From assembly GCF_001650195.1 (NCBI RefSeq), contig NZ_LXYR01000048.1, positions 1 to 39,624 of the forward strand: a DNA stretch of 39,624 bases, given 5' to 3'. The notes beneath the pieces are model-generated. The model was not told the origin of the DNA. It ran no database searches and was given only the letters and a program-made list of their open reading frames with translations. Numbering within the stretch: position 1 is the first letter of the stretch; each line of letters starts with the position of its first letter. The stretch comes from Phormidesmis priestleyi BC1401. Its GTDB lineage: Bacteria; Cyanobacteriota; Cyanobacteriia; Leptolyngbyales; Leptolyngbyaceae. Below are positions 1 through 39,624 of this stretch, in pieces. The translations under genes and the position numbers were made by a program.

Positions 1-101
1 AGACTCTGTGGCGTGACCGCCACGCGGGAACCCCTTTTACATCCCCATGCTTAAAAGACAGGGGCTTTAAGGGTTCCCCAGCCCTCCATTCCGGTAAGTG
101 G
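1..101. other. Left-edge non-coding segment with imperfect inverted repeats
   Basis: There is no gene here. A short hairpin (GTGGCG / CGCCAC, about positions 8-23) is followed by a longer imperfect inverted repeat whose arms read roughly GGGAACCCC and GGGTTCCCC (about positions 27 and 70-78). It may be the terminator of a gene left of the window or a small palindromic repeat. The sequence alone does not decide. Confidence 0.3.
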
Positions 102-146
102 GTGGCGATCGAGCTTCCCAATTCAACTCAAAGATCTGATAAGGGA

Positions 147-1694
147 ATGTCTCAAACAGCGATTGACCTTGCCGCAAAGACAGACTTTCGTTTAGTGTTG
201 CTCTCGATTGCAATCTCAATAATCGGTTCCTATACGGCTTTGGATATTGCAGAGCAGATTGTGCCGTCACACGGGCAGAGTCGCTGGTGGCTCATTGGCA
301 GTAGTCTAGCTCTCGGCATTAGCATCTGGTCGATGCACTTTACCGCAATCTTGGCGCACCAACTGGCTGCCCCGGTGAGCTATGACTTTGGCATCGTCGT
401 GCTGTCGCTCGTTGCGGCAGTCTTGGGATCTGGCTTGGGCTTTTGGGCGGTTACTCGGCAAAGACCGATCGGGTGGCTCTCTCTGATTAGCGGCGGCTTA
501 TTCATCGGCACTAGCATTGTGGCGATGCACTATGCAGCGATGGCAGCCCTGCGGGTAGCGGCGACTCAGCAATATCAGCTAACGCAAATTATTTTGGGGG
601 TTGTGATCGCGATCGCAGCCTCGATCGCGTCGCTGAAGCTGGCGTTTCAATCTGGGCGGGTCGAGGCAACGGTGCGGCAGTGTCAGCACTTAGTAGGAAG
701 CGCCCTGCTGATGGGCAGTGCCATTTCAGGAATGCACTACATTGCAATGTCGGGTGTGCGGTTTTATTTTGCGCCGCTGACCGTGCCCAAGTCTGCGACG
801 CTCGATGGATCGCGGCTGGCGACGGTGATTGGCATCGCGGCTCTGATGGTCTTAACGCTGGCGCTGCTGGCTTCTTTTTTTGGGCGACGGTTGAGCGCAG
901 AGTTAGCCCGCGTTGAGGCACTGCGCCAAAGTGAAGAACGGTTAGAACAACTCATTCAGCAGAGAACTCAGGAGCTTCAGCAAGAGAAGTTAGCGTCTGA
1001 AGCCGCTAACCAGGCGAAAAGCGCGTTTCTTGCCAACATGAGTCATGAGCTTCGCACTCCGCTCACCAGCATTATTGGCTTTTCGAGCGTGTTGCTTCAA
1101 GAGGTGTTTGGCTCGATCAATGAGCGACAACGAGAATATTTGCAGCGCGTCTCAGCCGGAGGCTATCAGCTTCTTGATTTGATTAACGACTTGCTAGATT
1201 TGTCTAAAATCGAAGCCAATCGAGAAGAGTTGGTCTTAGAAACCGTCGGCGTTGAAGAGATTTGCGAAACCTGTCTCTCGATCGTGCGAGAACAAGCGGC
1301 TCGACGCGGACTAGACTTATCCCTTACTATCAGTCCTGATGCCTCGACTTGCCTGGCTGACAAACGGCGACTCGTTCAAATCTTGCTCAATCTGTTGTCC
1401 AACGCCATCAAGTTTACAGACACAGGTTCGGTGACGTTAGCGGTGGATAAAACAGAAACCTCAGTTCAGTTCCTCGTCACCGACACTGGAATTGGCATTC
1501 CTGAGTCAGAACTATCAAAACTATTTCAGCCGTTTCAGCAGCTTGATAGCGGCATCGATCGCAAATATCAAGGCACAGGGTTGGGGTTAGCGCTGTCGCA
1601 AAAGCTTGCCCAACTCCACGGCGGTGAGATCACGGTAAAGTCAACACCAGAGCAGGGAAGCTGCTTTATGCTGTCTCTGCCTAGAGTTGGATGA
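147..1694 (+). CDS. MHYT-domain sensor histidine kinase
   Basis: Predicted inner-membrane sensor kinase. Counting from an upstream in-frame GTG at 102, three MHYT-type motifs (MHFT near 78, MHYA near 142, MHYI near 211) lie in a seven-helix N-terminal region. This family is proposed to bind metal, diatomic gas or redox signals. A last membrane helix (about 240-261) and a coiled linker (265-305) lead to a HisKA domain with phospho-accepting His315 in SHELRTP. The HATPase domain follows, with an N-box (NLLSNAIKF), G1 (DTGIGIP) and G2 (GTGLGLALS). There is no PAS or receiver domain, and no response-regulator gene is adjacent. I prefer the ATG at 147, which puts a typical short leader before the first helix; neither start has a well-spaced ribosome binding site. 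It converges on the gldG operon, with a perfect hairpin between them. Confidence 0.93.
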
Positions 1695-1710
1695 GTCGCA
1701 TAAATCTCCT

Positions 1711-1789
1711 AAGGAACGTGGATTGATTAAGGTGCAACTTCTCACCCTCACCCTAGCCCTCTCCCTGGGGAGAGGGCTAGGGTGAGGGT
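1711..1789. repeat. MITE fragment with perfect 22-bp hairpin (family A)
   Basis: The right part is a perfect 22-bp stem (1744-1765 with 1768-1789) and a 2-nt loop, made of the CCCTCACCCTAGCCCTCTCC core. The left part (1711-1743) begins TAAGGAACGTGGATT, the terminal sequence of the copies near 36.2 and 38.3 kb. Positions 1713-1764 match the reverse complement of 38379-38430 with 6 mismatches in 52. The second end is missing, so this is a partial copy. It lies between two convergent genes and may act as a terminator, although no T-tract follows it. Confidence 0.75.
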
Positions 1790-1949
1790 AAAATCTGTGC
1801 TTCATAGATCACTTGCACCACGCCTTGATAGCTGTCTATTTCGCTCAACTCGGTCAGCAAATCGGTGAGAATTCCGACTAAAAAAACCGTGCACTCATTT
1901 TGCAAAGTAAATCTTGCGATCGCGCTGAGTGTCAAAGAGTCTACAGATT

Positions 1950-3701
1950 TTATCGTCGCCTCCACCAAACAAAGCTGGCGCTCGTCAACCCCACTAATGG
2001 AACTGCAACCAGTGCAATGAATCCTAAAACACTGGCTTGCTCGTTTGTGAGGGTGATGCGCCGATTTTTTAAGTCTTTAGGGCGAATCGATAACGGCTGC
2101 TGGTCTTGCTGACTCAACCAGCTTACTGAGTTGACAAACACGTCTCCGTTAAGATATTGACCAAACAGCCCGTCGGTGGCGAACGTAGAGTTGCCAAAGA
2201 CGATCAGGCGCGACTCTTTAGTGCCTTGAACAAAGGGCGGGGTCGATGGAGTCGGGCTTGGAGATCCTGAAGGACTGACCGACGCTTGAGGAGACGAGCT
2301 AACTGATGGAGTTGAAGATACTGAAGGAGTGGGAGATGGAGATCCCGACGCTTGAGGAGACGGGCTAACCAATGGTGACGGACTCGGTTGAGCAGAGGGC
2401 GTGACTTGGCGAGTGAATGCTGCGCCGATCGCGATCGGTCCCGGTCGATCGCCATCATCTAATTTGAGAGGCTGCTCTTTGAGATTGCTTTCTGCCCAAC
2501 TGTTGGGATCAGTCAACAACAGAGGCGTTGATTGCACCCCCAGAACCGGAGTGATGTCTAAAGGACGCGCCAGTGGATAAATTGAGTTGCTGTTGCGAAA
2601 GTCTTTGGTGATCGGGTGGTCACCATATTGCGCGATTACAACCGCTGTCGGACCCTTACCGCGAACTTGACGATCGGAGGCATTGATCACGACTCGATCG
2701 TCCAATTTAACGCCCCACAAATTGAGCAGATTATCCAGTCCCGATTTAATCGGGGGGTCAACCGCGACGAGCAGATTTCCACCCTGATTGAGATAGTCTT
2801 GCAGCACCTTTGTCTCTGCCTCTGGCAACGGGCGAACCGGACCTACGACCATCACCGCCGCCGCATCTGCCGGAACTTTGTCGGTGAGTCCCAAATTGAG
2901 GGGTTCACCGACAAAATTCTTATCTTTGAGCGCTTGAGCAGCCTGGGAAATGGCACCTTGTCCTGCGTCGAGCGATCGTTCTCCGTGTCCTTGCAGAAAA
3001 TAGAGTTTAGACTGGCGATCGCGGGTGAGTTGCAAAATTCCGCTAGTGATGCGGTTTTCAGAGAGGCGAATCTGAGGGCTGATGCTCTGCACAAACTGTC
3101 TGCGCTTACTCGACTGCAACTCTAGATAGACATCTCGGTTTTCGCCACTGTTTTTGATCCCAAACGACGTTGCCAAGCCGGGATTAGCTTCGGGGTCAAT
3201 AAACTCAAACAAGAACTTAGGGTTTTGTCGCTGATAGTTCTCTAACAAATCTCGGTCTTGAGAATTTTGTTGACTGTCAAAAATCCATACTTTTACCGCT
3301 TGGGGCAACTCTTTTACCACTTGCTGAGACTCTGGCGAGAGAGTGAATAGTTGCCCTTCGGTTAAATCAATTCTCGTCGGGTGACGACTCACTGAGAAGT
3401 TGAGCAGCCCCAGAATCACAAAAACGGCGATCGTGCTAACCAAAGCATTGGTGCTAACTTGGGTCGATCGACGGCTCCAAAATTGGGGTTGCCGTGCATC
3501 GCCTCCGCGACCTAAAAACACCACCCACAGCCCCATAATCACGATGCCGCTGATGATTAGCCCCAGCGGAATCGAAGTCCAACCGCCTGAAACGACCCCG
3601 GCTGAGATGCCCATAATTGACAGAAGAGGACCGGACCAAAACAGAGTTCTCCAGTATTTAAGGAGTGCAGGACGGGGCTGTGAGGTCTTCATAAAAATCA
3701 C
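1950..3701 (-). CDS. GldG-family ABC-2 auxiliary protein
   Basis: Membrane-anchored extracytoplasmic component of a Gld-type ABC exporter. Hydrophobic helices lie near residues 25-62 and 85-105. A large GldG/IFT52-like soluble domain follows (from LTEGQLFTLSPESQQ through the LYFLQGHGE motif). A C-terminal helix ends in WWRRR. An unusual Pro/Ser-rich low-complexity insert at about residues 434-488 interrupts the soluble domain. A GTG overlaps the permease stop (TAGTG); an ATG three codons later is an equally possible start. It is the last gene of a three-gene operon. A DUF4340 gene, which commonly follows in cyanobacteria, is not present here. The substrate is unknown. Confidence 0.88.
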   Translation of the reverse strand: MIFMKTSQPRPALLKYWRTLFWSGPLLSIMGISAGVVSGGWTSIPLGLIISGIVIMGLWVVFLGRGGDARQPQFWSRRSTQVSTNALVSTIAVFVILGLLNFSVSRHPTRIDLTEGQLFTLSPESQQVVKELPQAVKVWIFDSQQNSQDRDLLENYQRQNPKFLFEFIDPEANPGLATSFGIKNSGENRDVYLELQSSKRRQFVQSISPQIRLSENRITSGILQLTRDRQSKLYFLQGHGERSLDAGQGAISQAAQALKDKNFVGEPLNLGLTDKVPADAAAVMVVGPVRPLPEAETKVLQDYLNQGGNLLVAVDPPIKSGLDNLLNLWGVKLDDRVVINASDRQVRGKGPTAVVIAQYGDHPITKDFRNSNSIYPLARPLDITPVLGVQSTPLLLTDPNSWAESNLKEQPLKLDDGDRPGPIAIGAAFTRQVTPSAQPSPSPLVSPSPQASGSPSPTPSVSSTPSVSSSPQASVSPSGSPSPTPSTPPFVQGTKESRLIVFGNSTFATDGLFGQYLNGDVFVNSVSWLSQQDQQPLSIRPKDLKNRRITLTNEQASVLGFIALVAVPLVGLTSASFVWWRRR

Positions 3702-4501
3702 TAAGAACGTTGGAATCGCAATGCGTCGATCGATTGGGCAGTCAGAAAGATTCCGAGAAAAATATAACTAGCAAACAACACTAAACTACTCGTATCAACT
3801 ACGCCTTGAACTAAGTTTGTGTAATGCTTTAGCAGAGATAAGTTAAATAGCGCATCTCCTACGATGCCACCAAAGTTTTTGGCTAATTCGCTAATAATCC
3901 ACAAACAGAGGACTAACGCGAAGGTGAGAATCGCCGCTAAAATAGTGCTATCTGTTAAAGACGACACAAACATTCCGAGTGAGAGCACCGAGGCAGCCAG
4001 TAAGATTAGCCCTGCGTGACCCAAAAGAATGACGCTGAGTGGAACGGGAGGATCTACGCCATTGAGCGCGATCGCTTCATATAACAGCAATGGCAGCGAC
4101 ATCGTGATGAAGAATGTCAGTACTCCTAATAATTTTCCGATCGCGACTGCCCAATTGGTGATTGGAGACGTTGCCAACAATTCGAGTGTGCCACGTTTGC
4201 GTTCGTCAGCGTAAAGCCCCATCGACAAAATCGGCAACACGAACAGCGACAGCGAACCCATCACGCCCAGATATGTGCGAAGCAACTCATAGGGGACATC
4301 GATCGGAGAAATCGGAACCCCAGACTGAGCTTGAAGATCGACATAGTTGCCTTGATCGATTACGCCATCAAAAGCGGCTTTGAACAGAATGCCAGCCAAG
4401 ATCCAGTAAATAGTCGCGATCGCATACGCCAACGGGGACGCAAAATAGCTTTGTAACTCGCGTCGATAAATTGCCAAAACGTTGTACGCCAGCATTTTCA
4501 T
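3701..4501 (-). CDS. ABC-2 type permease (GldF-like)
   Basis: Integral membrane permease of 266 residues with about six hydrophobic segments. The N-terminus (YRRELQSYFASPLAYAIATIYWI) is typical of GldF/ABC-2 permeases that pair with a GldA-like ATPase. The internal YADERKRGTLELLATSPI motif is the conserved coupling region of the family. The start codon directly follows the ATPase stop (TAAATG), and the stop overlaps the possible gldG GTG start, so the three genes are probably co-transcribed and translationally coupled. The transported substrate cannot be inferred. Confidence 0.92.
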   Translation of the reverse strand: MKMLAYNVLAIYRRELQSYFASPLAYAIATIYWILAGILFKAAFDGVIDQGNYVDLQAQSGVPISPIDVPYELLRTYLGVMGSLSLFVLPILSMGLYADERKRGTLELLATSPITNWAVAIGKLLGVLTFFITMSLPLLLYEAIALNGVDPPVPLSVILLGHAGLILLAASVLSLGMFVSSLTDSTILAAILTFALVLCLWIISELAKNFGGIVGDALFNLSLLKHYTNLVQGVVDTSSLVLFASYIFLGIFLTAQSIDALRFQRS

Positions 4502-5503
4502 TTAGGGTGTCTCCTCGATCGCTTCATCAGACGGCTCGACTTCAGATGCATTCTCGACAGGCGTTTCTTCGGTCGTAAGCTGCAAAAACACGGTTTCTAA
4601 ACTTGCCTGCACTCGCCGCATCTCATACAGTCCTAACTGATGACTGACGAGCGCTGTCGCGATCTCTGAGCCTAGCTCCGTTTCAGACCCAGAGACGACT
4701 TTGATTTTGAGACGATTTTGAGGCAGTAAATCGGTGGACATTGGCTCGATCGCAGTCACTCCCTGCACGGCTTGCAAGCATCGCTGCACTGATTCAAAGT
4801 CTCCCTCGACTTCTAGCTCATAGCCCGACCCGCCCATCAACTGAGTCATCAAACGTTCGGGCGTGTTGGTTGCCACTACTTGACCATGATTGATAATCGC
4901 AACGCGGCTACACGTCATGCTGACTTCGGGCAAAATGTGCGTCGAGAGAATCACAGTGTGATCTCCCGCCAGGTTTTTGATTAAATTTCGCACCTCAATG
5001 ATTTGTCGCGGATCGAGTCCGACGGTCGGTTCATCCAAAATAATGACCGGGGGATCGTGGACGATCGCTTGAGCAATGCCGACTCGTTGCCGAAACCCTT
5101 TGGACAGTTTGCGAATAATTGTTTTGCGTTTTTCGAGCAGATTGCAGCGTGTTAAAGCTGACTGAATTCGCTGGGGACGATCGCCCGCATTGACACCCTT
5201 GATTTGAGCCACAAAACTGAGATATCCCTCAACGGTCATGTCAGGGTAGAGCGGCGGTGATTCGGGCAGATAGCCGATGCGCTGCCGCACTGCCATTGAG
5301 TCTTTATGCACCTCAAATCCGGCGACTTTTGCTGTCCCACTGGTTGCAGGCAGATAGCCCGCCAGAATTCGCATCGTCGTCGTTTTTCCGGCTCCATTGG
5401 GTCCTAGAAAGCCCAAAATTTCACCCGGCTCGACCGAAAACGTCACATCGGCGATCGCGGAGGTGGAGCCATAAACCTTGCTGAGATGTTCAACGTCGAT
5501 CAT
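4502..5503 (-). CDS. ABC transporter ATP-binding protein (GldA-like)
   Basis: Cytoplasmic ATPase of 333 residues driving the permease downstream. Visible motifs are Walker A GPNGAGKTTT, signature LSKGFRQRVGIAQA, Walker B VIILDEPTVGLDP and the H-loop in STHILPEV. After the nucleotide-binding domain (about 1-215) comes a C-terminal extension typical of this drug/GldA-type subfamily, ending in an acidic tail rich in Glu and Pro. It is the first gene of the operon. Its promoter should lie between 5504 and the 21-bp repeat array that begins near 5740. Confidence 0.94.
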   Translation of the reverse strand: MIDVEHLSKVYGSTSAIADVTFSVEPGEILGFLGPNGAGKTTTMRILAGYLPATSGTAKVAGFEVHKDSMAVRQRIGYLPESPPLYPDMTVEGYLSFVAQIKGVNAGDRPQRIQSALTRCNLLEKRKTIIRKLSKGFRQRVGIAQAIVHDPPVIILDEPTVGLDPRQIIEVRNLIKNLAGDHTVILSTHILPEVSMTCSRVAIINHGQVVATNTPERLMTQLMGGSGYELEVEGDFESVQRCLQAVQGVTAIEPMSTDLLPQNRLKIKVVSGSETELGSEIATALVSHQLGLYEMRRVQASLETVFLQLTTEETPVENASEVEPSDEAIEETP

Positions 5504-5739
5504 AAAGTGCAGGTTGAAGAGGTTGCCCTTGCAGTCTGGCAGAATAGCAGACTTTGAATGCCATTGAGCAAAAAATTAATACCCCGATCGAGACGTTGAG
5601 CAGAACTGAGTGGTTGCCCGATCGCTCAGATTAAGCGAGAGTTGGCTTAAGGACAAAACAAGTGGCGAGTAGGAATTGCCCCAACTGCCTTTGGCGTAAT
5701 TCATATCGACAGGTCAATAAGCTCGATCGAGAAACTCAC

Positions 5740-6033
5740 GAACGACTTCCAGAGACTTATAAACGAGTTCCAGAGACCCATAAACGAGTTCCAGAGACCC
5801 ATAAACGAGTTCCAGGGAATCACGAACGAGTTCCAGACACTCATGCACGACTTTGAGAGACTCATAAACGAGTTCCAGAGACTCATGAACGACTTTGAGA
5901 GACTTGTAAACGAGTTCTAGAGACTCATGAACGACTCTCAGAGACTCATGAACGACTTCCAGAGACTCATGAACGACTTCCAGAGACTCATGAACGAGTC
6001 CGAGAGACTCACGAGCGAGTTCGAGGAGGTGAG
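5740..6033. repeat. 21-bp tandem repeat array, 14 units
   Basis: Fourteen consecutive 21-bp units, consensus close to GAACGAGTTCCAGAGACTCAT, without length change. A degenerate unit probably precedes them (5719-5739). The unit is seven codons, so every frame gives a heptad repeat. One forward frame reads NDFQRLM repeatedly, as a coiled coil would, but has an amber codon in unit 9 and no credible start. Another forward frame stops in unit 6. The minus frame (SLWNSFM) stops in unit 9. I therefore treat it as non-coding. It fills most of the space between the divergent ABC operon and the DUF262 gene. Confidence 0.9.
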
Positions 6034-6057
6034 TTAGTCACAATCTCACCTCCTCGA
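6021..6057. terminator. 13-bp hairpin closing the tandem array
   Basis: A perfect 13-bp inverted repeat (6021-6033 with 6045-6057) with an 11-nt loop. Its left arm is the end of the last 21-bp unit. A short A/T run follows. It may stop transcription crossing the array or be part of how the array formed. A terminator role is inferred from shape only. Confidence 0.45.
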
Positions 6058-6272
6058 AAAATTTCCGTGGAATCTGGATTGTTCTGGGAGGCAAATCCCA
6101 GGCATTTGTACCAGCATTCAGTGATTTAGGACGATCGCAACCTCAGCCATTCACCACCTGACGATTTAGAGGCTCGTAGGTTAGGTTTCAGCAAGCGTTG
6201 AGGGCACTCTACCAAAGCCATCGCGCAACAAAAGCTGACACAAAAGCTGACCCATAGACACAGGAAAGCAGT

Positions 6273-8114
6273 ATGTCCAACTTCGACTCCACCAAAAAAC
6301 GACTCGCTGATTTGCTCCGGGACATTGTTTCCGGCAAAATTCAACTTCCTGATTTTCAGCGAGGCTGGGTGTGGAAAGACGAAGGCATCCAATCGTTGTT
6401 GGTGAGCATTGCTCGTGCCTTCCCGATCGGAGCCGTCATGATGCTAGAAGCAGGCGGCGATACTCGCTTCAAAGTTCGCCCTGTCGAAGGGCTGGACACA
6501 ACCCAAATCAAACCTGAAGACACCGAACAACTGATTCTCGATGGTCAACAACGCCTGACCTCTCTCACGCAAGTGCTGATGCTCAAGCAGCCTGTGGACA
6601 CTCGCACGAGTACAGGCAAATCCCTCAAGCGTTATTACTACATCGACATCGAACTTGCCCTGACTGGAGAAGAACATTATGAAACTGCTGTCATCGGGGT
6701 AGACGAGAACCGGATTATTAAAGAAAACTTCGGTCGTGACATCAAACTCGATCTCAGCACTCCAGAAAAGGAATACGAGAACTTTTACTTCCCTTGCAAT
6801 CAAATTCTCAACTCTGACGACTGGGAGGAAGGACTCCTAGCCTACGATGCTGCAAAGTTCGGGCAGTATGCCGTATTCCGCAGACAAGTCTTGAATGAAT
6901 TCCGTAACTACACCGTCCCGATCATCGAACTGAGTAAAGAAAACAAAAAAGAAGCAGTCTGCTTGGTCTTCGAGAAAGTCAATACTGGCGGCGTTGCCCT
7001 ATCCGTGTTTGAGCTTGTTACAGCGACTTATGCTGCTGATAACGCCAACCTGCGAGACGAGTGGTACGGCAACGCGAAAGAAAAGATTGAAGGCATTCAC
7101 CAAACACTTTCAAAGCAGGCATTACTAAAAGAGGTACAGCCCACCGAATTTTTACAAGCGCTGTCTCTGCTGCATACCTGGGAAAAGCGTCAGGCAGATC
7201 TTGCATCAGGCAAAACAGGCAAGCAAGTAACGGGAGTCAGTGCCAAGCGTGAAGCCGTCTTATCCCTACCCCTAGCTAACTATCGGCAGTGGAAAAGCAA
7301 GCTGACTGACGGCTTCCGAAAAGCGGCAAAGTTTCTCCGAAAAGAATCTTTCTTCTCAACCCGTGATCTACCGTATAGCACTCAATTAGTGCCGCTTGCT
7401 GCCGTCTTAGCTCTGCTGGGCGATGACTGGCTCCAACCCAGAATCTATGACAAACTTGCCCGTTGGTTTTGGTGTGGCATCTTGGGAGAGCTTTATGGGG
7501 GAGCTGTTGAGACGCGAATGGCGCTCGACATTCAGGAACTTATGGACTGGGTAAGAGGGGGCGATCGAGAACCCGTCACCGTCCGCGATGCTAACTTCCA
7601 ACCTGCTCGTCTAGAAACTCTCCGCTCTCGCAACAGCGCTGCTTACAAAGGAATCAGCGTGTTGGTTCAGCGACAAGGAGCCAAAGACTTCTTCTGGAAA
7701 TCTACCATTCGCGACCTTGCCGAAACCGACTGGAAAGAAAACCAACTTGATATTCACCACATCTTTCCTAAGAAGTGGTGCGAGAGCTACGACATCCCGC
7801 CTGCCCGTTACGACTCGATTCTCAACAAAACCCCGATCTCCTCCAAAGCAAACCGCACGATCGGGGGCAAGGCTCCCAGTGAATATCTAAACCAGCTTCA
7901 AACCCATGAGACCGTTCAGTTAGACGATGCAGGGATGGATGCCATCTTAGTGACTCACTGCATTGACCCCACCGCGCTGCGCCAAGATGACTTTGAAGGG
8001 TTTATCAGTTCGCGCAGACAAGCCTTGTTGGTCAAAATCGAGACCGCTATGGGCAAGTCGATCGTGATGTCTAACGAAGTCGTTCCCGAAGACGAAGCAG
8101 ACGAAGAGGAGTGA
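6273..8114 (+). CDS. GmrSD-like DUF262/DUF1524 (HNH) protein
   Basis: A 613-residue protein with a DUF262 domain at the N-terminus: PDFQRGWVW at about 26-34 and the diagnostic DGQQRLTSL at 90-97. A DUF1524-type HNH nuclease lies at the C-terminus (DIHHIFPKKWC near 492-502, with a downstream Asn-rich segment). Fused GmrS-GmrD proteins of this type are known as type IV modification-dependent restriction enzymes; DUF262 hydrolyses nucleotides and the HNH part cuts. A good ribosome binding site (AGGAAAG) precedes the ATG. Both catalytic motifs look intact, so the gene is probably functional. The fit to the DUF262/DUF1524 pair is strong, but which modified DNA it senses is unknown. Confidence 0.9.
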   Translation: MSNFDSTKKRLADLLRDIVSGKIQLPDFQRGWVWKDEGIQSLLVSIARAFPIGAVMMLEAGGDTRFKVRPVEGLDTTQIKPEDTEQLILDGQQRLTSLTQVLMLKQPVDTRTSTGKSLKRYYYIDIELALTGEEHYETAVIGVDENRIIKENFGRDIKLDLSTPEKEYENFYFPCNQILNSDDWEEGLLAYDAAKFGQYAVFRRQVLNEFRNYTVPIIELSKENKKEAVCLVFEKVNTGGVALSVFELVTATYAADNANLRDEWYGNAKEKIEGIHQTLSKQALLKEVQPTEFLQALSLLHTWEKRQADLASGKTGKQVTGVSAKREAVLSLPLANYRQWKSKLTDGFRKAAKFLRKESFFSTRDLPYSTQLVPLAAVLALLGDDWLQPRIYDKLARWFWCGILGELYGGAVETRMALDIQELMDWVRGGDREPVTVRDANFQPARLETLRSRNSAAYKGISVLVQRQGAKDFFWKSTIRDLAETDWKENQLDIHHIFPKKWCESYDIPPARYDSILNKTPISSKANRTIGGKAPSEYLNQLQTHETVQLDDAGMDAILVTHCIDPTALRQDDFEGFISSRRQALLVKIETAMGKSIVMSNEVVPEDEADEEE

Positions 8115-8286
8115 GCCACATCGTCCTACACCGACCCAGAATACTAAGGCAAATATTTATAAGAACGATGGTAGTCCTGTTTAGGAAAGAGTAGAGAATA
8201 GTCAAGCAATACTAGGAGATTTGCAGAATGATCTGCCCGTCTCAGTTCATTTTTCTCTATCCTTTCTTAGATAGCACTACCGTGGC

Positions 8287-8619
8287 GTGAAACTACCAAA
8301 TCCTGATAGGGCAATTATTTCTCCAGATAAGCTGGAAGGCTATTCTCTCAATTCCAATCACCCAGAGGGTCGCCACAAAGCAACTGTGTTTCAATCTGCG
8401 CTGGGCATTGGGCTAGAACAAGCTGAGGAGCTATGGGCTGCTCTGCGCCAAGCCCTCAAGTCCGAAGATGCCCTATCCACTAAACGCAATCCTTACGGGC
8501 AGAAATACCAAATCGATTTTGAAATGACACGCGAAGGTAAAAACGCCATCATCAGAAGTATCTGGATCGTCAGACAGACTGAAGACTTTCCTCGCCTCGT
8601 CACCTGCTACATTCTCTAA
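8287..8619 (+). CDS. DUF6883-like small protein
   Basis: A 110-residue protein starting at GTG (KLPNPDRAIISPDKLEGYSLN). The layout resembles DUF6883 proteins of cyanobacteria: a conserved start, a GRHKATVFQSALGI segment, and a C-terminal strand region ending in FPRLVTCYIL. No catalytic motif is obvious. The next gene starts 18 bp downstream and belongs to a small family (DUF4926) that often accompanies it, so the two are probably an operon. A toxin-antitoxin or effector-immunity relation is plausible but unproven. The ribosome binding site is weak. Confidence 0.7.
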   Translation: MKLPNPDRAIISPDKLEGYSLNSNHPEGRHKATVFQSALGIGLEQAEELWAALRQALKSEDALSTKRNPYGQKYQIDFEMTREGKNAIIRSIWIVRQTEDFPRLVTCYIL

Positions 8620-8637
8620 CCTCCAGGAGACCATACA

Positions 8638-8847
8638 ATGAAACTCTTAGACGTAGTAGCGCTCACCCAAGACTTACCTGATCTCAACCTTCATAAAGGT
8701 CAAGTCGGCACTGTTATCGAGGTGTATGAGACAGGAGCTTTTGAGGTCGAATTTGTTGACCTCAAAGGCAAGACTTATGCTGTAGAAACCTTAAATGCTC
8801 TTCAGTTAATGCAGCTTTACTATGCTCCCCTTCCCCAAACCACTTGA
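8638..8847 (+). CDS. DUF4926-like small protein
   Basis: A 69-residue protein resembling DUF4926: MKLLDVVALTQDLP, then HKGQVGTVIEVYETGAFEVEF. This is a compact all-beta, SH3-like pattern with a KGQVGTV turn. A strong ribosome binding site (AGGAG) precedes the ATG. Size and position after the DUF6883-like gene suggest an antitoxin or immunity partner. That is inference from gene pairing; no activity can be read from the sequence. Confidence 0.75.
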   Translation: MKLLDVVALTQDLPDLNLHKGQVGTVIEVYETGAFEVEFVDLKGKTYAVETLNALQLMQLYYAPLPQTT

Positions 8848-8989
8848 ATCTTGGAAGTCAGTAGGGAGGCACAATTATTTGTAGGACAGGTCAGCGATAG
8901 CGTAACCCATGCGTGTGTCCAACCTACATCCATCCCACATTTAATTCCACTTACCTACTTAATGCCAGGATCTAGCGAGTTTTTCCCAG

Positions 8990-9135
8990 CCCTTATCGCT
9001 TCATCCTGATTGCGGCATCGACAAATGCCTGAAATAATCGTTGATGAGCGGGATCTTGAGCCGACATTTCTGGATGCCGCTGAAGCCCAAACATCCACGG
9101 ATGATGCTGATGCTCGATCGCTTCTATCAACCCAT
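8990..9135 (-). pseudogene. Duplicated 3' end of the C26 peptidase gene
   Basis: These 146 bp match 9815-9960, the 3' end of the intact peptidase gene including its stop codon, with 7 mismatches and no gaps. In the minus frame it still reads the last 48 residues (DGLIEAIEH through AAIRMKR), but the conserved WHPE of the catalytic triad region is RHPE. Upstream sequence is unrelated. It lies on the far side of the hicAB module from the intact gene, suggesting the module arrived with, or generated, a copy of the gene end. Confidence 0.9.
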
Positions 9136-9238
9136 CTGAATCAGGCTGGGGACAGCAACGAGCCGGAAGTAAAAAGGGGTGAGAAAACGATGCAGCGCTC
9201 AACGCAGAGGTCAAGGAGGCGGCACTGTTGGAGAAAAA

Positions 9239-9463
9239 ATGCCTAAGAAAATTAGAGAACTAAAGGCAATGCTGCGTAGAGTAGGTTTTAGCTGTGTGCG
9301 AATTCGAGGAAGTCATGAGCGGTGGGTTCATCCAGAATTACCAGAATTGCCGATTACATTAGCAGGGAAGGATGGAAAAGATGCTAAACCTTATCTAGAG
9401 AAGTTAGTCGATGATGCTCTACAACAGCTAGAAAACAAGGAGCAAGAAGATGAGCCAATTTAA
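9239..9463 (+). CDS. hicA: HicA-type mRNA interferase toxin
   Basis: A 74-residue protein with the compact double-stranded-RNA-binding-like HicA fold pattern: MPKKIRELKAMLRRVGF, then the catalytic-type histidine in RGSHERWVHP (His26). HicA toxins cleave mRNA and are neutralised by HicB. The ATG at 9239 is preceded by GGAG at good spacing; a longer frame from 9179 is less likely. The stop lies 14 bp inside the next gene, the usual overlapping toxin-antitoxin arrangement. The acidic tail (ENKEQEDEPI) is slightly longer than usual. Confidence 0.88.
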   Translation: MPKKIRELKAMLRRVGFSCVRIRGSHERWVHPELPELPITLAGKDGKDAKPYLEKLVDDALQQLENKEQEDEPI

Positions 9464-9674
9464 GTATCGAGTTAATATTGTTTGGTCTGACGTGGATCAG
9501 AGCTATCTCGTGGAGTTGCCAGAGTTTGCAACAGAGATTCAGCGCTATTTTACGGATGGTGAGACTTACGAAGCGGCTCTAAAAAATGCTCAGGAAGTGT
9601 TGGAACTGTTAGTTGAAAGTTATCAAGCTGAAGGACAAACACTTCCACAGCCTCAAACTTTACAAGTTGCTTAG
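9450..9674 (+). CDS. hicB: HicB-type antitoxin
   Basis: A 74-residue partial RNase-H-like HicB protein: KYRVNIVWSDVDQSYLVELPEF, then the helix with EAALKNAQEVLELLVESYQAEG. This is the short HicB form without a separate C-terminal DNA-binding domain. It overlaps the toxin gene by 14 bp and has its own AAGGAG ribosome binding site inside that gene, which allows antitoxin production coupled to toxin translation. Flanking copies of a peptidase gene end suggest the pair is a recently inserted cassette. Confidence 0.88.
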   Translation: MSQFKYRVNIVWSDVDQSYLVELPEFATEIQRYFTDGETYEAALKNAQEVLELLVESYQAEGQTLPQPQTLQVA

Positions 9675-9817
9675 AGAGCGATCGCACCTGCTCCGCTTAC
9701 TGATCGTCTTCAAGGTCGATGGTAAAATTATCATTCAAAAGATGGCAAGATACCGTTAGTATTCATAACTTTGGCGACAACCGACGAGTGATGCTAGCAA
9801 CTAAATTTTTTCAACCC

Positions 9818-10525
9818 TTATCGCTTCATCCTGATTGCAGCATCGACAAATGCCTGAAATAATCGTTGATGAGCGGGGTCGTGAGCCGACATTTCTGGAT
9901 GCCACTGAAGCCCAAACATCCACAGATGACGTTGATGCTCGATCGCTTCTATCAACCCATCAGGGGCTTTTGCCGCAACTTTCCAGTCGATCGACAGATT
10001 CTTTACAGATTGATGATGCCAAGTGACGATCGTCGCCTCAGTGGTGCCGAGAATGTCAGCTAATCGGCTTTCGGGCAGAATATAAACTTCGTGCTGAGTC
10101 GGGCGACGGGGATGATCGAGCCGATGCGCGATCGCCGTTCCATAAATCTCTGGCACATGAGTCACCAAATCGCCGCCACTCGCCACATTCAGCATCTGCA
10201 TTCCCCGACAAATTCCTAGCACTGGAATCGAGGCAGTTAGCGCGAGTTTCGCTAGGGCAAATTCAAAATCGTCTCGATCGGGGTCAACCGAATAAATCGT
10301 TGGATGGGGCATTCCACCATATAAAGTCGGACTGATATCACCGCCTCCGGGCAGAATTAATCCGTCTAATATTGCAAGAATCTGTCTAAGCTCAGGTTGA
10401 TTGGGTGGCAGCAAAATTGGAGTTCCACCAGCCGCCTGCACCGCATCGACATAAGTTCCGGGTAGGCAAAGTTCGCCTGCCTCGTTGCGGCTGTGATTTG
10501 GGATTCCGATGATCGGCGAAGCCAT
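9818..10525 (-). CDS. Class I glutamine amidotransferase-like peptidase C26 (PuuD-like)
   Basis: A 235-residue hydrolase of the gamma-glutamyl-gamma-aminobutyrate hydrolase family. The nucleophile Cys106 lies in GICRGMQMLNV and the His209/Glu211 pair in QWHPE; the TWHHQSV segment near 168-174 also fits the family. The likely reaction is release of glutamate from gamma-glutamyl amides, as in putrescine degradation, but the substrate is not determined by sequence. It is followed on the same strand by nothing coding; the hicAB module converges on it. The last 48 codons exist a second time at 8990-9135. Confidence 0.92.
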   Translation of the reverse strand: MASPIIGIPNHSRNEAGELCLPGTYVDAVQAAGGTPILLPPNQPELRQILAILDGLILPGGGDISPTLYGGMPHPTIYSVDPDRDDFEFALAKLALTASIPVLGICRGMQMLNVASGGDLVTHVPEIYGTAIAHRLDHPRRPTQHEVYILPESRLADILGTTEATIVTWHHQSVKNLSIDWKVAAKAPDGLIEAIEHQRHLWMFGLQWHPEMSAHDPAHQRLFQAFVDAAIRMKR

Positions 10526-10561
10526 GATTGAAAGGTGAAGAGTCTAATTTCTATTGTGCCT

Positions 10562-11344
10562 TTAGCTAGATGCACTTGTATAAAAACGCAATGCAAAGCG
10601 CCAGAAGAATCGAGACGCGAAGAGAAGGGCGATCGCCAGAAAAGCGGCTGCGATCGTCCATCCCACATTTGTCCGACCCAACATCGCTTCCGAAGGAACC
10701 GTCGTCAAAAACGCCACGGGCACCACAAATGTGAAGAAGAATCGATAGGTGGCAGGATACGCCGCCATCGGAAATCGACCCGCTTCGAGCAACCCTCGCA
10801 GCACTTCGGTGACGTTGTAGATTTTCACAAACCAGATGCTGGTCGCCCCCAACATAAACCACAGGCTATAAAGAATCGCCAACCCAAAGGTGAGCGGAAT
10901 CAAACTCAACAAATAGCCTTGAAGTGCAACGCCCAAACGGCTCCCAGCATAAATAACCACAATCAGCCCAAACATCAGATCAGGCAAACCCCACGGCGAC
11001 AGCGTATGAGTAGACAGCCAAAACTGTGAACTAATCGGCTTGAGCAGGACAAAATCCAGCGTTCCGGTCTGCACATGACGCACGATGCGATTGAGATTAG
11101 GAGCCAAAAACGTCGCCGAAAAGCCTTCTAGCAGCGTGAAAACTCCGACCACGATCAGCGCTTCTTCCCATCGCCAACCCGCAAATGTGTAGCCCGTTCG
11201 GTAGAACAAAAACAATCCGAATAGACTCCCGGCGAGTCCGCCCAGACTCGTGAATGCTGCCACCAGAAAGTTTGTACGATACTCAAGTTCCGCCGCGATC
11301 GACGTGCTCCAAAACAGGGTCAACAAGTTCCAATATCGCTGCAT
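10562..11344 (-). CDS. ABC-2 family permease (COG3694/DUF990 type)
   Basis: A 260-residue integral membrane protein starting MQRYWNLLTLFWSTSIAAELEYRTNF, the usual start of this permease family. About six hydrophobic segments follow, with the conserved cytoplasmic stretch VRHVQTGTLDFVLLKPISSQF. The open frame extends 96 codons further upstream, but that part lies over the preceding gene in another frame and is not real. It begins 2 bp after the stop of the other permease gene. The two permeases plus the COG4586-type ATPase at 16386-17369 form a recognised exporter trio of unknown substrate. Confidence 0.88.
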   Translation of the reverse strand: MQRYWNLLTLFWSTSIAAELEYRTNFLVAAFTSLGGLAGSLFGLFLFYRTGYTFAGWRWEEALIVVGVFTLLEGFSATFLAPNLNRIVRHVQTGTLDFVLLKPISSQFWLSTHTLSPWGLPDLMFGLIVVIYAGSRLGVALQGYLLSLIPLTFGLAILYSLWFMLGATSIWFVKIYNVTEVLRGLLEAGRFPMAAYPATYRFFFTFVVPVAFLTTVPSEAMLGRTNVGWTIAAAFLAIALLFASRFFWRFALRFYTSASS

Positions 11345-11346
11345 TG

Positions 11347-12135
11347 TTAAGCCCCCATTCCCGAATATTGCTTGAGTCCTTTGCGCCAAAGCCATCGATT
11401 TAGCCCAAAGAACACCACACTCCAAATCAGCATCACCAAAAATCCTTGCCCAATATTGGTTGGCAATCCAACTAAAATGCTGGCTGGAAAATTCACCAGG
11501 TAGGGAAATGGAGTGAAGAGCGCGATCGTTCTCACCACGGGCGGAAATACTTCTAATGGTGCAATCACTCCCGACAAGAATAGGTAAAACAAAAACCAAA
11601 ACTCTTGAATAGAACTCGCACGCTCCGTCCAAAATGACAGCATCGCAAACGTGTATTGAATGACAAACTGTAGCGCAAACGCTAAGATAGTCGCGATCGA
11701 GAATAAAAAGAGATTACTAGAACTCGGCAACCAGAGTGCAGCCGGATACAGTAAAAAAAACAACCCAATTAACAGGAATGCAAACGGCAATCGCGCAAAT
11801 TTTTCTGATATGTGAGAGATGACGTGATAGAAAGCAGGGTCGATCGGCTGCATCAACCGAAACGATAGTTTGCCCTCGACGACTTCTCGCTCAAACTCCC
11901 AAATCACCCAGACCACAGTTAACTGTCTGACAAGAAACACGGCTAAAAAATAGCGGGCAAAGTCGGTTGGAGACAAGCCAAAATTGCCCTGCTGGGCTGC
12001 CTGAGTCCACACGCCCATGAGAATGATTGGCAACGAACCAGATAGCACCCACAAGATGAGTTCTGCGCGATACTCCACCATATAGGCGTAGTAAACGAGC
12101 AACATGGTTTTGATGACTCTAAATAGTCGTTTCAT
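11347..12135 (-). CDS. ABC-2 family permease (COG4587 type)
   Basis: A 262-residue integral membrane permease starting MKRLFRVIKTMLLVYYAYMVEYRAELILW. It carries the family segment VVEGKLSFRLMQPIDPAFYHVI and about six hydrophobic helices. It is the partner of the COG3694-type permease directly downstream (2-bp gap). Its ATPase is expected immediately upstream but is found 4.2 kb away beyond a block of defence and TA genes on the same strand. Whether it is still transcribed from the ATPase promoter is an open question. Confidence 0.9.
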   Translation of the reverse strand: MKRLFRVIKTMLLVYYAYMVEYRAELILWVLSGSLPIILMGVWTQAAQQGNFGLSPTDFARYFLAVFLVRQLTVVWVIWEFEREVVEGKLSFRLMQPIDPAFYHVISHISEKFARLPFAFLLIGLFFLLYPAALWLPSSSNLFLFSIATILAFALQFVIQYTFAMLSFWTERASSIQEFWFLFYLFLSGVIAPLEVFPPVVRTIALFTPFPYLVNFPASILVGLPTNIGQGFLVMLIWSVVFFGLNRWLWRKGLKQYSGMGA

Positions 12136-12195
12136 CGCTTTTGATTAACTGGGGTACGTCACTGATCGTTGATTCTAACTGGGGGAGAGGGGCGA

Positions 12196-12265
12196 AGCGA
12201 TCGCTGCTTTGGCTTTTTCGTCGATCGAGCTTTTGTGCTTCCAAATAGGTTTGAAAGATTTCGTA
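12196..12265. repeat. Copy of the 3' part of the NACHT gene
   Basis: Seventy bp match 14017-14086 without gaps and with five mismatches. In the minus frame it reads YEIFQTYLEAQK, equivalent to YEIFQAYLEAQK near the end of the NACHT protein. It follows the broken relE-like gene and marks the downstream edge of the accessory block beside the permease genes. It is a remnant with no start codon. Confidence 0.85.
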
Positions 12266-12276
12266 AGCTGTATCGC

Positions 12277-12660
12277 TCAGATTTCTGGGTCAGGAGTTTT
12301 GGTGGGCTCATCAAAGCGATCGATGATTTCGCAAATTTCACGGGCTGTAAGAGTGGTTTCGTCGGATTTAGAATAGAGGGTGACAAGCAGAATGCGGATT
12401 TTGTCTCATAATTGGTCAATGACCCGATAGCCCGCACCGTTGCCTTTTTGAATGTCACTGTTTTTGACACGAACTTTGAAAGCGGTATAAGTCGTGCTAG
12501 GAATTTGATCGCCAGGACAGTTGCTACTTTCGAGGTCATCGAACAGAGGTTGTAGATCAGACCGAATAATGCGATGACGTTTGGCTAACTTGCGAAGTTG
12601 TCCTTGAAAATCGGGTGTGACTAAAATTTGAATGGATGGAAATTCAGTCATCCATTTCAT
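12277..12660 (-). pseudogene. RelE/ParE-like toxin with premature stop
   Basis: The frame starts MKWMTEFPSIQILVTPDF and continues as a RelE-superfamily fold (QGQLRKLAKRHRIIRSDLQPLFDDLESS ... FKVRVKNSDIQKGNGAGYRVI). A TGA at 12406-12408 stops it after DQL. The same frame then continues for 42 sensible codons (DKIRILLVTLYSKSDETT ... EICEIIDRF), matching the usual C-terminal strand and helix. A single C-to-T change of CGA would explain the stop. The truncated 84-residue product lacks the terminal strand that carries catalytic residues in many RelE toxins. The start overlaps the upstream antitoxin gene. Confidence 0.8.
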
Positions 12661-12823
12661 TCCAAAGTTCAGAGATAGGCTTCAAGTTGCCTTCTTTGGC
12701 TTGTAAGGAAATCCGCAGATGGGCAAAGATGAGTTCATCTGGGTCGTCGTCAGGATCGCTTGGAGCGCGCAAATCTGCTTCTGTGAGAGATGGATTGTCA
12801 GGGAGGTCGATCGTGGTTTGCAT
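12644..12823 (-). CDS. Small antitoxin partner of the RelE-like gene
   Basis: A 59-residue acidic protein beginning MQTTIDLPDNPSLTEADLRAPSDPDDDPDE and ending ELWNEMDD. Its stop overlaps the start of the RelE-like frame (ATGACTGA at the junction), the standard coupled antitoxin-toxin arrangement. I recognise no named antitoxin family. The role is inferred from size, acidity and overlap. It appears intact although the toxin is broken. Confidence 0.65.
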   Translation of the reverse strand: MQTTIDLPDNPSLTEADLRAPSDPDDDPDELIFAHLRISLQAKEGNLKPISELWNEMDD

Positions 12824-12841
12824 AATTTTGATGAGTTGAAT

Positions 12842-13219
12842 TTATTTCACATTTTCGCTTACGCCTTCGAGGAATGCGATTGCACCTTTCGCCCAAACAT
12901 TATTTTCCGCAAAATGTTCGCCAACTTTGACACTCGCTTTTTTGCCGCCCTTCCAAAGCCGTTTCAGGTCGAGAAAACTTTTCCAGCGGGCAGGAGGCAG
13001 TTGCTTGGCTTGGACAGTGATGGTCTGAGCGGCGGCTTCGGGAGTAGTGACGGTGGGGTAGTGGGTTTGCAGATCGGTGAGGAAGGCTTGGAAGTCAGTG
13101 AGAAGGATCTCGAAGGTTTGTTCGGTGGTGTTATTTTGAGTTTCGATGTAGGTATCGATTTGCTCGAAGACTTGAACTTTCTGGGCGTTGGGAAAGTTGT
13201 ATTTGGAACTGTTCGTCAT
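12842..13219 (-). CDS. Conserved small cyanobacterial protein near NACHT genes
   Basis: A 125-residue protein: MTNSSKYNFPNAQKVQVFEQIDTYIETQN, a helical middle, a Thr/Ala-rich stretch (TVTTPEAAAQTITVQAKQLPP), a WKGGKKA motif and a C-terminal helix WAKGAIAFLEGVSE. I do not know a function. Similar short proteins occur beside NACHT/HEAT genes in cyanobacteria. The N-terminal pattern FPNA-x-x-V-x-x-FE reappears at the C-terminal end of the NACHT protein in this block (HFPNATEVKIFENVDRY), which implies a second, truncated copy fused there. Confidence 0.75.
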   Translation of the reverse strand: MTNSSKYNFPNAQKVQVFEQIDTYIETQNNTTEQTFEILLTDFQAFLTDLQTHYPTVTTPEAAAQTITVQAKQLPPARWKSFLDLKRLWKGGKKASVKVGEHFAENNVWAKGAIAFLEGVSENVK

Positions 13220-13261
13220 TTGATTTTTTTCTAGTTTGGCTAAGTGGGTTCTGGTCTTGTC

Positions 13262-13645
13262 TTAGTTCCAGAGTCGTTGAATGGAGTAGGCATCCATCTG
13301 GACATCTTGACTGATGAGGGTGAGGGAATAGTTGATGGCTTGAGCGATGAGAATCCGATCGAAAGGGTCGCGGTGATGGAGGGGTAGGGAGAGATAAATT
13401 TCTATGTCTTTGAAGGTGATGGGGAGTTGGGTGATGCCTGCGGTGATGAGGTTGGGTTCGATCGTGTTGAAGGGGAAAGAGAGAGCGAGTTTGCCGATGT
13501 TGGCTTTGATGGCGATTTCCCAGAGGGAGACAATGCTGATAAAGATGGTAGGGGTAGTTTCGATTTGAGTGCGGGTAATGGGTGGGAGTCGAGGATCGTT
13601 TTCAAAGAACCAGATGAGGGTGTGGGTATCGAGAAGATAGGTCAT
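13262..13645 (-). CDS. PIN-domain toxin (VapC-like)
   Basis: A 127-residue PIN-domain ribonuclease. The metal-binding acidic residues are visible: Asp6 in LLDTHTLIWF, Glu43 in SLWEIAIK, Asp93 and Asp96 in HHRDPFDRI, and Asp114 in LISQDVQM. This is the PIN subgroup common in cyanobacteria whose partners are DUF2281-type antitoxins. The gene starts 2 bp after the antitoxin stop, so they form a toxin-antitoxin operon. All catalytic positions are present. A tRNA or mRNA target is expected from the family but cannot be read here. Confidence 0.92.
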   Translation of the reverse strand: MTYLLDTHTLIWFFENDPRLPPITRTQIETTPTIFISIVSLWEIAIKANIGKLALSFPFNTIEPNLITAGITQLPITFKDIEIYLSLPLHHRDPFDRILIAQAINYSLTLISQDVQMDAYSIQRLWN

Positions 13646-13647
13646 GG

Positions 13648-13866
13648 TTACATGTAGTCTTTGAGATCTTCTAGGGGTGCGTCGAAGTCGTCTGTCATTG
13701 TGAACATACCCTTCATGGTTCCGGCTTGGCGGTATTGTTTGGGTTGGAGTTCTGAGGTTTGGGTTTGGTTGTGTTTGGTGGCGAGGTATTCGGCATAGTT
13801 GAGGATTTCGGCTTGAAGATCTGGGGGTAATTTGTCGAGGGTTGCGATGAGTTGGGGTGAGAGCAT
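13648..13866 (-). CDS. DUF2281-type antitoxin
   Basis: A 72-residue protein: MLSPQLIATLDKLPPDLQAEILNYAEYLATKH, the typical DUF2281/VapB-like N-terminal helix pair. A flexible linker follows, then a C-terminal toxin-wrapping segment (GTMKGMFTMTDDFDAPLEDLKDYM) with the usual acidic FDAPLEDL motif. The ATG at 13866 follows a clear AGGAG ribosome binding site; a longer frame reaching 14187 overlaps the NACHT gene and is not real. It is coupled to the PIN gene with a 2-bp gap. Confidence 0.9.
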   Translation of the reverse strand: MLSPQLIATLDKLPPDLQAEILNYAEYLATKHNQTQTSELQPKQYRQAGTMKGMFTMTDDFDAPLEDLKDYM

Positions 13867-13909
13867 GGTGTGTTCTCCTAGTAAGAAGGGTGGATTGTCG
13901 TTGATGGTT

Positions 13910-16357
13910 TTATGATGGCGGATCTTTGGGTGGGGGTGGAGCTTCGTGGTATCGATCGACGTTTTCAAAGATTTTGACTTCAGTGGCGTTGGGAAAGTGG
14001 TTGGTTGTGGTGGGTGAGCGATCGCTGTTTTGGCTTTTTGGTCGATCGGGCTTCTGTGCTTCCAAATAGGCTTGAAAGATTTCGTAGTTGTAGTATCTGC
14101 AATTCTCTTGGATGGCAGCAATAGTGTCGGAGAGATCTGCTCTCCCCTGACAACGTAAATGCCAAAGATGAGATAGCGAAGCACCATCTTTAATCTTGAT
14201 TAATGCTTCAGTAGCGCTTTTGCGAATATCCAGACTTTCATCTTCGACTGATTTAAGCAATTCAGGGATAGCAATTTCTATGCCAATCGATCCGATCGAC
14301 GAAATAGCAGCCCTGCGAATGCTTAGGTCTGGATCTTTCAAGGCTGCAATCAAGTCAAGAGTAGGAATTTTCGAGCCTGTTTTACCTAGAGCCAAAATTA
14401 TGGCTCGGCGTATATTGACTGGTTCATTTCTATCCTTAATCATCTTGATCAAAGCGGAGATAACTACATTATTGCTAATTTTTCCTAGCTCCTGAATAGC
14501 TAACTCCCGAATTATTGTGTCTTGGGAGGCTGCCATAATAAGCAATCCAGGAATTGCTTGTTTTCCCAGTAACTCTCTAAGAAGATTAGGTAAACAATAG
14601 AGTGTGTGAAAACTCTCCTCGCAGGGTTTCTGGAGCAAAACAGTAACTATTTTTTCTAAGCTAGATGTCTTCAAATTTTCAGTAATATAGTGACGCAAAT
14701 ACTCCTTCTCTTCCTTGATTCGTTCTATTGATTCGCTAAGCTTATTAAAGTTTATATTTTTCCACACATTAGAAAGACTTTCAGTAATATTTTGAAATAT
14801 TTTACTACTGTTATTTTGTATGTCTTTTAACTCGTCATGCTGACTGATAATACCGTTTATTTCACGTATTGAAGAATTTGTTTTCATCGGAGATAAAGCC
14901 AGTAAAACAGATAAAGATGTAGATAAGCTCTTCTCTTCTCGTTGAAACTTCGACAGATGAGGGATGGCTTTTTCCGAAGCCGTTCTGCTTAGAAGCTTAC
15001 ATTTAAGTTCCAACGTGGTTTCTAGCAAATTTACCATACCTACTGTTCTCTCCTGAAACCGAGGTGGCACTTCTCCCGCTAGTCTTGCTCCTAACATGAG
15101 ATCAGCTTCCAATGCCAGTTCCACTACTCGCACCGCCTGTGCCTCACTCTCCACCAGTGCCAACATCAACGCTACAGGTTCCGTCCACTTTATGTAGTTG
15201 AGATAATCAGACTTTAAATCATTATTACCTTGCTGATCCTCAAGAAGTTTAGGTAGTTGAGTCAACAATGCTTCTGCTGCATAATATTCTTGAAGCGATT
15301 GATGGCAGAAGCGCACTCGACGGTTACCTGACTCACCAGGAGATTGAAGCAAGTGGTAATTCCGCAGAAGTTTTAATCCCTTTTCAGAACCTAGTAAGTT
15401 TTGAGCATCGACTTCAGAAATATCTAACTGAAAATCTGTTGGGTCGCCCGGTTCTGGAGACTGCATCATGCCAAACGCTAATCTGCTTAGTAGAGAGCGC
15501 GATTCATCTAAATCGATCCCTTCCTTCGATCGTTCCACATACAGATTCGTAAACTTCCGATAGACTTCTCCACGAGTCTCTGGAATCTCATCACCAGTCC
15601 GAAAAATACAGTAGAGCATCCACACCATCAAAGGTGTTTGCCCAAAATCTTGCACTCGATCGCTCAATTCTTGTAATCGATCGCGATCAGAAGTTGGCAA
15701 ACGAACCTCTAGAAAATCCCTCACTTGAAGTTGTGAAAGCGGTTGAAGCTCTAACTTTCGCTCAATTTCCCATCCATCTCCAGCATGACGAGCTGTAGCA
15801 ATTAGAGAAATATTAAGGCAAAACTTCTTTAAGTCATTTTTTGCCTGGGCTTGTTGTAGCTCGTTCAACCCATCAACCAATAACATCAATCGCTTCTGTT
15901 TCAGCAGCTTTTTTAGGTCATCGCTGTCTAAACTGGGATCATGACTTTCCAGGCTGTTTAGAATTAGTCCTCGAATTCCTGAGCGATCGCCCACCAACTG
16001 GTAAGCCTTTAACTCAACTAAAACAGGAATCGGAGCCGTTTCGTCGTGGCGTGCCCTCTCTGCGGCTTGCCAAAAAATTCGTGCCAACAGAGTCGATTTT
16101 CCCGCTCCAGAACTGCCCACTATCAAGATCTTTTCGTTGGCATAGTTCTCGATCGCTTGAAGAACAGGCTGGGGTGGTAACTTATCTGGAGGCTTTTCCT
16201 CGGATGACTTAGGCTTGTCTTCCGTTCTGCTGGTTAGCTCAAACTCAAACCAAGTCGAAGCATTAATCTCGTCCATGAACGCATAGTCTTTCCACCACTG
16301 GGCGTAGTGGTTACAAACTGACTTCAGATATTGCTGGACATCGGGCAAGTCAGACAT
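13910..16357 (-). CDS. NACHT NTPase with C-terminal HEAT-like repeats
   Basis: A STAND-type NTPase of 815 residues from ATG 16357. The frame extends 29 codons further into the ATPase gene, but MSDLPDVQQYLKSVCNHYAQWW is the natural start. NACHT core: Walker A GSSGAGKST at about 81-89, Walker B LMLLVDGLNEL at about 157-167, sensor LIATARH. Then comes a winged-helix/arm region with FCHQSLQEYYAAEAL. The C-terminal part (about 600-770) carries HEAT-like repeats such as IRRAAISSIGSIGIEIAIPELL. NACHT-HEAT proteins are known or suspected antiphage sensors; no effector domain is obvious in the short N-terminus. The final 30 residues resemble the start of the small protein at 12842-13219, suggesting a fused tail. 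It begins 28 bp after the exporter ATPase gene. Confidence 0.9.
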   Translation of the reverse strand: MSDLPDVQQYLKSVCNHYAQWWKDYAFMDEINASTWFEFELTSRTEDKPKSSEEKPPDKLPPQPVLQAIENYANEKILIVGSSGAGKSTLLARIFWQAAERARHDETAPIPVLVELKAYQLVGDRSGIRGLILNSLESHDPSLDSDDLKKLLKQKRLMLLVDGLNELQQAQAKNDLKKFCLNISLIATARHAGDGWEIERKLELQPLSQLQVRDFLEVRLPTSDRDRLQELSDRVQDFGQTPLMVWMLYCIFRTGDEIPETRGEVYRKFTNLYVERSKEGIDLDESRSLLSRLAFGMMQSPEPGDPTDFQLDISEVDAQNLLGSEKGLKLLRNYHLLQSPGESGNRRVRFCHQSLQEYYAAEALLTQLPKLLEDQQGNNDLKSDYLNYIKWTEPVALMLALVESEAQAVRVVELALEADLMLGARLAGEVPPRFQERTVGMVNLLETTLELKCKLLSRTASEKAIPHLSKFQREEKSLSTSLSVLLALSPMKTNSSIREINGIISQHDELKDIQNNSSKIFQNITESLSNVWKNINFNKLSESIERIKEEKEYLRHYITENLKTSSLEKIVTVLLQKPCEESFHTLYCLPNLLRELLGKQAIPGLLIMAASQDTIIRELAIQELGKISNNVVISALIKMIKDRNEPVNIRRAIILALGKTGSKIPTLDLIAALKDPDLSIRRAAISSIGSIGIEIAIPELLKSVEDESLDIRKSATEALIKIKDGASLSHLWHLRCQGRADLSDTIAAIQENCRYYNYEIFQAYLEAQKPDRPKSQNSDRSPTTTNHFPNATEVKIFENVDRYHEAPPPPKDPPS

Positions 16358-16385
16358 ACGGATAGCAGATGAGAGGCTCTGTTGC

Positions 16386-17369
16386 TTATGATACTGTTCC
16401 TGCCTGAAAGACTCGCCCGATGACTTCTTCGATCGGAGGGTCAATCACCGTCAAATCTAAAATCTCTAAGTCTCCTAAAAGCTTGGCAACTGTGCGAGTT
16501 AGTGCCTCTTGTGGTACGAGGAACCGCGCTGAATGTTTGTCTGATTCTTGCAAATCTCCATAAAGCGTCAGTTGATCTTTTGAATAGGTCTGAGCGAATT
16601 CGATACTGATTTCGCGACATGGAGAGAAGCGATCGACCAGCCCTTCTAAGCTGCCGTCGTAAATTAGTTGCCCCTGGTGGATCATCAAGACTCGCTTACA
16701 CAGCGCTGTAATGTCCGCCATATAGTGACTTGTCAGCAGCACGGTCGCTTGATATCGCTGATTATATTCGCGCAAAAACTCCCGCACCGCGACTTGGGCG
16801 TTGACATCCAAACCCAAGGTTGGCTCGTCTAAAAATAAGACTTGTGGTTGGTGCAAAAGGGCGGCGAGCAGTTCGGCTTTCATCCGTTCGCCCAATGAGA
16901 GCTTGCGGACGGGTTGCGTTAGTTTGTCGCCGAGAGACAGCATTTCGGATAGTTCGCCGATGCGTCGATCGAGCGCGTTATCCGAGATTCCATACACCGC
17001 CGCATTGATCCGAAACGAATCGACCGCAGGTAAATCCCAGATCAATTGCTGCTTTTGCCCCATCACCAGGGTTACTTGTTTGAGAAAGGCAGCGCGGCGA
17101 TCGAACGGGGTATGTCCTGCAACAGTGACTCGCCCTTCGGATGGATGAATCAAGCCTGTCAGCATTTTCAGCGTCGTGGTTTTTCCGGCTCCGTTTGCGC
17201 CTAAAAAACCGACGACTTCGCCCGGTTCGATCTTAAACGAGACATCTTGGACGGCTTTTACCTGACGGTAGTTACGCTTAAAGAAATGGGTGAGGGTGCC
17301 TTTGAGTCCAGATTCTTTGACGGCAACAGGGTACATCTTGCTGAGATGTTCGACCACGATCGTAGACAT
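16386..17369 (-). CDS. ABC exporter ATP-binding protein (COG4586 type)
   Basis: A 327-residue ATPase: an N-terminal extension typical of COG4586 (KESGLKGTLTHFFKRNYR), Walker A GANGAGKTTT, signature LSLGERMKAEL, Walker B VLFLDEPTLGLDV and the H-loop in LLTSHYM. A C-terminal regulatory domain of about 100 residues ends in PPIEEVIGRVF. Its partner permeases are encoded at 10562-12135. In many cyanobacteria the three genes are contiguous; here a 4.2-kb accessory block sits between them. The substrate is unknown. Confidence 0.93.
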   Translation of the reverse strand: MSTIVVEHLSKMYPVAVKESGLKGTLTHFFKRNYRQVKAVQDVSFKIEPGEVVGFLGANGAGKTTTLKMLTGLIHPSEGRVTVAGHTPFDRRAAFLKQVTLVMGQKQQLIWDLPAVDSFRINAAVYGISDNALDRRIGELSEMLSLGDKLTQPVRKLSLGERMKAELLAALLHQPQVLFLDEPTLGLDVNAQVAVREFLREYNQRYQATVLLTSHYMADITALCKRVLMIHQGQLIYDGSLEGLVDRFSPCREISIEFAQTYSKDQLTLYGDLQESDKHSARFLVPQEALTRTVAKLLGDLEILDLTVIDPPIEEVIGRVFQAGTVS

Positions 17370-17500
17370 ACGTTCTCAATTCCTAGTGGATGCAATTCTG
17401 ACGGGCAGTGTACCTGAGATTTCTCACAAGACTGCTTTAAGCCTAATTGATTTGGTGAGAAGCAGTCGAACGCTCGATCGAGTAATTCTCTCAGAGACAC

Positions 17501-19027
17501 TTATGCCTTCCCATCGGACTCCTCAGAATCAGATTTTTCGGGTTTCAGTAACGGGAACGCAATCACGTCGCGAATGCTAGGGGCATCAGTCAGCACCATG
17601 ACTAATCGATCGATGCCGATTCCCAATCCTCCAGTTGGTGGCATTCCATACTCCAATGCGGTGAGAAAGTCTTCGTCAACGCCTTGCGCTTCGAGATCGC
17701 CAGCCGCTTTACGATCGGCTTGTGCCTCTAGTCGCGCTCGCTGATCTAACGGATCAGTTAACTCTGAAAAACTGTTTGCAGTTTCTCGCCCGACGATGAA
17801 TAGCTCAAACCGTTCGACTAGCCCAGGCTTTGAGCGATGGGGTTTTGCGAGGGGCGAAATCTCGATCGGGTAATCCAAAACAAAGGTCGGCTGAATCAGA
17901 GTATCTTCGACTTTTTGCTCAAAGGCTTCATTGAGGAGGTTCCCGATCGAGACGCATTTCTCAATGTCGTGAAGTCCCGCCGCTTTTGCTGCGACTTTTG
18001 CCTCGTCCAAACTTTGGAACTGCGAGAAATCGACTCCCGTTTTTTCGTGAACAATTTCGTGCATTGTGACTCTACGCCAAGGAGGAGTCAAATTGATTGC
18101 TTCGCCCTGGTAGATAATCTTTAAAGTCTCCAGAACTTCTTGAGCGACAGTGGTGACGATCGCCTCGGTCAGCGCCATCATGTCGTAATAGTCGGCGTAG
18201 GCTTGGTAAACCTCGATCGTGGTGAACTCTGGATTGTGCCGCGTCGAAATGCCTTCATTTCTGAAGATGCGACCCAGTTCAAAGACTTTCTCAAAGCCTC
18301 CGACGATTAAGCGCTTGAGGTGCAACTCGGTGGCGATGCGGAGATAAAGCTCCATATCCATCGTGTTGTGATAAGTGGTAAACGGACGCGCATCCGCTCC
18401 TCCCGCTTCTGACAGAAGGACGGGCGTTTCGATTTCGATAAAGCCTTGCTGATCGAGATAGCGACGAATTCCAGCCGTGATCAGGGCACGACGACGGAAG
18501 GTTTGCCGCACTTCAGGGTTGACAATCAAATCAACATAGCGTTGACGATAGCGTTTGGCGACATCGGTTAAGCCGTGCCATTTGTCGGGCAACGGCAGCA
18601 GCGATTTGGTCAACATCACATAGTGATTGACGTAGACCGAAAGTTCGCCTTTTTCGGTGCGCTTGATGGTGCCGTTTGCGCCGATGATGTCGCCTGCGTC
18701 AGTGAGTTGCTTGAGGTGGTCAAATGCCTGTGGGTCAGCGTCGCCCATGTTGGCTTGAATGCGCGTTTTGTCGAGATAAAGCTGAATCGTGCCCGTCTCA
18801 TCTTGCAGCGTAAAAAATGCCAGCTTGCCGAAGACGCGCCGCGCCATAATTCTGCCCGCGATCGCCACTTCGACTTCGACTTCTTCGCCACTGGCTAAGT
18901 CAGCATATTTCTCTTGCAGTTCGGCGGCGTGATGGGTTGACTGCCACTTATAAGCGTAGGGGTTTACGCCCAGTTGCTTGAGTTGCTCAACTTTTTCGAG
19001 GCGAGTAGCGCGAAGATCGTCTGACAT
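17501..19027 (-). CDS. lysS: Lysyl-tRNA synthetase, class II
   Basis: A 508-residue cytoplasmic enzyme charging tRNA-Lys with lysine. An N-terminal OB-fold anticodon-binding domain (about 50-150; [21 protein letters not shown]) precedes a class II catalytic core: motif 1 around [21 protein letters not shown], motif 2 [15 protein letters not shown], and motif 3 [14 protein letters not shown]. The length is normal for bacterial LysS. It is a single gene; the intergenic stretch to the ABC ATPase (17370-17500) holds nothing I recognise. All core motifs are intact, so this is a housekeeping gene that anchors the map. Confidence 0.98.
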
Positions 19028-19250
19028 GGCTTAAAAATTCCTGGATACGCAGCCAAGAAGCAGGGTGCAACTGAGGCTAATAGCAGCTTTCTATTATAAG
19101 GGTGAAGGCTACGGGAACGTGGAGTAAACCTTTTGCGTTTGTGGGGGCGATCGCATCAAAAATTGAGTACAGCACTCAAGGCACAGAAAATGCTGAGGGA
19201 ACACCTCCGGTGCAGGGAACCTGTGCGCTGACAGCCATACTGAAGCAAAT

Positions 19251-19390
19251 ATGCGAAAAGATTCCGCCTATCTATCCAAATGAGCGTAATATGCAGAAAG
19301 ATTCTGTCTATCTACCTCATTCGGGGTGCTACGCAGAAACCATCTGCCTATTCACCCGTTTTGGCGTGATATGCGGAAACTTTCTCTCTA
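19251..19390 (+). repeat. 40-bp imperfect tandem repeat, about 3.5 units
   Basis: Units start at 19251, 19291, 19331 and 19371, exactly 40 bp apart. Each begins ATGCGAAA / ATGCAGAAA / ACGCAGAAA / ATGCGGAAA, followed by a CT-rich CTATCT-like segment. Forty is not a multiple of three, so the unit changes frame at each copy. The 103-codon open frame crossing it (from a GTG at 19102) is therefore probably not a gene. The rest of 19028-19492 shows no gene. Confidence 0.75.
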
Positions 19391-19492
19391 AAAAGAAGTT
19401 AGACCAGAGATGATGTGTTTTCATAACCAATGTCAAAAATTTAAGTTTAGGTATGGGATTTAAGCTTAAGACTTTCTCTGAACAAAAAAATA

Positions 19493-20095
19493 ATGACTAT
19501 TCTAAGTAAGCTAAATAGTTATATGGGCCTCGCTGACACTGATTATTTAGCTTCACGTCTACTTATTCTCTCTGGACTTCCTCTCCAGGGGCTTGCGAAA
19601 GCTTCAGAAGCTATTGAAAAGCAGTTCAAGCTGTTCTTTGCGATTTTTGAACGCATACAAAATGGAAGAGAAATTTCTCAGAGAGAGTTACGGCAATATG
19701 GCCATAATTTACTTGATCAGCTAAATTCATACAATCAGCTTATCCCACAGGAGCATAGATTAGGTGAAGACTGGAAGGAGTTGATGGTGATGCTCAAGGA
19801 CTCATATAATCTAAGATATCCAGAGCATTGGAAGGAAGTACACCTACCAATCGAGCTGAGTAAGCTTGATCAAGCATATACTTATCTACGAAATAATAAT
19901 GTTAATAACTTACCTCAAGAGATAAGAAGTCGAGGTGAATCATTTGGCACATTTTTAGGAGATATATGGACTGAAGATTATATTCTAAGAATAGAAAAAA
20001 TGGGTCTTAAAACACCATATGAGATTCTTGAATTGAATAATAATTCCTATGAAAACTTAAAGATAAAGGCTGATAAATCCAGCAGATCTACTTGA
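19493..20095 (+). CDS. Hypothetical AT-rich protein, HEPN-like helical N-terminus
   Basis: A 200-residue protein, AT-richer than its neighbours. Residues 17-45 (DYLASRLLILSGLPLQGLAKASEAIEKQFKLFF) resemble the first helices of HEPN proteins. An R-x6-H spacing is visible in RELRQYGHNL, compatible with the HEPN Rx4-6H motif. The C-terminal half is mixed and unrecognised. No ribosome binding site or partner nucleotidyltransferase gene is visible. An attC-like structure lies 250 bp downstream on the same strand, so the gene could be a lone integron-type cassette. The HEPN assignment is tentative. Confidence 0.6.
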   Translation: MTILSKLNSYMGLADTDYLASRLLILSGLPLQGLAKASEAIEKQFKLFFAIFERIQNGREISQRELRQYGHNLLDQLNSYNQLIPQEHRLGEDWKELMVMLKDSYNLRYPEHWKEVHLPIELSKLDQAYTYLRNNNVNNLPQEIRSRGESFGTFLGDIWTEDYILRIEKMGLKTPYEILELNNNSYENLKIKADKSSRST

Positions 20096-20346
20096 GGGCA
20101 GACAACCAAAAAAACACAGGTATTCTAGTCTAAATGTACTTAGAACTGTCAGCAATTTATGATTTTTGTTCAGTCAATTTATGGTTTTAAGTCTAAGTTT
20201 AACTAATAATATGGTGCAATTGAAGTCTAGCTTTTGTATGTTTGGGTGTTTTTAGAGTATTGGGCGATAGCTTTTCATTCAGCAGACAAAATAAATCGCG
20301 CTGACGGTAAAATAAGCAAAGTGTTTCAGTTCGCTCTACTGCACAA
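20096..20346. other. AT-rich non-coding stretch before the attC-like site
   Basis: I see no convincing gene. A 61-codon frame (20234-20419) runs into the attC-like palindrome and has no ribosome binding site. The base composition matches the preceding gene rather than the following one, so it may belong to the same transferred segment. Confidence 0.4.
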
Positions 20347-20436
20347 GTCTAACCACTGCATGCAGGCGGAACGGATTGTTAAGCTATCTTCACGCTTATT
20401 CTGCATCGCCGTCCGCTGATGCAGATGCCGTTAGTG
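20347..20436 (+). repeat. attC-like (59-base-element-like) recombination site
   Basis: A 90-bp imperfect inverted repeat. The arms at 20349-20374 and 20409-20434 pair over about 26 nt with unpaired extra bases, and the loop is 34 nt. The outer boxes are GTCTAAC (a perfect RYYYAAC) on the left and GTTAGTG on the right. The latter keeps GTTAG but departs from the GTTRRRY consensus; on the other strand the box GTTAGAC is a perfect match. Arm sequence such as GCGGACGG is common in cyanobacterial attC-like sites. No integrase gene is present in the window. Confidence 0.6.
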
Positions 20437-20584
20437 CGTCAGATCCAAAAGCCAAAGTTAAGTTTTAGATGCGATCGCTCTGTTCCCATTCCCGATCGCA
20501 ATCGCTTTGATTTCACGACTCTCGACTCGATCGCCTGTACCGTTCACGCACCAAGCTCAGTCGCCTTTGGAACCTTGATGGCAT

Positions 20585-20998
20585 TCAAAGGGGTGGATGG
20601 CGATCGAAAAATTCTTCCTCTACCCGAATTGCCAACATGATTGAGCGGTTTAAGCTGAGTGCGGCGATCGTGGCGCGTCCTATAGCAGTTAAACCAACCA
20701 CTTCGACACCCTTCCAGCCGAAATGTGCTTTCCAAATTTGCTGGCGAGGGTTAAAGATTGACACCACTTCACCTGTTTCTGGATCTTCGATCCGTTGTCG
20801 GGCACCCTTGCGTAAAGAACACGATACACAGGCAAGGGCTAAATTAGTGGCTATGGTTGCGCCACCCGCAGTTTCAGGCACGATGTGATCAACATGAAAC
20901 GTGGCAACTTGCCCGGTTTGAGACAAACCACAATATTCACACCGATTCCCCGATCGCTGGATTACTAATCGCCGTAAAGCAGCAGGTATTGTCGTCAT
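20585..20998 (-). CDS. HNH endonuclease
   Basis: A 137-residue protein with an HNH/zinc-binding nuclease core: CEYCG at about 19-23, the catalytic HVDHIVPETAGG segment, NLALAC and then CVSCSLRKG. The C-terminal half (WKGVEVVGLTAIGRATIAALSLNR) is a conserved tail of this cyanobacterial HNH group. The gene starts 2 bp after the stop of a 67-residue partner, so both are probably co-translated. It could be a homing-type nuclease, a restriction component or a toxin; sequence alone does not decide. Its last 50 codons are duplicated upstream at 21281-21429. Confidence 0.9.
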   Translation of the reverse strand: MTTIPAALRRLVIQRSGNRCEYCGLSQTGQVATFHVDHIVPETAGGATIATNLALACVSCSLRKGARQRIEDPETGEVVSIFNPRQQIWKAHFGWKGVEVVGLTAIGRATIAALSLNRSIMLAIRVEEEFFDRHPPL

Positions 20999-21000
20999 TC

Positions 21001-21204
21001 TTAATGAGTCACACGCTGCGATCTGAGACGAAGTAAGGACAAAAACTCTACTAATTCGACTAACCCTTCAGCCTCTTGTTGTTCTGCTTGGGTTAATCCT
21101 TCACCTGCGTCTTGGCGATCTAAAAGTGAAGTGAGCCGCTCTTTGACCCCTACGGGGAGTTGAAAGTAGGCTAGCTCGATCGGTATTTGAACAAGTTCAG
21201 CCAT
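21001..21204 (-). CDS. Small partner protein of the HNH endonuclease
   Basis: A 67-residue, mostly helical, acidic protein: MAELVQIPIELAYFQLPVGVKERLTSLLDRQDAGEGLTQ, then a Glu-rich helix ending LLRLRSQRVTH. It ends 2 bp before the HNH gene. Small proteins of this type precede HNH genes in several cyanobacteria, which suggests an inhibitor or accessory role, but I know of no assigned function. The ribosome binding site is weak. Confidence 0.7.
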   Translation of the reverse strand: MAELVQIPIELAYFQLPVGVKERLTSLLDRQDAGEGLTQAEQQEAEGLVELVEFLSLLRLRSQRVTH

Positions 21205-21280
21205 AATTCAGAGTTTAAGCAAGATTACAGTCAAAACTATCGTAAATCAAAGTGCGTTGTCACAGCGGTACAGCAATATC

Positions 21281-21429
21281 TTGATGGCATTAAAGTGGTG
21301 GATGGCGATCGAAAAATTCTTCCTCTGCCCGAATTGCCAACATGATTGAGCGGTCTAAGCTGAGTGCGGCGATCGTGGCGCATCCTGTAGCAGTTAAACC
21401 AACTACTTCGACACCTCTCCAGTCGAAAG
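21281..21429 (-). pseudogene. Duplicated 3' end of the HNH endonuclease gene
   Basis: About 149 bp match 20575-20724 with a one-base length difference and scattered substitutions. In the minus frame it encodes WRGVEVVGLTATGCATIAALS through FFDRHPPL and the same stop. The sequence upstream of the match is unrelated, so only the C-terminal third remains. It lies upstream of the intact HNH operon in the same orientation, as if a tandem copy had been lost except for its end. Confidence 0.88.
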
Positions 21430-21551
21430 GCGTAGTGGGTTCGCTACCCATGATCCAGGACAGCAGGCTGTGAGTCAGAATCAAGATAAGCGAGGATACT
21501 GAGGCATTAGCCTTTAATTGACCTGAGCTTTATTATTCTGGGAGTTGCTCT

Positions 21552-22745
21552 ATGTCTAGATTGCTGGTAACGCGGTATCAGGCAGACGTTGAAGAAATCA
21601 TTCGATATGGGGGTTCTCGTAAAGAGACCAGCATTCGCAATGCGTTTGAGCGACTGCTGAACGACTATTGCAAGCCCCGCAACTATCTGCTGATCCCAGA
21701 ATTGGACTTTAAGACAAAGTTCAACACAACGGTTTTCCCAGATGGCACGGTGAAGGATGCGATTCGGCTAGAGCATGGCTGGTGGGAAAGCAAAGACCAA
21801 TACGATCGCCTTGACGACGAGATTGAGAAGAAGTTTGCGAAGGGCTACCCCGACGAAAATATTCTGTTTGAAGACTCTCAGACTGCTGTTTTGATTCAGC
21901 ATAGTCAAGAGGTTGCCCGTGTCTCAATGAAAGATGCTGATGCGCTCGATCGGCTGTTAAACGTCTTTGTAGACTATGAACGCGCTGAGGTGCGAGACTT
22001 TCGATCGGCGATTATCAAGTTTAAAGAAGACATTCCCCATATTCTCGAAGCGCTAAGAGACATTATTGGTCAGCAAGAAGCGACGAGTACACCCTTTAGA
22101 GAGCGTCGCAACACGTTTCTAGAAGTCTGTCGCCAGTCGATTAACCCCGAAATCGAAGTTTTTGACATCCATGAGATGTTGATTCAACACATTCTTACAG
22201 AGGATATTTTTACCAACATTTTCCATGAGTCGCAGTTTCACAGAGAAAATAACATTGCGCGGGAACTGTCGGAAATTATCAACACGTTTTTTACCGGAAA
22301 CACTCGCCGCAACACGCTCAAGAGCATCGAACACTATTACGCGGTGATTCGTCGCAAGTCTGAGAATATTGCGAACCACCACGAAAAGCAAAAGTTTCTC
22401 AAGGCAATCTACGAAAACTTTTACAAGGCGTATAACCCTAAAGCAGCCGATCGCTTGGGGATTGTCTACACGCCGAATGAGATTGTGCGCTTTATGATTG
22501 AGAGTGCCGATCATCTAGTGCATAAGCACTTTGGTAAGCTGTTGAGCGATCCGGGCGTAGAGATTTTAGACCCCTGCACAGGCACAGGAACCTATGTGAC
22601 AGAACTGATTGAATATTTGCCTGCGGATAAGCTGGAGCATAAGTATAAAAATGAGATTCACTGTAATGAAGTGGCGATTTTGCCCTATTACATTGCTAAT
22701 TTGAATATTGAGTTTACCTATCAGCAAAAGATGGGAAAAATATGA
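21552..22745 (+). CDS. Restriction-modification enzyme, N-terminal part (type IIG/ISP-like), frameshifted
   Basis: N-terminal 397 codons of a single-chain restriction-modification protein. A PD-(D/E)xK-type nuclease pattern is visible (Asp64 and Asp69 in FPDGTVKDA, then Glu79-Ser-Lys81 in WWESKDQ). A long helical linker follows, then an adenine methyltransferase with SAM motif I at DPCTGTGTYV (about residue 339). The frame stops at 22743-22745. Removing one A from the A5 run at 22736-22740 joins it to the next frame (QKMGKYEEFKNICLVDTLDH). This is either a real frameshift, a phase-variable tract, or a sequencing error. Confidence 0.88.
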   Translation: MSRLLVTRYQADVEEIIRYGGSRKETSIRNAFERLLNDYCKPRNYLLIPELDFKTKFNTTVFPDGTVKDAIRLEHGWWESKDQYDRLDDEIEKKFAKGYPDENILFEDSQTAVLIQHSQEVARVSMKDADALDRLLNVFVDYERAEVRDFRSAIIKFKEDIPHILEALRDIIGQQEATSTPFRERRNTFLEVCRQSINPEIEVFDIHEMLIQHILTEDIFTNIFHESQFHRENNIARELSEIINTFFTGNTRRNTLKSIEHYYAVIRRKSENIANHHEKQKFLKAIYENFYKAYNPKAADRLGIVYTPNEIVRFMIESADHLVHKHFGKLLSDPGVEILDPCTGTGTYVTELIEYLPADKLEHKYKNEIHCNEVAILPYYIANLNIEFTYQQKMGKI

Positions 22746-23295
22746 GGAGTTTAAGAATATTTGTTTGGTGGATACGCTGGATCACTGCGGGTTTGAAGGG
22801 AAGCAGTTTGATTTGTTTGCCATGAGTGTGCAGAATACAGCAAGGATTCAAGAGCAGAACGATCGGACTATTTCTGTGATCATCGGCAATCCACCCTACA
22901 ACGCGCATCAAGAAAGCTTTAACCAGCGCAACGCTAATCGTCTCTATAAAGGCATTGATAAAGCAATTAAAGAGACCTACATCAAAGAGGGAACGGCTCA
23001 AAATCAAATTGTTGTTTACGATATGTATGCTCGTTTCTTTCGATGGGCGAGCGATCGGCTCGGTCAAAATGGCTTAATCGCTTTCGTTACTAACCGATCG
23101 TTTATTGACTCTAAAACCTTTGACGGGTTTCGCAAGTCTGTTGATAAGGAGTTTGATTATGTCTATATTGTTGATACTCAATCGGATGTGAGGAATAATC
23201 CGAAGATTTCGGGCACAAAAAACAATGTGTTTGGCATTCAAACCGGAGTCGCTGTGATGTTTTTGATCAGGACGCGCAGAGACAAAGCAATATGA
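22741..23295 (+). CDS. Restriction-modification enzyme, middle part (methyltransferase motif IV)
   Basis: Continuation of the same protein in the next frame. It holds the catalytic motif NPPYNAHQ of an N6-adenine methyltransferase and following conserved segments (YDMYARFFRWASDRL, GLIAFVTNRSFID, TGVAVMFLIR). It ends after RRDKAI at a TGA overlapping the start of the DUF4258 gene. Continuity resumes at 23863: joining the GCA at 23287-23289 to the AAA at 23863 gives RDKAKIFYFTLQDEQ in one frame. This part therefore ends because of an insertion. Confidence 0.85.
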   Translation, partial: YEEFKNICLVDTLDHCGFEGKQFDLFAMSVQNTARIQEQNDRTISVIIGNPPYNAHQESFNQRNANRLYKGIDKAIKETYIKEGTAQNQIVVYDMYARFFRWASDRLGQNGLIAFVTNRSFIDSKTFDGFRKSVDKEFDYVYIVDTQSDVRNNPKISGTKNNVFGIQTGVAVMFLIRTRRDKAI

Positions 23296-23603
23296 AGGCG
23301 CTTCAGGAGATTCAAAGACAGCTAGAAATAGGGAATTTTGAGTTTACGCGACACGCTCTTAAACGCTCGATCGAACGAAATATTAGTAACCAAGAAATTA
23401 GAGAAATTGGGGGAAATGTTGAAATTATTGAAGATTATCCAGAAGACAAATATTCGCCGAGTTCTCTTCTGATGGGCTTTACTCAGGTCGATCGACCGTT
23501 ACATATTCAGATTTCACGGGTCGAGTCAGACACTCTAAAGATCATTACTTTATATGAGCCAGATCAAAATGAATGGATTGATTGCAAGACCAGGAGGAAA
23601 TAA
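23292..23603 (+). CDS. DUF4258 toxin-like protein
   Basis: A 103-residue protein with the DUF4258 pattern: FEFTRHALKRSIERNISNQEI, EIIEDYPEDKYSPSSLLMGF, and a final strand LKIITLYEPDQNEW. DUF4258 proteins are RelE-superfamily-like and typically sit before YgiT-type zinc-finger antitoxins, as here. The start overlaps the upstream stop (ATGA) and the stop overlaps the antitoxin start (TAATG). The whole pair lies inside the restriction-modification gene. Confidence 0.88.
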   Translation: MKALQEIQRQLEIGNFEFTRHALKRSIERNISNQEIREIGGNVEIIEDYPEDKYSPSSLLMGFTQVDRPLHIQISRVESDTLKIITLYEPDQNEWIDCKTRRK

Positions 23604-23851
23604 TGTTTAAGTGTCATATTTGTAGCTCAGAGGAATCTTATACAGAGCTTGTGAGCGAAATCTTTCAAATCGACGGAAAGTTTTATCTCGTTGAGAAGAT
23701 TCCGGCTACGGTGTGTTCTCGGTGCGGTGAAGAAATCTTTAGCGGAGAAACCACCGAACGAATTCGAGTCATGTTGCATGGAGATATGAAACCCGCTAAG
23801 TCAATTTCTGTAGATGTTTTTTCTTACCAACCTGAACCAAAGGCTTCTTGA
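23603..23851 (+). CDS. YgiT-type zinc-finger antitoxin (MqsA-like N-terminal domain)
   Basis: An 82-residue protein starting MFKCHICSS after a strong AGGAGG ribosome binding site. Two CxxC pairs (Cys4/Cys7 and CSRCGEE) form the zinc finger. The C-terminal part (MLHGDMKPAKSISVDVF) is a short tail without the helix-turn-helix domain of full MqsA. It pairs with the DUF4258 gene directly upstream. Its TGA lies 2 bp before the ATG from which the severed restriction-modification C-part could be re-initiated. Confidence 0.9.
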   Translation: MFKCHICSSEESYTELVSEIFQIDGKFYLVEKIPATVCSRCGEEIFSGETTERIRVMLHGDMKPAKSISVDVFSYQPEPKAS

Positions 23852-23853
23852 TC

Positions 23854-25107
23854 ATGAGGGCAAAAATCTTTTATTTTACGCTGCAAGATGAGCAGACCAA
23901 GGAAGAAAAGCTCGATTGGTTTGAACGGACGAAGTTTGAAGAGATTCCGTTTGACCATATCACACCCGATCAAAAGGCAAATTGGATTAATTTAACCGAT
24001 AACGATTTTGATACTTTTTTGCCGTTAATTGATAAGGAGGTGAAAGCAGGGCGATCGCAACAGGCGGTTTTTCAGCTTTTCTCGCGTGGTGTTGCAACTC
24101 AACGCGACGAGTGGGTTTACGACTTTTCAAAAGATGCTCTGATTGAGCGAATGAAATATTTTGTTGAAGTGTATAGCGATCGATTGGAGAATGGAGTAGA
24201 GAGAGAGTTAGATATTAAATGGGATCGAGAGCTTGAAAAGTATTTAGATCGTAGAATTTCTAAAAAGTTTGAGCTTAAAACTATTGTATCTAGCTTATGT
24301 AGACCATTCTTTAAACAATATTTCTATTTTGATAAGCATTTTAATGGAATGACTTATCAGTGGTTCGATATTTTTAATTCAAGAGATTCTGAAAACCAAT
24401 ATATTGCTTTTGTTGCGCCTGGGTGTACAAAATCATTTCACTGTTTAATCGCTAATTCGTTGCTTGATTTACATCTGACAGGCGATTCTCAATGTCTTCC
24501 CCTCTACCGCTACGAAGACGGGAGCCGCATCGACAACATCACCGACTGGGGTTTAACCCAATTTCAAACTCACTACAGCGATCCCACCATCACCAAACCC
24601 GACATCTTCCACTACACCTACGCCGTTCTCCACCATCCCGCCTACCGCACCAAATATGAACTCAACCTCAAACGCGAATTTCCCCGATCGCCCTTCTACG
24701 CCGACTTTAATCAATGGGCAACCTGGGGCAAAACCCTGATGGATCTGCACCTAAACTATGAAACCATCCAACCCTATGGCTTAGAACGTCAAGAAATCGC
24801 CACCAAAGAAAAGCCCAAAGCCAAACTCAAAGCCGACAAAACCCAAGGCGTAATCATCCTAGATGAAAACAGCCAACTCACAGGCATTCCCGCGATCGCC
24901 TGGGACTATAAACTCGGCAATCGCTCTGCCCTCGAATGGATTCTTGATCAATATAAAGAGAAGAAACCCAAAGACCCGACGATCGCCAAACTCTTCAACA
25001 CCTACAAATTTGCCGACTATCAAGAACAGGTGATTGACTTGCTCGATCGGGTTTGCACCGTCAGCGTCAAAACAATGGAAATCATTCACCAAATGCCAGC
25101 AGAATAA
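23854..25107 (+). CDS. Restriction-modification enzyme, C-terminal part (target recognition region)
   Basis: The remaining 417 codons of the split enzyme: AKIFYFTLQDEQTKEEKLDWFER, then a region with RPFFKQYFYFDKHFN and IAFVAPGCTKSFHCL. The conserved C-terminal block of this family follows (DIFHYTYAVLHHPAYRTKYELNLKREFPRSPF ... WDYKLGNRSALEWILDQYKEK). This part normally follows the methyltransferase domain and includes the target-recognition region. It could be translated separately from the ATG at 23854, so a multi-chain enzyme is conceivable, but loss of function is simpler. The frame itself shows no further damage. Confidence 0.85.
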   Translation: MRAKIFYFTLQDEQTKEEKLDWFERTKFEEIPFDHITPDQKANWINLTDNDFDTFLPLIDKEVKAGRSQQAVFQLFSRGVATQRDEWVYDFSKDALIERMKYFVEVYSDRLENGVERELDIKWDRELEKYLDRRISKKFELKTIVSSLCRPFFKQYFYFDKHFNGMTYQWFDIFNSRDSENQYIAFVAPGCTKSFHCLIANSLLDLHLTGDSQCLPLYRYEDGSRIDNITDWGLTQFQTHYSDPTITKPDIFHYTYAVLHHPAYRTKYELNLKREFPRSPFYADFNQWATWGKTLMDLHLNYETIQPYGLERQEIATKEKPKAKLKADKTQGVIILDENSQLTGIPAIAWDYKLGNRSALEWILDQYKEKKPKDPTIAKLFNTYKFADYQEQVIDLLDRVCTVSVKTMEIIHQMPAE

Positions 25108-25129
25108 AGATAGAAGTTGAAAACACACC

Positions 25130-25735
25130 ATGACACAAGCACTTGAACAACGCACCTATACTCGCGAAGAATACCTGGAACTTGAAGTAGCTTCAGAGGA
25201 ACGTCATGAATATGTAAATGGAGAAATTAAGCTCATGACCGGAGGAACCCCTGATCACAACGATATTGCTGGCAATCTATACATTTTGATCAAACTTGCC
25301 CTGAAAGGAAAGCCGTATCGAACTTTTTATACCGATCAACGCCTTTGGATTCCCGGTGGTAAATCCTCTCCCGAAGGGACACGCAATCTTTATACTTATC
25401 CCGATGTGATGGTTATCGAAAAGCCTCTACAGCTTCAAACGGGGCGTACTGATACAGTCACGAATCCTTGCTTTATTGCTGAAGTGCTATCTAAATCAAC
25501 GCAGGATTATGACCACGGCGAAAAATTCTCTGCTTATCGCACCATTGATAGCTTCCGCGAATATCTTCTCATCGATCAATACAAGATTCATGTAGAACAT
25601 TATGTTAAAACGGCTGCTAATCAATGGCTGCTCTCAGAATATGACGAGCCGAATATCACATTGTCATTGTCTACTTTTGAAACTCAAATCGAAATCGTCT
25701 CTCTCTATGAAAACATTGATATTGACACCTTATAA
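25130..25735 (+). CDS. Uma2 family endonuclease
   Basis: A 201-residue protein of the Uma2 (DUF820) PD-(D/E)xK group, abundant in cyanobacteria. Visible are the N-terminal YTREEYLELEVASEERHEYVNGEI, TYPDVMVIEKP carrying the active-site Asp, and FIAEVLSKSTQDYDHGEKFSAYR carrying the acidic residue and Lys. The usual C-terminal strands complete the fold. It lies 22 bp after the restriction-modification C-part on the same strand. The biological role of Uma2 proteins is not established; many are tied to mobile DNA. Confidence 0.93.
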   Translation: MTQALEQRTYTREEYLELEVASEERHEYVNGEIKLMTGGTPDHNDIAGNLYILIKLALKGKPYRTFYTDQRLWIPGGKSSPEGTRNLYTYPDVMVIEKPLQLQTGRTDTVTNPCFIAEVLSKSTQDYDHGEKFSAYRTIDSFREYLLIDQYKIHVEHYVKTAANQWLLSEYDEPNITLSLSTFETQIEIVSLYENIDIDTL

Positions 25736-25891
25736 AACGATGAGCGCGATCGAGTTACGCCTGAGACAAATTGAGGATACGATCAACGATCGCTCCTTAA
25801 GAAAACTGCACCGCAATCCGTTCCACTCGACAGATTGAGAAACTTGTTGAGTAGGGAACGATCGCCGATCGTAAACGCGAAGCTAAATTCG

Positions 25892-26058
25892 GGCGTTGCT
25901 GAATCGATCGATGAAGCACAGATCTTGCCCTCACCCTAGCCCTCTCCCTAATGGAGAGGGGACAAGAGTTCTGGCTCCCTTCTTCCTGGGGAGAAGGGTT
26001 GGCGAGGGCTTGCCCCACTTCGTGAGGAGGGCATTTCATATCTACATTCAGCAACGCC
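25892..26058. mobile_element. 167-bp MITE (family B) with 13-bp TIRs and 8-bp target duplication
   Basis: Perfect 13-bp terminal inverted repeats GGCGTTGCTGAAT (25892-25904) and its complement (26046-26058) are flanked by identical 8-bp direct repeats TAAATTCG (25884-25891 and 26059-26066). The centre carries the same palindromic core (CCCTCACCCTAGCCCTCTCC ... GGAGGGCA, with two inner hairpins) found in the copies near 1.7, 36.3 and 38.3 kb, which have other ends. GGCGTTGCTGAAT resembles ends of common cyanobacterial insertion sequences. It carries no transposase and would need one in trans. Confidence 0.88.
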
Positions 26059-26114
26059 TAAATTCGTTCGCGATTGGGTACTTCATCTTCATACGATGTC
26101 TTTAGCGTCTTATT

Positions 26115-27938
26115 GTGAGTACTCGTTCGATGCAAATTCTTAAGACTGATGTATTAGTAGTAGGTGGCGGCACTGGAGGAACAGCGGCAGCGATTCAAGC
26201 GGCTCGACGCGGAGTCAGCACGATCGTAGTCAGCGAGTTTTCTTGGTTAGGCGGAATGTTGACAAGCGCAGGAGTGTCTGCACCAGACGGCAACGAGTTA
26301 GCCGCCTTTCAAACCGGGATTTGGGGCGCATTCCTAAAAGAGTTGCAGCAGCGTCAGCCAGAAGGGTTAGACAACGCCTGGGCGAGTTTCTTCACCTACG
26401 ATCCGCGAGTTGGGGCAGATATTTTTGCCGATTGGGTTGCCAAACTTCCAAATCTGACTTGGATTCAAGCACAAACGCCCCTAGAGGTTTTAAAAGAGGG
26501 CGATCGAGTCATCGGCGTTCGCTTCGCAGACTTCACGATCTTCGCCAAAATCACCCTCGACGGCACCGAGCTTGGCGACTTGCTGGCACTCGGAGACATT
26601 CCACATCGCTGGGGCTGGGAGTTTCAGACTGAATGGGGAGAACCCAGTGCGCCGATCGCACCCAACACCCTCACCAAAACCTATCCGGTTCAAGCTCCGA
26701 CGTGGGTGGTCGTGCTTCAAGACTTTGGCAAAACCGGACTGGCTCCAAAAATTCCGGCACCGCCTCACTACGATCGAGCCAAATTTACCCAAGCGTGGGC
26801 AGACCACGGAGCCGAAGCGTTCTTGGACTACGGACGCTTGCCCGGAAACCGCTTCATGATCAATTGGCCGATCGCAGGCAATGACTATGGAGAAGGCGTT
26901 GAGCGACTGATCGGCTCGACAGCGGAGCGATCGCAGTTCCTTCAAGAAGCGCTCTGGCACACTCAAGGCTTTGCCCACTTTATCCAAACCGAGTTAGGAC
27001 ATTTTGGTTTAGCAGAGGAGATTTTTCCCGTCTCAACGACTCTAGGAGGGAATGCCTATGCCCTTCATCCTTACTATCGAGAGAGCCGAAGACTTGCAGG
27101 GTTAGCCACCGTTCGAGAGCAAGATTTGTTACCGAAAGGACAGGTCGCCCCGCTGCCGATCAGCACTACGGCTCAGGGGTGCGAGATTGCTGAGAATAGT
27201 TGCCAGTCGATCGCCATCGGCAACTACGTCAATGATCATCACTACCCCAGTGGCGACATTTCATTACAGCCTAAATCAATTCGCTGGGGCGGACGCTGGA
27301 CGGGCACCCCCTTCACGATTCCCTACGGGGCGTTAGTGCCACAAGTCACCGATGGTTTTTTAGCGTGCGAGAAAAACATTTCGGTTTCTCACATTGCGAA
27401 TGGAGCGACTCGCCTTCAGCCCGTTGTCTTAGGAATTGGACAAGCCGCAGGAATGGCAGCCGTCTTGTGCGTTGAGCAAGCCTGTCAGCCCAGAGAGTTG
27501 TCGGTGCGATCGCTGCAAAATGCTCTTTTAGAAGACCCGATCGCGCCTGCTGCCATTATTCCTTTTTTCAATCTGACCCCCAATCATCCTGACTGGCTCT
27601 ACTGGCAACACTATTACCTAAACGCTCCAGAGGCATACCCCAGCAGTGGAAATTGTCCCATTCGCACCTTACCTCACCCGTCAGCCGCCCCACCAAACTT
27701 CTCTGGCACGTTTCACCGACACGCCGAGCAAGACTATACGATCGTTTTAGAGAACTTTTGTGAGCCGAATCAAGTCAAAGAAGAGTGGGCATTAGTCACC
27801 CTTAAGCCAGAGGTTGATCAACAGTTAAGCCAACATGAACACGGAGATGCTATTTCTATTTTCGGTAGCATAAACTTCAGTGGACGCTGGATCTTAGTAG
27901 ATTCTGTTTTTCCGTCCGCCCCAGCATATAAGGGTTGA
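26115..27938 (+). CDS. FAD-dependent oxidoreductase
   Basis: A 607-residue flavoprotein of the FAD_oxidored type. The N-terminal Rossmann motif is TDVLVVGGGTGGTAAAIQAARRG, followed by a conserved WLGGMLTSAGVSAPDGNE region and the internal LGDLLALGDI segment. A second family block (DGFLACEKNISVSHIANGATRLQPVVLGIGQAAGMAA) closes the FAD-binding part at about residue 450. The C-terminal 120 residues form a less conserved extra domain. Starts at GTG 26115 or ATG 26130 are both possible. The substrate is unknown. The gene begins 57 bp after the MITE, whose insertion may have moved its promoter. Confidence 0.88.
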   Translation: MSTRSMQILKTDVLVVGGGTGGTAAAIQAARRGVSTIVVSEFSWLGGMLTSAGVSAPDGNELAAFQTGIWGAFLKELQQRQPEGLDNAWASFFTYDPRVGADIFADWVAKLPNLTWIQAQTPLEVLKEGDRVIGVRFADFTIFAKITLDGTELGDLLALGDIPHRWGWEFQTEWGEPSAPIAPNTLTKTYPVQAPTWVVVLQDFGKTGLAPKIPAPPHYDRAKFTQAWADHGAEAFLDYGRLPGNRFMINWPIAGNDYGEGVERLIGSTAERSQFLQEALWHTQGFAHFIQTELGHFGLAEEIFPVSTTLGGNAYALHPYYRESRRLAGLATVREQDLLPKGQVAPLPISTTAQGCEIAENSCQSIAIGNYVNDHHYPSGDISLQPKSIRWGGRWTGTPFTIPYGALVPQVTDGFLACEKNISVSHIANGATRLQPVVLGIGQAAGMAAVLCVEQACQPRELSVRSLQNALLEDPIAPAAIIPFFNLTPNHPDWLYWQHYYLNAPEAYPSSGNCPIRTLPHPSAAPPNFSGTFHRHAEQDYTIVLENFCEPNQVKEEWALVTLKPEVDQQLSQHEHGDAISIFGSINFSGRWILVDSVFPSAPAYKG

Positions 27939-28017
27939 GGTTCTCAGCACAGAATTTAATACATAGGACTACTGAATTTAGAAAAGTCACATCAGTTTAT
28001 CCTGATCACCTAATAGA

Positions 28018-28055
28018 GGGTCTGTATCTGTAAATAGATACACCGAACTAGACCT
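28018..28055. promoter_or_regulatory. Nested palindrome just upstream of patX
   Basis: A 7-bp perfect inverted repeat TGTATCT / AGATACA with a 6-nt spacer (28023-28042) lies inside outer arms GGTCT (28019-28023) and AGACC (28050-28054). The GGTCT half resembles the GGGTCTAACCCC-type palindromes bound by HetR in Anabaena. Its closeness to the start codon suggests either an operator or a 5'-leader hairpin. This is inference only. Confidence 0.4.
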
Positions 28056-28060
28056 AACCT

Positions 28061-28276
28061 ATGCGTGCTCAAACCTCTGTCACTCTAATCAGTTTGCTTC
28101 TCGGTTCCGTAGCCGTAGGTCTTCACCAGGTTGAGTTTTTACCTGGGCTGAAGCAGATTTCCCTCACCTCTTTGCTGACTCACTCAGAGCCACAAAGCTA
28201 CTATCTCGCCCATCGGGGAAGCGGACGGATTGAAAGTCGTTTTAATCCTCCGTTCAATACTCAAAACGTCGCTTAA
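28061..28276 (+). CDS. patX: PatX-type RGSGR peptide precursor
   Basis: A 71-residue small protein. A hydrophobic N-terminal segment (residues 6-20, SVTLISLLLGSVAVG) works as an export signal, and the pentapeptide RGSGR at 52-56 follows a histidine (HRGSGR). This is the arrangement of PatX proteins: a signal-like N-terminus plus HRGSGR. RGSGR is the active pentapeptide shared with PatS and HetN that binds the HetR hood domain and inhibits it. Fifteen residues follow the motif here, so processing on both sides would be needed. hetR begins 256 bp downstream on the same strand, and a terminator-like hairpin lies between. The start codon has no obvious ribosome binding site. Confidence 0.9.
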   Translation: MRAQTSVTLISLLLGSVAVGLHQVEFLPGLKQISLTSLLTHSEPQSYYLAHRGSGRIESRFNPPFNTQNVA

Positions 28277-28337
28277 CTTACGGTTTAAGCATTGATTATA
28301 TTCTGTTCCCTGAGATTTCTTGACACAAATTCAACTC

Positions 28338-28377
28338 AAAAATGGAAGCTCCTACATCCGAGATCGCTTCCATTTTT
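28338..28377 (+). terminator. Rho-independent terminator after patX
   Basis: A perfect 12-bp stem AAAAATGGAAGC / GCTTCCATTTTT (28338-28349 with 28366-28377) with a 16-nt loop; the T-run forms the 3' side. It lies 61 bp after the patX stop and 155 bp before hetR, so it should separate the two transcripts or act as a partial terminator. Confidence 0.75.
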
Positions 28378-28441
28378 GCTTTCAATGATTAATTTTTTAG
28401 CCTATGTGGGAATAGTTAAGAAACAATACTTAACACTAACT

Positions 28442-28500
28442 GACTCTAACCATTCAATCTTTCAAGATAGTTAGGGTCTCAGTGCATTCATAGATATATT
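28442..28500 (+). promoter_or_regulatory. Candidate hetR promoter with HetR-like operator
   Basis: An inverted repeat GACTCTAAC (28442-28450) / GTTAGGGTC (28470-28478) pairs at 8 of 9 positions and resembles HetR-bound palindromes containing GGGTCTAAC. A good -10 hexamer TATATT lies at 28495-28500, 16 bp after the right arm, so the palindrome would cover the -35 region. Autoregulation by HetR would fit, but binding is not shown. Confidence 0.45.
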
Positions 28501-28502
28501 GA

Positions 28503-29429
<927 letters not shown>

Positions 29430-29434
29430 CGACC

Positions 29435-30919
29435 TTAAGGCAAGTCAGTGCTGCCCATGAGATAGCGATCACACTCACGAGCCGCACCGCGACCTTCGTT
29501 AAACGCCCAAACGACCAAGCTTTGCCCCCGCCGACAGTCGCCAGCCGCAAACACTCCACGAAGGCTGGTGACATACTTCTCATGGTCGGCTTTGACGTTG
29601 CTGCGGGCATCTCGATCGACTCCCAGCGCATCAAGCAGGGGTTGCTCAGGTCCTAAGAAGCCCATCGCCAACAGGACAAGCTGCGCGGGTAACACTTTCT
29701 CAGTGCCAGGAATGGGCTGCGGGATAAACTGTCCCTTCTCGTTTTTCTCCCACTTGACCTCGATCGTGTGGACGGCTTTGACTTGTCCATTTTCGTCCCC
29801 CTCAAAATGGGTTGCGGTCGTGAGATAGCCGCGCGGATCGTCGCCAAATTTAGCAGCAGCTTCTTCTTGTCCATAGTCGAGGCGATAGACTTTGGGCCAC
29901 TCAGGCCAAGGGTTGTCAGGGGTGCGCTCTTGTGGAGGCTGAGGCAAAATTTCGAGCTGGACGAGGCTCTTACACCCGTGACGAAGGGAAGTTCCTACGC
30001 AGTCGGTTCCGGTGTCGCCGCCGCCGATGATCACCACGTCTTTGTCTGCGGCGGAAATGAAGTTGCCATTGCTGCTCTGATTCAAAATGGCTTTGGTGTT
30101 CGCGCTGAGAAAATCCATTGCGAAGCGAATGCCTTTTAAATCGCGACCTGCGATCGATAAGTCACGCGGCTTAGTTGCTCCGACGCACAGCACAACCGAA
30201 TCAAAGTCTTTGAGCAAATTTTCGACGGGCAAATCCTTGCCGACCTCGGTGTTGCAAACAAAGGTCACGCCTTCCTCTTCAAGCACTTTGAGGCGACGCA
30301 GCACGACTTCTTCTTTCTCCAGCTTCATGTTGGGGATGCCGTACATCAGCAGTCCGCCCGGACGATCGGCGCGTTCATAAACCGTGACCCAGTGACCCGA
30401 CTTGTTTAGCTGTGCCGCCGCCGACAGTCCGGCAGGTCCTGAGCCGATGATGGCAACTTTTTTGCCCGTGCGTTTGGTGGGCGGTTCGGGCTTGATCCAG
30501 CCTTCGCTCCAGCCTTTATCGACGATCGAGCATTCAATATTTTTAATGGTGACGGGCGGATTGTTGATGCCCAAAACGCACGAGCCTTCGCAGGGTGCGG
30601 GACAGACGCGACCCGTGAATTCGGGAAAATTATTGGTTTTATGCAGACGATCGAGCGCTTCGTGCCACAGTCCGCGATAGACCAAATCGTTGAACTCAGG
30701 AATCAGATTATTCACAGGGCAACCGCTTGCCATGCCGCTAATCAACGTGCCGCTGTGGCAAAACGGGATGCCGCAATCCATGCAGCGTGCGCCTTGAGTG
30801 CGGAGTTTGTCTTCGGGCATCGGCTGGTGAATGTCGTTCCAGTCTTGAATGCGATCGAGGGGCGATCGATCCGAGGGCAACTCGCGCAGAAATTCGATAA
30901 AGCCCGTTGGTTTTCCCAT
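29435..30919 (-). CDS. gltD: Glutamate synthase, small subunit
   Basis: A 494-residue iron-sulfur flavoprotein that passes electrons from NAD(P)H to the large subunit. N-terminal cysteine clusters for 4Fe-4S centres ([35 protein letters not shown]) are followed by the FAD motif [17 protein letters not shown] near 150 and the NADPH motif [18 protein letters not shown] near 290. The C-terminal FAASGD-like motif is [13 protein letters not shown]. It lies 72 bp downstream of gltB on the same strand, so the pair encodes an NAD(P)H-GOGAT rather than only the ferredoxin enzyme. Confidence 0.97.
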
Positions 30920-30991
30920 GATGGTGTCTTATAGATGGTGATGATTAAGGAAATGGAGGCAAAAAATATTGCCCCAGAGGATATGAGAAGG

Positions 30992-33900
30992 TTAGCTGCC
31001 ACCAATTCGGGCGACATCGCGAGAGTTTTCTTCAAAAGCGGCGGTGAGTGCGTCGTCACCACTTAAGCCAGCCGCGATCGCCGCAGAAATCGCTTGCAAA
31101 ACCCGCTTATAGTCTTTGGGCATCACCTTGACAAACTTGGGCAGCATGTCCTCCCAGTGGGCGAGAACGTTGGCAGCTTTTTGGCTTTGGGTATAGTCAG
31201 CGTGCTGCTGGATCAGTTGCCGAAGATCGGCGATTTCTTCAGCATCCTCTAGGGTTTCGAGTCCGACCATTTGCTGATTGCAGCGTGTCGCAAAGTCGCC
31301 CTGCTCATCAAGAACATAAGCAACGCCTCCGCTCATGCCTGCTGCAAAGTTGCGTCCGGTTTTGCCCAAAATCACGACTTTGCCGCCCGTCATATATTCG
31401 CAGCCGTGGTCGCCAACGCCTTCCACGATCGTGTTCACGCCAGAGTTACGCACCCCAAAGCGTTCGCCGACCATGCCTCGGATGTAAACTTCGCCAGAGG
31501 TCGCCCCATAAAGCGCCACGTTTCCGGCGATGACGTTCTCCTCGGCAGCGAAAGTGGACTTTGCTGACGGGTAGAGAATGATTTTGCCGCCGCTCAAGCC
31601 TTTGCCGAGATAGTCATTGGCATCGCCTTCGAGTTTGAGGGTGACACCTTTAGGCACAAATGCGCCAAAGCTCTGACCCGCACTGCCCTGGAAGTGTAGC
31701 TGAATGGTGTCTTCGGGCAAGCCGTGCCAGTGACGTTTGGTGATTTCGTTGCCGAGAATGGTGCCAACTGCGCGGTTTACATTCTTGATGGGCAGTGTGG
31801 CTGAGACGGATTCGCCAGTCTCGATCGCCCCTTTGCACAAGTCGAGCAGCGTCGTGATATCGAGGGATTTGTCGAGTCCGTGATCTTGCGGAATCTGACA
31901 ATAGCGACCCACTTCGTCACCAACTTCTGGCTGATAGAGAATTTTCGAGAAATCGAGTCCTTTTGCCTTCCAGTGTTCGACGGCTTGCTTGGGTTCGAGA
32001 ACATCGGTGCGTCCAACCATTTCGTCGATCGTGCGGAAGCCCAGTTTTGCCATCAGTTCACGAACTTCTTGGGCGATGAAGGTCATGAAGTTAACCGTGT
32101 GGGCAGGATCGCCCGTGAAGTTCTTCCGCAGGAGTGGATCTTGCGTCGCGACTCCGACCGGACAGGTGTTGAGGTGACACACGCGCATCATGATGCAGCC
32201 CAGCGTCACGAGGGGAGCCGTCGCAAATCCAAATTCCTCAGCGCCGAGCAGGGCGGCGATCACGACATCGCGTCCGGTTTTCATCTGTCCATCGGTTTCG
32301 ACGACGATGCGGCTGCGAAGGTTGTTGAGAACCAGCGTTTGGTGCGTTTCCGCGAGTCCGAGTTCCCAGGGTAAGCCAGCGTGTTTGATCGAGGTTTGCG
32401 GCGATGCGCCTGTGCCGCCATCGAATCCAGAAATCAGCACTACATCGGCGTGAGCTTTGGCGACTCCGGCGGCGATCGTGCCCACTCCCACTTCTGACAC
32501 GAGCTTGACGCTAACTCGTGCGGCTCGGTTGGCGTTTTTCAAATCGTGAATCAACTCGGCGAGGTCTTCGATCGAGTAAATATCATGGTGCGGCGGGGGC
32601 GAAATTAGCCCGACTCCGGGGGTTGAGTGACGCACTTTGGCAATCCAGGGATAAACTTTTTTGCCGGGAAGCTGTCCGCCTTCGCCCGGTTTTGCGCCCT
32701 GTGCCATTTTGATTTGAATTTCTCGCGCCTGAGATAGATAAAGGCTTGTCACCCCAAAGCGACCCGATGCCACTTGTTTAATGGCGCTGTTTTTAGAGTC
32801 GCCGCGATCGTTTGTCCAGGTGTAGCGATCGGGGTCTTCGCCACCTTCGCCCGTGTTGGATTTGCCGCCAATCCGGTTCATGGCGATCGCCAAGGATTCG
32901 TGTGCTTCTTGAGAAATCGACCCGTAGCTCATCGCGCCCGTTTTGAAGCGCTTGGTGATCGATTCGATCGATTCCACGTCTTCGATCGGGATCGATTCGC
33001 GCTGCTTAAATTCCAGCAGTCCGCGTAGGGTGTAGTGTTTTTGACCTTGCTCATTGACTAGAGCAGCGTATTGCTTATAAGCGTCGTAACTGCCAGTGCG
33101 AACCGCTTTTTGCAAGGTGTGAATCGTTTCGGGGCTAAAGAGGTGCGCCTCGCCTTCTTTGCGCCACTGATATTCGCCGCCCACATCCAGCGTGTGACCG
33201 TTGACCTCGCGATCGGGAAACGCATGATTGTGTCGCAGCGCCGCTTCTTTGGCGATGACTTCGAGATCTGCGCCTTCGATCCGAGAAGCCGTCCAGGTGA
33301 AATATTGATCGACAATCGACTGATTTAGCCCGATCGCTTCAAAGATTTGGGCACCGCGATAGCTCTGAATCGTCGAAATTCCAATCTTAGAGGCGACTTT
33401 GGTGACTCCTTTAGTAGCAGCTTTGACGTAATTCTTACACGCGGTTTTGTAATCGACGTTGACCAACAATCCCTGATGAATCATGTCTGCCATCGACTCA
33501 AACGCGAGATAGGGATTGATCGCCCCGCAGCCGTAGCCAATCAGCATCGCGTAATGATGCACCTCGCGGGGTTCGCCCGATTCGAGGACAAGTCCGACTC
33601 GTGTGCGAGTGCCTTGTCGAATCAAATGGTGATGCAGTCCCGCGACCGCAAGCAGGGCGGGGATCGGTGCCTTGTCTGCGTTTATGCCGCGATCGGAAAG
33701 AATCAGAATATTCACGCCTGTCTCGATCGCTTGGCTTGCCCGATCGCAAATCTCATCCATCGCCCGTTCAAGTCCAGTTGCGCCAGTTTTGGGATCGAAG
33801 ACGATCGGCAGCGTCACCGATTTGAATCCGCCCTCATGAATATGCTTGAGTTTTGCCAATTCCTCATTGCTGAGAATCGGCGTTTTGAGTTCGATCAGAT

Positions 33901-35581
33901 GACAGCTTTCTGGCTCTGGCTTAAGGAGATTGCGCTCCGATCCGATCGTCGTCTCGGCTGACGTAATAATCTCTTCGCGAATCGAGTCGATCGGCGGATT
34001 GGTGACTTGGGCAAATAGCTGCTGGAAATAGTCGTAAAGCAATTTGGGTCGATCGGACAGGACGGACAGAGGCGTATCAGAACCCATTGCCCCGATCGCT
34101 TCTACGCCATCTCGCGCCATTGGAGCCAGCAATAACCGCAAATCTTCAAAGCTATAGCCAAACGCCGTCTGACGCTGAATGATTGGCGTGAATTCTTGAT
34201 CGTCCTCTGGTGGCGCATCTTTCACTGTGGCAAGTTCGACCATGTGCTGGTTGATCCACTCGCGGTAAGGATGCTCGGTGGCAACCTGGTTTTTGATCTC
34301 GTCATCCGCAACAATTCGCCCTTCTTTCAGGTTGACGAGAAACATTCGCCCCGGCTCTAGACGACCTTTTAAGGCGATGCGCTCAGGCTCGATCGGCAGC
34401 ACTCCAACCTCAGATGCCATGATCACGAGATCGTCTTTGGTCACGTAATAGCGAGAGGGACGCAGCCCGTTGCGATCGAGCACCGCGCCCACCATCGTGC
34501 CATCGGTAAAGGCGATTGAGGCAGGACCATCCCACGGCTCCATTAGGCAAGAATGATATTCGTAAAACGCTTTTTTCTCGTCGCTCATCGACTCGTGCGC
34601 CGTCCACGGTTCGGGGATCATCATCATCATCGCGTGAGGCAGCGATCGACCCGATAACACCAGCAGTTCGAGCGCGTTGTCAAAGATCGTGGAGTCGCTG
34701 CCCTCAACGTTGATCACAGGCTGAATCTTCTGCATGTCGTCGCCAAACAGCTCCGACTCAAACAGTGACTGACGAGCGTTCATCCAGTTGATGTTGCCGC
34801 GCATCGTGTTGATCTCGCCGTTGTGCGCGATGTAGCGATAAGGGTGCGATCGCTCCCAGCTTGGAAAGGTGTTGGTGCTAAATCGAGAATGCACCAGCGC
34901 CAGCGCGCTTTCGAGGTCGGGGTCGCTGAGTTCGGGGTAATATTGCCCGACTTGCGCGGTCATCAGCATTCCTTTATAAACGATCGTGCGACACGACAGA
35001 CTCGACGGATACCAGCACGAGTCGATGTGAGTCGCTCGAATGGCATTGTGCGATCGCTTGCGAATTACATAGAGCTTTCGTTCAAAATCGAGGTCGTTCG
35101 CCAGCCCCGCAGCGCGTTGAATAAACACCTGCTGCATGAACGGCTCACTCAACTTTGCCGTCTCACCTAGCGACTCGTTATTCGTCGGTACATCGCGCCA
35201 GCCGAGAACTTTTTGACCTTCTTCTGCCACAATTTGCTCAAAAATCTGCCGACTCTGACTGCGAGTGGCGCGATCGGGCGACGCATAAATCATGCCCACG
35301 CCATACTGTCCTGCGTCGGGTAGCGCGATATTTTCGGCGGCTGCCACCCGCTTGAGAAATTTGTGAGGCACCTGCATCAAAATGCCCGCCCCGTCTCCAG
35401 TATTGGTTTCGCACCCACATGCGCCGCGATGCTCAAGATTCACAAGAATGGTCAACGCTTGCTCGACGATCGCGTGTGATTTTTCGCCCTTCATCTGCAC
35501 GATAAACCCAACTCCGCAGGCATCGTGCTCGAACTGCGGATCGTAGAGTCCCTGTTTTGGCGGCAGTCCGTTGCTATTCAT
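30992..35581 (-). CDS. gltB: Glutamate synthase, large subunit
   Basis: A 1529-residue enzyme converting glutamine plus 2-oxoglutarate to two glutamates. The N-terminal Ntn amidotransferase domain has its nucleophilic cysteine in HDACGVGF (Cys22), so a short propeptide would be removed. Then come the central domain, the FMN-binding synthase domain ([10 protein letters not shown], the [20 protein letters not shown] segment, [12 protein letters not shown]), and the 3Fe-4S cysteines in [21 protein letters not shown]-terminal beta-helix domain ends the protein. The size matches cyanobacterial GOGATs; pairing with gltD indicates the NAD(P)H form. I see no GTA-N8-TAC NtcA box in its upstream region. 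Confidence 0.97.
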
Positions 35582-35916
35582 TCAGATAAACCTAAAAAAT
35601 GACGAAGTAAAAAGTGAGCATCTAGAGCGCGGGATGCGACAACTCCAGACATGGATTTTCTAACGAAGATAGTCGATCGAGGTCAAATCTTAATGAAATC
35701 GTCAGATCCGACAATTCAAGCCCCCGCTCTTTATCCCGCTAGTTTAAGCAGTGTGTGTGAGCATCGCTGCCCTCGAAATCCTTCTCAGCAGAGAGTTTAA
35801 GAAGGCGATGTTTCTCCTTATCTCTTCAGTAGACGACACAATTTCTGGCTTATGAAATTTTTGTAACAAATACTTACTAAATCATCACGTCACTCAAAAA
35901 ACTGCTGTTCTTTAAT
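35582..35916. other. Upstream region of gltB, no gene
   Basis: I see no gene. The stretch should carry the gltB promoter. A candidate GTA-TAC pair near 35867 has the wrong spacing for NtcA. The rightmost five bases (TTAAT) are the left target duplication of the MITE that follows. Confidence 0.5.
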
Positions 35917-36090
35917 CAATACTCCGGACATTTTTTTGAACGGTTCCACAAGGCTTTCAGAGTTTATGGTTCAAGGATCGAGCTATTTTTTCAAAGTTAG
36001 CTCTGCCTCTGACTTGGAAAAAAAGATCTTGTCCACGGCAGAATAAGGGTTTGAGCCTTAAAATCTGCTCAAATTTTGTCCGGAGTATTG
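35917..36090. mobile_element. 174-bp MITE (family C) with 14-bp TIRs and 5-bp target duplication
   Basis: Perfect 14-bp inverted repeats CAATACTCCGGACA (35917-35930) and its complement (36077-36090) are flanked by TTAAT on both sides (35912-35916 and 36091-36095). The interior has no gene; an 84-codon minus frame across it has no support. The element is unrelated in sequence to families A and B. I cannot assign the parent insertion sequence. Confidence 0.85.
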
Positions 36091-36241
36091 TTAATGAGAG
36101 CAGCGTTAAAGATTTAAGGGTTTGTCGATCGTGGTTTGAGACTCTATTTGTGTCGCGTTTCAAGAATCTACATATAAATTGGCACAGTCTGCTAGAAGCC
36201 GATCTAGTCATTTCACTAGGTTTATAGAAACTTTAAGTGAT

Positions 36242-36427
36242 TTAGAACCGTGAATCAAATGAGATCCGAATTTGCCCTCACCCCAACCCTCTCCCTGAGG
36301 AGAGGGAGCAAACTCTAGTTCCCCTTCTCCCCAGGGAGAAGGGGTTAGGCGAGGGCTTTGCCCCACTTCGTGAGGAGGGCAAATTCGGCTTGTACCATTC
36401 CCGAAGTTGTTTGATCCACGATCCTTA
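36242..36427. mobile_element. MITE (family A) carrying the palindromic core
   Basis: The left end GAACCGTGAATCAAAT (36245) pairs with the right end whose complement is GGATCGTGGATCAAAC (36424), 12 of 16 identical. Both sides are flanked by TTA. Inside, CCGAATTTGCCCTC / GAGGGCAAATTCGG (36266-36279 and 36375-36388) pair perfectly and enclose the two-hairpin core shared with the copies near 1.7, 25.9 and 38.3 kb. The minus-strand frames through it are not genes. Confidence 0.75.
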
Positions 36428-36567
36428 ACGATGCAAACACTGAGAAAAATCTGGCTTGTCTCAAGGCTGTAGGAGTTTCTGTGGGGTGAAACTTGATCGG
36501 AATATCGACCAACCATGAAGCGCATCGTCAATCGGGGATCTAAAATAGAAGTAGTTGCGTTTGGCGA

Positions 36568-38265
36568 GTGGCATTTATCGAGACTGTCTACGGAAATCTT
36601 CAAGGCTTAAAGTCCAGTCAGCTTAAACAGTTGCAGCGTTTATATCATCAGCGCTTACCGGGCGATCGCATCACGACCACAGAGTTTGCCCAACGACTGG
36701 CGGCAATCAGCACCGAGATCGCTCAGCCTGTGTGTGCGTACATCAATCGCCGAGGTCAGGTGCTGCGCGTCGGGGTCGGCAACCCGCGCCAAACTCAGAT
36801 TCCTCCAGCAGAGTTGCCGCGCTATGGAGCAGAGCGGCTGTGTGGAATTCGGTGTGTGGCAACGCAGCTTAAGCAAGACCCTCCGGGCGAGTCGGCGCTG
36901 ACCGCGATGGCGATGCAGCGATTGGATGCGCTCGTGACGTTGATGCTCACAGGAGGCGGATTTGAGCGACGAGGCGGGGGCGCAACGGGCTACATCAAAG
37001 GCGCATATCTGGCGCATTTAGTGCCTCACCCAGAAGCCACTTGGACGGTTTCGCCTGTGCTGAACCTGGATGAGATCGCCGAGCAAGATTTAATTGAGTT
37101 GGTCGAAGGGTTAGAAGCTGAGTTTCGACGCGAATATACGGCTCAACAGGTCGATCGCGATCACGATCAGGTGCTAGTCGTCGGATTGCTGACAGATAAT
37201 CGATCGCAGCAAGCGTTTCGAGATGGGCTGGCAGAACTAGGGCGGCTGGTCGAAACGGCGGGGGGAGAAGTCTTACAAACGCTGAAGCAAAAGCGTCCGC
37301 GTCCCCATCCTCAAACCGTCGTCGGTGAAGGCAAAGTGCAGGAAATTGCGCTCACGGCACAGACGAGCGGAGCCAGTTTGGTCGTGTTCGATCGCGATCT
37401 CTCTCCGACGCAAGTCCGCAATTTGGAGGCGTTAATTGGGGTTCGGGTCGTCGATCGCACTGAGGTAATTCTCGACATTTTCGCCCAGCGTGCCCAGTCA
37501 GGTGCGGGCAAATTGCAGGTCGAACTGGCACAGCTTGAATATCGCCTGCCTCGACTGTCGGGGCGAGGTCAAGCGATGTCTCGATTAGGCGGCGGGATTG
37601 GAACTCGCGGTCCAGGTGAAACCAAGTTAGAGACAGAACGACGATCGATTCAACGTCGGATTACGCGATTGCAGCAAGAAGTCACCCAACTTCAGGCGCA
37701 CCGTGCGCGAATGCGTCAGCGCAGACAGCACGAAGAAGTGCCTTCAGTTGCCGTGGTTGGCTACACCAATGCCGGAAAGTCCACGTTGTTGAATGCGCTC
37801 ACCAATGCCGAAGTCTACACGGCTGATCAGCTATTTGCGACGCTTGATCCGACGACTCGGCGGCTGAAGGTGATTGACTCGGTGAGTCAGGAATCGATTT
37901 CGCTGCTGCTGACCGATACAGTAGGGTTTATTCACGAGTTGCCGCCGTCGCTGGTCGATGCGTTTCGCGCCACATTAGAGGAAGTCACCGAAGCCGATGC
38001 CCTGCTGCATGTGGTAGATTTGTCGCACCCAGCTTGGCAAAATCAGATCCGATCGGTGATGAAAATCCTGTCAGAAATGCCGATCGCGCCCGGTCCTGTT
38101 CTCTTGGTGTTCAACAAAATTGACCAAGTGGACGGTGAAAATCTGAGTTTGGCGCAAGAAGAGTTTCCGCAAGCGGCGTTTATTTCTGCCAGCGATCGAC
38201 TGGGGTTAGAAACGCTGCGACAGCGGCTGTGTCAGTTGGTGAAATATGCGGGTGCCGTCCGCTAA
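36568..38265 (+). CDS. hflX: GTPase HflX
   Basis: A 565-residue ribosome-associated GTPase of the Obg-HflX group. An N-terminal cyanobacterial extension (about 1-190) precedes the HflX nucleotide-binding subdomain with GEGKVQEI and FDRDLSPTQVRNLE. Then come the glycine-rich SRLGGGIGTRGPGETKLE linker and a coiled coil. The G domain shows G1 GYTNAGKST, G3 DTVGF and G4 NKID. HflX splits stalled ribosomes after stress. The start is GTG at 36568 (VAL-less MAFIETVYGNLQGLKSSQLKQ reading). The stop codon TAA coincides with the first bases of the following MITE. Confidence 0.96.
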   Translation: MAFIETVYGNLQGLKSSQLKQLQRLYHQRLPGDRITTTEFAQRLAAISTEIAQPVCAYINRRGQVLRVGVGNPRQTQIPPAELPRYGAERLCGIRCVATQLKQDPPGESALTAMAMQRLDALVTLMLTGGGFERRGGGATGYIKGAYLAHLVPHPEATWTVSPVLNLDEIAEQDLIELVEGLEAEFRREYTAQQVDRDHDQVLVVGLLTDNRSQQAFRDGLAELGRLVETAGGEVLQTLKQKRPRPHPQTVVGEGKVQEIALTAQTSGASLVVFDRDLSPTQVRNLEALIGVRVVDRTEVILDIFAQRAQSGAGKLQVELAQLEYRLPRLSGRGQAMSRLGGGIGTRGPGETKLETERRSIQRRITRLQQEVTQLQAHRARMRQRRQHEEVPSVAVVGYTNAGKSTLLNALTNAEVYTADQLFATLDPTTRRLKVIDSVSQESISLLLTDTVGFIHELPPSLVDAFRATLEEVTEADALLHVVDLSHPAWQNQIRSVMKILSEMPIAPGPVLLVFNKIDQVDGENLSLAQEEFPQAAFISASDRLGLETLRQRLCQLVKYAGAVR

Positions 38266-38433
38266 GGATCGTGGATTAAATAACCTGTAAGACTTGTAAG
38301 CGTCTTCTGCCCTCCTCACGAAGTGGGGCAAGCCCTCTCCAAGGAGAAGGGAGTTAGAGTCTTGTTCCCTCTCCTTGGGGAGAGGGCTAGGGTGAGGGTG
38401 AGAAGTCACACCTTAATAGATTCACATTCCTAC
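38263..38433. mobile_element. MITE (family A) between the hflX and histidine kinase stop codons
   Basis: The left end TAAGGATCGTGGATTAAAT overlaps the hflX stop. The right end, read on the other strand, starts TAGGAATGTGAATCTATTAAGG and overlaps the stop of the converging kinase gene. The centre is the palindromic core in inverted orientation (CTTCTGCCC at 38304; GGGTGAGAAG ending 38405). Terminal repeats are imperfect (about 13 of 20). Homology to 1713-1764 confirms the family. Confidence 0.75.
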
Positions 38434-38846
38434 GCTCCCTCCCCAGCCCTCTCAGTAGGGAGTTCAACGATGAAAACGGTCTGCATGGTTTGACTCTCAG
38501 CTCGGATTTCGCCCCCTAGCTGCTCGACTAATTTCTGCGCAAGTGCCAAGCCCAACCCAGTTCCACCTCGCTGCCAGCGATCGCTGTTAGGAATGCGGTA
38601 GAACTTCTCAAAGACACGGGTCAAGACAGTCGCTGGAATTTCAACACCAGAATTGCAAACGGTCAGCGTCACTCGATCGGGTGCAGTCGGCTGAGTTGCA
38701 CAAACGGTCACAATAATTGAGCCTCCAGGTGGAGTGTATTTGCAGGCATTGGTGAGCAATTCTGTGACCACTCGCCCTAGCTCTAGTGGATTAGACATCA
38801 AGGGCGGTAAGTTGGAGGCAATCTCAAGCTGCAGCGTTTGCTGAGG
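38430..38846 (-). pseudogene. Truncated histidine kinase (HATPase domain only)
   Basis: Only the end of a sensor kinase remains: LQLEIASNLPPLMSNPLELGRVVTELL, N-box TNACKYTPPGG, a G1-like NSGVEIP, F-box VFEKFYRI and G2 [18 protein letters not shown]. The same frame continues upstream of the first Met (38801) to about 38846 and then meets a stop at the edge of the ISKra4-type element. The sensor and HisKA domains are absent. The simplest reading is disruption by the insertion sequence; the missing 5' part may lie beyond its other end, outside the window. Confidence 0.8.
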
Positions 38847-38847
38847 G

Positions 38848-39624
38848 TGCGACCTCTACTTGATTTAGTAGGTCAAGCATGATATCACTGAGTGAGGCAA
38901 CCAAGAGGTGGTGAGTATGAGCGCTCAATTGCTGAGTCAAGAAGGGACGCAAGTCAGGATAGAAGTGACGATAGACCTGAGTCATTCGCTGCTGACCAGT
39001 GAAGAAGCGATTCAGGAAAGCCTCAACGAGGCGGGTCGTATTGCCACTACAGCCGCTCTTGAGTATCTGGACACCGACGGTTCAGCCATTGAGATTGCCG
39101 GAGAGGTGATGCGAACCAAAGGCAAGCAGCCCAAAGCGTATCAAACGCCCTACGGAGAAGTCGTGATTGAACGCCATGTCTATCAGCGCTCTGGAGGCGG
39201 GAAAACGGATTGTCCGCTAGAGCGAGCGTCTCGCATCATCATCACCTCCACGCCTCTGTTTGCGAAACAAGTGTCCTCGAAACTGGCGTATGGTTCCGCC
39301 CGAGACGTGCAGCGAGACTTGGCTGAGAATCATCAACGCCCGGTCGCCGTGTCCTACATCCAGCGTCTCAGTGAAGCGGTGGCCACGATCATTGAGGTGA
39401 AAGAAGAAAGTTGGGACTATGTGCCCCCTCAACTAGACGCTGAAATTGCCAGTGTTGCCATTGGCTTAGATGGCACCTGTATGCTGTTGTGCGACACCGG
39501 ATGGAGAGAAGCCATGGTCGGCACTGCCCATCAGTCTGTATGACGCGTTTGGAGACCGACAACACACCATTTATATGGGAGCCACCCCCGAATATGGCAA
39601 GGCGACGTTTCTGGAACGGCTAGA
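38848..39624 (+). mobile_element. ISKra4-family insertion sequence, left part
   Basis: The element begins near 38848 (about TGCGACCTCTAC), where the kinase frame breaks off, and continues past the window end. The transposase gene starts at 38917. The exact left terminus and terminal inverted repeat cannot be confirmed without the right end. Confidence 0.75.
38917..39624 (+). pseudogene. ISKra4-family transposase, frameshifted and cut by window edge
   Basis: Starts MSAQLLSQEGTQVRIEVTIDLS after an AGAGGTGG ribosome binding site. The N-terminal region is typical of ISKra4 (TPYGEVVIERHVYQRSGGGKTDCPLE), and the catalytic core begins with VAIGLDGTCMLLCDTGWREAMVG. The frame then stops at 39541-39543, while the family sequence resumes in the next frame (LYDAFGDRQHTIYMGATPEYGK). 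GCCC appears to be extra between the codons for GT and ISLYD. Either the copy is broken or a frameshift is used; the remainder lies outside the window. Confidence 0.82.

Follow-up and report, generated by a model that had tools for sequence, protein, structure and literature searches.

Repeat-flanked toxin-antitoxin genes in a cyanobacterial family: a hicAB module between two copies of a peptidase gene end in Phormidesmis priestleyi BC1401

The window, i.e. the whole stretch of DNA analysed here, comprises the 39,624 nucleotides of contig NZ_LXYR01000048.1 of Phormidesmis priestleyi BC1401. It contains an intact Peptidase_C26 gene and, on the far side of a small gene pair, a second copy of the end of this gene (Table 1). 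A repeat search in the window yielded a direct repeat pair of 156 nt with 93.6% identity and a start spacing of 825. A preliminary description of this DNA had reported a match of 146 bp between 8990-9135 and 9815-9960 at about 95% identity, with seven mismatches, the stop codon included and an offset of 825; repeat search and self-BLAST reproduced it. The intact gene with its own end and the extra end beyond hicAB, of which the same description spoke, were likewise found. The repeat holds the last 47 codons and the stop of the Peptidase_C26 gene and, because it begins 12 bp beyond the stop codon, takes in the final 144 bp of the gene and 12 bp of what follows. Extra copies of the gene end were present neither in the window nor in the 1.6 Mb surveyed of the same genome. 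The window self-BLAST returned the pair with E=4.9e-63, so it is not a chance match. The assembly of this genome is split into 213 contigs, which might hint at an artefact. Yet there are seven differences between the copies, unlike sequence lies between them, and the same architecture is found on long contigs of two other genomes (G029 and G014). We regard chance or an assembly artefact as a negligible prospect.

Table 1. Features of the window around the duplicated Peptidase_C26 gene end, and the HNH repeat
Feature	Positions	Strand	Basis
DUF6883-DUF4926 pair adjoining the displaced copy	8287..8847	+	Pfam; comparison with arrays
Dispersed repeat between DUF4926 and displaced gene end	8856..8963		Found in part on two other contigs and in further genomes
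17 bp adjoining the displaced stop, covered by the extended BLAST match to the congener; weak	8976..8992		11/17 identical to the congener, vs 7/17 beside the attached stop
Displaced repeat copy, 47-codon gene-end fragment with stop	8981..9136		Repeat search, self-BLAST; Pfam matches under cut-off
Insert separating the repeat copies, 669 bp, hicAB the sole recognisable genes	9137..9805		Sequence, ORFs, Pfam
hicA toxin gene, ATG at 9239	9239..9463	+	PF07927 HicA_toxin E=7.8e-11 on longer ORF 9179-9463
hicB antitoxin gene, overlaps hicA	9450..9674	+	PF15919 HicB_lk_antitox E=3.5e-5, 24.4 bits, under 27-bit cut-off
Attached repeat copy, final 144 bp of C26 gene and 12 bp beyond stop	9806..9961		Repeat search, self-BLAST
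Intact Peptidase_C26 gene, 235 aa	9818..10525	-	ORF; PF07722 E=4.7e-61
HNH gene 3' end repeated 706 bp away (20574-20723 / 21280-21428, 93%); HNH gene 20585-20998	20574..21428	-	Self-BLAST

The adjacent genes for HicA and HicB in the insert are a predicted type II toxin-antitoxin (TA) pair, hicAB. Relatives of HicB with 85% identity occur in two genomes, G035 and G041, where they adjoin HicA matches. Neither the ORFs nor Pfam revealed a recombinase in the 669 bp, which bears out the earlier view of a cassette with no visible recombinase. The DUF6883-DUF4926 pair that adjoins the displaced copy may represent the next cassette in line, because such a pair occupies a cassette slot in two related arrays. 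Besides the pair in the window, DUF6883-DUF4926 pairs were seen in L431 (4006-4593) and L264 (5899-6492), and DUF6887 genes elsewhere, all in cassette slots; these pairs and the DUF6887 genes may belong to uncharacterised TA pairs. Two possible origins of the insert were rejected: integration linked to a tRNA gene, as the window has none, and origin from a plasmid, as 8960-9830 gave no match in the plasmid collection.

The congener Phormidesmis priestleyi ULC007 (G001), with DNA 85-87% identical, has a single C26 gene end and no hicAB at this place. A relative lacking hicAB with one gene end had been predicted, and this prediction holds in G001, which belongs to another species. The empty-site comparison involves this one congeneric genome. 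HicB was found near C26 at none of 22 loci in relatives, G001 included, with flanks of up to 1.5 kb on each side. When the genome collection was scanned with C26, G001 matched at 90% and the next homologues at 64% or less, so the best 80 of 271 matches hold no closer empty site. The gene downstream of C26 in G001 (TPM-like, by eye) lies on another contig in BC1401, with another gene behind it. Because of this different neighbour the empty site applies to the C26 gene end and not to the whole junction. In addition, part of the left side of the window matches a different G001 contig, which together with the moved neighbour made flank synteny unusable.

The preliminary description had also asked which of the two copies matches the ancestral sequence. 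Of the seven sites that distinguish the copies, four have the G001 base in the displaced copy and two in the attached copy; at the remaining site neither copy agrees with G001. Where the attached copy encodes Leu, 28 of 29 homologues have Pro, and where the displaced copy encodes Arg, all 29 have Trp. The answer is a weak lean, four sites against two of the seven, towards the displaced copy as the original end. The polarity at C26 is weak because few sites are involved and the flank match is 11/17.

A parallel case was found in the same genome. On contig C6 of BC1401, brnT-brnA stands behind a class I/II aminotransferase gene, and after it comes the end of this gene once more (83 bp, 85.5%); the gene end is present once in G001. 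In the comparison with G001 the match on the attached side ends at the edge of the repeat, whereas that of the displaced copy extends 33 bp further. In these 33 bp the displaced side shares 24 positions with G001 and the attached side 6, and over 50 bp the numbers are 33 and 9, respectively. The sites inside the repeat lean slightly the opposite way, the attached copy agreeing with G001 at six and the displaced copy at five. By these alignments the displaced aminotransferase copy sits in its old context, with a polarity stronger than that at C26.

The second parallel concerns a large gene with HEAT-like repeats (by eye) in one related genus. The encoded proteins are 55-86% identical, and the tail of the gene is conserved in six of seven genomes; in the seventh, G039, the search gave a match of 19 bp only. 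A single tail is present in G028, with no TA gene behind it by eye, and in G035, where an antitoxin-like ORF and a PIN gene follow and the contig ends soon after. G037 and G032 have two tails each, G020 has two (one partial) and G004 three (one partial). The antitoxin-like ORF and the PIN gene stand directly behind the HEAT-like gene in G035, G037 and G020. G032 has a DUF6887-DUF4926 pair after the attached tail; a second tail comes after this pair and is still joined to the antitoxin-like ORF/PIN pair. On the simplest reading, the new pair entered together with a new tail and the old tail retained its old neighbour. Both parallel loci have the same polarity. The sequences that are duplicated at C26, at the aminotransferase gene and at the HEAT-like gene are each single in a relative of another species without the insert, the first two in G001 and the third in G028. 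As a side observation, the last 80-100 bp of the HEAT-like tail are mostly 88-98% identical at the DNA level between species (80-87% where the match is longer), and the region before the tail shows much less DNA identity in most species pairs.

At several loci such units are stacked. Behind the end of a NACHT-pentapeptide gene, G029 carries an array of T1, hicB-hicA, T2, DUF433-DUF5615, T3 and DUF6883-DUF4926, in which T1 to T3 are copies of one local sequence. T1 and T3, which include the last codons of the gene, share 96.8% identity over 93 bp; T2 is a 56-bp part. Two side observations concern other arrays. At L159 and L269 (G008:C295) three hic-like pairs (by eye) follow in a row with the same sequence of about 100 bp after each, and in L430 (3098-5157, G014) a Uma2 gene stands in a repeat-separated array together with a PemK toxin gene. 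Because it shares this array with PemK, Uma2 may be cassette cargo.

Tandem duplication is a common event, and the C26 locus could have arisen by tandem duplication of the gene end plus hicAB, with the second hicAB then lost and the extra gene end left behind. A unit of tail plus TA genes is repeated in G004 over 749/779 bp with 76% identity. The HNH gene of the window, whose 3' end is repeated upstream of a 67-aa ORF plus the gene itself, suits duplication better than insertion: both this ORF and the gene body lie between the copies, and the case looks like a tandem duplicate of a unit whose first copy has eroded. Yet at C26 the homology ends 12 bp past the stop codon, and comparison of the window with itself revealed no trace of a further hicAB. 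Unrelated pairs, moreover, alternate with copies of one local sequence in the G029 array and at the HEAT-like gene, so tandem duplication alone is insufficient. For the hicAB locus we consider it unlikely.

The frequency of bracketing repeats was determined by a survey of TA and control families. For each family the 30 best-scoring matches in 42 genomes of the cyanobacterial family were used, which is not a random sample. Shortened loci, 4 to 8 of 30 per family, were skipped before counting, and slightly shortened AhpC loci passed the threshold. The C26 controls came from a search of 97 genomes; of these 29 loci, seven that were not C26 and two short ones were left out. A locus counted as bracketed when a direct repeat of at least 50 bp and 80% identity, with a gap of at least 150 bp and a spacing of up to 2.6 kb, enclosed its midpoint. 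This applied to 3/26 HicB, 6/22 HicA, 4/26 BrnT and 0/26 DUF4926 loci, and to 0/26 AhpC, 0/20 C26 and 1/23 Uma2 controls. Bracketing repeats are enriched at the TA families (13/100 vs 1/69, one-sided Fisher p=0.005), and 87 of the 100 TA-family loci lack one at the sensitivity used. The sole positive control, L409 (Uma2), has three repeat copies, between which a PemK gene lies together with the Uma2 target.

The enrichment was also calculated with stricter counts. Dropping the seed locus L134 from numerator and denominator, and L316 from the numerator because L159 and L269, in the same genome, have a 36-bp core in common with its repeat, gave 11/99 (p=0.014); without DUF4926, which is not an established TA gene, it was 11/73 (p=0.003). 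L138 and L143 represent the same HEAT-like gene end in two species; with this gene end counted once the values were 10/98 (p=0.021) and, without DUF4926, 10/72 (p=0.005). The copy number of the repeats was checked against the fetched loci only. At the threshold used, the repeats bracketing HicA and BrnT genes had no copy at other fetched loci, except for L319/L383, which are one locus fetched twice. The three repeats of HicB loci also match 10 to 28 fetched loci, an unsorted number that includes orthologous gene ends and refetched loci.

Within BC1401 itself, 1.6 Mb (29%) of the genome contained 38 non-tandem repeat pairs. Eleven of them were two-copy in this sample, three of these in the window. 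Pfam-recognised TA or TA-like genes are present in three of the 11: the hicAB locus, a DUF433-DUF5615 pair and a stretch with a PIN gene. The DUF433-DUF5615 pair (contig C15) lies behind the end of a TPR-like gene (by eye) with a repeat of 81 bp and 98.8% identity; no polarity could be assigned, because the congener has no matching gene end. The PIN toxin gene stretch is surrounded by a 70-bp repeat in the window (12196-12265 / 14017-14086, 93%), both copies of which correspond to one place in the congener. The rest of the 11 include IS fragments and repeat proteins by eye. The 12196/14017 repeat and the pairs on C49, C3, C78, C4, C72, C1 and C47 were used for the tally only.

The repeat covers the 3' end of a gene at the C26, aminotransferase, HEAT-like, TPR-like and NACHT loci. 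At a DUF1156 gene it reaches the stop codon only, and by ORFs it is intergenic at hicBA in G024 and G018 and at brnT in G009. As the repeat lies between genes in these cases, a gene end as such is not the target.

These data bear on the idea of a site-specific integrative cassette that carries the end of its target gene and restores the gene on entry, with a recombinase acting in trans. The topology fits such an element, and so does the polarity, which agrees at the two parallel loci. In the known case of phage 21 and e14 at icd, the gene-end copy of the element is likewise attached and the original end displaced. Their integration, however, requires an integrase and a fixed att core, neither of which was seen here. 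The insert has no recombinase, and the repeats at HicA and BrnT loci are private to their loci among those fetched and at the threshold used, apart from the 36-bp core that L316 shares within its genome. Furthermore, different cassettes use one gene end, hicAB stands at several different ends, and the repeat may lie between genes. We therefore hold a site-specific cassette to be quite improbable. An insert of hicAB only and intergenic repeats at some loci make a self-restoring element unnecessary. Of the restoring element postulated in the preliminary description, the single end in G001 and the order of new-attached and old-displaced copies in the parallel cases stand; a carried restoring piece does not, given an insert of hicAB only, intergenic repeats and different pairs at one gene end.

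The hicAB module at C26 is rather probably an insertion with a long duplication of local sequence, an event that would be recurrent for TA modules in this cyanobacterial family. The insert is flanked by direct repeats of local sequence, and the length of such repeats ranges from 50 to 373 bp across loci. On this reading hicAB would have arrived as a small cassette beside the 3' end of C26, with duplication of about 156 bp. The body of the C26 gene would now run into one copy of the end, and the other, probably original copy would have been pushed to the far side of the cassette, where it decays. More generally, TA modules would enter with a long and variable duplication of whatever local sequence is hit, and the visible insertions would be the harmless ones, in which the duplicated stretch includes a gene end or is intergenic.

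As to the mechanism, we infer host recombination, in its simplest form a single crossover of the chromosome with a circular or joined-end fragment, which may have come from a relative with the TA module already in place next to that gene. A single crossover would explain that the displaced end keeps the old flank, that the homology past the stop ends where the flanks of donor and recipient part and that the length of the repeat inside the gene varies. Alternatively, a long target-site duplication might be generated by fill-in of a staggered break, an event of the same class in which the copies are identical at birth. The free variation in repeat length favours fill-in, and it agrees with insertions of restriction-modification genes with long, variable target duplication as described in the accessible part of PMC3874152. 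On the other hand, fill-in predicts more changes on the free fragment, but pooled over two loci we counted nine changes on the attached and eight on the displaced copies, too few to separate crossover from fill-in. We give fill-in some chance, clearly below even.

For insertion by host recombination, the repeats may in turn allow cassettes to be gained, swapped and stacked through homologous recombination, and, judging from the known role of TA modules, addiction may select against collapse of the repeats. A broader and more tentative proposal, which we regard as possible though doubtful, is a recombinase-free TA cassette system, in which each pair takes with it a stub of the host gene next to it, these stubs act as homologous docking sites, pairs are added, stacked and exchanged by host recombination and addiction prevents their deletion. 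If this were true, ordinary gene ends would be the places where chromosomal TA islands are built. Minimal mobile elements of Neisseria and the orphan toxin-immunity modules of Rhs, CDI and Maf systems are also cassettes without a recombinase of their own that are swapped via flanking homology. There, however, the homology is provided by flanking genes or by the toxin gene, whereas here it would be the duplicated stub of an unrelated host gene. Compared with integron cassettes, the spacers are copies of local sequence and the 669-bp insert has no integrase.

Insertion of restriction-modification genes with long target duplication was reportedly a subject of Nobusato in 2000 and of Furuta in 2010. 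The accessible parts of PMC1643837, PMC3874152 and PMC3031569 describe such insertions. As far as these parts go, the resemblance is close: a small addictive gene set, local direct repeats of variable length around 100 bp and no known mobile element. The cargo is different in that TA pairs in cyanobacteria are involved, a difference that concerns the cargo and not the mechanism. Furthermore, the repeat is often the 3' end of a gene here, and unrelated pairs are stacked with a copy in between. For Microcystis aeruginosa PCC 7806, a ParDE-like TA pair behind an orthocaspase gene is described in the available text of PMC7935541, with two identical direct repeats of 152 bp, of which the first begins 14 bp downstream of the stop codon. 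Here as there, a TA pair lies downstream of a gene between direct repeats. Unlike the present repeats, that of Microcystis begins beyond the stop and holds a 16-bp inverted repeat; the available text treats one locus and proposes no mechanism. TA islands likewise group unrelated TA pairs, for which tandem duplication is no explanation according to the portion of Makarova 2009 (PMC2701414) at hand. The term 'direct repeat' is absent from the searched text of that paper, and the arrays described here offer one route to such clusters.

Among titles and the beginnings of abstracts, with subscription papers mostly outside the coverage, we found no publication of stacked arrays or of TA pairs between duplicated ends of protein genes as a recurrent pattern. 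As far as this literature goes, a single TA pair within direct repeats (Microcystis) and TA islands are already in print, and the recurrence between duplicated gene ends is apparently new. The footprint provides a readable and testable record of which copy is original, which cassette arrived last and what homology was used. It leads to the prediction that TA modules persist inside direct repeats that should otherwise delete them, and it bears on how chromosomal TA modules move and cluster without transposases.

Finally, the HIP1 core CGATCG was located within 12 bp of 9 of 26 repeat ends, compared with an expectation of 12.5% (nominal p=0.003 in a post hoc count over 13 hand-picked loci, the ends of which are not independent). 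The HIP1 core may mark breakpoints.
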